Shown here piece after piece: positions 1 through 54,726 of a DNA stretch of 54,726 bases; the first letter of the stretch is position 1, and the number at the start of each line of letters is the position of its first letter. The translations under genes were made by a program, and so were the position numbers. The notes below the pieces were generated by a model. That model was not told where the DNA came from, made no database searches, and worked only from the letters and a program-made list of their open reading frames with translations. Source of the DNA: Lachnospiraceae bacterium (lineage in GTDB: Bacteria; Bacillota; Clostridia; Lachnospirales; Lachnospiraceae); the NCBI GenBank assembly GCA_017513005.1, contig JAFWDM010000028.1, positions 1 through 54,726 of the forward strand, written 5' to 3'.

Positions 1-66
1 AACCACATCACCCTGTGGGTGTTTTGTAAATGAAGGAAAAACCATCAAGAAAGCCTGTATTTATAA

Positions 67-207
67 GGGCTGACGGAGTTTACACAATTTGAGTTTCACG
101 GATTAAGGGAAAAGGATATAGAGGAGCTTCGCCCGATTTGGGAGGCGGTAAAGGCTGCTGCACCGGAGTACGACAGGGATACGATCCTTACAGCATTACA
201 GAAATAA
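67..207 (+). pseudogene. possible 3' remnant of an unidentified gene
   Basis: An open frame of 46 codons ends at the TAA at 205-207. Its peptide is charged and helical in character and ends DTILTALQK, which looks like a genuine protein C-terminus. The same frame is closed upstream by stops at 31-33 and 64-66. A second frame (30-92) gives a coding-like short peptide, so the piece may be a frameshifted gene end. No family is recognised. The terminator-like hairpin directly after it supports a former gene end. Confidence 0.3.
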
Positions 208-213
208 ACATCG

Positions 214-267
214 AAGAACCGGCACTGTTGCAGGCGGCATAAAGCCTGTTGCGACAGTGCCGGTTTT
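214..267 (+). terminator. hairpin with T-run, repeat copy 1
   Basis: Arms AACCGGCACTGT and ACAGTGCCGGTT pair around a second inner stem (GCAGGC / GCCTGTTGC region) and are followed by T6. It resembles a rho-independent terminator for the gene fragment before it. A close relative lies at 4891-4947, after ttdB, so the two hairpins bracket the tartrate locus. Confidence 0.6.
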
Positions 268-368
268 TTGAGGCATTTGGCCGCTGTCTTGTGGCAGTCA
301 ATCTGCCTGTGGTACTATTGGGGGGAAGTTCAGCGAAGCCCGGCAAAGTGCGGAGGGAGAAGGTGTCT

Positions 369-1238
369 ATGAAACTGGTCCAATTGGAATATTTTTGCGC
401 AGTTTGCCGCTATCACAGCATCACGCGCGCTGCGGAGGAGCTGTATGTGACGCAGCCGACGATCTCGGTGGCCATCCGTGAGCTGGAAAAGGAGCTGAAG
501 CTCAGGCTATTTCACCATGAAAAGAACAGGATCTCTCTTACCCGGGAGGGGGAGGCTTTTTATAAGCGCGCGGATGCGGTCCTGCGGGAGACGAGGGCGA
601 TGGTGACAGAGTTCTCTTCGTTGGGAGAAACGGAAAAGGCCATTCGTATCGGAATACCTCCTCTTATCAGCACCCTGTTTTTTCCCGCGCTGACGGACGG
701 CTTTCAGGAAAAGACAGGGCTTCCGGTCCAGTTGATGGAATACGGCTCCGTCAAGGCATGCAGCATGGTGCAGGCGGAGGAACTGGATGCTGCCCTGGTC
801 AACATGGATTTTTACAATATCGACCAGTTCAATTCGCAGGTCCTGATGGAGGACTCCTATGTCTACTGCGTTGGGCGCAGTCACCGCTATGCGCGGGAGA
901 AGTCGATCACCTTTGAAATGCTGAAGGAAGAAAAGATCATTCTCTTCAACACGGATTCCGTCCAGAACGAGACGGTCCGGAGCCGCTATGCAGCCATGGG
1001 ACTGACGCCGGAAGTCATCGCCTACACCAGTCAGCTCTATACCATCCTGAACTTCCTGCGCGGCGGCAGCTGCGGGGCCTTCCTGTATTCCGGCCTCCCG
1101 GTAAATCCCAGGGATTTTGTTCAGATTTCCATCCATCCTGAGATCACCAGCAATTTCGGCGTGATCTGGAAGAAGGGCGTCTTCATACCGGAACGCACGA
1201 TGAAATTTATTGACTATGTCAGGAAATACCGTTCATAA
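369..1238 (+). CDS. LysR-family transcriptional regulator (TtdR-like)
   Basis: A 289-residue LysR-type regulator. Residues 1-60 form the winged HTH (LEYFCAVCRYHSITRAAEEL, then TQPTISVAIRELE), followed by a linker helix and a periplasmic-binding-like effector domain. The ATG at 369 is chosen because GGAGGGAG lies about 11 bases upstream and the protein then begins exactly at the LysR HTH; the open frame extends 40 codons further 5' without family similarity. It lies directly upstream of the transporter and dehydratase genes, the arrangement of TtdR with ttdABT in Escherichia coli, so activation by tartrate or a related dicarboxylate is inferred. A terminator follows, so it is probably its own transcript. 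Confidence 0.85.
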   Translation: MKLVQLEYFCAVCRYHSITRAAEELYVTQPTISVAIRELEKELKLRLFHHEKNRISLTREGEAFYKRADAVLRETRAMVTEFSSLGETEKAIRIGIPPLISTLFFPALTDGFQEKTGLPVQLMEYGSVKACSMVQAEELDAALVNMDFYNIDQFNSQVLMEDSYVYCVGRSHRYAREKSITFEMLKEEKIILFNTDSVQNETVRSRYAAMGLTPEVIAYTSQLYTILNFLRGGSCGAFLYSGLPVNPRDFVQISIHPEITSNFGVIWKKGVFIPERTMKFIDYVRKYRS

Positions 1239-1265
1239 TGTTTTGATTATATGATGTGATCAAAA

Positions 1266-1305
1266 GCGGATGCAGTCCCGGAAACCCGGTGACTGCATCC
1301 GCTTT
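1266..1305 (+). terminator. rho-independent terminator of the LysR gene
   Basis: Perfect 12-base arms GCGGATGCAGTC (1266-1277) and GACTGCATCCGC (1291-1302) are followed by TTTCT. It lies 28 bases after the LysR stop codon. Confidence 0.75.
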
Positions 1306-1391
1306 CTGCTGCCCGGGGCTTCAGCAGGGCATGGTGCCGGAAGGCTTCTGCAGCTTAAATGTTACAGTTCACGAGACACCGGATTCGCCGT

Positions 1392-1510
1392 GTTTTTGTG
1401 CGCTTAGGCGCACAAAAACCGGAGTTCTGCGGCGAAAATCCCGTTGCGTAAGCGATTTGGAATGGGATTTTCGCAAGCTGTTGTACACGCCCTTTGATGG
1501 GGCATGTACA
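1392..1510 (+). other. three consecutive perfect inverted repeats in the leader before the transporter gene
   Basis: Three stems lie within 119 bases: 1392-1403 with 1408-1419 (12 bases, loop TTAG), 1432-1442 with 1464-1474 (11 bases), and 1482-1492 with 1499-1510 (TGTACA-CGCCC type). None is followed by a clear T-run. Together with the rest of 1239-1716 they fill a 478-base gap that holds no gene. Confidence 0.6.
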
Positions 1511-1552
1511 GCGATCATAAAATTTAACTATACTATTCTAAAAACACACAAA

Positions 1553-1581
1553 TTTACTTTATTCCACTCATCAAATACAAT
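1553..1581 (+). promoter_or_regulatory. candidate sigma-A promoter of the ttd genes
   Basis: TTTACT (1553-1558) and TACAAT (1576-1581) are separated by 17 bases, about 135 bases upstream of the transporter start. The AT-rich DNA just upstream (1520-1552) is the natural place for LysR binding, but no clear T-N11-A box with dyad symmetry was found. Confidence 0.45.
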
Positions 1582-1716
1582 AAGGGCAGATCAGATGAAT
1601 CCGGCCGGATCATTCTCTACGGACATCACAGAAGAGACCTGAAGATATTCCAGTTCTGAAAACAGTGCAGACCAACTGTAAGGAAACACTCTGTCATGTG
1701 AGGAGGAGAAAAAATC

Positions 1717-2988
1717 ATGAGTCCAGCCACTATAACCCTGCTTTTTCTGGCATTTGCCATAGTCATGTTTGTCACTGAAAAGATTCCGCTGGGCCTGACG
1801 TCCATGATCGTCTGTGTCGGCCTCTGCGTCACGGGCGTCCTGGACGTCAAGACAGCCTTCTCGGGCTTCATCGATTCCAACGTCATTCTCTTTGTCGCCA
1901 TGTTCATCGTCGGCGGGGCCTTCTTTGAGACAGGCATGGCCAACGAGATCGGCGGGCTCGTCACGAAGTTTGCCAGGACAGAGCGCAGCCTGATCGTCGC
2001 TATCATGGTCATCGTCGGCCTCATGAGCGGCGTCCTCTCCAACACCGGCACGGCTGCCGTCCTGATCCCGGTCGTCATCGGGATCGCGGCCAAGTCCGGC
2101 TTCAGGCGCTCCCGCCTGCTCATGCCCCTGGTCTTCGCGGCGGCCATGGGCGGCAACCTCTCCCTGATCGGCGCGCCCGGCAACATGATCGCCCAGTCGG
2201 CCCTGGAGCCCCTGGGACTCAAGTTCGGATTCTTTGAATATGCGGTCGTCGGTCTGCCTCTTCTGGCCTGCGGCATCCTCTTCTATGCAACCATCGGTTT
2301 CCGCCTCCTGCCTAACCACGAGACCACCGATGACGGCGGCTCTGTCTTTGACGATCAGAAGGATTTTTCCAAAGTCCCTCAATGGAAAAAGACCCTGTCC
2401 CTGGTTATCCTGATCGCCACCCTGGCGGCTATGATCTTTGAAGACCAGATCGGCATCAGACTCTGTATTTCCGGCTGCGCCGGCGCCATTCTCCTGATCC
2501 TGACCGGCGTCATCTCCGAGAAGGAGGCGCTGAAGTCCATAGACCTCAAGACCATCTTCCTCTTCGGCGGCACCCTTTCCCTGGCGGCAGCCCTGCAGGA
2601 CACCGGCGCTGGCGAGATGATCGCAAATAAGGTCATCGGAGCCCTGGGAGCCACCCCCTCCCCACTGCTCTTCACCTTCGTCGTCTTCATTCTCTGCTGC
2701 GTCATGACCAACTTTATGTCCAACACGGCGACGACCGCCCTGATGGCACCCATTTGTCTCTCCATAGCCCAGGGTATGGGCGCAGATCCAAGAGCAGTAC
2801 TCATGGCATGTGTCATCGGCGGCTCCTGTGCCTATGCCACCCCGATCGGCATGCCCGCCAACACCATGGTCGTCGGCGCCGGAAATTACAAGTTTATGGA
2901 TTATGTAAAGTCCGGCCTGCCCCTGATCGTCATCGCGACCATCGTCAGCATGATCATCCTGCCGATTGCCTTCCCCTTCTATCCGTAA
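1717..2988 (+). CDS. SLC13/DASS-family anion permease, probable tartrate or dicarboxylate transporter
   Basis: A 423-residue polytopic membrane protein, almost wholly hydrophobic. Two SNT motifs typical of the divalent anion:sodium symporter family are present, SNTGTAAVLIP in the first half and SNTATTALMAPIC in the second; in structurally known family members these helical-hairpin tips bind sodium and substrate. AGGAGGAG lies 10 bases before the ATG. It is followed by ttdA and ttdB on the same strand, so it is inferred to import tartrate, possibly by exchange for succinate as E. coli TtdT does. It is shorter than TtdT (about 490 residues). Other dicarboxylates are possible substrates. Confidence 0.8.
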   Translation: MSPATITLLFLAFAIVMFVTEKIPLGLTSMIVCVGLCVTGVLDVKTAFSGFIDSNVILFVAMFIVGGAFFETGMANEIGGLVTKFARTERSLIVAIMVIVGLMSGVLSNTGTAAVLIPVVIGIAAKSGFRRSRLLMPLVFAAAMGGNLSLIGAPGNMIAQSALEPLGLKFGFFEYAVVGLPLLACGILFYATIGFRLLPNHETTDDGGSVFDDQKDFSKVPQWKKTLSLVILIATLAAMIFEDQIGIRLCISGCAGAILLILTGVISEKEALKSIDLKTIFLFGGTLSLAAALQDTGAGEMIANKVIGALGATPSPLLFTFVVFILCCVMTNFMSNTATTALMAPICLSIAQGMGADPRAVLMACVIGGSCAYATPIGMPANTMVVGAGNYKFMDYVKSGLPLIVIATIVSMIILPIAFPFYP

Positions 2989-3067
2989 GCCTGTAAGCGG
3001 AAAATGCAGGCACAAAACAGAGTATGCAGATTGGGGCATACAGGTTGGAAACAGGAAAGAATAATCA

Positions 3068-3084
3068 GGATCCCGCAGGGATCC
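3068..3084 (+). other. small hairpin just before the ttdA ribosome binding site
   Basis: GGATCCC, loop GCA, GGGATCC: a perfect 7-base stem ending shortly before the AAGGAG that serves ttdA. It could protect the processed 5' end or modulate translation; no direct evidence for either. Confidence 0.4.
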
Positions 3085-3102
3085 CTCAGAAAGGAGTAAC
3101 CT

Positions 3103-4014
3103 ATGACACACGAAGAACAGCTTAAGAAACTGAAGGATATCATGGCACAGTTCGTCGGCTTTACCGGCATCAAGCTGCCGGACGACGTCATTGCCAAGCT
3201 CAAAGAGCTCAGCGAAAAAGAGACAGATCCCATGCCGAAGACCATCTATGAGACCATGTTCCGCAACCAGGAGCTGGCCGTCAGGCTCGGCCGCCCCTCC
3301 TGCCAGGACACCGGGGTCCTCCAGTTCTGGGTCAGGTGCGGCACACAGTTCCCCTACATCGATGACCTGGAGGTCCTGCTCAAGGAGGCCGTCGTCCAGG
3401 CGACCTTTGACACCCCCTTGCGCCACAACTCGGTCCAGACCTTTGACGAGTACAACACCGGCAAAAACGTCGGCAAGGGCACACCGACTGTCTGGTGGGA
3501 CATCGTACCCCACTCCGACAAATGTGAGATCTACACCTATATGGCGGGCGGTGGCTGCACCCTTCCCGGCAACGCGACCGTCCTCATGCCCGGCGAAGGC
3601 TACGAAGGCATCACCAAATTCGTCCTGGACCGCATGACGACCTATGGACTCAACGCCTGTCCGCCTCTCCTGGTGGGCGTCGGCGTCGGAACCTCCGTCG
3701 AGACCGCAGCCCTCAATTCCAAGAAAGCCCTGATGCGCCCCATCGGGTCCCACAATGACAACGCCAATGCGGCCAAGATGGAGAAGCTCCTTGAAGACGG
3801 CATTAATGCCATCGGCCTGGGCCCCCAGGGCATGGGCGGAAAGTACTCTGTCATGGGTGTCAACATCGAAAATACAGCCAGACACCCCTCCGCCATCGGC
3901 GTCGCAGTCAACGTCGGCTGCTGGAGCCACCGCAGAGGCCACATCGTCTTTGACAAAGACCTCAACTTCACCGTGGATACGCACACCGGATTTGAACCGT
4001 ACATAAACACATAA
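3103..4014 (+). CDS. ttdA: L(+)-tartrate dehydratase alpha subunit (class I fumarase family)
   Basis: A 303-residue protein, the same length as E. coli TtdA. It belongs to the Fe-S class I fumarase/tartrate dehydratase family and, with TtdB, would dehydrate L(+)-tartrate to oxaloacetate in the cytoplasm. The three cysteines expected to hold the [4Fe-4S] cluster are visible: C67 in SCQDTG, C186 in NACPP and C273 in GCWSHRRG. The conserved PLRHN, GGGCTLPG and GVGVGTSVETAA segments are also present. AAGGAG lies 8 bases upstream of the ATG. A two-subunit anaerobic fumarase is the main alternative; the LysR and DASS neighbours favour tartrate. Confidence 0.85.
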   Translation: MTHEEQLKKLKDIMAQFVGFTGIKLPDDVIAKLKELSEKETDPMPKTIYETMFRNQELAVRLGRPSCQDTGVLQFWVRCGTQFPYIDDLEVLLKEAVVQATFDTPLRHNSVQTFDEYNTGKNVGKGTPTVWWDIVPHSDKCEIYTYMAGGGCTLPGNATVLMPGEGYEGITKFVLDRMTTYGLNACPPLLVGVGVGTSVETAALNSKKALMRPIGSHNDNANAAKMEKLLEDGINAIGLGPQGMGGKYSVMGVNIENTARHPSAIGVAVNVGCWSHRRGHIVFDKDLNFTVDTHTGFEPYINT

Positions 4015-4108
4015 ATGCTCTCACCGGAATCCGGCAGTGAAAGTGAAAAGGAACCCATCAGAAAAAACAGTCAGGAGAGCGTGAAATCTCCGGAATGAGA
4101 GGTATAAA

Positions 4109-4738
4109 ATGGCAGTAGAAATCAGAGAGGGCAAAAAGATCCTGGTTACTCCCGTTTCTGCGGAGGACCTGAAAGATATCCATATCGGCGACATCATATA
4201 CCTGACAGGCGACCTGACCACCTGCCGCGACGTGGCCCACCGCCGCGTGGTGGAAGAGGGCAGACAGATCCCCGTGGACGTCAGAGACGCCGCGATCCTC
4301 CACGCGGGCCCGATCATCCGCCCCCTGGGCGATGAAAAATATGAGATGGTCTCCGTCGGACCGACCACCTCCATGCGTATGGAGAAATTTGAGTACGAAT
4401 TCGTCAAGACCACCGGCGTCCGCGTCATCCTGGGCAAGGGCGGCATGAAGGAAAATACCGAGCGCGCCTGCAAAGAATTCGGCGCCATCCACTGCGTATT
4501 CCCCGCCGGCAACGCCGTCGTCGCAGCAACCGAGGTCGAAGAAATCGTCGAAGCCCAGTGGAAGGACCTGGGCATGCCGGAGACCCTCTGGCACAGCCAC
4601 GTCAAAGAATTCGGCCCCCTGATCGTCTCCATCGATTCCTATGGAAGAAATTATTTCGAGGAGAAGAAAGTGGAGTATAATCAGAAGAAGGACGAGCAGG
4701 TGGAACTGATCAGCCAGCAGGTCGGATTCATCAAATAA
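4109..4738 (+). CDS. ttdB: L(+)-tartrate dehydratase beta subunit
   Basis: A 209-residue protein matching the swivelling beta domain of class I fumarases and TtdB (about 200 residues). Visible family segments are [10 protein letters not shown] with TCRDVAHRR near the start, HAGPI, the [12 protein letters not shown] catalytic-loop region, and VILGKGGM. It forms the active enzyme with TtdA, supplying substrate-binding residues. It lies 94 bases after ttdA with its own GAGAGG site, as the third gene of the same operon. The C-terminal tail after YGRNYFEEK is charged and a little longer than in E. coli. Confidence 0.85.
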
Positions 4739-4765
4739 GAGCGGCAGTTGCAATGCCGGGAAAGG

Positions 4766-4872
4766 TGTCAAAAGGGACGGTTCTTTTTGACACTTTTCTG
4801 CTAAAGAGTACGGTGATTTGTTTTGCAGAATGCGGGCTCTGACAAAAAGAACCGTCCCCTCTGACACCCTTT
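4766..4872. repeat. pair of inverted REP-like palindromes with a GGGACGGTTC core
   Basis: The first element (about 4766-4795) has arms GTGTCAAAA / TTTTGACAC around GGGACGGTTC. The second (about 4842-4868) is the same element in reverse, with core GAACCGTCCC. Short CTTTGACAC direct repeats follow it. This core with GTGTCA/TGACAC ends is a familiar intergenic palindrome of Clostridia, often linked to REP-associated (Y1/RAYT-type) transposases. No transposase is present here. Confidence 0.65.
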
Positions 4873-4890
4873 GACACCCTTTGACACATC

Positions 4891-4947
4891 AAAGAACCGG
4901 CACTATCGCAGGCGGCATAAAGCCCGTTGCGATAGTGCCGGTTTTTC
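4891..4947 (+). terminator. terminator hairpin after ttdB, repeat copy 2
   Basis: AACCGGCACTAT and ATAGTGCCGGTT arms surround an inner GCAGGCGGCATAAAGCC segment shared almost exactly with the hairpin at 214-267, followed by T5. It probably terminates the ttd operon. Base changes on opposite arms (GT/AC against AT/AT) keep the stem paired in both copies. Confidence 0.6.
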
Positions 4948-5004
4948 ATCTTTCCTGCGCCGTGATCACTGCCGGTTTTTCATCTTTCCTGCGCTGTGAT
5001 CACT
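4937..5004. repeat. 34-base tandem duplication
   Basis: Two head-to-tail copies (4937-4970 and 4971-5004) differ at one base. Each starts with GCCGGTTTTTCATC, the tail of the terminator hairpin, and the second copy ends inside the last codons of the minus-strand DUF975 gene. Confidence 0.85.
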
Positions 5005-5704
5005 GGTGGTTCCGGATCGCATTGTAGAGGGCGGCGTCCGCATTGTTTTTATAGGGGCGGGTCCAGAAGACGTCCACCAGCCCCAGTGTGATGATGCCCA
5101 GAAGCTCCCATCCGAGGAAGGAAAGGTCATAGACGAAGGCCGCCCACTTGTGGCCTTTCATCAGTTGTCTGGACAGGGTGATCACTTCCCCGGGCTTAAG
5201 GTCTGGCTCATCTACGATGAGATAGGGGACCAGCCTGTAGGAATAGGCTTTGATCAGCCCCGGAATGATCAGAAGTATGCACCACAGAGCGGTGTAGAGG
5301 TCTGTCAGGAAGAGGGTCAGAAAGGTCCTTCCATATCGTGAAAAGCCCGTCATGATCATGTCCAGGGATGTGTCCGGGCTGTACTGATTTTTCTCGAAAA
5401 ACTGGTAGCAGCCAACCTTCAGGGGGTTGTAAAGGAAGATGCGCAGCAGCAGCGAAACGATGATAACAGCGAGGATAGCGCCTGCGATGATCGCGATGAG
5501 GGCGGGAGGGAGCTCGGGTATGGAGCCGGAGGCCTCCTCAAGAGACTGCTGCCCCTGTGTGCCGGGCGACCCTGAATTGACCCGCGCAGCGACGGCGGTA
5601 CCCCCGATGAGCAGGGAGAGCAGGAAGGATACGCCAACGCTCCTCCAGTAATTTGCCTTGAAGGCGGCTTTTCCGCCTGCCTTGATTTCCTGTCTGTTCC
5701 ACAT
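5000..5704 (-). CDS. DUF975 family integral membrane protein
   Basis: A 234-residue protein of the DUF975 family, widespread in Firmicutes and without assigned function. The N-terminus MWNRQEIKAGGKAAFKANYW is the family's amphipathic start, followed by about four to five membrane segments (around residues 17-40, 75-100, 130-155 and 190-215), with a small Gly/Ser/Pro-rich outside loop near residue 50. AAAGGGGA lies about 8 bases before the ATG. It stands alone on the minus strand, converging with the ttd operon. Localisation to the cytoplasmic membrane is clear; the role is unknown. Confidence 0.85.
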   Translation of the reverse strand: MWNRQEIKAGGKAAFKANYWRSVGVSFLLSLLIGGTAVAARVNSGSPGTQGQQSLEEASGSIPELPPALIAIIAGAILAVIIVSLLLRIFLYNPLKVGCYQFFEKNQYSPDTSLDMIMTGFSRYGRTFLTLFLTDLYTALWCILLIIPGLIKAYSYRLVPYLIVDEPDLKPGEVITLSRQLMKGHKWAAFVYDLSFLGWELLGIITLGLVDVFWTRPYKNNADAALYNAIRNHQ

Positions 5705-5914
5705 AGTATTTCCCCTTTCTGAACTGAAAAATGTGATGAATTACAGGGATTTGTCATACTCCCTTGCCTTTGCAGGGCGGTCTCCTTCGCTCTTCATAAA
5801 AAAGATATCATATAATATCCTGCCGGGCAAATCGTGCCGGGACCATCCTGAGGACAAAGCCTAAGGAATCAGGACACCGCCCAGGGTATTGAGAGCAGGT
5901 GGTACAGGTATATA

Positions 5915-5930
5915 TGGAAATATATTTCCA
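5915..5930. promoter_or_regulatory. 16-base perfect palindrome, candidate operator
   Basis: TGGAAATATATTTCCA is a perfect palindrome lying 8 bases upstream of the promoter of the HTH-Uma2 gene. A related half, GAAATAT, recurs at 5951-5957 between the promoter elements. Autoregulation by the HTH domain of that protein is inferred. Confidence 0.5.
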
Positions 5931-5938
5931 TTAAACGG

Positions 5939-5968
5939 TTGAATATTTCTGAAATATACGATATGATA
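5939..5968 (+). promoter_or_regulatory. promoter of the HTH-Uma2 gene
   Basis: TTGAAT (5939-5944) and TATGAT (5963-5968) are 18 bases apart, about 85 bases before the start codon at 6053. Confidence 0.5.
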
Positions 5969-6052
5969 TAGGGGGGGAGCAGAGACGGATGCCGGAAGGC
6001 AGATATGCGAGCTGTTTTTCATAAATACATGTGGGGAGAGGAGGCGTTCTCA

Positions 6053-6952
6053 ATGACAGTGGAAGAGATGAGGATCCAGAAGACCCGGCTGAGACTTACC
6101 TATGCAGAGATCGCGAAGCGGTCCGGTCTGCCGATCGGCACAGTACAGAAGGTTCTGACGGGCGCGACGGTTTCTCCAAGGCCGGAGACGCTCCGCAAAC
6201 TGGAAGAGACATTGGCCGACGGGAAGGAAACTCCGAAAAGGATACGGGGGAAAGCTGGTTTGCGGTATACGGACATTGCCGGCGCAGAAGAGACCCGCGG
6301 GCTTCTGGCAGAGCCGTCCCCTGCCTATGCGGCCGGAGCGCTTCATGCCCCCAACGGCAGAACCATTTTCGGCAACCCCCGCGGCCCCTATACCCTCGAT
6401 GAGTATTATGCGCTGCCGGATGACCTGAGAGTAGAGCTGATCGACGGGTATTTTTTCAGAATGGAAGCGCCATCATCCCTTCATCAGGAACTGCTGATCG
6501 AGCTCGCTTACAGATTCAAGGAGTATCAGAAAAGGAAAAGGCCGGATTGCCGTGTTTTTACGGCGCCCTTCGACGTGCAGCTGGATCAGGATCGGTTCAC
6601 CATGGTCCAGCCGGATATCTGTATCATCTGCGACAGGAGCAGAATCGTGCGAAAAGGGTGCTTTGGGGCACCTGACTTTGTCGTGGAGATCCTGTCGGAT
6701 TCGACCCGGACAAAAGACATGTATATGAAACTGGCAAAGTTCAAAAATGCCGGCGTCAAAGAATACTGGATTGTGGATCCCAAAAAGCAGAAGGTTCTGG
6801 CCTATTATTATGAGGATGAAGACCTGCCGGGAGTCTATGACTTTAATGCCTGTGTTCCCGTCGGGATCAGTGGAGGAGATCTGACAATCGACTTTGCGCA
6901 GATCAGGGAGGAACTCAGCTACCTGACAGAACGGCCGGAGGCGGAGGAATGA
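6053..6952 (+). CDS. Uma2-family (DUF820) PD-(D/E)XK nuclease with N-terminal HTH
   Basis: A 299-residue protein. Residues 11-38 form a lambda-repressor/resolvase-like HTH (LTYAEIAKRSGLPIGTVQKV), followed by a linker, then a Uma2 domain from about residue 112 (GPYTLDEYYALPDDLRVELIDG). Restriction-like core residues are visible: D188 in QPDI, E212 in FVVEILS, K226 in MKLAKF, and the KEYWIVDP strand. Uma2 proteins are putative endonucleases, mostly uncharacterised and common in cyanobacteria and Clostridia. The start at 6053 is set by GGAGAGGAGG 9 bases upstream; an in-frame ATG at 6005 lacks such a site. Its stop overlaps the start of the next ORF. Confidence 0.8.
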   Translation: MTVEEMRIQKTRLRLTYAEIAKRSGLPIGTVQKVLTGATVSPRPETLRKLEETLADGKETPKRIRGKAGLRYTDIAGAEETRGLLAEPSPAYAAGALHAPNGRTIFGNPRGPYTLDEYYALPDDLRVELIDGYFFRMEAPSSLHQELLIELAYRFKEYQKRKRPDCRVFTAPFDVQLDQDRFTMVQPDICIICDRSRIVRKGCFGAPDFVVEILSDSTRTKDMYMKLAKFKNAGVKEYWIVDPKKQKVLAYYYEDEDLPGVYDFNACVPVGISGGDLTIDFAQIREELSYLTERPEAEE

Positions 6953-7113
6953 ACACGGCGAACAGACTGCGGTTTTCTGAGGCCGAAACAGCGCTTTTTT
7001 TCATCCCCGATCATTCTGATTTTTGTTTTCGGTTTTTTGATGGAATTGAGGAGAATCAGCTGCTCATGGCAAAATACAATGCCAATAGGTATGTTGTACG
7101 AAAGCACTGGTAA
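6949..7113 (+). CDS. small ORF (54 aa) coupled to the Uma2 gene
   Basis: The ATG at 6949 overlaps the TGA of the nuclease gene (ATGA), with GGCGGAGGA directly upstream, the classic layout for coupled translation. The peptide starts MNTANRLRFS, contains a Phe-rich stretch (DHSDFCFRFFDG) and ends RYVVRKHW. No family is recognised. It could be a cognate small partner or inhibitor of the nuclease; the role is inference from coupling only. No T-rich terminator separates it from the recombinase gene, which starts 44 bases later. Confidence 0.55.
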   Translation: MNTANRLRFSEAETALFFIPDHSDFCFRFFDGIEENQLLMAKYNANRYVVRKHW

Positions 7114-7156
7114 ACAACTTAAGAGTTGATTATACAAAAGGACGAGGGACAGCATC

Positions 7157-8020
7157 ATGAGACATAGAATAGAGGAACAGTGCGTGGCGTCTTTTACGGC
7201 AGCACTTGTAGAAAATGAGAAGAGTGCCGGAACGATCGCACAATATAGAAGGAGCGTAGAAGCTTTTGCCAGGTGGCTGGGCGCAGACATTGAATTCGGA
7301 AAGCAGGAGGCTGTCGCCTATAAGACCGAGCTTTTCCGAAAATATAAGCTGTCGACGGCCAATGCCAATATTGTTGCCCTGAACTCTTTTTTTAAGACTA
7401 TGGGCTGGCATGACTGTTGCCTGTCTACCTTCAGGATGCAGAAAAAGAGCTTTCGAGACGAGGACAGGGAGCTTTCGCAGGAGGAATACCAGCGCCTGCT
7501 GGCCGCTGCCCGCGCGATGCGTAGTGACCAGCTGTATCACATCATGCTGACAATTGCCTGTACCGGGATCCGGATCAGCGAACTGGCATTTATTACAGTG
7601 GAGTCTCTGTCCCGGCGGCAATGCTGTGTCTATCTCAAGGGCAAATACAGGGAGATCCCCCTCCCCTCCAGGCTGTGTGAACTGCTCAGGGAGTACTGTG
7701 CCGGTCATGGCATCCGGACCGGCCCGGTTTTTCTTTCATCAGAAGGAAATCCGGTTGACAGAAGCAACATTCTTCACAGGATGAAGAGGCTGTCACAGGA
7801 AGCGGACGTTCCCGCTCCCAAAATCTTTCCCCACAATTTGCGGCATTTCTTTGCTGTCAATTACTATGGCTGTGATCATGATATTGCCCGCCTGGCCGAT
7901 CTGCTGGGGCACTCGGATCTGAATACAACGCGCATCTACACCCGGATCAGCATGGATCAGCTGGTTTCCATTCTGGATCAGGTAGAAAAGAAAATGCAGC
8001 CTGCGTCTGATAAGGAGTGA
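7157..8020 (+). CDS. tyrosine recombinase/integrase, first of a pair
   Basis: A 287-residue XerC/D-like recombinase. An N-terminal SAM-like core-binding domain (residues 5-95, with TIAQYRRSVEAFARWL) is followed by the catalytic domain. All catalytic residues are present: R139 in TGIRISE, a beta-hairpin lysine (K161 or K163), H226 and R229 in PHNLRH, H252 in LGHSD, and the nucleophile Y261 in TTRIYT. It cuts and rejoins DNA through a 3'-phosphotyrosine. It is paralogous to the next gene (shared KLSTAN, NSFFK, MGWHDCC, PHNLRH). As a short protein without a large arm-binding domain it resembles Xer or phase-variation recombinases more than phage integrases. Confidence 0.85.
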   Translation: MRHRIEEQCVASFTAALVENEKSAGTIAQYRRSVEAFARWLGADIEFGKQEAVAYKTELFRKYKLSTANANIVALNSFFKTMGWHDCCLSTFRMQKKSFRDEDRELSQEEYQRLLAAARAMRSDQLYHIMLTIACTGIRISELAFITVESLSRRQCCVYLKGKYREIPLPSRLCELLREYCAGHGIRTGPVFLSSEGNPVDRSNILHRMKRLSQEADVPAPKIFPHNLRHFFAVNYYGCDHDIARLADLLGHSDLNTTRIYTRISMDQLVSILDQVEKKMQPASDKE

Positions 8021-8132
8021 AAGTCGGCTGCACCAACCCGGGCAGATGATTCGAATGTGCAAAAAAGTCTGCTGGAATGGAATATCCTTTTAGGCTGTTT
8101 AAATATTTTCTATTTTTATGTATGAATTAAAG

Positions 8133-8161
8133 TGTACAATTGACCTGTATATGGCTATAAT
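8133..8161 (+). promoter_or_regulatory. candidate promoter of a short leader transcript
   Basis: TGTACA (8133-8138) and TATAAT (8156-8161) are 17 bases apart, between the two recombinase genes. A terminator at 8207-8238 lies about 40 bases after the predicted start. Confidence 0.45.
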
Positions 8162-8206
8162 AAAAGATATTTAGAAGCCCACACGAAATAATCAACAGGC
8201 AGGGCT

Positions 8207-8238
8207 CGGGAACAGGGGAAAAACTGTTCCCGTTTTTT
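8207..8238 (+). terminator. intrinsic terminator or attenuator between the recombinase genes
   Basis: CGGGAACAG and CTGTTCCCG (9-base perfect stem, 8-base loop) are followed by T6. Upstream AGCCC (8176-8180) can pair with GGGCT (8202-8206), so a leader RNA of about 70 bases from 8168 would fold into two stems. Read-through would feed the second recombinase gene. Confidence 0.7.
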
Positions 8239-8318
8239 CGTATTGTATGTCGCTGACTGCTGAAGGAGAAAAAACGATCCTGCTTGCTGATTTTCCGGCC
8301 GGTTTAATCTTCATCGTG

Positions 8319-8340
8319 CAAGACTCGCGTGTGAGTCTTA
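8319..8340 (+). repeat. dispersed palindrome, copy R1
   Basis: CAAGACTCG, loop CGTG, TGAGTCTTA, preceded by ATCTTCATCG. This is the most diverged full hairpin of a family also seen at 38795, 43819, 47230 and 50005. It lies just upstream of the second recombinase gene. Confidence 0.55.
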
Positions 8341-8376
8341 AAGAAACTGCCAGTATGAAAGAAGGAGACAAGAGAC

Positions 8377-9393
8377 ATGGGAGATATGGCCAACGGTCAG
8401 ATTACCTGTGTACGGACAGACTTTACATGCGGAAATTGTGAGGCTGACAGAACCGGTGCCTGCACCGACTGGCGTATTACCGATCACCTGCTTCACTGTT
8501 TCAGAGAAGGCATGGAAGAGAAGGAAAAAAGCTCATCAACGATCCGGAAGTACCTCAGAGACCTTGCACATTTCCGATCCTGGCTCAAATCCACATATAG
8601 TAAGGATGCTGTGTATGTCACAGAAGGTGTACAGGGAGAGTCTGTACGGGGAGAGCCCTTTCTCAATAAGGAGAGAGTGCGGCAATACAAGCAGTATCTC
8701 AGGGACAACTATAAGCTTTCTACTGCCAATTCCATGATTTCGTCGATCAATTCTTTTTTTAAATACATGGGCTGGCATGATTGCTGCGTCACGACCTTCA
8801 AGGTCCAGCGCGACACCTTCCGCCGTTCGGAGAAAGACCTGTCTGTGCAGGAATACCAAAGGATCCTGCAGGCTGCCGCCGGCAGGCAGGGAAGGGGAAA
8901 ACAGGGCGGCCGGCAGTTGGCACTCATCATGGAGACTCTGGCCGGAACCGGGATCCGGATCAGCGAGCTGCCCTTCATCACAGTCGCCTCCCTCCATACC
9001 CGCCGCACCGCTGTTTCTCTCAAGGGAAAGAGCCGCATGATCCTGCTCCCCGGGCAGCTCTGTAAAAAACTTCTCGCCTACTGCCGGGAGAGAGCCATCA
9101 CGGAGGGAAGCATCTTCATTACCCGCACAGGCAGACCCCTTGACCGCACCAATATCCTCCACCGGATGAAGGAACTCAGTGCCCTGTCGGGAGTCTCCAG
9201 GGAGAAGATCTTCCCTCATAACCTCCGGCACCTCTTTGCCGTGACCTATTATGAGAAGGAAAAGGACATCGTCCGCCTCGCGGACATTCTCGGACACTCC
9301 AATATCAACACCACCAGGATCTACACCCTTGTCAGCTGTGAGACCCAGCTGGACATTCTGGACAGGATCTGTGGAATGCTTGATCCGGTATGA
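8377..9393 (+). CDS. tyrosine recombinase/integrase, second of a pair
   Basis: A 338-residue paralogue of the preceding recombinase with a longer N-terminus. Catalytic residues R194 (TGIRISE), K216 or K218, H281 and R284 (PHNLRH), H307 (LGHSN) and Y316 (TTRIYT) are all present. The first 30 residues hold four cysteines (C11, C18, C21, C29) that could form a small zinc site absent from the first copy. AAGGAGA lies before the ATG. Two adjacent active-looking recombinases suggest either a heteromeric XerC/XerD-like pair or a recent duplication with diverged specificity. The neighbouring dif-like site and surface genes point to rearrangement of a surface locus. Confidence 0.85.
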   Translation: MGDMANGQITCVRTDFTCGNCEADRTGACTDWRITDHLLHCFREGMEEKEKSSSTIRKYLRDLAHFRSWLKSTYSKDAVYVTEGVQGESVRGEPFLNKERVRQYKQYLRDNYKLSTANSMISSINSFFKYMGWHDCCVTTFKVQRDTFRRSEKDLSVQEYQRILQAAAGRQGRGKQGGRQLALIMETLAGTGIRISELPFITVASLHTRRTAVSLKGKSRMILLPGQLCKKLLAYCRERAITEGSIFITRTGRPLDRTNILHRMKELSALSGVSREKIFPHNLRHLFAVTYYEKEKDIVRLADILGHSNINTTRIYTLVSCETQLDILDRICGMLDPV

Positions 9394-9417
9394 TAAGGAA
9401 AATACTTCCATATAAAA

Positions 9418-9445
9418 AAACCGCATAATGCATAGTTAGAGGTTA
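9418..9445 (+). other. degenerate dif-like site, candidate recombination site 1
   Basis: Read as 11-6-11: left arm AAACCGCATAA, spacer TGCATA, right arm GTTAGAGGTTA. The left arm matches the strong site at 9906 in 9 of 11 positions and the right arm in 7 of 11; its own two arms are only weakly symmetric. It starts 25 bases after the second recombinase gene. Confidence 0.35.
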
Positions 9446-9797
9446 GACACCGTGGATCACCAGAGGGGGAATAGTAACCTCGAACCAGCGGGCCCAGAAA
9501 ATATAGAAGAGGAAACCCGGCTCCAGAACCACGGACTCCGGGATTCCGGAAGGAAACAATGAAAAAAAACAGTCCCGGCCAGATAATCCGGTTTTTGTAC
9601 CGGAAAGTTAACTGGTCGAGACTATTTGTTGTGGGAGGAAGATTGTTTAAAACTGGTTGACGTGTGAAAAGTCTGATGATAAAGTGGGAATGGTTTTTAC
9701 AGAGGTGGGATGATCTTATGGAAAGTAAGCCGACCTGGGGCTCATTGACAAGCGGATCTGCTTCTGCGCAAAAAGTTTTCCTTTTTTTGACACCTTT

Positions 9798-9831
9798 TTG
9801 ACGTTTGCTTTGACATCAGATGCTATATAAT
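9798..9831 (+). promoter_or_regulatory. candidate promoter of the AP2/adhesin/pilin transcript
   Basis: TATAAT at 9826-9831 overlaps an extended -10 reading (TGC before TATATA, 9821-9829). TTGACG at 9798-9803 and TTGACA at 9810-9815 are both at non-ideal spacing, so the -35 is uncertain. The element lies between the two dif-like sites and points towards the AP2 gene and the surface protein genes. Confidence 0.45.
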
Positions 9832-9904
9832 AGCTGTAAAGAAGAGATTATATCAAAAGCCCATGTCTCCTGCAGGGCAGGCTCAGCTTAGAATACTGTT
9901 CAGA

Positions 9905-9934
9905 ATTACCGCATAATATGCATTATGAGGTAAT
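9905..9934 (+). other. Xer/dif-like recombination site 2
   Basis: An 11-6-11 site: left arm TTACCGCATAA (9906-9916), spacer TATGCA, right arm TTATGAGGTAA (9923-9933). The arms are inverted copies with one mismatch, and one further base pairs on each side. The inner half-arms CGCATAA and TTATG are the same as those of the E. coli dif site, the substrate of XerC/XerD tyrosine recombinases. It sits 58 bases before the AP2 start codon and 510 bases after the recombinase pair. Confidence 0.6.
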
Positions 9935-9991
9935 CCAGGGACACCTGCCGGTGGTACAGGAGGGCTTCGCAGGAGTGTGAAGGGTAAGGAT

Positions 9992-10936
9992 ATGGGAAGA
10001 AGAAATGATATCGCGGGCAGACGCTACGGAAGTCTTGTAGCTGTAGAACCTACGGAAGAAAGAAAAAACGGATATACGATATGGATCTGTCAGTGTGACT
10101 GCGGCAGCCGGATCCGGGTTCCTTCGCGCTATTTAAAGAACGGATGGACCACTTCCTGCGGCTGTGTACAGAAACCGCCCCGCTACGACGATCTGACCGG
10201 CAGACGGTTCGGTAAGCTCACGGTCATCGGAAAGACCAAAGAGCAGAATACCCGCGGGGATTACCTCTGGGACTGTGTGTGTGACTGCGGCGGCAGGATC
10301 CTGGCGCCGGCCGGCCAGCTGAAGAGCGGCTACCGTAAGAGCTGCGGCTGTCTCAGCCGTCCGCCCCTCAAGGACTGGATCGGCAAACAATTCGGCAGGC
10401 TGACTGTGACTGCCTACGATGGAAAGCGGGACGGAAAGCACTACTGGAAATGCCGGTGCAGCTGCGGGAATGAAGTGTCCGTATGCCAGTCCAGCCTCAA
10501 GATCGGTCATACCATGAGCTGCGGCTGCCTCAACACACCCTATAATTCCAAGCACTTTGTGGACGGTACCTGTATCGAGGCCATCCGCAGCAAGACTATC
10601 CCCAAGAATAACACCACCGGTGTACGGGGCGTCTACAAAAATAACCGCATCGGTAAATGGTGTGCGCAGATCACCTTCAAGGGCAGGACCAGGTATCTGG
10701 GAAGCTATGACACTCTGCGTGAGGCTGCACTAGCCCGCCAGAGAGGCGAGGAACTCTTTGAGGATTTTCTCCAGCAATATGAGGAGCAGATCCTGCGGGA
10801 AGATGCCGGAAAGGCGGACGCGGACAGAAGAAGGGACAAGGCCTCCAAAAACAGCAAAGAACATGTAGAGAATGCAACTGCGGAAATCATGAAGATGGTC
10901 CGCATAAGGACAAACGAAGCTATACAGGCCATGTGA
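9992..10936 (+). CDS. DNA-binding protein with three zinc-ribbon repeats and an AP2 domain
   Basis: A 314-residue protein. Three tandem repeats of about 60 residues follow the pattern G+RFGxL...W.C.CDCG......L..G...SCGC, each with the Cys spacing of a small zinc ribbon. A C-terminal AP2/ERF-type domain follows (NNTTGVRGVYKNNR, WCAQITFKGRTRYLGSY, EAALARQRGEEL), then a charged tail. In bacteria such AP2 proteins accompany phages and integrating elements, sometimes fused to HNH nucleases, but no HNH motif is seen. The ATG at 9992 has GAAGGG 7 bases upstream and is preferred over a GTG at 9977. It lies between the recombination site and the adhesin gene, so a regulatory or recombination-accessory role is inferred. 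Confidence 0.75.
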   Translation: MGRRNDIAGRRYGSLVAVEPTEERKNGYTIWICQCDCGSRIRVPSRYLKNGWTTSCGCVQKPPRYDDLTGRRFGKLTVIGKTKEQNTRGDYLWDCVCDCGGRILAPAGQLKSGYRKSCGCLSRPPLKDWIGKQFGRLTVTAYDGKRDGKHYWKCRCSCGNEVSVCQSSLKIGHTMSCGCLNTPYNSKHFVDGTCIEAIRSKTIPKNNTTGVRGVYKNNRIGKWCAQITFKGRTRYLGSYDTLREAALARQRGEELFEDFLQQYEEQILREDAGKADADRRRDKASKNSKEHVENATAEIMKMVRIRTNEAIQAM

Positions 10937-10990
10937 TCAATGATCCGGCCCGGATGCTTCGACGACGAACAAAAAGAGAGAAACCGTATT

Positions 10991-13900
10991 ATGAAAAGAT
11001 TGCCCGAAAGAATCAGGGAAATACTGAGCAAAAGACGCGTCAGACGCTTTTTAACCAGAGTGGTCAGCATTGTAGGCGCTCTTGTTGTATTCGCTACAAC
11101 TTATGCCCTCGTGCTTCCTGCTATCACGATGGAAAAACAGGCGGCGTGCGGCATCGAGGAACATCAGCATGATGACTCCTGCTTTGAGCTGCAGCTTATC
11201 TGCGGCGAGGAAGAGTCAGAGACCCATCAGCATACCGATGAGTGCTATGAGAGGGTCCTGGTGTGCGAAAAGCCGGTCCATACCCATAGTACGGAATGTT
11301 ATGAGACTTTCGAGGAGACCTACGAAGAGCCGGCGGACACAGACGCAGGGACAGAAGAAGACACTATGTCCGGTCAGACTGCCGGGACAGACAGTTCTGA
11401 GACAGAGAACGGAACAGAGGCAGCTGCTGCAGATGGGATCAGGGATACAGACAGCACAGGAGCATCCGATGAAAACACTGACCGGGATGAAACCGGATCG
11501 GAAAAAGCAGATGCAAAAGACATCGATCCCAGTCGCAGCGGCAGTACAGAAGATTCCGACGATTCCGACAAAGAGTTCACGGAAAAGCACAAGAGCAGCT
11601 CCTCTAAAGTTCAGGCAGATGCAGTGAATCCGGAGGACGGCACGATCGAAGGGGAGAGCCTTGACGCCGCCGAAGTCGCTGTAACCGAGGATAAGACCTA
11701 CGCGGGACTTCAGACGACCCTGGATCTGGCAGGAGTCCTGTCAGACAGAACAGGTCTCTACTATTATCCCGCAAAGTACGATGAAGACGGAATTGCCGAC
11801 ACGACAGCCATCAGATCTGATTCCGCGACAGACTGGGAAAAGGTGAAGGACGACACACAGATCGCTTCCGCAGACTTCGTACGAGTCTACCTTGCCTACA
11901 CGATCCCTGCCGGCACCCTGAACAAAGACCATTACACCGCGCGTTACAGACTTCCCGGAGCCCTGCGGCTGACGGAGAACCGGGTCGAAGCCATCAATAA
12001 GTCCAAAAACGGAATCTCAAAAGAAATGGAGGCTTCGACTGAAATCACCAGATCCTCCACCGATGCTGACTTTGAGGAAGACTTCCCGACAGACGAAGAA
12101 ACCTGGCTGGGCGCAGAAGCCATCGAAGGCACCCGCTCCCCGGACCGGATCCTTGATAAGGCCGAGACAGAATACATCTCAGCCACTGTCAAGGTCGAAA
12201 ATATTTATAAGAGCGGAGAGTACAGAGGACAGGACCTGATCTTTACCTTTACCCCCTACACCGTCCGGAAAAACCAGACAACCTATGATGCGGACGGAAA
12301 GACCCTTGCAGAAGGCGAAAAAGTCAGGGGCTTCTTTTCCCTGGATTTCAACCCGGACCAGATCTCCTGTGACGAATCCGGAACTGCGGAGATTCTCTTT
12401 GCGAAAGAGAGCGACGTGAATGACGTTGCCTCCGGACAATTTGCCCAGAAAGAGATCCGCCGTGTCCTCCACCTGAAGGACAGCCAGAATAGCATATCCG
12501 GGAACGGAGCGATTGGAGAAGATGCTACGGATACTGCAGCGGAAGCTGTCAATACAGACAATACAGAACAAGACCGGACAGAAAAAAAACAGACGGGGAA
12601 AGGAAATCAGACAGAAGAAAACAAGGACGGAACAGATGCTGTAACCGCAGACCAGAAGGACGGATTGGCAGCGGCTGAAGAAAAGTTCCTGACCGGTTCC
12701 GTGATCGCGGCATCCGGAGAAGCCTACGAGATCAACGTCACATACGGTGAAGACGCACAGATCCCCGACGGCTCTGAACTCAGAGTCAGAGAGATCCTCG
12801 AGAGCGATTCTGAATACAAAGACTACTCTGAGCAGGCTGTGGAAAAGGTGGAAGAAGTCGCAGCCCAGATCGCAGAAGAAAATGCTGACGCTGGCGACAA
12901 CGCCGCCGCGAAAGCAGACTCCTCCACAGGCAATGCCGATGGAAACAATCCGGATGGTCAGGCACTTCCCCGGAAGAGCAACGGCTACGTTCGTGTCTTC
13001 GACATCGAGATCTGGTACAACGGCCAGAAGATCGAGCCCGAAGAGGAAGTCCTCGTGGAGATCAGACTCCTCGATGCTCCCGAAAACAAAGAGACCAGCC
13101 TCGACGTCGTCCACTTCGCAGAAGACGGCCCCGAAGTCCTGAGTACCGACCAGAACACAAACACCCGGGACACCGCCGACACCAGCATTCAGTTCACGAC
13201 AGACGCGTTTTCGGTGTACACCATTGTCGGGACGGAGACACTGACAGGTGGTTTTGTCTCTGCAGACGGAAAGTCATATGAAGTGACTGTGACATATGGC
13301 GCTGATGCGGGAATTCCGAATGGATCCACATTGAGACTCGTGGAGCTTGCGAAAGACAGTGAAGAGTATCAGGAGGCTAAAAAAACCATCGATACACTTC
13401 ATGATGAAAACAGTGAAGCGGGTGATGTGGTTGATGTGATTGAGGGAATTGATGCAGAAGCCCCGGTGACTGATGTAGATATGTCTACTGATGAAGATGC
13501 ATCCACGGATGAAGATACGTCTGCTGATGAAGATGCCTCTATTGAATCAGAAGACGACGCCTACTTCGCTTCCGTTACGAAAGAAAATGAAATCATTGAA
13601 GGATTTTCTGCATTAGACATCAGCATTTTGGATCCGGAAGGCAATGTGATTGAACCCAAAGGAGAGGTGACAGTTTCTATTGTCATGAAATCTCTGCCGG
13701 AAGGAATGAATGAGGCTGATCTGATACAGAATCTTGAAGTGCACCATCTTCTGGAAGAGGACGGGAAAATAAAACCGGAGCAGGTTGCGGGTGCATCAAT
13801 TGAGAGCAGTGACATTACGGCAAATGAAAACGGTGCTGCGATTGAGTTTGTTACGGAAAGCTTCTCAACGTATACCATCTCCTGGGAAAATGGAGGACAG

Positions 13901-16900
13901 GCTCGAAACATCAGACTGCATTTTGTGGATGATCAGGGTCATGATATTGATGGGTTTACCTACAATGGTCAGTCTATTGACAACGGAAATACTAATCTCG
14001 CGACACTGATACCGCAAAACGGTATGTTTAACCTGAGTAATTTCAAAAAAGAAGGATACAGCTTAAGTAATACACACGTAGGTCAGTTTGAAGACATGAA
14101 TAACAATACGCCTACGATTATTAGAAATGAAATAGAAAGGGCAGACAATACCGTTCATTATTGGACATTTAATACTGGAAACGATACTGCAGGAAATACA
14201 CGAAGAGATTTCCCGACTGGGACAACCGATTTGTATTTGGTTTACAATTCTACGGCCATGAGCGGGCAGGGAGGTGAAGGAACAGATCCGGGTGGAGACG
14301 TTCCGGATCTGGGGGCTATTGGGAACAAAAAAGAAGCAACTTCCAACAATGATGGAACCTATAAGCTGCACCTCAGTGTTACAGGCAACGCGCAGAATAA
14401 GCAGTCAGACCCGCATGTAAACGTAATCGTCGTATTTGATACTTCCAGTAGTATGGCAAGTAATTATATCCCGAATTCCGATAGTAAGACCAGACTGGAA
14501 GCGGCGAAGGATGAGCTTAACGAAATGGCGACAGAGCTGCTCGCGAACAATACAACAGCTCATCCGGATGCTGTCGAGATGGCGCTTGTAACTTTTAACA
14601 GAAATGCACAAATCATTAGTCTGGGAGAAAGTAATTGGACAACCGATGCCATTACATATACAAGTGCCGTAGGTACGTACAGAAACGGTCGGAAAATTGG
14701 GTCTAGTGAGACAAGTGCCGGTGATACTAATACAGGTGTTGGTATTGCGAAAGGAACAAACTGGGCACAAGGTCTGCAGAAAGCTGTCGATCTTATGGGG
14801 CATGATGAGGATCCGACATATGTTCTGTTCATTACTGACGGTGCACCTTCCCAGTATTGGCCTAGCAATCAGGCGACCGGTACATATGCAGATGCTGAAG
14901 GATGCTATTTAGGCGCAAGAGATGAAGCCAGGAGACTGGTCGGCGGTGAAGGCGCCATTATGTACGGTTTGTTTGCATATGGTTCTACTAATGACTATTC
15001 GAAGGATTACCTTGGACAGCTGGTTGATTATGCCTACAATAATGGATCGGCTAAGGATACTTACAGAATCAATGCGGCTGATAATGAGACATTGAGACAA
15101 AAACTGAAGGAAATCCTCAAAGCGATCAATATGAACTTTGCTTATGCAAATGTTGAGATCAATGACGGAATTACTGGTCTGAGTACAGTAATATTCGAGC
15201 ATATTGATACTGAATCGTTTGAATATACGATCACTTACAGGAATTACACCTTGCAGACAGCATATACGGAGGAGGAACTTCACCTAACGCCTAACGCAGA
15301 TGGAACGGTGACAATACCAAGTAAAACCTATGGGGTATTGGATAACAGTGCGTCGGGCGGAGTCAAAACGATAACTACACAGGAGGTTACGGTCGAAGGA
15401 GCCAGATTTAGTAACACAGATGAGAAGTCAGTAGTCTGGGATATGAATAAAGCTGAAGGTGAGGGAGATGCCGCGATTTATATGCTGGAGAATGGCTGGA
15501 CATATACAGTAAGCTTTGATGTCTGGCCAAGTCAGACCTCGTATGACCTGGTAGCTGCTTTGAACAACCATATTCTTGAATATGGGGATGATTATCATTA
15601 CACAGATGAAAGCGATAATACAAATCACACAATTACTTTTGATGAATATAAAGATCAGATTACAAACACCTCACCGTATACTCTGCTGACCAACACCCAT
15701 GCAAGCGTGAAATATCAGCAGGTCACTGAAACAGTCGATCAGCAAGGCAATATTAGTTATGAATATGGGGATGTAAAAGAAATCCCCATTACATACACCA
15801 GCAATATGGGACTTGTCTCTCAGCAGATGCCGGTAAAAAAGGAATTTGCTCATTCCATCAACGCGCAGGATCCTTATTCCAGGATTCGCTTCTATATCAT
15901 GATGGATGATCAATATTATCTGTCCAACGGTACTCTCTCTGAAGACCTGATTCCATATACCGAAAGTGAGGACGGCATTACACCTGCGTTGCACACGCTT
16001 GGCATGGATTTGAGTTCATCCAATAACTGGACCGGCAATATTTATATTGCACCCGGCGTTATCGTGGATGAGAGAGATGAGAACGGCGTGGGCAATATGG
16101 ATGTTCTTGAAACAGGACATTGTTACAGCTTATACGAGGTGATAACGGAAGGAAACGTTTACGAGTACGAGTTCACTCCGCAGACAGTCCGTCCTATGGT
16201 AGTAAACGGTACCCTGAAGTACCTTGTCAGACAGGATAAGTACAACAACCCCGCTTCGGGAGCGAAAACTTATCCAATCGATGGCGATATCTATTATGAG
16301 ACAACAGCATCTGTCCAGGGCTTGATCGGTACAAATAGAAAAACGGCTGAATTGGATATCACAAAGATCGTAGATGATCCTGATGACCTGATGACAGAAG
16401 CGGAGGAAAATGCTGAAACCTTCACATATAGGGTCACTCTGAAGATTCCGGACAAATATCCTAACAACACACCGGTGGATCCGGCAGGTATTGTGGGTTA
16501 CGAATATGTTCCCAGAACACAGAGCAATGCATTTACCCTGTATGGTTATCAGACTACAGATACTGATCAGGGTTTTACAGAGGACGTAGAAAGGTTCAGC
16601 GGGAAAACATTCAGAGGTTGGAACACACTTATATACAGAGATTTGGCTCAATGGGCCAATGTTGACGGAAGAATTGTTTCACTTAAGGACGATGATGGAA
16701 ATGTCCTTTGGAAAATACCGGCTGAAAATGGCTACCACACGATAACCTATGACATGACGCTGAAACAGGATGAAGTCATCCGTTTCACAAACCTTCCTTC
16801 CGGAACAATTTATACCATTCAGGAGATTTATGCCAATAAATATCCCGCTGATAATGCAGGCGGTATAACATCCGGCAGACCTCCGATCAGTGAAGGTTCC

Positions 16901-18346
16901 AATATAGCTGATGAAGGGTACGAAATAACACAGATACAGCATACAGGCGGAACCAGAAACGGAGACACGATAACCGGCACTATTGATGAGCTTGACACCC
17001 GTTTCTACAACCAGTTTAAAAATACGGTGAAGTCACATAAGGATGTCAGTGCAGAACTAAAGGTTAAGAAGATCACCGAGTATACGTGGCCTACAGAGCA
17101 GTACTACAGATTTACTCTGGCTGCAGGGACAGCTGCATATACGGATGGAACGACAGGGATATCCCCGATGCCGGAAACCATTGCGGAGAACACTGATAGT
17201 GTGGTGGACGTTTACGACGATGACAGAACACCTGACCACACTACAACGTTCGGTACAATCCGATATGAAAAGGCTGGAACATATACCTATACGGTAACAG
17301 AATCCTGGGCACCGGGGTATGCACAGAAACCGGAAGCAGCGACGATAACTGTAACAGTAGAAGCACAAGACGATAAGCTTGTTGTTACAAATATCGAAGA
17401 CGATCTTGGAACTACTGATTTTACTGCTGCCACGGAGACGAATCTTGCAACAGGCCTGACCACACAGACAAACAGAATTAAAAGGATCAATGTTTCGGCC
17501 ACCAAAGAGTGGGTGAAGGCGGATGGAACGACAGTTATAGATACACCTCCTGCAGGTTCTAAAGTCACTTTTACACTTTATAAAAATAACGAGCCTACTG
17601 ATCAGTCAGTAGAACTTGATGGTGTGATTGATCAAGCGGGCGAACTGGAGGCATGGGTAGCGACTTTCAGTGACCTGCCGCAGTATACGGTGATAACAAA
17701 TGAAACGACAACCGGTGAAGGCGATGATGCTGTAACTACATATACAAATACATCTGAGCTGATCACCTATACCATTGCGGAAACGACAACATGTCCGGGC
17801 TTTGAGCTGGTGACAACGAATCCGGTTCCGGATCGTGGAGTTATCCAAAATAAACAGCTTGCAAGAGAAGTAATAATCCAGAAAAAGAATCAGGATGCTT
17901 CAAGACCGCTTTCCGGCGCAATCTTCAGTCTCTACACCAAAGAGGGATATGAAAGCACCCCTAAAGCAGATCCGATTCAAACAAACCTTGAGTCTTTGGC
18001 AACAGAGGGGAAGGTCGGTTTGATCGAATTAGGAGAACTGACATATGGTGATTACTACCTGGTAGAGACAAAGGCACCTGATGGATTTAACTTACTGACG
18101 GATCCGGTAGGGCTGAAAGTTGAAGCAGACATAATAACAATTACTCAGGGCAATTCGTTCAGAGTGGATGATGCACCGGACGATACGACATACGATGCAT
18201 TTATTACAAACAGCACGGGATATGAGCTTCCGCACACCGGTGGTCCCGGCACATTCACTTATACATTAGGCGGCTTGATGCTCGTCATCGCATCCGTCTT
18301 GATGTACGGCTTCAGGATGAGGCGTAGAGAAAGGAGGTTAAACTAA
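10991..18346 (+). CDS. giant LPXTG-anchored VWA/Cna_B adhesin, probable pilus tip protein
   Basis: A 2451-residue exported protein. A basic N-terminus and hydrophobic signal end in the YALVLPAITME motif shared by many Firmicute adhesins. Next come His/Cys repeats (HQHDDSCFEL, HQHTDECYERVLVC, HTHSTECYE) and a long acidic Ser/Thr/Asp linker. Two copies of a module (LTGSVIAASGEAYEINVTYG and LTGGFVSADGKSYEVTVTYG) end in FSVYTI or FSTYTI. A VWA domain follows, with MIDAS motif DTSSS at D1150. SpaA/Cna_B-like repeats from about residue 2010 end in the YYLVETKAPDGFNLL E-box, then L2413-PHTG, a membrane helix and RMRRRERR. The start at 10991 has a weak AGAGAG site. The order tip, then backbone pilin, is typical of sortase-assembled pili. 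Confidence 0.85.
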   Translation: MKRLPERIREILSKRRVRRFLTRVVSIVGALVVFATTYALVLPAITMEKQAACGIEEHQHDDSCFELQLICGEEESETHQHTDECYERVLVCEKPVHTHSTECYETFEETYEEPADTDAGTEEDTMSGQTAGTDSSETENGTEAAAADGIRDTDSTGASDENTDRDETGSEKADAKDIDPSRSGSTEDSDDSDKEFTEKHKSSSSKVQADAVNPEDGTIEGESLDAAEVAVTEDKTYAGLQTTLDLAGVLSDRTGLYYYPAKYDEDGIADTTAIRSDSATDWEKVKDDTQIASADFVRVYLAYTIPAGTLNKDHYTARYRLPGALRLTENRVEAINKSKNGISKEMEASTEITRSSTDADFEEDFPTDEETWLGAEAIEGTRSPDRILDKAETEYISATVKVENIYKSGEYRGQDLIFTFTPYTVRKNQTTYDADGKTLAEGEKVRGFFSLDFNPDQISCDESGTAEILFAKESDVNDVASGQFAQKEIRRVLHLKDSQNSISGNGAIGEDATDTAAEAVNTDNTEQDRTEKKQTGKGNQTEENKDGTDAVTADQKDGLAAAEEKFLTGSVIAASGEAYEINVTYGEDAQIPDGSELRVREILESDSEYKDYSEQAVEKVEEVAAQIAEENADAGDNAAAKADSSTGNADGNNPDGQALPRKSNGYVRVFDIEIWYNGQKIEPEEEVLVEIRLLDAPENKETSLDVVHFAEDGPEVLSTDQNTNTRDTADTSIQFTTDAFSVYTIVGTETLTGGFVSADGKSYEVTVTYGADAGIPNGSTLRLVELAKDSEEYQEAKKTIDTLHDENSEAGDVVDVIEGIDAEAPVTDVDMSTDEDASTDEDTSADEDASIESEDDAYFASVTKENEIIEGFSALDISILDPEGNVIEPKGEVTVSIVMKSLPEGMNEADLIQNLEVHHLLEEDGKIKPEQVAGASIESSDITANENGAAIEFVTESFSTYTISWENGGQARNIRLHFVDDQGHDIDGFTYNGQSIDNGNTNLATLIPQNGMFNLSNFKKEGYSLSNTHVGQFEDMNNNTPTIIRNEIERADNTVHYWTFNTGNDTAGNTRRDFPTGTTDLYLVYNSTAMSGQGGEGTDPGGDVPDLGAIGNKKEATSNNDGTYKLHLSVTGNAQNKQSDPHVNVIVVFDTSSSMASNYIPNSDSKTRLEAAKDELNEMATELLANNTTAHPDAVEMALVTFNRNAQIISLGESNWTTDAITYTSAVGTYRNGRKIGSSETSAGDTNTGVGIAKGTNWAQGLQKAVDLMGHDEDPTYVLFITDGAPSQYWPSNQATGTYADAEGCYLGARDEARRLVGGEGAIMYGLFAYGSTNDYSKDYLGQLVDYAYNNGSAKDTYRINAADNETLRQKLKEILKAINMNFAYANVEINDGITGLSTVIFEHIDTESFEYTITYRNYTLQTAYTEEELHLTPNADGTVTIPSKTYGVLDNSASGGVKTITTQEVTVEGARFSNTDEKSVVWDMNKAEGEGDAAIYMLENGWTYTVSFDVWPSQTSYDLVAALNNHILEYGDDYHYTDESDNTNHTITFDEYKDQITNTSPYTLLTNTHASVKYQQVTETVDQQGNISYEYGDVKEIPITYTSNMGLVSQQMPVKKEFAHSINAQDPYSRIRFYIMMDDQYYLSNGTLSEDLIPYTESEDGITPALHTLGMDLSSSNNWTGNIYIAPGVIVDERDENGVGNMDVLETGHCYSLYEVITEGNVYEYEFTPQTVRPMVVNGTLKYLVRQDKYNNPASGAKTYPIDGDIYYETTASVQGLIGTNRKTAELDITKIVDDPDDLMTEAEENAETFTYRVTLKIPDKYPNNTPVDPAGIVGYEYVPRTQSNAFTLYGYQTTDTDQGFTEDVERFSGKTFRGWNTLIYRDLAQWANVDGRIVSLKDDDGNVLWKIPAENGYHTITYDMTLKQDEVIRFTNLPSGTIYTIQEIYANKYPADNAGGITSGRPPISEGSNIADEGYEITQIQHTGGTRNGDTITGTIDELDTRFYNQFKNTVKSHKDVSAELKVKKITEYTWPTEQYYRFTLAAGTAAYTDGTTGISPMPETIAENTDSVVDVYDDDRTPDHTTTFGTIRYEKAGTYTYTVTESWAPGYAQKPEAATITVTVEAQDDKLVVTNIEDDLGTTDFTAATETNLATGLTTQTNRIKRINVSATKEWVKADGTTVIDTPPAGSKVTFTLYKNNEPTDQSVELDGVIDQAGELEAWVATFSDLPQYTVITNETTTGEGDDAVTTYTNTSELITYTIAETTTCPGFELVTTNPVPDRGVIQNKQLAREVIIQKKNQDASRPLSGAIFSLYTKEGYESTPKADPIQTNLESLATEGKVGLIELGELTYGDYYLVETKAPDGFNLLTDPVGLKVEADIITITQGNSFRVDDAPDDTTYDAFITNSTGYELPHTGGPGTFTYTLGGLMLVIASVLMYGFRMRRRERRLN

Positions 18347-18412
18347 CAGCCTCTGATCTCGACGAATAACTGACGCCGAAATCTGAAACCGTGATAGTAC
18401 AACTTAATAAAA

Positions 18413-18455
18413 GGCTGTCCCGACGGAAAACTGTCGAGGTGCCGGAGGGACAGTC
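18413..18455 (+). other. structured spacer between the adhesin and pilin genes
   Basis: GGCTGTCCC (18413-18421) pairs with GGGACAGTC (18447-18455), with an inner CGAC/GTCG stem. There is no T-run, so it is more likely a processing site, stabiliser or partial attenuator setting the pilin-to-adhesin ratio than a full terminator. A second small stem (AAGTCC/GGACT, about 18510-18535) lies just before the pilin ribosome binding site. Confidence 0.5.
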
Positions 18456-18556
18456 AAAATAACCAGCTGTGGTTTGAAACAGTAAACGCTCTTCATGGGC
18501 TGAAACAAAGACTGAAGTCCTTGAAGGGACGGACTAACAAGAAAGGATGAACGATC

Positions 18557-20137
18557 ATGAAGAAAATGAAAAAGATCTTCGCTCTGCTGATTGCCATGGT
18601 TATGGTGCTTGGTATGAGCACAAGTGTATTTGCAGCCGATCCAACAACTGGCAGCATTGAAATTACGAGTCCTAAGACAGACCCTAATGCAGATAACACA
18701 TACTATGATGCGTATAAGATTCTTGACATGACCACAACAGGTGCTACCAATGATGCTGGCGACTATACCGCCGTTGCTTACACCATCAATTCTGCCTGGA
18801 CAGGATTTTTTGCAACTGGTGCTGCTGGTGCAGGTTATATTGTTGACACTAATACAGGTAATCTAAATGAGATTACTGTAGATGGAGTAAAGAAATACAT
18901 CAATATCACAGATTCTAATGTGGCGGAGTTTGCAAAGGCAGCATTCAAATATGCGCAGGATAATAATATTGCACCTACAACTACTCAGACAGTAGCAAAA
19001 GGCGCAGAATCCGTAAAATTTGAAAATCTTGCACTTGGTTATTACATGGTTTATCCGAGAGGTGCTAGCGTTCAGAGTGGCGATTATACAAGTATCGTTT
19101 CCATTTCCAATACGGCACCGAATGGAAAGGTTGCACAGAAGGCTGAGTGGCCTGGAATAACAAAGACTGCTGACGACATTTCTGTCGAGGTTGGCCAGAA
19201 AGTTACTTATACACTTTCCAGTAAGGTTCCGGATACCACCGGTTATACAAAGAAGTATGAAATGACATTCGCTGATACGACAACAGCCGGACTTACATTT
19301 GATGGTGTTGATTCTATTGTTGTTAAGATTGGTTCAGCAACATTAACGAAGGATACAGATTATACAGTATCTACTGAAACTGCGGATTTCTCTGTAACGA
19401 TTGATATGCTTACAGGTGAAGAGGGAAGCAAGACAGCTAAATATACTTATAATGATCCGATTACTGTTACTTACACAGCAACTGTAAATGATCAGGCTGT
19501 TACAAAAATCGACGAGAACCATGCAACCCTGACATATCACAACAATCCTAAGGACGATACCAGCAAAGAGACGACACCGCCGGTAGTTGTAAAGACATTC
19601 TCTGCTAAGGTCGTAATCAAAAAGGTCGATGGCTCTGATAAAACTACGCCACTGGAAGGTGCAAAGTTTGTCCTTAGAGCTAAGACAATTGGCCAGGCTG
19701 AAGGAGATACCCATGAGTCTGATCGCGCGGCAGGTAAATACTATTACTACGACGCAACAGCAAAAGATGTTAAATGGGTTACAGTCACAAGTGAAAAGGC
19801 TGAAGATCTTGCTAAAGATACAACAATCACTGTTGTAACTACAGACGCACAGGGCAATGCAAATTTCGATGGTCTGGAAAATGGTACATATGAACTTATC
19901 GAGGTCGAGGCACCTGCTGGTTACAATCTGCTGACAACTCCTACGGAAGTAACAGTTGCTGGTTCCGACGCAGATGCGACTACTCTTACAATTACGACTC
20001 CGGTAGAGAATAACTCTGGTACACAGCTTCCTTCCACCGGTGGCATCGGTACCACAATCTTCTACATCATCGGTGCAATCCTTGTAATCGGTGCTGGCGT
20101 TGTTCTGGTAACCCGCCGTCGTATGAACGTGAACTAA
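18557..20137 (+). CDS. SpaA/FctA-type backbone pilin with sortase motif
   Basis: A 526-residue isopeptide-forming fimbrial protein. The signal peptide is cleaved near VFA-AD (residue 26). The N-terminal domain contains the GYYMVYPRG segment. A middle domain (KTADDISVEVGQKVTYTL) and a C-terminal Cna_B domain (KVVIKKVDGSDKTTPLEGAK to the E-box ELIEVEAPAGYNLL) follow. The anchor is L491-PSTG, a hydrophobic helix and TRRRMN. AAAGGATGA precedes the ATG. This is the expected major subunit polymerised by a class C sortase onto the adhesin encoded upstream, but no sortase gene lies nearby. Codon use is more AT-rich than in the flanking chromosome. Confidence 0.85.
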   Translation: MKKMKKIFALLIAMVMVLGMSTSVFAADPTTGSIEITSPKTDPNADNTYYDAYKILDMTTTGATNDAGDYTAVAYTINSAWTGFFATGAAGAGYIVDTNTGNLNEITVDGVKKYINITDSNVAEFAKAAFKYAQDNNIAPTTTQTVAKGAESVKFENLALGYYMVYPRGASVQSGDYTSIVSISNTAPNGKVAQKAEWPGITKTADDISVEVGQKVTYTLSSKVPDTTGYTKKYEMTFADTTTAGLTFDGVDSIVVKIGSATLTKDTDYTVSTETADFSVTIDMLTGEEGSKTAKYTYNDPITVTYTATVNDQAVTKIDENHATLTYHNNPKDDTSKETTPPVVVKTFSAKVVIKKVDGSDKTTPLEGAKFVLRAKTIGQAEGDTHESDRAAGKYYYYDATAKDVKWVTVTSEKAEDLAKDTTITVVTTDAQGNANFDGLENGTYELIEVEAPAGYNLLTTPTEVTVAGSDADATTLTITTPVENNSGTQLPSTGGIGTTIFYIIGAILVIGAGVVLVTRRRMNVN

Positions 20138-20371
20138 TAAAGCCAGCTTTATTAGTCAGGCCTCCGGCGGATCGCGATGATGCACCAAGGAATGCTTGCT
20201 TCGCAAGCTGTGCATCACGCGGCGATAAACGACAAGCGTTTATCGATAAGAAGTCGAACCGACCTACTAAAAAACAGTGGTCAGGTACAGGCAATCCACC
20301 TGACCCGACCACATCAAATTAAGCAATGAACCCCATCAAAAAGGGAGCGGAGGCCAAGGTCTCTGCTCCCC
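20135..20371 (+). other. hairpin-dense 3' flank of the pilin gene
   Basis: Five or so stems follow one another: TAATAAAG/CTTTATTA (20135-20154, overlapping the stop codon), GATGCAC with an inner GCTTGC/GCAAGC (about 20180-20217), CGATAAACG/CGTTTATCG (20222-20244), GTGGTCAGGT/ACCTGACC (about 20276-20311) and GGGAGC/GCTCCC (about 20344-20371). Only the region as a whole is reported; which stems form in RNA is unknown. Confidence 0.5.
20250..20277 (+). repeat. spacer repeat X, copy A
   Basis: Starts GAAGTCGAACCGACCTAC and ends AAAAAACAG. Homologous copies lie at 21311, 22258 and 23263, each at the pilin-flank side of a toxin-antitoxin module or of the terminal ORF. Confidence 0.6.
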
Positions 20372-20407
20372 GGGGAAAATCATTTACCTACATAATCACA
20401 TAGCATA

Positions 20408-20462
20408 CACCGGAACGAAATGACCGGGTCACACACCTGATCCATGTTTTGTTCCGACAACA
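20408..20462 (-). terminator. terminator repeat Y, copy A, downstream of brnA
   Basis: On the minus strand the stem GATCAGGT/ACCCGGTC follows GGAACAAAACATG. The 55-base block is nearly identical to 21465-21520 and similar to 22351-22406. In all three copies the stem remains paired, by G-U or compensating changes. It lies at the 3' end of the brnTA module. Confidence 0.6.
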
Positions 20463-20518
20463 TGAACATTAAAAAGAAAACCTCCAACATTGCTGCTGAA
20501 GGTTTTCAGGAAATCAGT

Positions 20519-20842
20519 TTACAGGCTGCGAGATACTAATTGTGGATCATTGATAGCATTGTCAAGCAGACGGCTGAGAAATCCAGTATAACCCTTGCCG
20601 GTTGCTTTAGCTTTTTCAAGAGTATCCGGTGAGATACGAAGAGCAACGACAGGTTTTGCCTGCTTATTACGCCTGGCTTTTGCCAGAGCGGCCATCTCAG
20701 CATATTGCTCAAGGGTTAGTTCCGGAGCATCCTCATCAGGTGTGATTGGTCTGGAAGCTGCAAGTTCGATTTCTCGAATCTGAGCCTCAGTAGGCTGCTG
20801 ACCTGTACGAATAACCGTACGTACGATGTTCTCATTCTCCAT
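20519..20842 (-). CDS. brnA: BrnA-type antitoxin
   Basis: A 107-residue protein. The C-terminal half carries the ribbon-helix-helix signature of BrnA antitoxins (KPVVALRISPDTLEKAKATG, then GYTGFLSRLLDNAI). It would neutralise the BrnT RNase and repress its own promoter. The ATG at 20842 has AGGAAAGGAGG upstream; longer in-frame starts lie inside brnT and are not supported. It overlaps brnT by 11 bases, so the two are translationally coupled in the usual toxin-first order of brnTA. Confidence 0.85.
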   Translation of the reverse strand: MENENIVRTVIRTGQQPTEAQIREIELAASRPITPDEDAPELTLEQYAEMAALAKARRNKQAKPVVALRISPDTLEKAKATGKGYTGFLSRLLDNAINDPQLVSRSL

Positions 20843-21119
20843 AGTAGATCCTCCTTTCCTGGGAGTTGGCCATTCGGGCTGAAATGATTCGAGCGGCTTC
20901 GTCACGCATGGTATAGACGACATATAAGATGCCTTGAACGCATCCAAGAACCACATAACGGTCTTCGTCCTGACTATGCAGCTTGTCGTAGTATTCTATC
21001 CGCTCCTCATCGGCAAACACTAAGGCTGCAGTTTCAAAACTAATACCGTGCTTCTTGATATTCAGACGGTTCTTATTATCGTCCCACTCTACGAGTGTTT
21101 CAACGATAGTAGTTCTCAT
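20832..21119 (-). CDS. brnT: BrnT-type toxin (RelE-fold ribonuclease)
   Basis: A 95-residue protein of the BrnT family. Hallmarks are VEWDDNKNRLNIKKHGISFETA at the N-terminus and the DEAARIISARMANSQERRIYY C-terminus, matching the family's conserved R-x-I-S-A-R-x-A-x-x-x-E-R-x-x-Y. In characterised members it is an mRNA interferase with a RelE-like fold. It is the first gene of the module, directly behind a strong promoter. Confidence 0.9.
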   Translation of the reverse strand: MRTTIVETLVEWDDNKNRLNIKKHGISFETAALVFADEERIEYYDKLHSQDEDRYVVLGCVQGILYVVYTMRDEAARIISARMANSQERRIYYGE

Positions 21120-21125
21120 GACTAA

Positions 21126-21154
21126 AGTATAACAAAAAGTATTACAATAGTCAA
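21126..21154 (-). promoter_or_regulatory. promoter of brnTA
   Basis: On the minus strand, TTGACT and TATACT are separated by 17 bases and lie 7 bases before the brnT start codon, so the transcript is leaderless or nearly so unless initiation differs. Confidence 0.7.
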
Positions 21155-21202
21155 TACGCGCACGGGACAGGAGTTATTTGAGTGATTTGTGAAGGTGTAA
21201 TG

Positions 21203-21304
21203 CATCATGTGTCAGGTGGTACAGAGGCTGCCATCATTTACATCGTTGATGCGATTCTTGTAATTAGTGTTGGCATTATCTTGGTAACCAGGTATCACAT
21301 GAAC
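21203..21304 (+). pseudogene. decayed C-terminal tail of a second sortase-anchored pilin
   Basis: The frame reads VSGGTEAAIIYIVDAILVIS and on to LVTRYHMN, aligning without gaps to the end of the backbone pilin (PSTGGIGTTIFYIIGAILVI and on to LVTRRRMN). The LPXTG leucine and proline are lost and nothing pilin-like precedes it. It begins about 50 bases from the brnTA promoter and is followed by copy B of the pilin 3' flank. It is a duplication remnant, not a working gene. Confidence 0.7.
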
Positions 21305-21310
21305 GCACAG

Positions 21311-21338
21311 GAAGTCAAATCGACCTGTAAAAAACAGC
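21311..21338 (+). repeat. spacer repeat X, copy B
   Basis: Starts GAAGTCAAATCGACCTGT and ends AAAAAACAG, with 5 or so differences from copy A at 20250. It lies directly after the pilin-tail remnant, in the same position as copy A after the intact pilin gene. Confidence 0.6.
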
Positions 21339-21464
21339 GTCTTGAGACAGGTGGTCCACCTGCTTCGACTGCAACGTATTTTGAAAAGGACATCAACATA
21401 GAGAAAATTGTCTGAAGGCTTAGACTTGGCTGAAAATAACTCCTCTTTATGGTGTATGTTAATT

Positions 21465-21520
21465 CACCGGAATAAAAATGACCGGGTCTCACACCCGATC
21501 CATGTTTTGTTCCCACAACA
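21465..21520 (-). terminator. terminator repeat Y, copy B, downstream of the YoeB-type toxin
   Basis: Minus-strand stem GATCGGGT / ACCCGGTC followed by ATTTTTATT. It matches copy A at about 49 of 56 positions. Confidence 0.65.
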
Positions 21521-21566
21521 GAAAAGAGCCTTAGTAATAACTGAGACTCTTGACGAGGATGAGAGA

Positions 21567-21830
21567 TTATCGCTCATAATGAGTCCAAAGACTCACGATT
21601 TTGATCGTTTTCTCTTCTTCAAAAACCTGATAAATCAAGCGGTGCTGAATGTTGATCCTCCGAGAATAAAGCCCTTGTAGATCACCCACCAATTTTTCAT
21701 AAGAGGGTGGTGCCTGATATGGGTTTTCTCGAATGACATCAATGAGGGCTTTAGCCTTCGCATCCAGATGGGCAGCTTTTAGTTTAGGGATATCCTTAGT
21801 GGCAGTTTTAGTGTAGACGATTTTATACAC
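21567..21830 (-). CDS. Txe/YoeB-family toxin
   Basis: An 87-residue RelE/ParE-superfamily toxin of the YoeB type. Visible features are YTKTATKDIPKLKAAHLDAKAK, the NPYQAPPSYEKLVGDLQGLYSRRIN segment and the C-terminal VSLWTHYER, where the family's conserved catalytic H-Y lies. YoeB binds the ribosome and cleaves mRNA. It directly follows its antitoxin gene with a 0-base gap, in the antitoxin-first order typical of yefM-yoeB. Confidence 0.9.
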   Translation of the reverse strand: MYKIVYTKTATKDIPKLKAAHLDAKAKALIDVIRENPYQAPPSYEKLVGDLQGLYSRRINIQHRLIYQVFEEEKTIKIVSLWTHYER

Positions 21831-22079
21831 TTACCAGACCACCTCCTCCTCGGAGACTGTTTCCGCCAGAGAAGTGTTGAGTCCTTCGATTAGCTTCTCT
21901 TTCATTCCCGGAACAGAAGTAAGATATAAGGTCTCTATCAAACCGAGATATTCTTCTTCGCTGATCATCACTGCGTTGCCGTCTTTGGTAGTAATATTAA
22001 CAGGCTCATTAAAGCGGACAGTGTTTTCAACCATGGAGTAAACATTCTTTCTGAAATTGGTAATGGTAGTGGTAGTCAT
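21831..22079 (-). CDS. Phd/YefM-family antitoxin
   Basis: An 82-residue antitoxin. The N-terminal DNA-binding fold (TTTTITNFRKNVYSMVENTVRFNEPVNIT and then GNAVMISEEEYLGLIETLYL) is characteristic of YefM, and a disordered acidic C-terminus (LAETVSEEEVVW) would wrap the toxin. The ATG at 22079 has GGAGG at suitable spacing; a GTG at 22088 abuts the same site and is less likely. It represses its own promoter in known systems. Confidence 0.85.
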   Translation of the reverse strand: MTTTTITNFRKNVYSMVENTVRFNEPVNITTKDGNAVMISEEEYLGLIETLYLTSVPGMKEKLIEGLNTSLAETVSEEEVVW

Positions 22080-22100
22080 TGTAGACACCTCCTCTCTATG

Positions 22101-22134
22101 CGTACATTATAACGTACATGATACAGGCGGTCAA
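22101..22134 (-). promoter_or_regulatory. promoter and TGTACG-type operator of the yefM-yoeB-like module
   Basis: On the minus strand, TTGACC and TATAAT are 17 bases apart. The -10 is embedded between two TGTACG repeats (22102-22106 and 22114-22119 region), close to the TGTACA motifs known as YefM operators. Confidence 0.7.
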
Positions 22135-22257
22135 TACCTACCCTTGTAAAAGTAAAGATGAATGATTCTAGGCACTTTGGGAGATACGCAAAGATATTTT
22201 AAATAATTGCGTATGGCATCTAAAGTAAACACAGGATCCGACCTGGGCATTTTACCG

Positions 22258-22290
22258 AAGCCGACCTAAGAAAAAACAAAAGCCGACCCA
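22258..22290 (+). repeat. spacer repeat X, copy C
   Basis: GAAGCCGACCTAAG, A-rich, then a second CCGACC. It is preceded by GGGCATTTTACC; the same block recurs at 23250-23296. Confidence 0.6.
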
Positions 22291-22350
22291 CATAAAACTG
22301 AAGTATCTACATAGAACTGATATGTGAGGGCGGGATGGTTGGAACATAGC

Positions 22351-22406
22351 TTGGAATGCAAAAAAGACCAGGTTATACACCCGATCCAGGTTTTGTTCCA
22401 ACAACA
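22351..22406 (-). terminator. terminator repeat Y, copy C, downstream of hicB
   Basis: Minus-strand stem GATCGGGT / ACCTGGTC followed by T6, the clearest intrinsic terminator of the three Y copies. It shares TGTTGGAACAAAAC upstream of the stem with copies A and B. Confidence 0.7.
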
Positions 22407-22467
22407 GAAGAATAGTCCGCAGGTGATTACCAACCGACCATCAATGAGAATAAATGACATAGAGTTG

Positions 22468-22836
22468 CTACGACACAACAGCGTCATTTTTAGAGAGTAG
22501 GTAGAGGCAATATTGGTTCATACTAATTCCCTCTTGTTTTGCATGAATAGAGAGGGAACGGTGCAGACTTTTTGGCATCCGTAGTTTGAACTGGCCGGAG
22601 TACTGCGACAGATCTGTATCAATAACAGGTTCAGCAATTTGTATTCCTTCTTGAATAGCGGCTTCCAGCCATGCTCTTTTTGCGTCAAGGATATTAGCCA
22701 GAGCGCCTTCCATCGTGTCAGAGCAGGTAATGCACCCGGGGAGATCCGGATAACGTGCTGCATAACCACCTTCATCGATGTCTGGGATGAGTTCAAGGCG
22801 ATAAGGGAGATTCATATAGTATTCAATTGATTTCAT
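22468..22836 (-). CDS. hicB: HicB-family antitoxin
   Basis: A 122-residue HicB antitoxin. The N-terminal partial RNase-H-like domain has YRLELIPDIDEGGYAARYPDLPGC and a DTMEGALANILDAKRAWLEAA helix. A C-terminal ribbon-helix-helix part follows (KLRMPKSLHRSLSIHAKQEGISMNQYCLYLLS). It would bind HicA and repress the module. The ATG at 22836 has GAGGA 7 bases upstream and lies inside the 3' end of hicA (14-base overlap). Confidence 0.9.
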   Translation of the reverse strand: MKSIEYYMNLPYRLELIPDIDEGGYAARYPDLPGCITCSDTMEGALANILDAKRAWLEAAIQEGIQIAEPVIDTDLSQYSGQFKLRMPKSLHRSLSIHAKQEGISMNQYCLYLLSKNDAVVS

Positions 22837-23026
22837 TATTGTCATCCTCACTTTCGATAACTTCCTTTACCATCTCGACGTAATTCTTTTTGATGGGTTC
22901 ATGTTGGGGGATAGTAATGGGGATACAGCCTGGTTTGCGAAATGTTTTGTGACTGCTGCCTCCTGATGGCCCAGTCATAATGTAGCCATATGACTCAAGG
23001 ACTTTACGCAACTCATCGAATCGCAT
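22823..23026 (-). CDS. hicA: HicA-family toxin, N-terminally truncated by a nonsense codon
   Basis: A 67-residue frame with the HicA double-stranded RNA-binding fold: FDELRKVLESYGY, then GPSGGSSHKTFRKPG with the catalytic histidine, then ITIPQHEPIKKNYVEMVKEVIE. HicA cleaves mRNA. The family's usual start lies at 23077, where AGGAGGTGCTCC precedes ATG-TCC-TAA: codon 3 is a stop (23069-23071). The same frame then continues without interruption as FEKLLKRILSLDKN into this ORF. Translation could only restart at 23026, which has no good ribosome binding site, so the toxin is probably silenced or expressed very weakly. Confidence 0.75.
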   Translation of the reverse strand: MRFDELRKVLESYGYIMTGPSGGSSHKTFRKPGCIPITIPQHEPIKKNYVEMVKEVIESEDDNNEIN

Positions 23027-23095
23027 GTTCTTATCAAGAGATAAGATGCGTTTGAGTAACTTTTCAAATTAGGACATGGAGCACCTCCTAATATC

Positions 23096-23124
23096 ATTAT
23101 AAATGGTGTCATATACGATGTCAA
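23096..23124 (-). promoter_or_regulatory. consensus sigma-A promoter of hicAB
   Basis: On the minus strand, TTGACA and TATAAT, both perfect consensus, are separated by 17 bases, 19 bases before the original hicA ATG at 23077. Confidence 0.8.
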
Positions 23125-23249
23125 TATTGGAATAAGAAGTCATTATTATATAAGTCAGTGGGGATGTTTATAACAGTGAGGCTACTTCCGCTATTCTTTT
23201 CGTTATAAGTATGGACTTCACTATCATTAGCAAAATACTGGACTCGACC

Positions 23250-23296
23250 AGGGCATTTTACCGAAGCCGACCTAAGCAAAAACAAAAACCGACCTA
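23250..23296 (+). repeat. spacer repeat X, copy D
   Basis: GGGCATTTTACC, GAAGCCGACCTAAG, an A-rich run and a second CCGACCTA. About 90 percent like copy C over some 40 bases. No Y terminator copy follows. Confidence 0.6.
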
Positions 23297-23408
23297 TGCA
23301 AAACTAGGCAACAACAGGATTTCGTATGTAAACGTTGTAGATTCAATGGATCATGCGGCAGGGTTATTTCATAAAGTAAAATGAATAATGTCGATTCTCA
23401 GAGTTTAT

Positions 23409-23456
23409 CCAGAGTTATGAGTTTTATTCAAAATCACTCATGACTCTGGCTTTTTT
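23409..23456 (+). terminator. strong terminator-like hairpin in the leader of the next gene
   Basis: CCAGAGTTATGAGT and ACTCATGACTCTGG form a 14-base stem with one mismatch, followed by C and T6. It lies 46 bases upstream of the ORF at 23502 and no gene precedes it on this strand, so it may act as an attenuator or shield that ORF from outside transcription. Confidence 0.7.
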
Positions 23457-23501
23457 CTGCCATGTATAGTCATACGCCACCTATGCAGAAAGGAGAGGTT
23501 T

Positions 23502-24077
23502 ATGGCGAAAACTGAGAAAACATATCCTGAATGGGTGCAAAAGTATCGGACAAAAGGAATGATGGTTAGAAAAAATGGAAATTCCTACTATCTTTACAAA
23601 CGGACATCTAAAAGAGTTCCCGGTAAGAAATATCCACAACCGATTGATAGGTATGTTGGCGTTATTACACCGGAGGGGATTATTGAAAGCAAAAATAGAA
23701 AGGTGGGATCAAACAGTGTTGAGGTCTGGGAGTATGGATTTTCCAAAGCCATACTCGATCTGTGTCCGGATGGATGGAAAACGCCGCTGGGGGACGAATG
23801 GGAAGATGTACTCAAGGTAATTATCTGCAGCTGGTCTGATGCCAGTTATTTTCACAGAGAAAAACTTAAAGACAGGGATGGATTCCGGTGCCGGTTCAAT
23901 GTACAGGCAGCTTCGCTCAGCAGGTGTATACGGAAAGAACATAAGGTGGACATCAAGGAGCTTGCGCCTTTAAAAACGATCTATCTGGTAAAGATTGGAA
24001 AAGAAAATGTGATCTCCAGGATCGAACCGGAGCAGGAAGCGCTCCTTGGCCGTCTCGGTCTGAAACTGGAGGTGTGA
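23502..24077 (+). CDS. hypothetical protein with transposase-N-terminus-like features
   Basis: A 191-residue basic protein behind a strong AAGGAG site. The part YYLYKRTSKRVPGKKYPQPI, then DRYVGVITPEGII, recalls the N-terminal strand-rich region of IS1634/IS4-type transposases, and the C-terminal half is helical with a Cys/His-poor core. No DDE catalytic residues can be recognised and the length is less than half that of such transposases. It may be a stand-alone accessory protein or a transposase fragment. Its place at the end of the toxin-antitoxin array is consistent with a mobile origin. Confidence 0.5.
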   Translation: MAKTEKTYPEWVQKYRTKGMMVRKNGNSYYLYKRTSKRVPGKKYPQPIDRYVGVITPEGIIESKNRKVGSNSVEVWEYGFSKAILDLCPDGWKTPLGDEWEDVLKVIICSWSDASYFHREKLKDRDGFRCRFNVQAASLSRCIRKEHKVDIKELAPLKTIYLVKIGKENVISRIEPEQEALLGRLGLKLEV

Positions 24078-24141
24078 GAGGATCGGATCTTTTGTAAGGT
24101 CGCGCTGAGGTCACATGAAGGAAGTCGAGGATTCCCGCAGT

Positions 24142-24188
24142 CCGCAGGCAAAACCCGGGCCAACCGGGGTGCCGGGTTTTGCCTGCGG
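24142..24188. other. 17-base perfect inverted repeat between converging genes
   Basis: CCGCAGGCAAAACCCGG (24142-24158) and its exact complement (24172-24188). There is no T-run on either side, so it is a strong structure but not a canonical terminator. Confidence 0.65.
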
Positions 24189-24206
24189 AAAAACCTTTGT
24201 ATTCGC

Positions 24207-24998
24207 TCACGCCACCAGAAATTTGTATTTTTTTACGCTGTACAGGGGGATGAACGGGAGAAGGATCGGCACGGTGCGGACGTATTTCTGATAGTCGGGG
24301 TCGTCTCCGTAATTCGCATCCTGGCGGATCTCGAGTCTCCGCGCGCCGCTGAACATGACCCAGACGATCAGTAAAAAGCCCAGCAGGGCAGAGATCCACT
24401 GCAGGGGTCCCCTGAGGGCGGTCATTCCGGTGAGCAGCATTCCCAGCCAGAGCAGGAGCTCGCCCAGGTAGTTCGGGCAGCGGACGATGCGATACAGCCC
24501 CGTATCTACAAAGCGGCGGCTGTTTTTTTTCTTTGCCAGAGTTTTCTGGTGGTCCGCGACGGTTTCGAGGAGGATTCCCAGAGCCATAAAGAGGATGCCG
24601 ATCCAGAGCATGGGATCCGCAGGTGTTCCGTTGTAGAGACGGAAGTAGAGCGGGCTTGTCATCAGGGTATAGAGGAGCGCACAGGAAAGCCACAGGGCCA
24701 GTTTGGCGCCCAGGGGCATTTTTTTACTCCTTTCTATCTCCGGGTTGAGCACATGCCGGTAGGCTGTGCTCCTGCTCTCGCGGAAAAGAAGATAGCCGGA
24801 CAGCCGCAGGCCGTAGAGGACGAGCAGGAGACAGGCGAGCAGGGCAGGGAGCGTGAGGATCCGGTGAAAGCCTGCCGCCAGGACGACCGCGATGGCTGCG
24901 ATCGACAGGCCGTAGCCTACGGAGAAAAACCAGATGTACATATGAAAACCGATAGACGACGCCAGAAGGGCGGCCAGAAAAACAAACAGGATGCTCAT
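24207..24998 (-). CDS. DUF1295/steroid 5-alpha-reductase-like membrane protein
   Basis: A 263-residue membrane protein with about seven hydrophobic segments. The C-terminal half has the DUF1295/ICMT-like signature: ETVADHQKTLAKKK, FVDTGLYRIVRCPNYLGELLLW (the RxPNYxGE box) and the YQKYVRTVPILLPFIP end. The fold binds NADPH or a methyl donor in characterised relatives; the substrate here is unknown. The ATG at 24998 is preceded by AGAAGGAA at long spacing. It stands alone, upstream-adjacent to the secreted HAD phosphatase on the same strand. Confidence 0.8.
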   Translation of the reverse strand: MSILFVFLAALLASSIGFHMYIWFFSVGYGLSIAAIAVVLAAGFHRILTLPALLACLLLVLYGLRLSGYLLFRESRSTAYRHVLNPEIERSKKMPLGAKLALWLSCALLYTLMTSPLYFRLYNGTPADPMLWIGILFMALGILLETVADHQKTLAKKKNSRRFVDTGLYRIVRCPNYLGELLLWLGMLLTGMTALRGPLQWISALLGFLLIVWVMFSGARRLEIRQDANYGDDPDYQKYVRTVPILLPFIPLYSVKKYKFLVA

Positions 24999-25164
24999 GA
25001 CAGATTTATTCCTTCTTTCTCGTGTGGTGAGGATTGCTTCGTGGTTTGTATTTTTTCTTGTAAGAGGGAAGAGACGAAAGGCGCGGGCTGCACAGGCAGC
25101 AGATCGTTTCGGAGCTGTTGGGCAAGGTCAGGCTGCGGGTTCTGTCCGGATCTGTGGTATACGG

Positions 25165-26367
25165 TCAGGCGGCGGGCTTCAGGGCTTCTTCCTCAGGATC
25201 CTCAGGAGCCTGTGTCGGTTCCTTCGCCGGTTCAGGTGCAGAGAACGACGTCTTCTGCACATTTTCTCCGTAGATGGTGGTGAATTCATTTTTCATTGAG
25301 ACGGTCTCAAAACCCAGTTCCGCGCATTCCTGCGCAAATTCGGCGGCCTTTTCCGTATTTCCATAGTCACGCTCCGTGTCGTCGCAAAGGAGCATGTAGG
25401 CCTTGCCTCCGTGCTGCACGATGTACTGTGCCATCGCAAAATCGCCTGAGCTGTTTCCGAAGGCCAGGATCGGCGTGACACCGATTTCCTGGACGATACT
25501 GGCGACCTTGTTCATCTTCTGGTTCTTGAAGGACATGTTTCCTTCGATCAGGACTTCATCATCCGCCGTGTAGGTGTAGCTGCGGCCGGCCTTGTCACCC
25601 TGGCCGGTGGCGGTCAGGGAAAAGGTCGTGCCGATCACCTGCTGGGGAGGGATCCAGTCGTCCAGCGTCCCCTCTGTGAGCTCACGAAGGAAGGTGCGCT
25701 CCCCGCCGCTGCAGATATAGATCTGGAAATCGTGTGCCGCGAGGTACTGGACCAGGGCTGTCATCGGCTTGTAAAAGCCGTCTCCGTAGCACATTCCGTC
25801 GAAACCTGCTGCCGGCTCCGCCATGAAGGCACGCACGTACTGGCGGTACTCGTCGATCGTCAGTCCCTTGAAAGCTTCTGCGATGATCTGGCCGCCGGAT
25901 TTGTCGTAGTCCGGCTCCGGTTCTCCGCTGAGCAGGGCTTTCTCCAGGGCCTCCACGTATTCTTTGTCCTCGGGATCCGGCTCCTCATAGGTGTCGTCAT
26001 GCAGGATCCTGTACATCATCATGCATGTGTCGACATAGGTGGGAAAGAGCTCGCCGAAGAGGGTTCCGTCCACATCGAAAACGGCGATGCGCGCCTTGGG
26101 CTCCTTATAATCGGGAGAATTTTCATCGGTCACGGATACGACATACTCTATGATCGATGCCATGGCGGCGGAGTCATCCTCCCAGTAGGGGATGGCGGTT
26201 TCCACAGAGGGTGTCTCTGCTGTGGATGCCTCTGCCGCCGTTTCTGTCTTTTCCGCGGGGGATGCGTCTGCGGCGGGGGCGCCCGCACCGACCGTACTCA
26301 TCCAGGCCAGGCAGGCCGCAAGTCCCAGGGCCGCTGTTTTGATCCACTTGCCACCTGTTTTTCTCAT
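25165..26367 (-). CDS. exported HAD-superfamily phosphatase
   Basis: A 400-residue protein with a signal peptide (residues 1-35, KTAALGLAACLAWMSTVGAG) and an Ala/Thr/Glu linker. The HAD domain contains motif I D98-V-D-G-T, motif II YICSGGE, a lysine in SFKNQKMNK and motif IV FGNSSGDFAM, the phosphoserine-phosphatase-like subtype. The acidic/Pro C-terminus ends EEEALKPAA. It probably dephosphorylates a substrate outside the membrane; which one is unknown. The start at 26367 has AAGGAGG 9 bases upstream; the open frame extends 91 codons further without protein-like features. Confidence 0.85.
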   Translation of the reverse strand: MRKTGGKWIKTAALGLAACLAWMSTVGAGAPAADASPAEKTETAAEASTAETPSVETAIPYWEDDSAAMASIIEYVVSVTDENSPDYKEPKARIAVFDVDGTLFGELFPTYVDTCMMMYRILHDDTYEEPDPEDKEYVEALEKALLSGEPEPDYDKSGGQIIAEAFKGLTIDEYRQYVRAFMAEPAAGFDGMCYGDGFYKPMTALVQYLAAHDFQIYICSGGERTFLRELTEGTLDDWIPPQQVIGTTFSLTATGQGDKAGRSYTYTADDEVLIEGNMSFKNQKMNKVASIVQEIGVTPILAFGNSSGDFAMAQYIVQHGGKAYMLLCDDTERDYGNTEKAAEFAQECAELGFETVSMKNEFTTIYGENVQKTSFSAPEPAKEPTQAPEDPEEEALKPAA

Positions 26368-26655
26368 AGGAAGCCTCCTTGTCTTGTCTTTTTTCTGTAC
26401 CCGCACGCTGTTTTTTTGCTGCTGTACAATGATTTTTCTTCTCTTTAGAAAAAAGGGGAGATCGGAAGTGGTCAGCTGCCGCATGTCCCGAACGGTTTCT
26501 CCTGTATTGTCGGATATAAAATCCCGAATGCATCCCAATAATACCATATTTCCCGGGACTTTTGCAGGCGTGTTTCGCAGTGAGGCGGATTGGAAGGGGT
26601 GCCTGCTGTGCCCGGATGAAAGGCCGGCCGGCTGTGCCAAAATGTCCCTGGACGG

Positions 26656-26709
26656 GAAGGCTGGTCTGCTGTATCCGGAAGAGAAGGTCGGTCTGCTGTG
26701 TCTGAAAGG
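26656..26709 (+). repeat. two 27-base tandem repeats
   Basis: Units at 26656 and 26683, each beginning GAAGG and containing GGTCTGCTGT, with a partial third unit at 26710. They lie in the 513-base gap between the divergent HAD and SEC-C genes, which holds no recognisable gene. Confidence 0.6.
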
Positions 26710-26803
26710 GAAGGTGGATAAGAGGTAGGGAATGTGATAAAATCTGTTTGCCGCTCTGAAGCAAGGTCGGGGGCCGCCGCAAGGCGGGGTGGCAGGAAGC
26801 AGG

Positions 26804-26820
26804 CGACTTCAGTCGTGGGA
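26804..26820 (+). repeat. IS200/IS605-end-like hairpin, copy 1
   Basis: CGACTTCAGTCGTGGG has an inner CGACT/AGTCG stem. The same sequence, with fuller CCC/GGG ends, is at 47201-47220. Such CCC-GACT-AGTC-GGG stems mark IS200/IS605 ends. No transposase is nearby. Confidence 0.4.
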
Positions 26821-26880
26821 GGCTTCAAAACCCAAACAGGTTGAGGCGGCATGAAAAAAAACAATCTTTACGGAGGCAAT

Positions 26881-28074
26881 ATGCAGAAAATATACCCGAA
26901 TGATCCGTGTCCCTGTGGGAGCGGTCTGAAATTTAAAAAATGTAAATGTGAAAAGTATCATCCCCGGAAGACGGTGGAACTCGATGCGGCTGCCGAAGGG
27001 CTGAAAACACTGGGACTGGAGAAGGCGGAAGAGAACGCCTTTGTCCAGGTTGCGGAGTGTGTGAAAGAACTCTATCAAAAGGAAAATGATCTGTACGGGT
27101 CGTCCCTGAGACAGGTCACGCCCATGATCATAAAAGAAGACCGCCCGGTCGCGGTCAGCAGACAGGAGGAATCGGGCAGCAGGGTGATCATCAGCTCGGG
27201 GCTGATCGACAGGTATCTCTCCCTGGTGGAGGAGAGATTTCCGGATTCGATCACAGAGAAGTTTTTCAAACAGTACAGCGGGGCAGAGGTCCGCAGGCGC
27301 ATTTTTGAAACAATCCTGGAAGAGACTGTGCTGCATGAGTACTACCACTGGTTCCGGGGGCATGGGGCCTGGGGGGCTGACCACAATCCGCCGCCTGCTG
27401 CCGGGAAGGCATCTGCCGAAGAACAGTTTCTGTTCAATTTCAGGCAGCAGGGTCTCCAGTATGACGCCGACCGGTACGCGGTCAATATGCTTGTGAAGAT
27501 GCTGTCGGAGAAGGATCTGACGGGGGAAAAGGCTCTCCCGGAGAAAGAGATGCCTGCAGAAGGTCAGGTTCTTACTGAGGGAAGGAAGGAACAGAAGCTT
27601 ACGGAAGAGGATGTCCTGTGCGCCCTCCTGGCCTTCTCGACGATCACCGCCAGGGCGGATCATGATCAGACCTCAGGGAAGGGCTATGACTTCACGAACT
27701 ATGCGGGGCGGCTGATCCAGGCGAATCCGCTCCCTGCCCTGCGATTCTACTATCTTCAGAAATGTTTCCTGAAGGGACTTGAGAAGGCAGAGATCTTCAC
27801 GGGTTTTGCCCAGGTACAAAAAGAAGCGGTCTCTGCTGCCTACGAGATCGAGAAAGCAGTCGCTGCTGCCGATGGCAGAGAATTTGTGTTTATGGATACC
27901 GCACACACGGAGAGAGCGCTTGAATGGCAGTCGGAAGTCGTCTCAAATCTGCGGAAACGGACAAAAGAGATGGCCGGCTACAGTGAGGTCAACTATCTGG
28001 GAGAACCGGAGGCCTGGGAGAGCGACTGCCCGAAGGAAGATATATGGTTCCTCGAGGACGGAACTCCGGGTTGA
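26881..28074 (+). CDS. SEC-C zinc-motif protein with HExxH zincin-like core
   Basis: A 397-residue protein. It begins with a SEC-C motif (PNDPCPCGSGLKFKKCKCEKYH), a zinc-binding module best known from the C-terminus of SecA. The middle holds LHEYYHW, an HExxH zinc-protease signature at residues 152-156, and about 40 residues later YDADRYAVNML, which supplies the acidic third ligand seen in several minigluzincin-like and Lit-type (U49) peptidases. A predicted soluble metallopeptidase is inferred; the substrate is unknown. The ATG at 26881 is chosen for CGGAGG 5 bases upstream; 26851 is an alternative. A Lys/Glu-rich insertion (around residues 210-240) breaks the fold. Confidence 0.65.
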   Translation: MQKIYPNDPCPCGSGLKFKKCKCEKYHPRKTVELDAAAEGLKTLGLEKAEENAFVQVAECVKELYQKENDLYGSSLRQVTPMIIKEDRPVAVSRQEESGSRVIISSGLIDRYLSLVEERFPDSITEKFFKQYSGAEVRRRIFETILEETVLHEYYHWFRGHGAWGADHNPPPAAGKASAEEQFLFNFRQQGLQYDADRYAVNMLVKMLSEKDLTGEKALPEKEMPAEGQVLTEGRKEQKLTEEDVLCALLAFSTITARADHDQTSGKGYDFTNYAGRLIQANPLPALRFYYLQKCFLKGLEKAEIFTGFAQVQKEAVSAAYEIEKAVAAADGREFVFMDTAHTERALEWQSEVVSNLRKRTKEMAGYSEVNYLGEPEAWESDCPKEDIWFLEDGTPG

Positions 28075-28157
28075 GCCCCGGCTTAGAGGAGGGCTTGCTG
28101 CGTCCTGCGATACCAGTACGGAGTCATTTATGAGTTCAGTTCTTGCATTCGAGATTT

Positions 28158-28254
28158 TCTTTGCGAGGAGAAAGCGTTTGCGAGAAAAAATTTGCACGGA
28201 AAAACATTTGCCGGGATAGAACATTTGTAAAGAAAAAAGTGTTTGTGTCCGGGA
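28158..28254 (+). repeat. six degenerate 14-18-base units starting TTTG
   Basis: Units of the form TTTGC-G-rich-A-rich recur (GTTTGCGAGAAAAAA, TTTGCACGGAAAAACA, TTTGCCGGGATAGAACA, TTTGTAAAGAAAAAAGTG). They are in the 506-base gap between the SEC-C gene and the small membrane protein gene. Apart from these and the hairpin at 28269, nothing is recognised there. Confidence 0.4.
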
Positions 28255-28268
28255 ATGACAGAAGTAAA

Positions 28269-28312
28269 GGGGCTGCTGCATTAGCCGGGAAATACGGTAA
28301 TGCAGCAGCCCC
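28269..28312. other. 15-base perfect hairpin
   Basis: GGGGCTGCTGCATTA (28269-28283) and its complement (28298-28312), loop of 14. There is no T-run. It may end the SEC-C transcript some 200 bases after its stop codon. Confidence 0.6.
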
Positions 28313-28580
28313 TGAGACTGTAGACGCATGTGGATCTATCGTAGTAATGCAGTATACTGGCAATAACATCTTATCGTACTTTCCAGTCTGCCAGCATGCG
28401 TGTTGAAAGAAATAAGAGTGGAAAATGTTCTCCCGGCAGTGAAAACCGATGCCGCGGAGAAACTTCAATATCTTTTTATGGATTGTTCATAAACCCATAT
28501 TGTGGCGGAAAACGGAAAGTGCTATTGTATTTCCAGCAAAAAGCAGGTGGCAAAAAAGAAAGAATACAAGGAAGATTACT

Positions 28581-28793
28581 ATGATTACGCTGATGTCCAT
28601 TATTGTACTGGTTCTGTTTCTGAAGATCATCGGTTTTATTTTCGGCGCAGGTCTCAGGATCCTCGGCTGGCTTCTGAGCGGAATCGGGTTTCTGGTCTCG
28701 ATCGCGCTGGCTGTGACGGTCGTCGGGTTCGTTTTTAACCTGCTGCCTGTCCTGCTGGTGATCGGTGTGGTGATGATCGCGCTGAAGCCCTAA
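28581..28793 (+). CDS. small two-helix membrane protein
   Basis: A 70-residue, almost entirely hydrophobic protein: MITLMSIIVLVLFLKIIGFI, a glycine-rich turn (GAGLRILGWLLSGIG), then a second long helix ending VVMIALKP. The ATG at 28581 has AAGGAAG 7 bases upstream; the frame is open for 44 more codons but that part is hydrophilic and lacks a site. Small proteins of this form are frequent in Lachnospiraceae, with unknown role. It may be co-transcribed with the aldo/keto reductase 31 bases downstream. Confidence 0.65.
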   Translation: MITLMSIIVLVLFLKIIGFIFGAGLRILGWLLSGIGFLVSIALAVTVVGFVFNLLPVLLVIGVVMIALKP

Positions 28794-28824
28794 ATGTTTG
28801 TAAACGGGAGGTCTGAACACAGAT

Positions 28825-29841
28825 ATGAAAATGAGGGAAATTACGCTCGGGAAAACCGGAATCAGGGTGCCGCAGAATGCGTTCGGCGCCCTGCCGATCC
28901 AGCGCGACGACCTGGTGACGGCCGCGGCGATCGTCCGCAGGGCCTATGAAGGCGGGATGCGCTTTTTCGATACGGCGAGGGCCTATACAGACAGCGAGGT
29001 CAAGCTGGCGGCGGGACTCAGGGGTGTCCGGGACCAGGTCTATATCGCCTCCAAGACGCAGGCGAAGACGCCGGAGCAGTTCTGGAAGGACCTGGAGACG
29101 ACGCTGTCCAACCTGGAGACGGATCATGTGGATCTGTATCAGTTTCATTTTGTCAAGCAGTGCTGGAGGCCGAGGGACGGGACCGGTATGTATGAGTGCA
29201 TGCTAAAGGCAAAGGAGCAGGGAAAGATCCGTCATATCGGCGTGACGACCCATTCCGCGGAAATCGGGATGGAACTGATCGAAAGCGGGCTGTATGAGAC
29301 GCTGCAGTTTCCTTTCAGTTATCTCGCTGCGCAGAGGGATATCGCGCTCGTCCGCGCCTGTCGGGAACACGACATGGGATTCATCGCCATGAAGGGACTT
29401 TCGGGCGGTCTCATCACAAACTCGAGGGCGGCCATGGCCTACATGCTGCAGTACGACAATGTGCTGCCGATCTGGGGCGTTCAGAGGATGAGCGAGCTGG
29501 AGGAGTGGCTCTCCTATATGGACAACCCTCCGGCCATGGATCCGGAGATGGAGTCCTTTTTGCAAAAAGAAAGAGAGGAGCTCTCCGGCTCCTTCTGCAG
29601 GGGGTGCGGCTACTGCATGCCCTGCCCGCAGGAGATCAAGATCGACACATGTGCCCGCATGAGTCTCTTTTTGCGCAGGATGCCCGCCGCAATTTATCTG
29701 ACCCCGGAATGGCAGGCCGAGATGGCAAAGATCGACACCTGCATTGAGTGCGGCAGCTGCAAGAGCAAATGTCCCTATTCCCTGGATACGCCTGTCCTGC
29801 TGAAGAGAAACTACGAGGATTACAAGACCTTTATCAGCTGA
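28825..29841 (+). CDS. aldo/keto reductase with two C-terminal [4Fe-4S] motifs
   Basis: A 338-residue protein. Residues 1-260 form an AKR TIM barrel with catalytic-tetrad positions visible: FFDTARAY (Asp, Tyr), IASKT (Lys), LYQFHFV (His), plus the WGVQRMSELEE cofactor-binding region. The C-terminus carries CRGCGYCMPCPQEI and CIECGSCKSKCPY, two ferredoxin-like cluster motifs. This Fe-S AKR subclass is common in anaerobes and probably couples NAD(P)H-dependent carbonyl reduction to ferredoxin-type electrons; the substrate is unknown. GGGAGG lies 12 bases upstream. Confidence 0.85.
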   Translation: MKMREITLGKTGIRVPQNAFGALPIQRDDLVTAAAIVRRAYEGGMRFFDTARAYTDSEVKLAAGLRGVRDQVYIASKTQAKTPEQFWKDLETTLSNLETDHVDLYQFHFVKQCWRPRDGTGMYECMLKAKEQGKIRHIGVTTHSAEIGMELIESGLYETLQFPFSYLAAQRDIALVRACREHDMGFIAMKGLSGGLITNSRAAMAYMLQYDNVLPIWGVQRMSELEEWLSYMDNPPAMDPEMESFLQKEREELSGSFCRGCGYCMPCPQEIKIDTCARMSLFLRRMPAAIYLTPEWQAEMAKIDTCIECGSCKSKCPYSLDTPVLLKRNYEDYKTFIS

Positions 29842-29978
29842 AAAGAGATCGCCAGCCTGTCCGCCGATGCGCAGGCCGGGCAATGTTCGGAGAAATCCGG
29901 AAAACCCGAAAAGACGCAGGAAAAAGCCGGAACAGGAAACAGCATGCAATCTAAAAAAGACAACAAGGAGGATGCAGT

Positions 29979-30656
29979 ATGAATTATAAGATCGTAGGAG
30001 AGCCGATGCCGGCTGTGATCTGTGAACTGGAGAACGGAGAGGCCATGATCTGCGAGTCCGGTGCCATGAGCTGGATGAGCCCGAACATGCAGATGGAAAC
30101 GACAGGCGGCGGCGCGGGAAAGGTTTTCGGCCGCATGTTCTCCGGGGAGAATCTGTTCCAGAACCGCTACACGGCCAGGAACGGACAGGGGATGATCGCT
30201 TTTGCGTCCAGCTTTCCCGGCTCGATCAGGGCGTATGAGATCACGCCGTCCACACCGATCGTGGTGCAGAAGAGGGCTTTCCTTGCCTCGACAGCAGGGG
30301 TGGATCTGAGCGTTCATTTCCAGAAAAAAATCGGCGCGGGATTTTTCGGCGGGGAAGGTTTCATCATGCAGAAGATCTCCGGCAGCGGGACTGCTTTTAT
30401 AGAGATCGATGGCTCCGCAGTGGAATATACGCTGGAGGCGGGGCAGCAGATGCTCATCGATACGGGATATCTGGCGATGATGGACGCCACGGTGCAGCTG
30501 GATATCCAGCAGGTCAAGGGCGTAAAAAATATGCTTCTGGGCGGTGAGAGCCTTTTCAATACGCTGGTGACAGGTCCCGGGCGGATCGTGCTCCAGACAA
30601 TGCCGATCACCAGTTTTGCCTCGAGCATTGCCTCGCTCCTGCCGTCGAAGAGCTGA
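29979..30656 (+). CDS. AIM24/TIGR00266 family protein
   Basis: A 225-residue protein of the TIGR00266 (AIM24) family. Signature parts are AMICESGAMSWMSPNMQMET, the GGGAGKVFGRMFSGENLFQNRY turn-rich segment, FASSFPGSIRAYEI and the long beta-strand barrel repeats, with GGESLFNTLVTGPGRIVLQTMP near the end. The family is conserved from bacteria to mitochondria; its bacterial function is not established. AAGGAGG precedes the ATG. It lies 137 bases after the reductase gene. Confidence 0.85.
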   Translation: MNYKIVGEPMPAVICELENGEAMICESGAMSWMSPNMQMETTGGGAGKVFGRMFSGENLFQNRYTARNGQGMIAFASSFPGSIRAYEITPSTPIVVQKRAFLASTAGVDLSVHFQKKIGAGFFGGEGFIMQKISGSGTAFIEIDGSAVEYTLEAGQQMLIDTGYLAMMDATVQLDIQQVKGVKNMLLGGESLFNTLVTGPGRIVLQTMPITSFASSIASLLPSKS

Positions 30657-30670
30657 GGAGAAGAGGGCGA

Positions 30671-30766
30671 AGGATAAAAGGCACAAGATAGAAGGGCAAA
30701 GGACAGAAGGTTTAGGTCAGAAGGTTGCGGAGAAAAGCGCTGGATAAAAGGCGCAGGGTAGAAGGT
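30671..30766 (+). repeat. degenerate purine-rich repeats
   Basis: GGATAAAAGGCACAAGATAG at 30671 and GGATAAAAGGCGCAGGGTAG at about 30743, each followed by AAGG, with further AGAAGG units between. This 254-base gap holds no gene. Confidence 0.45.
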
Positions 30767-30910
30767 CCGGGAATCGACATGCAGGGAACCGGCCCGTTTG
30801 TGTGCAGACCGGTCCCGGCAGATTTTCGCCGGCCGGGCGGGAGTATAAGAGGGTCCGCCTGTATTCGGGCGGTCATTCAGGAGATGGCTGATTACTAAAG
30901 ATACGAAAAA

Positions 30911-31726
30911 ATGATTGGAATCGGAACACTTATCAATACAGCCGCAGTGGCGGGCGGAGGGATCGCCGGGCATTTTGCAGGGCGGTTTTTCACCCGTACG
31001 CAGCAGGATGCGATCAATATGGCATGCGGGATCAGCGTGCTTTTCATCGCGATCGCAGGCGCGATGGAAGGAATGCTGCAGATCACGATGACTGCGGCGC
31101 AGGAGGCCGGATCAGCCGCCGCTGCCGGAGCTGCAGCAGGTGTCGTATCCGGCGGAGCCGGCTCCGGTGCAGTTCCGCTTGCCGGCGCTGCCCTGACCAG
31201 CGGGCACTCTATGTTTATCGTGCTGTGCCTGGCGCTTGGAACGGCTCTGGGTGAGATCCTCCACATCGAGGAGGGGTTTGAGAGATTCGGAACATGGCTC
31301 AAAATCAGGACCGGAAACGCGAAGGATGCCGGGTTCGTGGACGCCTTCGTCACAGCCTCTCTGACGGTCTGTGTGGGGGCGATGGCGATCGTCGGCGCGA
31401 TCCAGGACGGTGTCACAGGGAACTATTCGACGCTGGCGGTGAAATCCGTGTTGGACTTTATCATTGTGGCAGTCATGACCTCCTCCATGGGCAGAGGCTG
31501 TGCTTTTTCCGCGATCCCGATCCTGCTGTTTGAGGGGAGCATCACGCTTCTGGCGCGCCTCATTGCGCCGTTTCTGACGGCGGCGGCGATCAGCAATCTG
31601 TCGCTGGTCGGCGCGATCCTTATTTTCTGCGTCGGCGTCAATCTCGTCTGGGGAAAAAAGGTGCGCGTCGCCAACATGCTGCCCGCCGTCCTGCTGGCGG
31701 TGCTGGCGGCTTATCTGCCGGGGTGA
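30911..31726 (+). CDS. DUF554 family membrane protein (YdfK-like)
   Basis: A 271-residue protein with about seven membrane segments. The start MIGIGTLINTAAVAGGGIAG and the TSSMGRGCAFSAIPILLFEGSITLLAR segment are typical of DUF554, a family of putative small-molecule membrane transporters. An Ala/Gly-rich insertion (residues 65-95) is longer than usual. There is no convincing Shine-Dalgarno before the ATG, so expression may be weak or coupled to an upstream element. Confidence 0.8.
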   Translation: MIGIGTLINTAAVAGGGIAGHFAGRFFTRTQQDAINMACGISVLFIAIAGAMEGMLQITMTAAQEAGSAAAAGAAAGVVSGGAGSGAVPLAGAALTSGHSMFIVLCLALGTALGEILHIEEGFERFGTWLKIRTGNAKDAGFVDAFVTASLTVCVGAMAIVGAIQDGVTGNYSTLAVKSVLDFIIVAVMTSSMGRGCAFSAIPILLFEGSITLLARLIAPFLTAAAISNLSLVGAILIFCVGVNLVWGKKVRVANMLPAVLLAVLAAYLPG

Positions 31727-31850
31727 AGCTCCAGGGTGGAGGCAGCAGTCTGTCTGCCGGTACCCGACTTACTGGTGTCCTGCGAGACGCCGTATTTTGT
31801 CTCGAAACGGCGGGAAGGTCTCCGGATCATAAAGGATAGCAGGGTGAACT

Positions 31851-32315
31851 ATGGATTTAATGAAAAATGAAGAGCGGATGGAGAAGGAACGGGAGATCCA
31901 GGCGAGGAACGCGTTCGCAGCATATAATCACTGTGAAGTCGTGGATGTACAGCAGGATTTTGCAGAGGTGCGCCTGAAAATCGTCCCGGAATCGCTCAAT
32001 TTTCACGGAAATGTGCATGGAGGCGCCTATTTTACCATGGCGGATATGTGCGCCGGGATCGTGTGCAGGACAGACGGAAGGCTCTATGTGACCCAGCAGG
32101 CGAACGTGCAGTTTGTGCGCGCCGTGGAAGGGGGGATCCTGCTCTGCCGTGGAAGCGTTCTCCACAGGGGGAGGACGAGCTGTCTGGTCGAGATCCGCAT
32201 CACGAAACAGGGGGATCCGAAGGAAAGTGAGGAGCTGAAAGAGGAGGCGGACAGGGGAAAAACGGAAGAACCGGTATTTCTGGGAACTTTTCTGTTCCAC
32301 TGTATAAGTGCATGA
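31851..32315 (+). CDS. PaaI-family hotdog thioesterase
   Basis: A 154-residue hotdog-fold protein. The NFHGNVHGGAYFTMADMCAG segment is the PaaI-type signature (HGG followed by the central helix start), where an Asp/Glu acts in hydrolysis of acyl-CoA thioesters. An acidic Lys/Glu insertion (SEELKEEADRGKTEE) interrupts the last strands before FLGTFLFHC. Substrate unknown, perhaps aromatic acyl-CoA. It stands alone; the terminator at 32407-32445 follows. Confidence 0.8.
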   Translation: MDLMKNEERMEKEREIQARNAFAAYNHCEVVDVQQDFAEVRLKIVPESLNFHGNVHGGAYFTMADMCAGIVCRTDGRLYVTQQANVQFVRAVEGGILLCRGSVLHRGRTSCLVEIRITKQGDPKESEELKEEADRGKTEEPVFLGTFLFHCISA

Positions 32316-32406
32316 GAGAAGAGCAGCAGCGGGCTTTCAGGATCCAATGCTGTTATGGAATGGACTACTCACGACGAAAGTCGCGAGCATTCTGCGCTGA
32401 ATCGCG

Positions 32407-32445
32407 AAAGGTGTTTTCCGGTACGACCGGAAGCGCCTTTTTTTG
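32407..32445 (+). terminator. rho-independent terminator
   Basis: AAAGGTG-TTTTCCGG and CCGGAAG-CGCCTTT pair around TACGA and run into T7. It ends the thioesterase transcript. Confidence 0.7.
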
Positions 32446-32573
32446 TAACCCGGACCGCCGGCGATTCGATACTATGGGTGAGTACTGTGCAAATACTTTT
32501 CCGTCTGGTATTATGTAAAGACAAATAGATGACAAATGCGTTCTTAAATCGGATCGTGACAGAGGAGGTCACT

Positions 32574-34769
32574 ATGAGATTTTTGAGAAAAAGAAATGCA
32601 GGGAGAGCGGCAGTGTCTGTATTTGCGGCGCTGGTTCTGACGTGTGTGGTGACTGCCTGCGGGTTTAAGGAGACCGGATCGACGGGTTCTGCAGGGACAG
32701 CGAATGGAACCGGGACGGGTTCGGGAAGCGTGAATGCCGGGGAAGGGACCGGAACCGGGAACGGGACAGCTGCCATTGCGCAGGATTCCGTTTTGAATTT
32801 TGACAACGACGCGGGATTTGCGCGGCTGCAGGCTGATATGGCGTCGGGGGATATCCCGGTGGAGTGCAATGTGCTCTATGATGTCATGGGCGAGCGGCCG
32901 GATGTCACGGTGAAGGATCCGGAAATGATCCGGGAGATCTACGAGCGGCTCTCGCAGGTGAAGGTCGGGGAAAAGAGCATGACGGGTGTGACGGACAGCT
33001 ACCACCATGTATCATTCCATCTGCGCAATGACACCTTCGTGTCCTTCTATTTTGAAGGAGAGAGCCTGTTCTGCTGGGGAAAAGACAATTATTATGCGGA
33101 GGGGGGAGGCCCTCTCTGGAGCTACGTGCGTCAGCTCCAGGAAACGGCTATGGACCGTGACCGGCAGAAGGCAGCGGCGAAAGCCGGCACGGATTCCTCC
33201 GCGGGGACAGCTGCCGCGTCTGCGGCCGGGCGTTCCGGAAGTGATAAAAAGGACTCTTCGGGTTCCTCCGGTGATTCTTCAGAGACGGTTCTGGACGGGA
33301 AAAATCCCACTGCAGATACTGGAAAAAACAGCGGGAAGGACACCGGAGCCAGTTCTCTGACGGGCCAGGCTTCGCTCGGGAAGGCGCAGGACAGGGAGAT
33401 CGCGGCGCAGCACGCGGCCGGGGAACTGGCACAGCAGGCATCCGGTGTGGAAGGAAGCGGACGGGAGACCTCAAAGGAGAAAAACATTCCCGGGAACGGG
33501 CAGCATGCGGATGCGCTGCAGGGGACGATCCCTGCAGCAGCGCGGGATACTGCACAGAATGCGGGGCAGAGCGGTGCACAGGATGTGACGCAGAATGCGG
33601 GGCAGAGCGGTGCACAGAATGTGACACAGAACGCAGGGCAGAGCGATGCACAGAGTGCAGGACAAAATGCTGTGCAGAATGTGGCAGAAGGAACACAGCA
33701 GGAAGTACAGCAGCAGTCAGGAGAGCCGCAGCCGGAAGGACCGCAGACAGAAATACAGCAATCCGGACGCCCGCAACAGGAAGTGCAGCAGCCCGGAGAA
33801 ATGCAGCCTGAGGTGCAGCAGCCCGGAGAAACGCAGCCGGAAGTGCAGCAGCCCGGAGAAATGCAGCCTGAGGTGCAGCAGCCCGGAGAAATGCAGCCGG
33901 AAGCGCAGCAGCCTGAAGAAACACAGCCCGGAGAAACGCAGTCCGGGACCGGGCAGGAGGATCCTCTCCAGGCGCAGCGCACAGCGGCGATGAACAGTGC
34001 TTACACAGAGATTGTCCGCGCCTATGCGGCGGTTCTTGCAGTGGACAGGTCGAAGTTCCTGCAGGATTATGAAAACGGGGCCTACAGTACCGGCCTGACA
34101 GCCGGGCAGAGTGGAAGCGGCAGCGGGGATCTTTCCGGCAGCAGTGCCGGGAATGAGGCGCCTGCCGGGACGGATGCAGACCCGGCGGCCGGAACGACAG
34201 CTTCGCAGGAAGAAACGGCCGGGGCGGCCGGACAGGATCCTGCGGCGAATACGGCTGCGGCGGTTGCTGTGGATCCCCGGATCAACTATGAGATGTTCCG
34301 GGAGTATTTTACCAATCCGGATGGAAACGATGTTTTTTACGGGTTGCGCGATTATAACGGAGACGGCACGCCGGAACTGGTCATCGCCCTCGGAACCGCA
34401 CAGTTCAGGCATATCTGGGCGGGATACACATTTGACGGACAAAAGGCAGTGCCGCTTTTCACCGGCCGGTACAGTCTGGGCTACCGCGTCGACCTGTACA
34501 CCCTGTCAGACGGCAGCTTCATGATCCACGGAAGCGGCGGTGCGACGGCGGGCAGGGATACGATCGCCCGCATTGCAGCAGGTGGAACCGGTCTGGAGAT
34601 CGTCGCTGAATACGAATATGACGAGCAGGCCAACGGCACCATGGACCACCTCAGCGCAGCGGGGACACTGTCGGATGAAGAGTTCCGGGAGCGGTACTGG
34701 AATGACGCAAAGGCGGCATCGGAAGATGTGGCATTCAATGCTGTGCGGACAGATGCGGTGGTACAGTGA
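32574..34769 (+). CDS. repeat-rich lipoprotein
   Basis: A 731-residue exported lipoprotein: the signal ends LVLTCVVTAC, with the lipobox VTAC giving a lipidated cysteine near residue 29. An N-terminal globular domain (DNDAGFARLQADMASGDIPV to about residue 205, WGKDNYYAEGGGPLWSYV) is followed by more than 300 residues of Ser/Gly/Gln/Glu low complexity with two repeat tracts. The C-terminal domain contains DYNGDGTPELVIALG, a calcium-loop-like DxNGDGxxE motif. The start is set by GGAGG 6 bases before the ATG at 32574. The function is unknown; the layout suggests two domains spaced by a wall-spanning linker. Confidence 0.7.
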   Translation: MRFLRKRNAGRAAVSVFAALVLTCVVTACGFKETGSTGSAGTANGTGTGSGSVNAGEGTGTGNGTAAIAQDSVLNFDNDAGFARLQADMASGDIPVECNVLYDVMGERPDVTVKDPEMIREIYERLSQVKVGEKSMTGVTDSYHHVSFHLRNDTFVSFYFEGESLFCWGKDNYYAEGGGPLWSYVRQLQETAMDRDRQKAAAKAGTDSSAGTAAASAAGRSGSDKKDSSGSSGDSSETVLDGKNPTADTGKNSGKDTGASSLTGQASLGKAQDREIAAQHAAGELAQQASGVEGSGRETSKEKNIPGNGQHADALQGTIPAAARDTAQNAGQSGAQDVTQNAGQSGAQNVTQNAGQSDAQSAGQNAVQNVAEGTQQEVQQQSGEPQPEGPQTEIQQSGRPQQEVQQPGEMQPEVQQPGETQPEVQQPGEMQPEVQQPGEMQPEAQQPEETQPGETQSGTGQEDPLQAQRTAAMNSAYTEIVRAYAAVLAVDRSKFLQDYENGAYSTGLTAGQSGSGSGDLSGSSAGNEAPAGTDADPAAGTTASQEETAGAAGQDPAANTAAAVAVDPRINYEMFREYFTNPDGNDVFYGLRDYNGDGTPELVIALGTAQFRHIWAGYTFDGQKAVPLFTGRYSLGYRVDLYTLSDGSFMIHGSGGATAGRDTIARIAAGGTGLEIVAEYEYDEQANGTMDHLSAAGTLSDEEFRERYWNDAKAASEDVAFNAVRTDAVVQ
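33555..33662 (+). repeat. three 36-base in-frame repeats (QNAGQSGAQxVT)
   Basis: Units start at 33555, 33591 and 33627. They encode a 12-residue Gln/Ala/Gly repeat in the linker of the lipoprotein; the first two units differ by two bases. Confidence 0.85.
33783..33932 (+). repeat. five 30-base in-frame repeats (VQQPGEMQPE)
   Basis: Units start at 33783, 33813, 33843, 33873 and 33903. They encode ten-residue QQPGE[M/T]QPE repeats. Units 1 and 3 are identical, which shows recent slippage or recombination. Confidence 0.9.
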
Positions 34770-34827
34770 GCTAACCTGACCTTTGTGAGACAGTGTGAGA
34801 TAAGAAGACAGGAGACCTGTCTGGAAT

Positions 34828-34892
34828 GAGAAAACAGCAGCCGGGCTGCGAAAAAAGCATCTGCTTTTCGTGAACCGGCTGCTGTTTGTGTA
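34828..34892. terminator. terminator-like inverted repeat after the lipoprotein gene
   Basis: AAACAGCAGCC.GG and CCGGCTGCTGTTT are separated by about 35 bases that contain an inner GCTTTT/AAAAGC stem. It sits in the gap between two converging genes and could act in both directions. Confidence 0.55.
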
Positions 34893-35005
34893 TCTGTTCC
34901 CCGTATGGAAAGGGGGAAGCGACGCATATATAAGCAGGCGCAGGCAGAGACAATCTGTCCCCCGCAAGGGAAGGGGGAAGGGAGAAGCTGCCGCGGTGGA
35001 AAGGA

Positions 35006-36406
35006 TCACCATCCTCTCCTGCCGTTCATACCGCCCATGCCGCCTCTGCCGCCCATGCCGCCGCCCATCATCTGGTTGGTGATGGTATCGGTCTGTGTGC
35101 CGTTGACGATGATCGTGGCGCCGTTGTTCCGGGCGGTTCCGTCATAGTCGAAGGGACTCTGGGCTGTGATGTCCAGTGTGCCGCCGTTGAGGATGATGTT
35201 TCCGTTGGAATCAATGGCATCTGTGTCGCCGGCGCCCATCGTGACAGTGACCGTGCCTCCGTTGACTTCGATCGTAGGGGTGGCAAAATCGGATTTCTGT
35301 CCCGCATTGATGGCATCGTCAGTCGCCGCGATCGTGATCGCGCCGTCGTTGATCTGGATGTATGTGCCTTCGATCCCTTCCGCGGCGGAGAGGTCGATCG
35401 TGCTGCTGTCGATCCGGACGATTGTCGTGGCGTGGATGGCGTCGTCACCGGCTGTGATGTCCAGCGTGCCGCCGCAGATATAGATGTATCCGGTGGTGTT
35501 GTCCTCATCGTTCTCCGCGTGCAGGCCGTCCTTATCGGTGGAGATGGAGATCGTGCCGTCTGCGATGAGAATGGAGTCGTTGGCCTCCAGGGCATCTGCC
35601 GTGCAGGTGATCTGCAGTGTACCGCCGGTGACTTTGAGGTCATCCTTGCCTGCAATGCCGTTGTCCGTAGAGGTGATCTGCAGGGTCCCGGTGCCGTTCA
35701 GCACCAGGTCATCCCTGGAGAAGATGACGGCATCGGTATTGGTGGTGCCGTCGGCGGTGAAGGTACCCGTCACGGACAGGGCGTTTTCGGAATCCGTGGT
35801 CGTGACAAAGACCTTGTCCGCATTTTTTACATAGATACAGGGAGTGCAGGTATTGGTGATCGAGACGCCGTCCAGTACGAGCTGTACCTTGTCTTCGTCA
35901 CCTGCTTCGACCAGGATCTGTGCCTCCGAGGCCGCGCCGGAGAGCACATAGACGCCGGCACTTGTGATACGAACAGTCTCCCCGTCGGTGACGGTGACGG
36001 CCCTGGCTTCACTGAGGTCTGCTGTCTGTTCGAGATCGCGGCTGGAAAATAGGTCGGTGGTGTCCAGTACATCGGCGGTTCCGGCCGCCGCCGAGGAGGC
36101 CGCATCGGTTCCGCTTTCGCTTTCGCCGGAAGAAACGGCTGCTGTTTTGGTCGTATCGGAAGCAACGGCTGCAGCCCCGATCGTGTCCGAAGAAACGGCA
36201 GCGGCTCCGGCCGTGTCGGAGGAAACGGCAGCGGCACTTCTATCGTCAAGAGAAACAGACGAGGTTCCGGTTTCTGTGACGATGGCGGATGACATGTCGA
36301 TGGTCTGACCGGCCGCGGCCGTCGTATCGCAGTATGCGTGGAAAGCGGTCATTGCGCCGAGCAGTACAGCGCAGAGGGTTGCGGACATGATTTTTGTTTT
36401 TCTCAT
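35006..36406 (-). CDS. DUF4353 carbohydrate-binding-domain-type beta-helix protein
   Basis: A 466-residue exported protein: signal peptide (residues 1-26, ending HAYC), then a linker with AAVSSDT repeats. A right-handed beta-helix region follows, made of strand turns such as TGGTLQITCTADALEAN, DGTISISTDKDGLHAEND and GGTLDITAGDDAIHA, the DUF4353 pattern with conserved DA/DG positions. The C-terminus is Gly/Met/Arg-rich (MMGGGMGGRGGMGGMNGRRG). Family members are surface or secreted proteins, some near CotH genes, and are named for carbohydrate binding without direct proof. AAAGGAG lies 9 bases upstream of the ATG. Confidence 0.8.
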   Translation of the reverse strand: MRKTKIMSATLCAVLLGAMTAFHAYCDTTAAAGQTIDMSSAIVTETGTSSVSLDDRSAAAVSSDTAGAAAVSSDTIGAAAVASDTTKTAAVSSGESESGTDAASSAAAGTADVLDTTDLFSSRDLEQTADLSEARAVTVTDGETVRITSAGVYVLSGAASEAQILVEAGDEDKVQLVLDGVSITNTCTPCIYVKNADKVFVTTTDSENALSVTGTFTADGTTNTDAVIFSRDDLVLNGTGTLQITSTDNGIAGKDDLKVTGGTLQITCTADALEANDSILIADGTISISTDKDGLHAENDEDNTTGYIYICGGTLDITAGDDAIHATTIVRIDSSTIDLSAAEGIEGTYIQINDGAITIAATDDAINAGQKSDFATPTIEVNGGTVTVTMGAGDTDAIDSNGNIILNGGTLDITAQSPFDYDGTARNNGATIIVNGTQTDTITNQMMGGGMGGRGGMGGMNGRRGW

Positions 36407-36653
36407 AGGAATCTCCTTTATGCTGTGCCTGTGGGCACATTTTTTGAAACCGCATGTGTCCGGCCGCTTTCTCCGGCACGGACATGTTTGCGGCTGTTTT
36501 TGTTCTGAAGACCACTATACACGGCGAAACATAGATGAACCTTAGAAAAAGGGCATCTTCCTGATCATTTTGGAACCCTTTTGAAAAAAACCGCATAGAT
36601 GCGGTGCGGAAGAAAAGACAAGCCGCCCGGCATCCGGCTCTCTGCTCATGGAT

Positions 36654-36710
36654 CCGGTAAAGACGGACCGGTAAAGACAGACCGGCAAAGACAGGCCGGT
36701 AAAAGACAGG
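36654..36710 (+). repeat. four 14-15-base tandem repeats
   Basis: CCGGTAAAGACGGA-type units at 36654, 36668, 36682 and 36696, the last one base longer. They are in the 464-base gap between divergent genes, which otherwise shows only a CCGCAT/ATGCGG stem (36589-36602) and no gene. Confidence 0.85.
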
Positions 36711-36870
36711 TAAGAGGCAGGTGACAAATCACAGCAAAAGCCGCATAATAACAGGAGCTGTTGAGCATAACAGGCCAGGGAACAGAGTCCGATCACACTG
36801 ATCGGAAAAAGAGCCTGTCTGTGTTATACATTGTGCGTCTTATGCATAGTGACACACCGGAGGAAAATGG

Positions 36871-37950
36871 ATGAGAAATGTCAGGATCACGGTTTTGAGA
36901 AAGGCCTGTTACGAGGACCTGATGGCCCGGTATGAAAACCCGATCGAGCATGCCTGCGATCTTCGGGAGGGGCAGGTATTTGTCGCGCACGGGTGGCAGA
37001 AACCGGAGGGGTTTTGTGACAGTGCCTGGGAAACGATCTCTCCCTTCGTCATGACCCTCGCCCACGGGGGAGAGGATATCTATGAGGGATGGATGAAAAA
37101 CAGGAAGTCGGCTTTGATCTCCTGCAACGACGGATTCCGGCCTGTGAGTTTCCTGCTGGAGGCGCTGCCTGCCTATCAGTATCTGTTTTTTGACCTGGAT
37201 GGGACGCTGATACAGTCTGAGTACGGGATCGTGGATTCCGTCATCGTGGCGCTGGAGAAGTTCGGGATCCGCGGAGAAGACCGGGAGAAGCTGAAAAGGT
37301 TTATCGGGCCGCCCCTGTTTGAGGCCTTCAGCCGTTTTTATCAGATGAGTCCGGAGGATGCAGACCGCGCGGTAGCCTATTACCGGGAGGCATATGAACG
37401 GGAAGGCCTCTATCTGACCCCCCTTTATGACGGCATCCAAGAAATGCTGCAGGATCTGGCTGCGCTGGGAAAAAGGCTTTTTGTCGTCACCTCGAAACCG
37501 AAGGATCTGGCGGATATCGTTTTGCGCAATACCGGGATCAGGGAATATTTTGAGGCGGTGATCGGACCGGCACGGACGGAGCGCCATGTGGACAAGGCGG
37601 TTCTGATCAGAGAAGCACTTCGGGTGGCTGCGGGGGCATCTTTGCCGATGAATTCGGAGGCAGGAGCCGGAAGTGCGCAGAAGGAGGCTGGAGAGCAGGG
37701 AGCCGGAAGTGTACAGGAAGAGGATGGAAACCCGGAGAGTCCGGTGGATGCCGGCCTGGCCCTGATGGTCGGAGACAGGCATTTTGATGTCCGGGGTGCG
37801 GCGGGAGCCGGTGTGGATTCTGTCGGGGTACTCTATGGATATGGAAGCCGGGAGGAACTGACCGGGGCGGGTGCGACCTACCTTGCGGAGCGGCCCGGGG
37901 AGATCGTGAATCTGATCCGGCAGGCATCATGGACGGAAATGACGAGATGA
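36871..37950 (+). CDS. fusion of a TIGR04076 domain with a HAD-IA phosphatase
   Basis: A 359-residue two-domain protein. Residues 1-100 match the TIGR04076 family (VRITVLRK, then EDLMARYENP, C-x6-GQVF, FCDSAWETI, ISCNDGFRPVSF), usually a free-standing protein of unknown function. From about residue 105 a phosphoglycolate-phosphatase-like HAD-IA domain follows: FFDLDGTLIQSE (motif I), VVTSKP (II), K in HVDKAVLI (III) and MVGDRHFDVRGA (IV). An acidic Gly/Glu insertion (around residues 247-285) sits between motifs III and IV. GGAGG lies 7 bases before the ATG. Confidence 0.75.
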   Translation: MRNVRITVLRKACYEDLMARYENPIEHACDLREGQVFVAHGWQKPEGFCDSAWETISPFVMTLAHGGEDIYEGWMKNRKSALISCNDGFRPVSFLLEALPAYQYLFFDLDGTLIQSEYGIVDSVIVALEKFGIRGEDREKLKRFIGPPLFEAFSRFYQMSPEDADRAVAYYREAYEREGLYLTPLYDGIQEMLQDLAALGKRLFVVTSKPKDLADIVLRNTGIREYFEAVIGPARTERHVDKAVLIREALRVAAGASLPMNSEAGAGSAQKEAGEQGAGSVQEEDGNPESPVDAGLALMVGDRHFDVRGAAGAGVDSVGVLYGYGSREELTGAGATYLAERPGEIVNLIRQASWTEMTR

Positions 37951-38089
37951 GCAACAGGAAGAATTATAAAGGTAGTGTATGGGAGCTTTTTTTGCTATGA
38001 TGGGAACAGAATCTGATCTGATGGATCGCAAATGATGCAGGCAGGAAAAGTGACATTGGGGCTGGCCCCGGCGCGTTGGAGGTGTGGAT

Positions 38090-38623
38090 ATGAATGAAAA
38101 TATGCTGGATGTTTTTTTGAACAGGAGGAGCGTGCGCAATTATACCGGGGAGCCGGTTCCGATGGAAAAGCTGAACCAGATCATTATGGCAGGGCTTTCT
38201 TCGGCTTCGAGCCGGGGGCTCCGTCCATGGGAGCTCATCGTGGTGCGGGATAGGCAGAAGCTGATCGATATGTCCGGCTGCAGGCTGCAGGGGTCCTCCC
38301 GTATGCTGGCAGGTGCGGATGCCGCGATCATCGTGGTTGCGGATGAGGAGCAGTCGGATGTGTGGATCGAGGACAGCAGCGTGGTGATGGCGAACATGCA
38401 CCTGATGGCCTCCGCGCTTGGCGTCGGAAGCTGCTGGATCCAGGGGCGCGGGCGCGAGGCGATCGATGGTGAGTCCTCGGAGGATTTCCTGCGCAGCCTT
38501 CTGCAGTTCCCTTCGGAATGTCGCCTGCTGGCGATCCTCTCCCTCGGGATGCCGGAGGAGGAAGCGGAGGCGAGAACGCCGGACAGTCTGCCTTTCGGGA
38601 AAGTGCACATCAATAAGTATTGA
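38090..38623 (+). CDS. nitroreductase-family flavoprotein
   Basis: A 177-residue FMN-dependent nitroreductase-like protein. The FLNRRSVRNYTGEPVP start (the RRS-R-Y box contacting the FMN phosphate), SSASSRGLRPWELIVV, and MASALGVGSCWIQGRG with a short C-terminal LAILSLGMPEEE are typical. It probably reduces a quinone, nitro or related substrate with NAD(P)H. The ATG at 38090 has GGAGG 7 bases upstream; a GTG at 38084 is possible but too close. Confidence 0.85.
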   Translation: MNENMLDVFLNRRSVRNYTGEPVPMEKLNQIIMAGLSSASSRGLRPWELIVVRDRQKLIDMSGCRLQGSSRMLAGADAAIIVVADEEQSDVWIEDSSVVMANMHLMASALGVGSCWIQGRGREAIDGESSEDFLRSLLQFPSECRLLAILSLGMPEEEAEARTPDSLPFGKVHINKY

Positions 38624-38660
38624 TGAACAGCATCCCTGCGCGATGTCTCTATGGTCTGAA

Positions 38661-38714
38661 ATAAAAAAGCGGCTGCCGCACATGGCGTTATTTGTGCGGC
38701 AGCTGCTTTTTTAT
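38661..38714. terminator. bidirectional terminator
   Basis: ATAAAAAAGCGGCTGCCGCAC region (38661-38681) pairs with GTGCGGCAGCTGCTTTTTTA (38694-38713). A-run before and T-run after make it usable on both strands, for the nitroreductase and for the lipoprotein gene on the other strand. Confidence 0.8.
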
Positions 38715-38794
38715 CTTATTGCATATTTTCATGATCGGAGTGCCATAGGAACTGCAACAGCATTAACTGGTCAGATTATTTATTCTTCATCGCG

Positions 38795-38816
38795 CAAGAC
38801 TCGCGAGCGAGTCTTG
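38795..38816 (+). repeat. dispersed palindrome, copy R2 (best copy)
   Basis: CAAGACTCG, loop CGAG, CGAGTCTTG: a perfect 9-base stem, preceded by TATTCTTCATCGCG and followed by AATTTGCTGCA. The same element, more or less decayed, is at 8319, 43819, 47230 and 50005. Confidence 0.7.
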
Positions 38817-38832
38817 AATTTGCTGCAGTGCC

Positions 38833-39726
38833 TTACTGGCGAAGTGCGGCTTCGATAGCCTCGCTGGCTGCTTTCCAGTTGCTGCGGGCGTTTTCATCTG
38901 CCGCCGCATCCTTTGCGGTCTCCAGACAGCCGGCGTCCTCGAGGACATTTTTCAGTTCCTCGATGTCGTCGAGGATCGTGTCTGCAACATAGGAGATGAA
39001 AGACCAGTTGTCCTTGATGCTGCTTCTCTGGTTGGCGGAAAGGCGCCCGAGCTCAGCAGCAGCTGCCTCCTGCAGAGCGGCGGTATCTGCACTGCCTGCT
39101 TTGGCCTGGTTTGCCCAGCGCAGAAGGCGGGTGGCGGCAGAAGCGGCACGGAGGGAGCTGCCGGCAGATTGTCCCCAACCGGTGCAGTCGACGAGAGCCT
39201 CCGACAGGACGGACTCCAGGAGTGCCGTATCAGCCTTGTCACGGGCAGGTGCGCTCTCTATGACAGATGCGGCGGAAGTGCCGCCTGCGCCGGTATTTTC
39301 AGGCGCATCGGCAGGAACGTCATAGATCTCCCTGTTTTCTGTGGTGCCCGCGGTATTTGCAGCGGCGGGATCAGCGGCGGTAGAGTCAGCAGCGGCGGCT
39401 TCCGCTGCAGTGGAGGCTGTGCCGGACTGGGCCGCAGTATCTTTATTGTCTGTTGTATCTGCGGCAGCCGCAGCCTCAGTGGCGGCTGTGCTGCTCTGTG
39501 CAGTGCTGTCTGCCGGAACTGCGACAGGAAATGCGCCGGCGGATGTCTGTGCCGAGACATTGCTTTCAGCGGGGTCTGCCGGTGCGCTGCTGCTGTGGGC
39601 TGAACTGCGGCAGCCGGTCGATGTGATGACGACAGCGGCGGCGACGGCTACAGAGAGGGCGGCGCTGAGAACTCTGCTCCCGGTTTTCATTTTCTGATTA
39701 TTGCAATCTTCAAGTTTTTTCTTCAT
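38833..39726 (-). CDS. lipoprotein of unknown function
   Basis: A 297-residue lipoprotein: a basic start, hydrophobic segment (VLSAALSVAVAAAVVITSTGC) with the lipobox STGC at about residue 39, then about 100 residues of Ala/Thr/Ser/Asp low complexity. A helical C-terminal domain of about 140 residues follows (DKADTALLESVLSEALVDCTGWGQSAGSSLRAA to the end). No family is recognised. The start at 39726 has AAAGGAAA upstream; the open frame continues 129 codons 5' without protein-like content. Confidence 0.65.
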   Translation of the reverse strand: MKKKLEDCNNQKMKTGSRVLSAALSVAVAAAVVITSTGCRSSAHSSSAPADPAESNVSAQTSAGAFPVAVPADSTAQSSTAATEAAAAADTTDNKDTAAQSGTASTAAEAAAADSTAADPAAANTAGTTENREIYDVPADAPENTGAGGTSAASVIESAPARDKADTALLESVLSEALVDCTGWGQSAGSSLRAASAATRLLRWANQAKAGSADTAALQEAAAAELGRLSANQRSSIKDNWSFISYVADTILDDIEELKNVLEDAGCLETAKDAAADENARSNWKAASEAIEAALRQ

Positions 39727-39739
39727 GGCTGTTTCCTTT

Positions 39740-39885
39740 GTGACTGTTTCATGGCTGTGTTCTCGCTTTACAGCACGAAACAGTTCTTTTCCCTTCTGTT
39801 CAGGTTCTTTCCCTTTTGTGCTGTTTTTTCTTCTGTTCTGATTTTCTCTTCTGTTCCGGTTTGTGATCTTCCTGTATAATGCTTT
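39740..39885 (-). other. purine-rich leader with GAACAGAAG repeats
   Basis: On the minus strand the 5' region of the lipoprotein gene has at least three GAACAGAAG units with AAAG runs between. A TATACA-like -10 lies near 39872. This accounts for the gap up to the PHP gene at 40029; nothing else is seen in it. Confidence 0.35.
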
Positions 39886-40028
39886 ACATACGCATACATC
39901 GGGAATCATGCATCTGCTCTGATGAAAAATGAAAAGCTTAATCGAGTATAGTGCATTTCTTTTTATTCTGCAATTATGTAATGTGATAAAAACATGAATC
40001 TTCACAGGGGCGGAACGAGGGAACAGGT

Positions 40029-40883
40029 ATGCTGAGAGGGAATTTTCATACACATACGGTCTTCTGTGACGGGGCGGATACGGCGCAGGCGATGGTGGAG
40101 CAGGCACTGGCACTGGGGTTTACGCATCTGGGCTTTTCCGGGCACATGGACCCGGACATCCATATGGATCTGGAGGCGTACGACGCGGAGATCCGGCGCC
40201 TGCAGGAGGCATATCGGGACAGGATCGAGATCCTGCGGGGGGTGGAGCTGGACGGGCTGTACCGGCCCGACGGCGTGCAGGCCTCTGCGGAGCGGGCTTT
40301 GCTTCGCAAAATGGAGTATGTGATCGGGTCGACCCATTATATCGAATCTCCTTCCGGCGGGCCTCTGGGCAGTGTGGATGACACCTGGGAGCGGCTCAGG
40401 ACCTTCTGTGCAGAGGAGTTTGGCGGTGATTTTTACCGGCTGTCAAAGGAATACTACAGGACGGAGGCGGAGGTCTTCGCGCGGACGGACTGCACGTTCG
40501 TGGGGCATTTTGATCTGGTCACGCGCTTCAATGACGAGAGGCATTTTCTGGTGGAGGAGGATCCGCGCTATTATATGCCGGCGCTGGAGACGATGGAGTA
40601 CCTCGTCTCGAAAGGACTGCCCTTTGAGATCAACTGCGGCGCTGTGAACCGGGGGCGCAAGGCAGAGCTCTACCCGAACCGGTTTCTTTTGAAAAAGCTG
40701 CGGGAGATGGGAGGAGAGATCCTGATCAGCTCCGATGCGCATCAGAAGGAGCTGCTGGCAGGCGGATTTGACACCGCTGTGCGGACAGCCGTGGCCAGCG
40801 GGTTTACGCATACGCTTTTTCCGGAGCATGGAGCGGACGGGCGCATTGTCCTGCGGGAAACGGCACTGGAGGGGACGATTTGA
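40029..40883 (+). CDS. PHP-domain histidinol-phosphatase-type phosphoesterase
   Basis: A 284-residue PHP-superfamily protein of the HisJ/HisK type. Metal-ligand motifs are in order: NFHTHTVFCDG, FSGHMD, the Glu in GVELDG, IGSTHY, VGHFDL and SSDAH near the end. It would dephosphorylate histidinol phosphate in histidine synthesis, or a related phosphomonoester; there are no other his genes here to decide. GAGGGAACAG precedes the ATG. It is followed 45 bases later by a HAD phosphatase on the same strand. Confidence 0.8.
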   Translation: MLRGNFHTHTVFCDGADTAQAMVEQALALGFTHLGFSGHMDPDIHMDLEAYDAEIRRLQEAYRDRIEILRGVELDGLYRPDGVQASAERALLRKMEYVIGSTHYIESPSGGPLGSVDDTWERLRTFCAEEFGGDFYRLSKEYYRTEAEVFARTDCTFVGHFDLVTRFNDERHFLVEEDPRYYMPALETMEYLVSKGLPFEINCGAVNRGRKAELYPNRFLLKKLREMGGEILISSDAHQKELLAGGFDTAVRTAVASGFTHTLFPEHGADGRIVLRETALEGTI

Positions 40884-40928
40884 TATCTGCCGGTATTTTG
40901 TACGTTTTATGTCTGCAGACAGGAGGTC

Positions 40929-41600
40929 ATGACTACGACTATGAAGGGTGCGATTTTTGATATGGATGGTCTGCTGCTGGATTCCGAGCGGCTCTACCAG
41001 CGCTGCTGGCATCAGCTGGCCAGGGAGCGGGGGGTGACGCTGCCCCCGGATTTTGCGGTCCGTATAACGGGCAGCGGGCAGGGAGTGACGCAGCAGATCC
41101 TGGGCAGCTGTTTTCCGGGAGAGGATCCGAGAGCGCTGAACCTGGCCTGCAGGGCCATGGTGATGGAGCTGGAGAAGACAGACCTGCAGCTCAAGCCGGG
41201 GGCTGCAGAGCTTCTGCCGGCCCTGCAAAGGGCGGGGTACCGCCTGGCAGTGGCCAGCAGCAGTCCCCGGGATATGGTGCGCACCAACCTGGAACGCACC
41301 GGGATCCTGGGCTTTTTTGACACTCTGGTATGCGGGGACGAGGTCCGGCGGGGAAAGCCGGAGCCGGATATTTTCCTGCTGGCGGCCGGACGGCTGGCCC
41401 TGCCTCCTGCGGAGTGTTATGTGCTGGAGGACAGCGCCAACGGTCTGCTGGCGGCCCGGGCAGCGGGCTGCCGGGCGGTAATGATACCGGATCTGGTGCC
41501 GCCTGCTCCGGAACTCACTGCGTTTGCTGCGGTCTATCCGGATCTGACAGCGTTTGGAAAAGCGGTGATTGCACAGTTGTCCGGGCTTCAGGGGATATAG
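40929..41600 (+). CDS. HAD-IA hydrolase, beta-phosphoglucomutase-like
   Basis: A 223-residue HAD protein with motif I FDMDGLLLDSE, a four-helix cap, motif II VASSSPRDMV, lysine in RRGKPEPDIF and motif IV YVLEDSANGLLAA. This is the subfamily of beta-phosphoglucomutase and small sugar-phosphate phosphatases. AGGAGG lies only 2 bases before this ATG and 14 before an alternative at 40941, so the start is uncertain by four residues. The last codons and stop lie inside a 36-base tandem duplication. Confidence 0.85.
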   Translation: MTTTMKGAIFDMDGLLLDSERLYQRCWHQLARERGVTLPPDFAVRITGSGQGVTQQILGSCFPGEDPRALNLACRAMVMELEKTDLQLKPGAAELLPALQRAGYRLAVASSSPRDMVRTNLERTGILGFFDTLVCGDEVRRGKPEPDIFLLAAGRLALPPAECYVLEDSANGLLAARAAGCRAVMIPDLVPPAPELTAFAAVYPDLTAFGKAVIAQLSGLQGI

Positions 41601-41657
41601 ACCGGATCAAATTCCATGTCGCTTCAGGGGATATAGACCGGATCAAATTCCATGTCG
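41586..41657. repeat. 36-base tandem duplication at the convergent ends of the HAD and CotH genes
   Basis: Copies at 41586-41621 and 41622-41657 appear identical. The first contains the last codons and stop of the HAD gene; both contain, on the minus strand, codons for FDPVYIP and the CotH stop. Confidence 0.9.
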
Positions 41658-43780
41658 CGGTAAATGACAGTATCCGGATCGAGAAGTTCGCCGGTTTCCG
41701 GATCCTGCCAGCCTGTAATAAAGCCGTTTGCTTCTCTCTGGACAGAGGACTGTTTTTCGCCGTAGTCGAAGGTGGGCAAAAAGCCCATGCTCTCCCCGTC
41801 GCGGACATAATAGGAGAAGTCGTCCCAGTCAAAGTGGAAGAGGAGGCGGTGGAAGGACCCGGGGTCCGTGTAGTAGTCGTGCAGAAACTGCACGCGCTCT
41901 TCGAGGAGGGTGCGCACCAGTCCGGTGCGCTCGTGATAGTCGAGGTTTTTGTGCCAGCGCAGGTAGTTGAGCTTCGTGTCGGTCTCGAGACGGGCTACGG
42001 TCTGATCGTACTCGTTTTCCAGAAGATCCCGGATAATGGGCTCGAGTTCCTCCAGATAGAGCTGCGCGACGCGGGCGCGGAATTCCGGATACAGGTCCAT
42101 CTGGTGGAGCCATCTCTTACGGCTGTCCCGCAGCCAGAGGGTCCTGGCGGAAGTTTTGTAGTAGTCGCCTATGTTCATGTTGCCCAGGGACAGGTCAAAG
42201 TCCCACACAGGGCCGCAGTACAGGAGAGGGTCGCCTGCTTTCTTGTAGAAAAAGAAGCTGTAGTACTCGTCGTCGGACTGGACGAAAAAGTCCTGGATCA
42301 GGTACATGCGGGCCCAGGAATCCATGTCAAAATAGTTCCAGACATTTTTGCCGGTGGCTGCCGGATCCGCTTTGTTTCCTGCGTTTACAGGGCTTTTTTC
42401 GTCTGTGGAGGAATCGGTGTCTGCATAGAGCGCCGCCTCCGCCTCCCGCACGTAGGAGGAGATATATGCATATTCCGCGGCGGAGGGCTGCTCCGGGGAC
42501 TTGAAGCTCATGTGTCTGGTCTCCGTCGAAAACCAGAAATCCTCGAGGTCATAGCGGTTCTGGAACTCGAGCAGGTAGCCGCCGGAGATGTCCCGGGGTT
42601 CATTTGGCCAGTCCAGGGCGAGAGCCTCATGCCCGTCTTCATCCGTCTCCATCACGATGGTCTCCACCTTGTCTTCGGATGTCTGGGGATTTGCGTGCTC
42701 GTTCTTCTTGTCCAGGTCTGTGATCTGCACGGTCCCGCCGTCCGGATTGATGCGCTGGGTGAGCAGGTAGAGGCTCTGGTATTTTCCGTTCAGATACAGG
42801 TTTACGAAGCTTGTCTGCGGCGTATAGGGGAGCCCCAGCCGGTCCGCCGCCTCAAATGCATAGTACTGCCGCGTCTGGGTGGAGTCCCAGAAGTTGGCGA
42901 TCAGGGCGTATTTGCGGCAGCTGTCCATGTTCAGGATCACGTTCTCCCGGGTAAAATTCAGGTTGTAGGGGCGCTTTTTCTGGGCCCAGGTGCTGTTGCC
43001 GCGTCCTTTGATGCGGCACTCCCCGCTGGAGTCGGGCGTCCCGTCTGTCTGATAGATACGGTAGGAGGCTGCTTCCGAGGTCTCGTGGTGTCTGTCCCCG
43101 TCGACGGCGTCCATGGAACCGCTTTCGGTCTGGATATACATGGAAGGAATATTTTCCGTGTATAAAAAAACGACGGTCTCTGATGCCAGGATCTGGTCGT
43201 TCTCGTCCAGGATCGTGAAGGTATAGTGTTCTCCTTCTTTGAAGACGGGGAGAGTGTCCCCCTGGCGATAGAAGCCGGAACTGCTGTCGGTGGATCCGCT
43301 GCTTCCGGAACTGCTGCCGTTGGACTTGCTGCCGGTTTCTCCGGGAGATGTGCCTGAACCATCGCTGCCGCCGGTGGGCCCCGCTGCGGAGCCTGGGGGA
43401 TTCACTGAGGAGCCTGCGGAATCCAGAATCTTCAGACACTCCCGGTCGCGCAGCCGCAGATGCAGGGGGCCGCCGGTCTGCGGGGACATTTCTGCGGGGA
43501 CGTAGGCATACTGGATGCCGGTATCCGGATCCCCTGTCAGGCAGAAAAACGCAGCCTGCGCATCGTAAAGATCGTTTCTCGTAAAAGCCAGTCCGTCAAA
43601 GCCGGACGGCACTTCCGGGGCGGGAGCCTGTGTCTCGAGCTGCCAGCGGACGTTGTTGATCTCGTTTTGCTGCTCCTGCGTCAGGGATCCTCCCAGCAGG
43701 AGCAGAAGAAGCAGCACAGTGACCGCGGCAACCGCCGCAGGAACGGGGCTGTTTCGTTCTCTCTTTCTGTGTTTTTTCAT
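41624..43780 (-). CDS. CotH-kinase-family exported protein
   Basis: A 718-residue protein with one N-terminal membrane anchor (VAAVTVLLLLLLLGGSL). A domain with Ser/Gly linker (residues 130-175) is followed by the CotH domain: RIKGRGNSTWAQKKRPYNL, NLYLNGKYQSLYLLTQRI, then the DMDSWARMYLIQDFFVQSDD and VWDFDLSLGN segments holding the conserved D-x-D/N positions for Mg-ATP. CotH proteins are secretory or spore-coat protein kinases with an atypical fold. Anchoring outside the cytoplasm is inferred. There is no clear ribosome binding site directly before MKKHRKRERN. Confidence 0.85.
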   Translation of the reverse strand: MKKHRKRERNSPVPAAVAAVTVLLLLLLLGGSLTQEQQNEINNVRWQLETQAPAPEVPSGFDGLAFTRNDLYDAQAAFFCLTGDPDTGIQYAYVPAEMSPQTGGPLHLRLRDRECLKILDSAGSSVNPPGSAAGPTGGSDGSGTSPGETGSKSNGSSSGSSGSTDSSSGFYRQGDTLPVFKEGEHYTFTILDENDQILASETVVFLYTENIPSMYIQTESGSMDAVDGDRHHETSEAASYRIYQTDGTPDSSGECRIKGRGNSTWAQKKRPYNLNFTRENVILNMDSCRKYALIANFWDSTQTRQYYAFEAADRLGLPYTPQTSFVNLYLNGKYQSLYLLTQRINPDGGTVQITDLDKKNEHANPQTSEDKVETIVMETDEDGHEALALDWPNEPRDISGGYLLEFQNRYDLEDFWFSTETRHMSFKSPEQPSAAEYAYISSYVREAEAALYADTDSSTDEKSPVNAGNKADPAATGKNVWNYFDMDSWARMYLIQDFFVQSDDEYYSFFFYKKAGDPLLYCGPVWDFDLSLGNMNIGDYYKTSARTLWLRDSRKRWLHQMDLYPEFRARVAQLYLEELEPIIRDLLENEYDQTVARLETDTKLNYLRWHKNLDYHERTGLVRTLLEERVQFLHDYYTDPGSFHRLLFHFDWDDFSYYVRDGESMGFLPTFDYGEKQSSVQREANGFITGWQDPETGELLDPDTVIYRDMEFDPVYIP

Positions 43781-43818
43781 CGTTTCCTGTTTTTTCGTAG
43801 TGAAGATATTTCACAGTT

Positions 43819-43840
43819 CAAGACACGCTCGCGAGTCTTG
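43819..43840 (-). repeat. dispersed palindrome, copy R3
   Basis: Read on the minus strand: CAAGACTCG, loop CGAG, CGTGTCTTG, with GCGC before it as in R2. It lies between the divergent CotH and galactokinase genes. Confidence 0.6.
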
Positions 43841-44021
43841 CGCCTGCTGCACAGTGACAGCAGCGCCACGTCATGAAATATATTGACATTTTTCTTTACT
43901 ATATATCGTGCTGTTATCGTACTGTTGTCTGTACGGTTATTGGTATATTGTACTTTAAAAACACATGCGGGGCAAACGACTTTTCGCTCCGGATGTTTTG
44001 CTTCGAGGCGGCTGGATTTGT

Positions 44022-44043
44022 CCACGCCCCTCGAAGGGCGTGG
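44022..44043 (+). other. hairpin in the galactokinase leader
   Basis: CCACGCCC, loop CTCGAA, GGGCGTGG: a perfect 8-base stem about 145 bases upstream of the galactokinase start. A TTGACA at 43881-43886 region without a well-placed -10 is the only other signal in this gap. Confidence 0.5.
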
Positions 44044-44185
44044 ATATGTAACTGCAGGAAGTTATTCTATGCAAAGAATAAAAAAATCCATATTCCGGCA
44101 GTTCAAAAATGAGTATAATGGAAAAGCAGGATTATCGAATCTGCTTATCAAGAGGACAAGAGGACAGGAGGTCGTGGTCAAAGAT

Positions 44186-45475
44186 ATGTACGAAAGAAAA
44201 ACACTGGCACAGGAAGTGCGCGCCGGCAGGATCAACGGCAGGATCGAGGAAGTGTATGGCTGTGCGAAAGAGGAGACAGACTTTTACGCGCAGAGGCTGG
44301 CAGCAGTGGCGGAGGGATTTGACGCCACATTTCCGGAGAACGGATCGGACCGGCTGGGGCTGTACAGCGCGCCCGGACGGACGGAGATCGGCGGCAACCA
44401 TACGGATCATCAGTGCGGCTGCGTGCTCGCGGCCAGTGTCAATCTGGATGCAGTCGCGGCGGCTGCGCCAAACGGGAAAAACTGCATCCGTTTTTTCTCG
44501 GAAGGCTATGGGATGATCGAGGTGGATCTGGAGAATACGGATCCGGTTCCTGCAGAGAAGGAGTCCACTGCGGCTCTGATCCGCGGTATGGCTGCGCAGG
44601 CGAAGGAGCGCGGCTTTGCGATCAGCGGGTTTGACGCTTACTGTACCAGCAGTGTGCTGGGCGGGTCCGGCCTGTCTTCCTCCGCGGCTTTTGAGACGCT
44701 GGCGGGAGTTATCCTGAATGATTTTTACTGTGACAATACATTTGACGCAGTGGAGATCGCGAAGATGGGGCAGAAAGCGGAAAACCTGTGGTTCGGTAAG
44801 CCCAGCGGACTTATGGATCAGTCTGCCTCCTCGGTCGGCGGTGTCGTCGCGATCGATTTTGCAGATGTGGAAAAGCCTGTCGTCGAGAAGATCGATCTCA
44901 ATCTCGCGAAGGAGGGCTATGCGCTCTGCATCATTGATTCCCGTTCCAGTCATGCGGATCTCACGGACGCCTATGCCTCGATCCCGGTCGATATGAAGAG
45001 GGTCGCGGCGCTGTTCGGACAGGAATATCTGCGGGGGATCACGCTGGAACAGCTGCTGGCCGGGACAGCAGAGATCCGGGAGAAGTGCGGCGACCGCGCA
45101 TTTTTGCGCGCCCTGCATTTTGTGCTGGACAATGACCGTGCGCAGCAGGAGGCTGATGCTCTCCGGGCGGGTGATTTCGACCGGTTTCTTCGTATCGTGA
45201 ATGCCTCCGGCCACTCTTCCTATGAATATCTGCAGAATACAGCCGTCGAGGGAAGCGTGGACAGGCAGGCGGTAAATGTCGCCCTCGCTCTGTGCGATGT
45301 CCTGCTGGCCGGACGCGGTGCGCACCGGGTGCACGGGGGAGGCTTTGCAGGGACTGTGCAGGCCTTCGTCCCGCTCGACATGCTGGAATCCTTCCGGGCG
45401 GGCATCGACGGTGCGATCGGGGAAGGCAGCTGCCATGTACTCTCCATCCGCCCGATCGGAGGCGCGATATTATGA
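44186..45475 (+). CDS. galK: galactokinase
   Basis: A 429-residue GHMP kinase. APGRTEIGGNHTDHQCG is the galactokinase N-terminal signature, and LGGSGLSSSAAFETLAG is the phosphate-binding GHMP motif. The C-terminal RGAHRVHGGGFAGTVQAFV is the third conserved motif. It phosphorylates alpha-galactose at C1 in the Leloir pathway. The length of about 430 with a helical N-terminal extension is usual for Lachnospiraceae. The start at 44186 fits this, although AGGAGG at 44166-44171 is 14 bases away and a GTG at 44174 is possible. No galT, galE or transporter is next to it. Its 3' end is partly duplicated downstream. Confidence 0.9.
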   Translation: MYERKTLAQEVRAGRINGRIEEVYGCAKEETDFYAQRLAAVAEGFDATFPENGSDRLGLYSAPGRTEIGGNHTDHQCGCVLAASVNLDAVAAAAPNGKNCIRFFSEGYGMIEVDLENTDPVPAEKESTAALIRGMAAQAKERGFAISGFDAYCTSSVLGGSGLSSSAAFETLAGVILNDFYCDNTFDAVEIAKMGQKAENLWFGKPSGLMDQSASSVGGVVAIDFADVEKPVVEKIDLNLAKEGYALCIIDSRSSHADLTDAYASIPVDMKRVAALFGQEYLRGITLEQLLAGTAEIREKCGDRAFLRALHFVLDNDRAQQEADALRAGDFDRFLRIVNASGHSSYEYLQNTAVEGSVDRQAVNVALALCDVLLAGRGAHRVHGGGFAGTVQAFVPLDMLESFRAGIDGAIGEGSCHVLSIRPIGGAIL

Positions 45476-45557
45476 GAAATGGAAAGCACAGGTAGAAGCA
45501 CCGCACTCCGATGAGCACAGCGGATGTTCCGCCCGATCGGAGGCGCGATATTATGAG
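45447..45557 (+). repeat. 30-base direct repeat copying the 3' end of galK
   Basis: Copies at 45447-45476 and 45528-45557 begin TCCGCCCGATCGGAGG and end TATTATGAG. The first encodes RPIGGAIL and the galK stop. The period is 81 bases. Confidence 0.9.
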
Positions 45558-45572
45558 CCTTTCCTGCTCCGG

Positions 45573-46094
45573 TCATCTGCAGCAGGCTTTTTCCGGCTTT
45601 TTTTCCAGGCAGATCCTCATGCAGATCTCAAACCATTTGCAGCCGGGACAGCAGGCCTCCAGCATGTCAGGATTCATGGCGGGAAGCTCGGGAGACTCCA
45701 TTCCCTCTTCGAGCCTCTGCCCGATCCGCAGACCGGTGCGGGACAGGACGAGAGCATCGAAGCGGGAAGGATTTGCGGATGTACAGTCCGTTTCCCCGCA
45801 GTGCGGGCAGGCAGCGCAGAGCACATCTCTGCCGGAGACAAGGAGAACGGGATGCGGCCGGTCCTTCCCTGCAGATGGATCCGGTATAAGATCCCCGGAG
45901 GGATGCGGCCTGACTTTGTCAGATGCGGCTGCCTCTCCCGAAACGAGTGCATGGATCTCTGTCATCCGGCGGACAAAGCCGGGACTGTATCCCTTCCCCC
46001 GAAAATTCTGCAGGCACAGGAGGTGGTGCGGGCGCAGAAGGACAGGAGAGCCCTTCCGGGTGCAGGCAGGGGCAGAGACAGGTTCACAGGTCAT
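45573..46094 (-). CDS. DUF1284 family protein
   Basis: A 173-residue Cys-rich cytoplasmic protein. The N-terminal part LLRPHHLLCLQNFRGKGYSP, then FVRRMTEI, is the DUF1284 signature. Cysteines in LCAACPHCGETDC and CCPGCKWFEICMRIC suggest an iron-sulfur or zinc site. The function is unknown. It is shorter relatives' length plus a Ser/Pro/Asp insertion in the middle. GAAAGGA lies 14 bases before the ATG. It may be co-transcribed from bioY, which lies 152 bases upstream on the same strand. Confidence 0.75.
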   Translation of the reverse strand: MTCEPVSAPACTRKGSPVLLRPHHLLCLQNFRGKGYSPGFVRRMTEIHALVSGEAAASDKVRPHPSGDLIPDPSAGKDRPHPVLLVSGRDVLCAACPHCGETDCTSANPSRFDALVLSRTGLRIGQRLEEGMESPELPAMNPDMLEACCPGCKWFEICMRICLEKKPEKACCR

Positions 46095-46246
46095 TCTACA
46101 GATATCCTTTCATAGTGGCAGCGAAGCCGGGAAGACCCTGCCTGCGTGTTTGCATTATGGCAGCGAAGCCAGAAGCCCGGGCTTGTTCAGTAAGCATATT
46201 TTGTGCCGGCAGAAGTTCCGGAAGCGGACGGGCTGCCGGGGATGGT

Positions 46247-46825
46247 TTACGCGGAAAATGCATCGGAAGGGGCGGCGCGGCGTATGGCCGCTTCGATCTG
46301 CGGCGCGACGATGAGAACGGCGATCATCTTGCAGATATCCCCCGGAAGGAAGGGCAGGACACAGGCGGCGAGCGATGCCTGGAGCGTCATCCCGGTGACG
46401 AACATGAACCAGGCGGTGCCGAGTGTATACAGTGCGATCGTTCCGACGACCATGCCCAGGGTCATAAAGCCCAGCCGCTGCCCCATATTGGTGCTGTGAC
46501 TGAAGGGCTTATAGATCAGTCCGGTGAGAAAAGCCAGCAGAATGTAGCCGACGATATACCCGCCCGTCATGCCGGTAATGACACCGATCCCGCCTGTCCA
46601 GCCGGCGAGTACAGGCAGTCCGGCAGCAGCCAGAAGGACATAGATCAGCTGACTGACTGCGCCGAGCCTGGCGCCCAGCAGTACGCCGGAGAGCATGACG
46701 GTAAAAGTCGCGAGGGAGATCGGGACTCCGGCGGCGAGCGGGATGGAGATCGGGGCCAGGATACAGGTGAGTGCAGCGCAGAGCGCGCAGAGGACGAGGC
46801 TTCGGGTATCGAGTCGTGATTGCAT
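46247..46825 (-). CDS. bioY: biotin ECF transporter S component
   Basis: A 192-residue membrane protein with six hydrophobic segments. Hallmarks of BioY are LVLCALCAALTCILAPISIP, the FTVMLSGVLLGARLG segment, GLPVLAGWTGGIGVITGMTGGY and the C-terminal LPGDICKMIAVLIV, where the GxxGG and PGD residues line the biotin pocket. It delivers biotin to a shared ECF energy module (EcfA, EcfA', EcfT), not encoded here. GAAAGGA lies 10 bases before the ATG. Upstream is a BirA-type operator, which supports the assignment. Confidence 0.92.
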   Translation of the reverse strand: MQSRLDTRSLVLCALCAALTCILAPISIPLAAGVPISLATFTVMLSGVLLGARLGAVSQLIYVLLAAAGLPVLAGWTGGIGVITGMTGGYIVGYILLAFLTGLIYKPFSHSTNMGQRLGFMTLGMVVGTIALYTLGTAWFMFVTGMTLQASLAACVLPFLPGDICKMIAVLIVAPQIEAAIRRAAPSDAFSA

Positions 46826-46908
46826 GGTGTTGTGTCCTTTCAGGTTATGATAGTTTTTTATGACAGGTTTTAGTCTGTGACTATTTAAAACTAAACAATC
46901 CAGAACGG

Positions 46909-46942
46909 ATTGTCAACCATAGATATCAATAAAGTTAACAAT
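46909..46942 (-). promoter_or_regulatory. BirA-type biotin operator of bioY
   Basis: ATTGTCAAC (46909-46917) and GTTAACAAT (46934-46942) are inverted, 8 of 9 matching, with a 16-base spacer. This is the form of BirA operators in Firmicutes. On the minus strand the TTGACA inside the first arm can act as the -35, with TAGTTT 17 bases later, so bound BirA would block initiation. Confidence 0.7.
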
Positions 46943-46980
46943 TATGCCGCTTTTACTTTTTTAAAAAATGAAAAAAGTAG

Positions 46981-47009
46981 TTGAAACTCGGTTCTTTTTT
47001 TAGTATGAT
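46981..47009 (+). promoter_or_regulatory. promoter of tRNA-Ala
   Basis: TTGAAA (46981-46986) and TATGAT (47004-47009) are separated by 17 bases, about 39 bases before the tRNA. Confidence 0.6.
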
Positions 47010-47047
47010 AGTTAAGTCGTCGAGTGACAGACGATTTTATCTCAATC

Positions 47048-47120
47048 GGGGGCGTAGCTCAGTTGGGAGAGCGCTACACTGGCAGTGTAGAGGTCATGGG
47101 TTCAAGTCCCACCGTCTCCA
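47048..47120 (+). tRNA. tRNA-Ala (anticodon GGC)
   Basis: A 73-base cloverleaf: acceptor arm GGGGGCG/CGTCTCC with two G-U pairs, D arm GCTC/GAGC, anticodon arm CTACA/TGTAG with loop CTGGCAG (anticodon GGC), T loop TTCAAGT. CCA is not encoded. The T stem has one A-C mismatch at its base. The discriminator is A, as expected for alanine. Confidence 0.9.
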
Positions 47121-47132
47121 GTAGTATAAAAT

Positions 47133-47182
47133 CCGCACAGATAGTGGATCAGTCAGGATCCTGTATCTGTGCGGGTTTTTTT
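47133..47182 (+). terminator. terminator of the tRNA transcript
   Basis: CCGCACAGATA and TATCTGTGCGG (11 bases, perfect) with an inner GGATC/GATCC stem, followed by T7. Confidence 0.8.
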
Positions 47183-47183
47183 A

Positions 47184-47253
47184 TTCTTCATCGCGCAATA
47201 CCCGTGACTTCAGTCGTGGGATACGCGCGCAAGACTCGCAGGTGCATCCTGCA
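47184..47253 (+). repeat. nested repeats: palindrome R4 and IS200/IS605-end-like hairpin copy 2
   Basis: TTCTTCATCGCGCAA starts the R-family element (47184-47198) but is interrupted by CCCGTGACT-TC-AGTCGTGGG (47201-47220). The element then resumes as GCGCAAGACTCG (47227 on) with a degenerate right arm. It looks like one small element inserted into another, with the target GCGCAA repeated on both sides. Confidence 0.5.
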
Positions 47254-47507
47254 TTTTACTGCCCCGGTCCTGCCAGCAGCCGGACTGTCAATCTGACGAA
47301 AAAGAACATAAAAAGTATGCAAAATGACGGGAACCTTTCCGGTCTGTGACGGAATTGCCGAAGAGGGGGACGGAAAACCCCCGGAATATTTAGTCAGTCG
47401 TGCCATAGTGTTTTGAAGCTGTTTCCGGTATACTGCTTTTTGTAATAATTATGATTCCAGCGGCACCGGCAAACAGCCGTTTATCAGCAGTTTTCAAGGA
47501 GGAAAGA

Positions 47508-48617
47508 ATGGCAAGCTTATCACTCAAGAACATCAACAAGGTTTATCCCAACGGCTTCCACGCGGTCAGAGACTTCAACATGGAGATCGCGGACAAGGAA
47601 TTCATTATTTTCGTCGGCCCTTCCGGCTGCGGAAAGTCCACTACTCTTCGTATGATCGCAGGTCTTGAGGACATCAGCTCCGGCGAGTTCAAGATCGACG
47701 GCAAGCTTATGAACGACGTCGAGCCCAAGGACAGGGATATCGCGATGGTCTTCCAGAACTATGCTCTGTATCCCCATATGTCCGTGTATGACAACATGGC
47801 ATTCGGTCTGAAGCTCCGCAAGGTTCCGAAGGATGAGATCGACAAGGCTGTTAAGGAAGCTGCCAAGATCCTTGACCTGTCCCATCTGCTTGACCGCAAG
47901 CCGAAGGCTCTTTCCGGCGGTCAGAGACAGCGTGTCGCCATGGGCCGTGCGATCGTCAGAAGCCCCAAGGTCTTCCTGATGGACGAGCCTCTTTCCAACC
48001 TGGATGCCAAGCTGCGTGTCCAGATGAGAACCGAGATCGCAAAGCTGCACCAGAGACTGGGCACCACGATCATCTACGTCACGCATGACCAGACCGAGGC
48101 TATGACGCTCGGCACCAGGATCGTCGTCATGAAGGACGGCGTCGTGCAGCAGATCGATTCCCCGCAGAACCTCTATGACAACCCCTGCAACCTCTTCGTC
48201 GCAGGCTTCATGGGCTCTCCGCAGATGAACTTCCTGGATGCGACCGCAAGGGTCTCCCAGGGCAAGGCCTGCCTGGAGCTCGACGGCCAGCTCATCGAGC
48301 TTCCCGCCGACAAGGCGAAGCCCGTCATCGACGGCGGCTATGACGGCAAGAACGTCATTCTCGGCATTCGTCCCGAGGATATCCTGGCTTCTCCCGAGGC
48401 TCTTGAGAAAGCTGCCTACAAGTTCAACGCGACCTGCAACGTCTACGAGCTGCTCGGCGCGGAAGTCTTCCTGTACTTCGATCTCGTGGGCAACGCCGTG
48501 ACCGCCCGTGTCGAGCCCGACACCAATATCCGTCCCGGCAAAAACATGGAGTTCACCTTCGACACCAAGAAGATCCATATCTTCGACAAGGAGACTGAGC
48601 AGGCGATCGCCAACTGA
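47508..48617 (+). CDS. sugar ABC transporter ATP-binding protein (MsmK/UgpC type)
   Basis: A 369-residue carbohydrate-importer ATPase. Walker A is GPSGCGKST, the Q-loop FQNYALYPHMSV, the signature LSGGQRQRVAMGRA, Walker B VFLMDEPLSNLD, and the H-loop THD. A C-terminal TOBE regulatory domain (GIRPEDI onward) follows. In Firmicutes a single MsmK often energises several CUT1 sugar importers encoded elsewhere, which fits its lone position. The ATG at 47508 has AAGGAGG 6 bases upstream. Codon use is strongly biased (AAG, GTC, ATC), as for a highly expressed gene. A strong terminator follows. Confidence 0.9.
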   Translation: MASLSLKNINKVYPNGFHAVRDFNMEIADKEFIIFVGPSGCGKSTTLRMIAGLEDISSGEFKIDGKLMNDVEPKDRDIAMVFQNYALYPHMSVYDNMAFGLKLRKVPKDEIDKAVKEAAKILDLSHLLDRKPKALSGGQRQRVAMGRAIVRSPKVFLMDEPLSNLDAKLRVQMRTEIAKLHQRLGTTIIYVTHDQTEAMTLGTRIVVMKDGVVQQIDSPQNLYDNPCNLFVAGFMGSPQMNFLDATARVSQGKACLELDGQLIELPADKAKPVIDGGYDGKNVILGIRPEDILASPEALEKAAYKFNATCNVYELLGAEVFLYFDLVGNAVTARVEPDTNIRPGKNMEFTFDTKKIHIFDKETEQAIAN

Positions 48618-48665
48618 TTTCTTTTTCAAAAATGCTTCTTGCATTTGACAGCTGATAGTATTCAT

Positions 48666-48703
48666 AATAAGCAGTGCAGGCGGTGTCTGCACTGCTTATT
48701 TTT
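48666..48703 (+). terminator. terminator of the ABC ATPase gene
   Basis: AATAAGCAGTGCAG and CTGCACTGCTTATT form a 14-base perfect stem with a 7-base loop, followed by T5. Confidence 0.85.
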
Positions 48704-48730
48704 GTTATGGAAAAGAGTTTCGAGGTATTC

Positions 48731-49897
48731 ATGCTTACATCACAGATCATTAAAAACTGCCTGGAGGAAATGAGCGCGATCACGCGCACGCAGTTCTGCG
48801 TGCAGGATCTCAACGGGAATGTGATCGCCGCGACCGCGCAGATGGCGCCGCCGGAGGCGGCCATGGTCTCGGGATTTGCCCACTCTGCGGTGGACAGTCA
48901 GATCATCGGGACCAGCTATCTGCTCAAGGTCCTGGATGACGGAGATCCCTTCTATATCCTCACGGCGACGGGAAGCAGCGACTATACCTATATGGTGGCG
49001 AAGATGGTCGCCGGTCAGCTGCAGAGTCTCATCACAGCCTACAAGGAGCGGCTGGACCGGGGAAATTTTTTCCAGAATCTTCTGCTGGACAACCTGCTGG
49101 CGGTGGACATCCACAACCGCGCGAGAAAGCTCCACATCCCGGCATCCGGGCCGCGGGCAGTCGTCGTCTTTGATATAGCGCCGTGGAAGGCGGAGCGTCC
49201 GGGAACGGGGGAAGACGCCGGTCCGGGACCGGCGGACGGGCGGGAGACCGGCCGCGGTCCGCTGGAGGCGGAGGCTGCAGCCGCACAGCTGCTCTCGGGG
49301 CTGTTTTCCTCCCAGGGCGGCGATTATCTGACCGAGGTCGAGGAGAACAGCGTCATTTTGATCAAATCGCTCTCCTCGGAGGAGGAATACGAAGAGCTGG
49401 AACAGTGCGCCAGGACGGCAGTGGATATGCTGGGGACGGAAGCCATGGTGGATGCGCGCGCCGCCTATGGCACGATCGTCACGGAGCTGCGCGACCTGTC
49501 CAAGTCCTACAAGGAGGCCCGTATGGCCATGGATGTCGGGCAGATCTTTTATGCCGGGCGGAAGGTCCTCTCCTATAATGAACTCGGCATCGGCAGGCTG
49601 ATCTACCAGCTTCCGGTCAATCTCTGCCGCATGTTTCTGCAGGAGATCTTCGGGGACTATGATCCGGCCGCGATCGACCAGGAGTCTCTCGCCACGATCC
49701 AGACCTTTTTTGACAATAATCTGAATGTCTCCGAGACGTCCCGGCAGCTCTTCATCCACCGGAACACCCTCGTCTACCGCATGGAGAAGCTGCAGAAGGC
49801 GACGGGGCTGGACATCCGGGCCTTTGAGGATGCCATGACCTTCCGGATCGCGCTCATGGTAAGTGATTACATGAAATTTCTGGAGCGTAAGGGGTGA
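48731..49897 (+). CDS. CdaR/PucR-family transcriptional regulator
   Basis: A 388-residue regulator. The N-terminal sensory domain (residues 1-110, TSQIIKNCLEEMSAITRTQF) resembles the sugar-diacid-recognition region. A GGDEF-related middle domain (around residues 200-300) follows. The C-terminal HTH_30 reads NLNVSETSRQLFIHRNTLVYRMEKLQKATG. A Pro/Gly/Glu insertion near residue 155 is low complexity. The ATG at 48731 has GAGG 5 bases upstream; in-frame ATGs at 48674 and 48707 lie in or just after the terminator and lack a site. Its proximity to the sugar ATPase suggests control of carbohydrate uptake; the effector is unknown. Confidence 0.85.
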   Translation: MLTSQIIKNCLEEMSAITRTQFCVQDLNGNVIAATAQMAPPEAAMVSGFAHSAVDSQIIGTSYLLKVLDDGDPFYILTATGSSDYTYMVAKMVAGQLQSLITAYKERLDRGNFFQNLLLDNLLAVDIHNRARKLHIPASGPRAVVVFDIAPWKAERPGTGEDAGPGPADGRETGRGPLEAEAAAAQLLSGLFSSQGGDYLTEVEENSVILIKSLSSEEEYEELEQCARTAVDMLGTEAMVDARAAYGTIVTELRDLSKSYKEARMAMDVGQIFYAGRKVLSYNELGIGRLIYQLPVNLCRMFLQEIFGDYDPAAIDQESLATIQTFFDNNLNVSETSRQLFIHRNTLVYRMEKLQKATGLDIRAFEDAMTFRIALMVSDYMKFLERKG

Positions 49898-50004
49898 AAC
49901 GACAGAACTGGTAAAACGACAGAGATGGCAAAAAGAAAAAGCTGGTCGATAGATCGAAGGCGCATTCCCGCGCCTTCCTGACATTCTTGTCTTGCGAGGC
50001 TTCG

Positions 50005-50026
50005 CAGGACTCGCGGGCGATTCTTG
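50005..50026 (+). repeat. dispersed palindrome, copy R5
   Basis: CAGGACTCG, loop CGGG, CGATTCTTG; followed by GGGCTGCTGCA, similar to the sequence after R2. Two changes in the stem weaken pairing. Confidence 0.5.
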
Positions 50027-50030
50027 AACA

Positions 50031-50077
50031 GGGCTGCTGCACCGGTCGGGAGATCCGGCTGTGCGGCAGCTTTTTTT
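50031..50077 (+). terminator. terminator after the CdaR gene
   Basis: GGCTGCTGCACCGG pairs with CCGGCTGTGCGGCAGC around TCGGGAGAT, followed by T7. Confidence 0.75.
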
Positions 50078-50175
50078 GATCTGCAGTGAAAAACCGGCCC
50101 GAAAGTGGTAGAATACTTACATATTTGTAACTGCAAACAGCACAGTAACATCTACAAACACTTGGGAGGACGGAA

Positions 50176-53100
50176 ATGAAACTACAGCGATTGTTGGCAA
50201 TTGGATTGGCGGCAGTTCTGTCGGTTTCCGCGTGCCTGCCTGTGTCGGTCACAGGCGCGTATGCATCGGAAACAGGCAGTACCCGCGAGACGGCTGCGGA
50301 GGAGGCGGCGGAGACCGCCGGTCCGGGCAGTGAAGCGGCAGAGGCAGAGGATGCCATGACCGCGGAAGAGGCCGGGAATACGGCACAGGAGGCCGCAGAG
50401 GAGACCGACGGCAGTACGGATCCTGCTGAGGCGGACACCGGTGAAGCCGGGGATCCCTCAGAGGAAGCAGAGCCTGCCGGCCCGGACGGGGAGCAGGAAG
50501 CTGTTTCTCCGGACGAGAGCCCTGAAGATGCGGATGAAGCGGACACAGGCTCGGCAGAGGACCCTGCACCTGTCGACCCTGCGGACGCGGATGACGGGCA
50601 GGAGAGGGATGCAGGAGAAGCAGTGCCCTCCGATGATCCTTCAGCGGAAAGCAGGAAGGACACGGAAGCAGAGAGGGACGAGGCTGCCGGCGCACAGGAG
50701 GCCGCCGGCGGTGACCGCGATGGCGGCGCTGCCGAAGAGGGGGCCGCTGAGACGCAGGTCGAGGAAAAAACCGGCAGGGAGACCGTGGAGACACCGGCCG
50801 TGCAGGCCTCGGAGGATGATTTTGCAAATGCGGCAGAGTTGACGGAAAGCAGCCCGGTGCAGGTGGAGGTCACCGGGAGCGATCCCTGCGCGTACCTGAA
50901 GTTTACCCCTGCGGAGGACTCCGCCTTCGCTTTCTACTCTCTTTCAGACAGCGGAGCGGATACATACGCGACGCTGTTCGATGAATCGTATGCGCAGGTC
51001 GCGCAGGATGATGACGGGGGAGAAGGATGGAACTTCCGCGTCAAGTACCCTTTGCAGGCCGGACATACTTATTACCTCGAGGTACGTCAGCTGAACTATG
51101 GGGATGCTGTTTTTACAGTCTATGCGGAAACAATAACATTCTGCGTATCTCGCAACGGGGACCGCAGGGTGGAAGCGTCGCCGGGGGAGGAAGTCACTTT
51201 TTCCGTCACGGCGAGTTCCGATACCGCGATTCATTATCAGTGGTATAAGGATGGAGAGGAGGCGGCCGGGGAAACCGGGGATGCATATACCCTGGTGGCA
51301 GACGGCAGTCACGGAGTATACTGTTCTGTCTGGGACGACAATGACGAAAGCGAAACAGTCGATTTTGATCTCATAGTAGAGAACCATCTGGCGGCTTATG
51401 CGGCGGGCTCCGAGTACAGCGACGAGACGCTTTATGTTGCCGTCGGCCAAAAGGCAGAACTGAACGTGACAGTATCGGCGGATGACGAGAGTGCGCTTCG
51501 CTGTCAATGGTATAGGGAATGGGAGCCCATCGAGGGAGAGACAGGAAGAGCCCTGACAACGGACGCCGTGACAGAACGTGTGGAGTATCAATTCCAGGTA
51601 CAGGATCAGTATGGCAACAGCTGTACAGTCTATTTCTACATCTATCCGGAAAACCATCTGAAGGCCTATGCGGCCGGAACGAATCAGCAAAGCGACGTCA
51701 GTATCCCTGTTTCCCCGGGAGAAGGTGCCCGGCTCGGAGTCGTCGCGTCGGCGGATGACGAGAGCGGGCTGCAGTATGCGTGGTATAAAGACGACGACCC
51801 CATCGAAGGCGCGGAGGCCGCCGCATACACAGTTGATGCGGTGACGGAGTATACCGCCTTCCGCTGCGAAGTCACTGACCGGTACGACAACGAATGTCAT
51901 GTCTGGTTTTATCTGTATGTCGAAAATCATCTGAAGGCCTGGCCGGAAGGAAACGAGGAGGGCGACAATGAAATCTGGACCACAGTCGGTCCCGGAAAGA
52001 CAAAAGCCCTGCGCGTCATGGTATCTGCGGATGATATGGACGGCCTGACCTATCAGTGGCGGGATGAGAATAACTGGGAAGACCTGGAGGGAGAGACCTC
52101 CGATACCTATGAGGCGGGCGCAGGTTATTATACCTGCACCGTTACGGATCCCTATGGGAACAGAGCGACCGCCTGGTTCAATCTGCGTGTAGATAATAAG
52201 CTGCAGGCATATCCGGAGGGGAACGAGCCTGAAGATCAGACAGCCTACATCACTATAGAGGCAGGCCAGTCAAAGCAGCTGAAGGTGATCGCGACAGCAG
52301 AAGACATGGAAGGCCTCACCTTCCGCTGGGAACGGGAGAATGAAGAGAGCTGGGACTGGGAGGAACTCGAAGGGGAAGACTCCGATACGCTCCGTACGCC
52401 GGTAAATACCAGAGGAGACTGGCGATGCATCGTGCAGGACGCCTATGGGAACATAGAACATGTTTATTTTTATGTTTCCATCGACAACCGTCTGGAGGTG
52501 CGCCAGGAGGGGAACGACAGGATCCTCAGCGGATACAGGACGGTCCATCTGCATCCGGGCCAAGAGACGACCCTGCGGGCATCGGCGAAGGCGCTGAATG
52601 AAGAATCCATGCTGTTTACCTGGGAAAAGGACGGAGAAAAGGTAGAAGGCGCGGCGGCCTCCTCCCTTGCGGTGAAGGGAGAGCGGAATGCGGAGTATGT
52701 GTGCCGGGTCCGGGATTTCTACGGAAACAGTGAACGGGTGATCTTCGAGGTCGTGATCGATAACCGGCTGGAGGCCCATCCGGCAGGAATGCATGCGGGG
52801 GAGAGCACGAAGGAGTATGACGCGCCCGCAGAAGCAGGCGAGAGGCTCTCTGTGGCAGCCTCTGCCCTGGATCCGTCGACTCTTTCCTATACGTGGAGCT
52901 ATTTAGATCAAAACGATTGGGAATGGAGGGAGACCGAAGGAGAGACGGGAGCAGGCCATGCGATTCGTTCCGGCGAACTGCTCAAAGGAGCTTCGGCGGA
53001 ATTCCGCTGTACGGTTCAGGACACCTACGGCAACAGCGAGGAAGTGTTCTTCTGGTTCCCTTCTGACACCGGATCCTACGACCTCACCGTTTACCCCAAG

Positions 53101-54726
53101 GGGGCCGGCAGGATGGAGGACGGAAGCCGCGAGGACTTTGTCTGTATCGGCGCCGACAGCGGCCAGGACCAGGTGACTCTGGAGGTGACCGCAGAGGCGA
53201 CGGATCCCGCAGGACTCAGGTACAGGTGGTACGATGATGACTGGAAAGAGCTGGCAGAAACCGGGGAAAACCGGCTGGCGGTCAGCGCATTGGAAACTAC
53301 CAGGTATATCTGCCGGGTCTCGGACGGGCATAGAAACTGGGAAGATGCCTATTTCTATGTGCGCCGCAATGCCTTCTGGGCCTATCCGGAAGGTGCAGGG
53401 AGCCGGAAGGATGACAGCGTATGGATCAACCTGAAGCTGGGAGAGAAGAAGACCCTGCGGGCGATCGTCTCGGCAGAAGATACGTCCGGGATCACCTATC
53501 AGTGGGAGAAGGAGTATGAACCGCTGGAGGGGGAGACAAAAGCAGACCTGTCCATCACCGGAAGTGCCGGGGCGGACTACAGATGCAGGGTCAGTGACCG
53601 GTATGGGAATACCGCTGTCCTCGACTACTATGTCTCCGTCGGCAGTCTGAAGATCAGTCCTGCCGTCCCCGGCGCGGAGTGTGACGATGGTCGTCATGTA
53701 TCCATCAAGATGAAGCCGGGAGAGAAGACGACCCTGAAGGGTGACGTGCAGGCTGAGCAGGACGCTGAACTGTCCTACCGGTGGATCGACTGGTCCGGAG
53801 ACGACTCTGTCCTCGGAACAGAGCCATCATTTGAGGTCACGGGAGACCGCAACAGATCGGTGCGGCTGGAGGTTTCTGACCAGTACGGAAATACGGCATA
53901 TCTGACTTTCTATATCGAGCTCAACCACCTGGAGGCATCGGCAGATCCCGCTGGATCCTCCGCGACCTGGAAGGATCCGGACGGAGACGACGTCTACCTT
54001 GCAGGAAAGGATGGTGCGACGTTAAAGGTGAAGGCAGAGGCGGATGACCTCTCCGGGATCACCTACACATGGTGCGACACTGACAACTATTCGGTGGCTG
54101 CAAAGGGGACAGACACGATCGTAGTCAACCCCTGGGGATGGCACACTTACCGCTGCGATGTGGTGGACCGGTACGGAAATGAGGACCGCGTCTATTTCCA
54201 GGTTCTGAACGATTCCGGCCTCACGGCCTATCCTGCCGACAGAGATAAGACCGAGTACAGTGAAGAGGATAACCGCAGCACGGTCCGCGCAGAGAAGGGC
54301 ACAAAATGCACACTCAGGGTGGATGCCTCTGTTACAGACAAGTCCGCGCTGAAATATATCTGGCAGTCCCGGAGCCTGCAGTTGAACGGGGATGGAACTG
54401 TAAATGAGAAGGCGGCGCGGGCGGCTTCCGGCTGGAAAGACCAGGCCGGGAATACGGACAGCCTTGCCGTCACTGTCGATGCCGACGAAAGATACCAGTG
54501 CCTGGTCGAAGACATCTATGGCAGACGGGTATTTGTCACCTTTGATATCCGGCCGGAGACCGTCAGGGATCTGTCGACAGCTGTCGTTACGATCCCGCAG
54601 GGGAATAGGACCTATACCGGAAAGGCGTATACACCGGCACCTGTCGTGAAGTACGGGACCGAGACGCTTGTATCCGGCACGGATTATACGGTCAGGTATC
54701 AGGACAATACCAATGCCGGAACGGCG
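50176..54726 (+). CDS. giant exported PPC/Ig-repeat surface protein (3' end outside the window)
   Basis: An open frame of 1517 codons that does not end within the window. The signal peptide MKLQRLLAIGLAAVLSVSAC is followed by about 190 residues of acidic Ala/Glu/Asp/Pro low complexity. A PPC-like domain comes next (CAYLKFTPAEDSAFAFYSL, DTYATLFD, LQAGHTYYLEV). Eleven or twelve Ig-like repeats of about 85-95 residues follow, each with YxWYxDD/W...E-G-E-T...Y-x-C-x-V-x-D-x-YGN...V-x-F and a linker such as VENHLKAYAAG or VDNKLQAYPEG. Near the end begins a repeat of another type (GNRTYTGKAYTPAPVVKYG). GGGAGG lies 6 bases before the ATG. A wall-anchored adhesin is inferred; the anchor is not visible. 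Confidence 0.8.
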   Translation, partial: MKLQRLLAIGLAAVLSVSACLPVSVTGAYASETGSTRETAAEEAAETAGPGSEAAEAEDAMTAEEAGNTAQEAAEETDGSTDPAEADTGEAGDPSEEAEPAGPDGEQEAVSPDESPEDADEADTGSAEDPAPVDPADADDGQERDAGEAVPSDDPSAESRKDTEAERDEAAGAQEAAGGDRDGGAAEEGAAETQVEEKTGRETVETPAVQASEDDFANAAELTESSPVQVEVTGSDPCAYLKFTPAEDSAFAFYSLSDSGADTYATLFDESYAQVAQDDDGGEGWNFRVKYPLQAGHTYYLEVRQLNYGDAVFTVYAETITFCVSRNGDRRVEASPGEEVTFSVTASSDTAIHYQWYKDGEEAAGETGDAYTLVADGSHGVYCSVWDDNDESETVDFDLIVENHLAAYAAGSEYSDETLYVAVGQKAELNVTVSADDESALRCQWYREWEPIEGETGRALTTDAVTERVEYQFQVQDQYGNSCTVYFYIYPENHLKAYAAGTNQQSDVSIPVSPGEGARLGVVASADDESGLQYAWYKDDDPIEGAEAAAYTVDAVTEYTAFRCEVTDRYDNECHVWFYLYVENHLKAWPEGNEEGDNEIWTTVGPGKTKALRVMVSADDMDGLTYQWRDENNWEDLEGETSDTYEAGAGYYTCTVTDPYGNRATAWFNLRVDNKLQAYPEGNEPEDQTAYITIEAGQSKQLKVIATAEDMEGLTFRWERENEESWDWEELEGEDSDTLRTPVNTRGDWRCIVQDAYGNIEHVYFYVSIDNRLEVRQEGNDRILSGYRTVHLHPGQETTLRASAKALNEESMLFTWEKDGEKVEGAAASSLAVKGERNAEYVCRVRDFYGNSERVIFEVVIDNRLEAHPAGMHAGESTKEYDAPAEAGERLSVAASALDPSTLSYTWSYLDQNDWEWRETEGETGAGHAIRSGELLKGASAEFRCTVQDTYGNSEEVFFWFPSDTGSYDLTVYPKGAGRMEDGSREDFVCIGADSGQDQVTLEVTAEATDPAGLRYRWYDDDWKELAETGENRLAVSALETTRYICRVSDGHRNWEDAYFYVRRNAFWAYPEGAGSRKDDSVWINLKLGEKKTLRAIVSAEDTSGITYQWEKEYEPLEGETKADLSITGSAGADYRCRVSDRYGNTAVLDYYVSVGSLKISPAVPGAECDDGRHVSIKMKPGEKTTLKGDVQAEQDAELSYRWIDWSGDDSVLGTEPSFEVTGDRNRSVRLEVSDQYGNTAYLTFYIELNHLEASADPAGSSATWKDPDGDDVYLAGKDGATLKVKAEADDLSGITYTWCDTDNYSVAAKGTDTIVVNPWGWHTYRCDVVDRYGNEDRVYFQVLNDSGLTAYPADRDKTEYSEEDNRSTVRAEKGTKCTLRVDASVTDKSALKYIWQSRSLQLNGDGTVNEKAARAASGWKDQAGNTDSLAVTVDADERYQCLVEDIYGRRVFVTFDIRPETVRDLSTAVVTIPQGNRTYTGKAYTPAPVVKYGTETLVSGTDYTVRYQDNTNAGTA

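Follow-up and report, generated by a model that had tools for sequence, protein, structure and literature searches.

The window, the whole stretch of 54,726 nucleotides that was analysed, comes from an uncultured gut-type bacterium of the Lachnospiraceae with a draft genome that is 97.4% complete. It carries a pilus locus with an intact SpaH/EbpB-type LPXTG major pilin gene (18557..20137, plus strand; NCBIfam NF033902 152.7 bits, cut-off 95) that has isopeptide domains (TIGR04226, 68.5 bits) and matches the Pfam families GramPos_pilinBB, SpaA and Gram_pos_anchor. In front of the pilin lies the gene for a large surface protein, which has VWA and SpaA domains. In relatives a sortase follows the pilin; the window contig has no match to the sortase family PF04203, and seven matches are found on five other contigs. 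Two Xer-like tyrosine recombinases are encoded upstream of the pilus genes, at 7157-9393; they match PF00589 above cut-off, and all of their NCBIfam matches fall short of the cut-off.

Three toxin-antitoxin pairs, BrnTA, YefM/YoeB and HicAB, stand in series 3' of the pilin, all on the minus strand and transcribed towards it. This series, first recognised in a sequence-only reading, is borne out by Pfam matches, as is the presence of one promoter per pair with a 17-base spacer. The first pair consists of brnA antitoxin (20519..20842; PF14384, E 2e-10) and brnT toxin (20832..21119; PF04365, E 1.8e-26), with a promoter at 21154-21126 (10/12 consensus bases). It is followed by yoeB toxin (21567..21830; Pfam E 5e-11, NCBIfam TIGR02116 87.4 bits, cut-off 51.8) and yefM antitoxin (21831..22079; PF02604 PhdYefM, E 2.5e-12), with a promoter at 22134-22106 (11/12), and by hicB antitoxin (22468..22836; PF05534 and PF15919, E 1e-11) and the hicA toxin core (22823..23026; PF07927), with a promoter at 23124-23096 (12/12). 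Adjacent toxin and antitoxin genes of matching families under one promoter mark the pairs as type II systems, with the reservation that HicA scores 25.8 bits, just below its cut-off of 27, and is interrupted: an in-frame stop cuts the N-terminal extension upstream of the hicA core. That extension is open in all six of the relatives' loci that can be read from residue 1, two of which (L051 and L054) have a frame change further on. BrnA has an intrinsic terminator of its own at 20476..20507 (minus strand; 14-pair stem and T5).

The spacers around the pairs are plus-strand pilin 3' flanks in different states of preservation. Flank 1 (20251..20407), directly behind the intact pilin, is well kept and has 82-85% identity to the pilin 3' flanks of G041 and G008 (scores 232 and 190). 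By eye, a hairpin is seen inside it near 20343-20371. Behind BrnTA, a remnant of a pilin 3' end covering part of the membrane anchor (21233..21305) has 72.6% identity to 20057-20129 (E 4e-5), followed by flank 2 (21311..21464), a decayed flank of the flank 1 kind with about 54 bp alignable. Flank 3 (22227..22310) and flank 4 (23233..23305) are 85% identical and are of the kind seen in G044; 22257-22405 matches the G044 pilin flank together with its terminal hairpin (E 2e-10). The spacers at 20250, 21311, 22258 and 23263 had been read as four homologous copies. When alignment scores are judged against the best of 100 shuffles, they resolve instead into two matching pairs, 20250 with 21311 (37, shuffles 22-26) and 22258 with 23263 (91, shuffles 26). 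Kinship across the pairs is borderline or nil: 20250 scores 29 against 22258 (shuffles 23-27) and 24 against 23263 (23-24), and 21311 scores 18 against either member of the second pair (23-37). Both members of the second pair resemble the G044 pilin flank (50 and 49, shuffles 23-27) and, more weakly, that of L127 (33 and 30, shuffles 24-25). Thus flanks 1 and 2 are nearest the G041 kind and flanks 3 and 4 the G044 kind. The two kinds may be distantly related (29 versus 23-27, and 33 versus 24 with L127), a borderline kinship, and could go back to one ancestral flank.

An imperfect palindrome of about 55 bases, here called the block, closes flank 1 (block 1, 20408..20462, plus strand) and recurs as block 2 (21465..21520) and block 3 (22351..22406). 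Identities are 89% between blocks 1 and 2, 79% between 2 and 3 and 75% between 1 and 3, and E-values between copies are 9e-14, 2e-10 and 3e-7. A DNA search, with which a covariance model agrees, finds the block at three places in the genome, all in the array; neither finds one adjoining flank 4. The homology of the three copies proposed earlier therefore holds, but the block is not simply the terminator of the modules. On the minus strand, blocks 2 and 3 pass as terminators and block 1 fails. The folding picture is mixed, with energies relative to shuffles for blocks 1, 2 and 3 of z -3.5, -2.4 and -0.8 on the plus strand and 0.05, -1.2 and -3.6 on the minus strand. Nor is there support for the earlier claim that paired base changes preserve the stem: one of 19 pairs is altered on both sides, which 140 of 500 shuffles also reach, and a second block type has a double change in one of 10 pairs. 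An Rfam search gave no family for the block (18000-24500, E up to 1); it returned only two microRNA matches below the gathering threshold, at 24138-24192. The blocks share a right edge, which most likely marks where a functional hairpin ends; for this hairpin we infer a role as terminator or mRNA 3' element, and the DNA behind the edge is most likely free to change.

So far the block has been found in one Lachnospiraceae genus plus two further metagenome bins. With strict filters it occurs in 7 of 62 genomes of the genus, at one place in each of six and at three in the window genome. These numbers do not describe a generic dispersed repeat or a MITE, for which many copies across the genome would be expected. 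Matches of the model at 22.8-25.9 bits in G004, G054 and G021 proved on reading to be unrelated hairpins, and the order-wide candidates at 30 bits (3 of 391 other genomes, one genus) are coding sequence by eye. One alignment of the block with pilin codons was judged to have been forced by included block bases. Viral contigs gave no match to the corrected search pattern; plasmid and phage collections yielded 3 and 1 records, with single-module matches (65-72%).

Eight block copies lie outside the window. Six are directly behind a pilin gene and a seventh is in a pilin-type flank at a contig end, in agreement with the proposal that the blocks are repeats of the pilin 3' flank; in the eighth (G011) the end of the flank and the block follow a non-pilin gene. 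On the 3' side, four of the eight (G039, G044, L127 and L129) are followed by a 5'-truncated pilin, and the others by a sortase or other genes. In these four, similarity to an intact pilin starts inside the gene, about 20 bases or less from the right edge of the block. The truncated pilins of L127 and the short G044 copy are open, and those of G039 and L129 are frame-broken. The intact pilin adjoins the truncated copy in G039, G044 and L129; that of L127 is off the contig. None of the eight copies is followed by a toxin-antitoxin pair.

Conversely, two of the pairs, YefM/YoeB and BrnTA, have close homologues in five relatives (G053, G019, G028, G012 and G015) in which the covariance model with strict filters finds no block. 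Similarity to the relatives ends at the gene or promoter, before the block (21567-22137, 21569-22117, 21568-22117, 21569-22079 and 20544-21154), so in these relatives the block is not a site that travels with the YefM/YoeB or BrnTA cassette genes. The block as a border of toxin-antitoxin cassettes is thus not supported, and the pilin context of its copies together with the block-free homologous pairs indicates that it belongs to the pilin and not to the cassettes. Since no pair lies behind any other block, G053, a genome without the block, is the one place where an arrival can be seen. There yefM-yoeB forms a discrete insertion within 626 bases, directly behind a terminator-like hairpin of the pilus locus (by eye), and the corresponding site in G044 is near-empty, with 27 bases. 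G044 and G053 share 96% identity over the pilin anchor and the flank after it, and again 96% over a further 1.9 kb, but have different pilins in front.

Further comparisons bear on the conserved ends and variable middle of the pilin. The window matches G041 and G008 at 87% over the last part of the surface-protein gene before the pilin together with the start of the pilin, and at 90-93% at the pilin end, with no blastn match in the middle of the pilin. With G026, which has the nearest pilin, the middle can be aligned at 69% over 1.39 kb. L127 and G052 are 95% identical over the 385 bases compared, starting at the anchor.

We consider it probable, with modest confidence, that pilin turnover leaves 3' remnants and that toxin-antitoxin pairs of an ordinary kind gather behind their terminal hairpins. 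The block would be the distal hairpin of the major-pilin 3' flank in a sortase-type pilus locus. The ends of the pilin (the signal peptide, and the LPXTG anchor with the 3' flank) appear conserved around a variable middle, and therefore homologous exchange at these ends could bring in new alleles. In some cases the exchange may be additive, an incoming pilin with its flank and block being placed in front of the resident pilin, which would lose its 5' part and keep its 3' end and own flank. Two or more rounds of additive exchange would account for the repeated flanks of the window, and type II pairs would have arrived independently and settled directly behind the hairpins. The position of the block in pilin flanks, the truncated pilins behind it in four relatives, the two pairs without a block elsewhere and the near-empty site for one pair are observed; the repetition of exchange in the window, the order of events and the mechanism are our reconstruction. 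From the remnant at 21233-21305, which also speaks for the pilin origin of the repeats, and from the two flank kinds it seems that more than one former pilin left its tail. Against this reading, a recognisable pilin piece is kept only at flank 2, and at flanks 3 and 4 former pilins would be indicated only by flank kind. The alignable pilin middle of G026 and the non-pilin gene before the block in G011 also count against it. Decay is uneven as well: flank 1 has decayed far less than the other three, but flank 2 (best score 37) has decayed more than flanks 3 and 4. As decay does not rise steadily, it does not give the order of the layers. The stepwise gain suggested earlier has partial support: there are two flank kinds, every relative is in a different state, and with at most four candidates scored per genome no other genome of the genus showed a module together with a block on the same contig. 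All genomes compared are drafts or bins, and mis-assembly of the array is possible.

Tandem duplication, in which the pilin 3' end, flank and block were copied in place and pairs inserted between the copies with no pilin exchange, is a plausible if unlikely alternative. Blocks 1 and 2 are indeed mutually closest, as are flanks 3 and 4, but the latter match G044 better than they match flank 1, flank 1 itself matches G041 and G008, and in relatives the remnants behind the block come from different pilins. A stronger form of the turnover reading seems doubtful to us: the pilin 3' flank and hairpin might serve as a docking arm through which pilins are replaced additively, alleles recombining at their conserved ends and landing before the resident to build a layered record, with pairs behind the hairpin travelling with the allele and possibly favouring its spread. 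If so, the window would hold the deepest pilin record found, with three to four layers. We regard as improbable a cassette system in which the block is a recombination site where a non-integron recombinase, such as the Xer-like pair, inserts genes at the right edge. An imperfect palindrome with a common right edge, beyond which the DNA is unrelated both in the window and in relatives, would fit it, as would the recombinases upstream of the pilus genes and a homologue in G041 about 5 kb behind the sortase; however, no homologue of the two was found in the other 25 fetched stretches searched, many of them short, and two of the pairs have close homologues with no block. That the pairs are kept as addiction modules protecting the pilus locus from loss, as the presence of three pairs at this surface locus and of a further pair at the G053 pilus locus could suggest, is very improbable, as only G053 of the five relatives with close YefM/YoeB or BrnTA homologues has pilus genes in the 6-16 kb that were fetched, and the interrupted HicA and the window contig without a sortase speak mildly against a well-guarded locus.

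Under pilin turnover, the array looks like leftovers of earlier pilus-gene versions between ordinary pairs, not a special machine for collecting toxin genes. This suggests that an apparent toxin-antitoxin cassette array can arise with no cassette machine, through turnover of a variable surface gene and independent arrivals of pairs behind a terminal hairpin. Near-empty, occupied and layered sites would then form a readable record of sortase-type pilin turnover in uncultured Lachnospiraceae. None of the open-licence titles listed describes the arrangement, and no open-licence paper was found that combines toxin-antitoxin, pilin, Lachnospiraceae and sortase.

Integron cassette arrays such as the Vibrio superintegron are rich in toxin-antitoxin pairs, and the window resembles them in its serial pairs of one orientation, each with a short imperfect palindrome 3' of it. 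However, its palindrome is part of the pilin flank and absent from close homologues of two pairs. An integron was also rejected on two further grounds. The best match to the integrase model TIGR02249 in the genome is 81.8 bits (cut-off 265), and 14 of 14 control genomes likewise match below the cut-off and none above. The palindrome ends, GGAAY and GTTCC or variants in 11 copies by eye, are unlike the attC core boxes RYYYAAC and GTTRRRY. Compared with SpaH/EbpB-type sortase pilus operons with variable major pilins, the locus has the LPXTG major pilin, the VWA/SpaA surface protein before it and, in relatives, the sortase behind; it differs in the missing sortase on the window contig and in the three to four copies of the pilin 3' flank with toxin-antitoxin pairs between them. 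The silent pilin loci of Neisseria (pilE/pilS) involve an unrelated pilin class, and two of the four remnants here are frame-broken, but the intact pilin beside 5'-truncated copies in G039, G044 and L129 is a similar arrangement.

Three type II toxin-antitoxin (TA) pairs, BrnT/BrnA, YefM/YoeB and HicA/HicB, were found within 20519-23026 on the minus strand (Pfam; NCBIfam for YoeB), each preceded by a good promoter of sigma-70 type whose spacer is 17 bases, which upholds the sequence-only reading of three promoter-bearing modules in series. All three are oriented toward the 3' end of the LPXTG major-pilin gene (18557-20137). The N-terminal extension of HicA carries an in-frame stop in the window; in relatives, all six loci that can be read from residue 1 have it open, with two of these changing frame downstream. 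Between the pilin gene and the TA pairs, a block of about 55 bases occurs three times (20408, 21465 and 22351; mutual identity 75-89%), and no further match is seen in the genome itself (2.68 Mb, 130 contigs, 97.4% complete).

The four spacers previously described as homologous are so within the pairs 20250/21311 and 22258/23263, but the link across pairs is borderline. The block scores as a minus-strand terminator in copies 2 and 3 but not in copy 1, and brnA has its own terminator before the block. Folding energies relative to shuffles are mixed on either strand. The proposed paired base changes preserving the stem are not borne out (1 pair out of 19, a result equalled by 140 of 500 shuffles). 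In the stem, 92.9% of cells pair versus 37-65% with partners slid, as expected because the structure was derived from these same sequences.

The block was sought with a DNA query (4 of 99 genomes, the source genome included), with a pair of covariance models run on the genus (matching 10 of 62 genomes, of which three were dropped, and 7 of 62), and with a corrected pattern over the species-genome contigs (8 places). Outside the window there are at least eight copies, one each in eight genomes: six come from the genus (61 genomes besides the source), and the other two from L127 and L129, which are bins labelled Ruminococcus sp. and Blautia sp. (the remaining block-bearing genomes are labelled Lachnospiraceae). 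This is a lower bound because the pattern misses copies resembling block 3 and strict filters were applied in the model searches. An LPXTG pilin 3' flank directly precedes the block in six of the eight (G039, G044, G058, G008, G041 and L129), and the L127 contig starts partway through a flank of this type (scoring 156 with flank 1 of the window, at 20251; best of 100 shuffles 27), supporting the first-proposed origin of blocks and spacers in pilin 3' flanks. In G011 the block follows a predicted secreted protein with no Pfam match.

The sequence behind the block is diverse. A 5'-truncated pilin is found there in G039, G044, L127 and L129, a sortase some 300 bases on in G041, and a small convergent frame in G011. 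G058 has a frame of 102 residues lacking a Pfam match, and also a gene whose product carries a recombinase zinc-ribbon domain; G008 has an antisense gene, by eye presumably DUF3800, adjoining a DUF3800-XI RNA (Rfam). The relatives' sortase is presumed from its sequence; in the source genome, the query that matches it also hits two genes positive for PF04203. No TA pair follows any of the eight outside copies, and five relatives' pairs occur without the block, arguing against the block as a border of TA cassettes.

TA homologues were sought by DNA similarity in the genus, no more than four candidates being scored per genome. Among these, YefM/YoeB was found in G053, G019, G028 and G012 and BrnTA in G015; for HicAB, seven genomes have looser relatives (64-70%). 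In the five YefM/YoeB and BrnTA genomes, similarity ends at or just past gene and promoter, and the block has no match. In G053, yefM-yoeB lies inside 626 bases where G044 has 27 (backbone 92-96% identical), directly behind a terminator-like hairpin (by eye), about 0.8 kb past the sortase and convergent with the locus. Going by mechanically called reading frames, the pair's end converges with a neighbouring gene in all of the five but G012. Thus, these pairs at least arrive without the block, often at transcription-unit ends.

Compared with G041 and G008, the window is 87% identical over the pilin start and the last part of the surface-protein gene before it, and 90-93% over the pilin end, with no blastn match for the pilin middle; the middle does align (69%) with G026, which has the nearest pilin. 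G044 and G053 are 96% identical from the resident pilin anchor through the flank and 1.9 kb further, excepting a 399-base insertion in G053, but ahead of the common stretch G044 has another pilin, together with a flank and block. L127 and G052, compared over 385 bases starting at the anchor, are 95% identical, and in L127 a block precedes this stretch. Additive pilin replacement would produce such patterns. The window could be a deeper series of such replacements: an intact pilin with the well-kept flank 1, then a pilin-end remnant with the decayed flank 2 (21311), then outer layers of the G044 kind in which no pilin is recognisable, namely flanks 3 (22227) and 4 (23233), the latter without a block. 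Stepwise growth of the array, as first proposed, may be right. Decay does not follow distance among flanks 2-4, however, and we therefore only infer the sequence of events. The main rival, in-place duplication of pilin flank and block, explains about equally well how blocks and flanks pair as nearest neighbours.

In alignments of 11 block copies, similarity stops within about 15 bases past the outer stem. Most likely, flank and hairpin are functional, as a terminator or mRNA 3' element, and the DNA behind is free to change. Less probably, the block may be a recombination site, in keeping with two Xer-like recombinases upstream of the window's pilus genes. The pilin side of the junction varies among the four truncated copies (mid-gene in three, near the end in one).

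Other features were seen near the pilus loci. The 399-base insertion, between pilin and sortase in G053 and absent at the same point in G044, has, by eye, a strong hairpin and a site resembling a promoter; it has a relative behind the G026 pilin (84.5%), and part of it lies beside yoeB in G028. It is possibly a small RNA or type I TA module, at a guess; Rfam at gathering score gave nothing in L098 (the G053 stretch) and L099. G099 likewise has an insertion between pilin and sortase, 1.2 kb long, whose inverted ends measure 26-29 bases and which carries an IS-transposase-like gene (by eye). In G014, a pilin-type flank follows a fragment resembling the start of the large surface protein, and similarity stops at the block. 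The source genome's second pilus locus (C5, 18000-34000) has a pilin, two sortases and no block match. In the window, 464 bases flanked by two similar 24-base sites in inverted orientation (9420-9443 and 9908-9931; 79%) form a candidate switch that might invert or be excised; it lies between the pilus genes and two genes for Xer-like tyrosine recombinases (7157-8020 and 8377-9393). Also ahead of the pilus genes, 9977-10936 encodes a protein with a sub-cut-off AP2-domain match, and similar genes sit behind the pilin in G008 and G026.

Overall, the locus is a variable pilus locus with passengers, a variant of a known arrangement.
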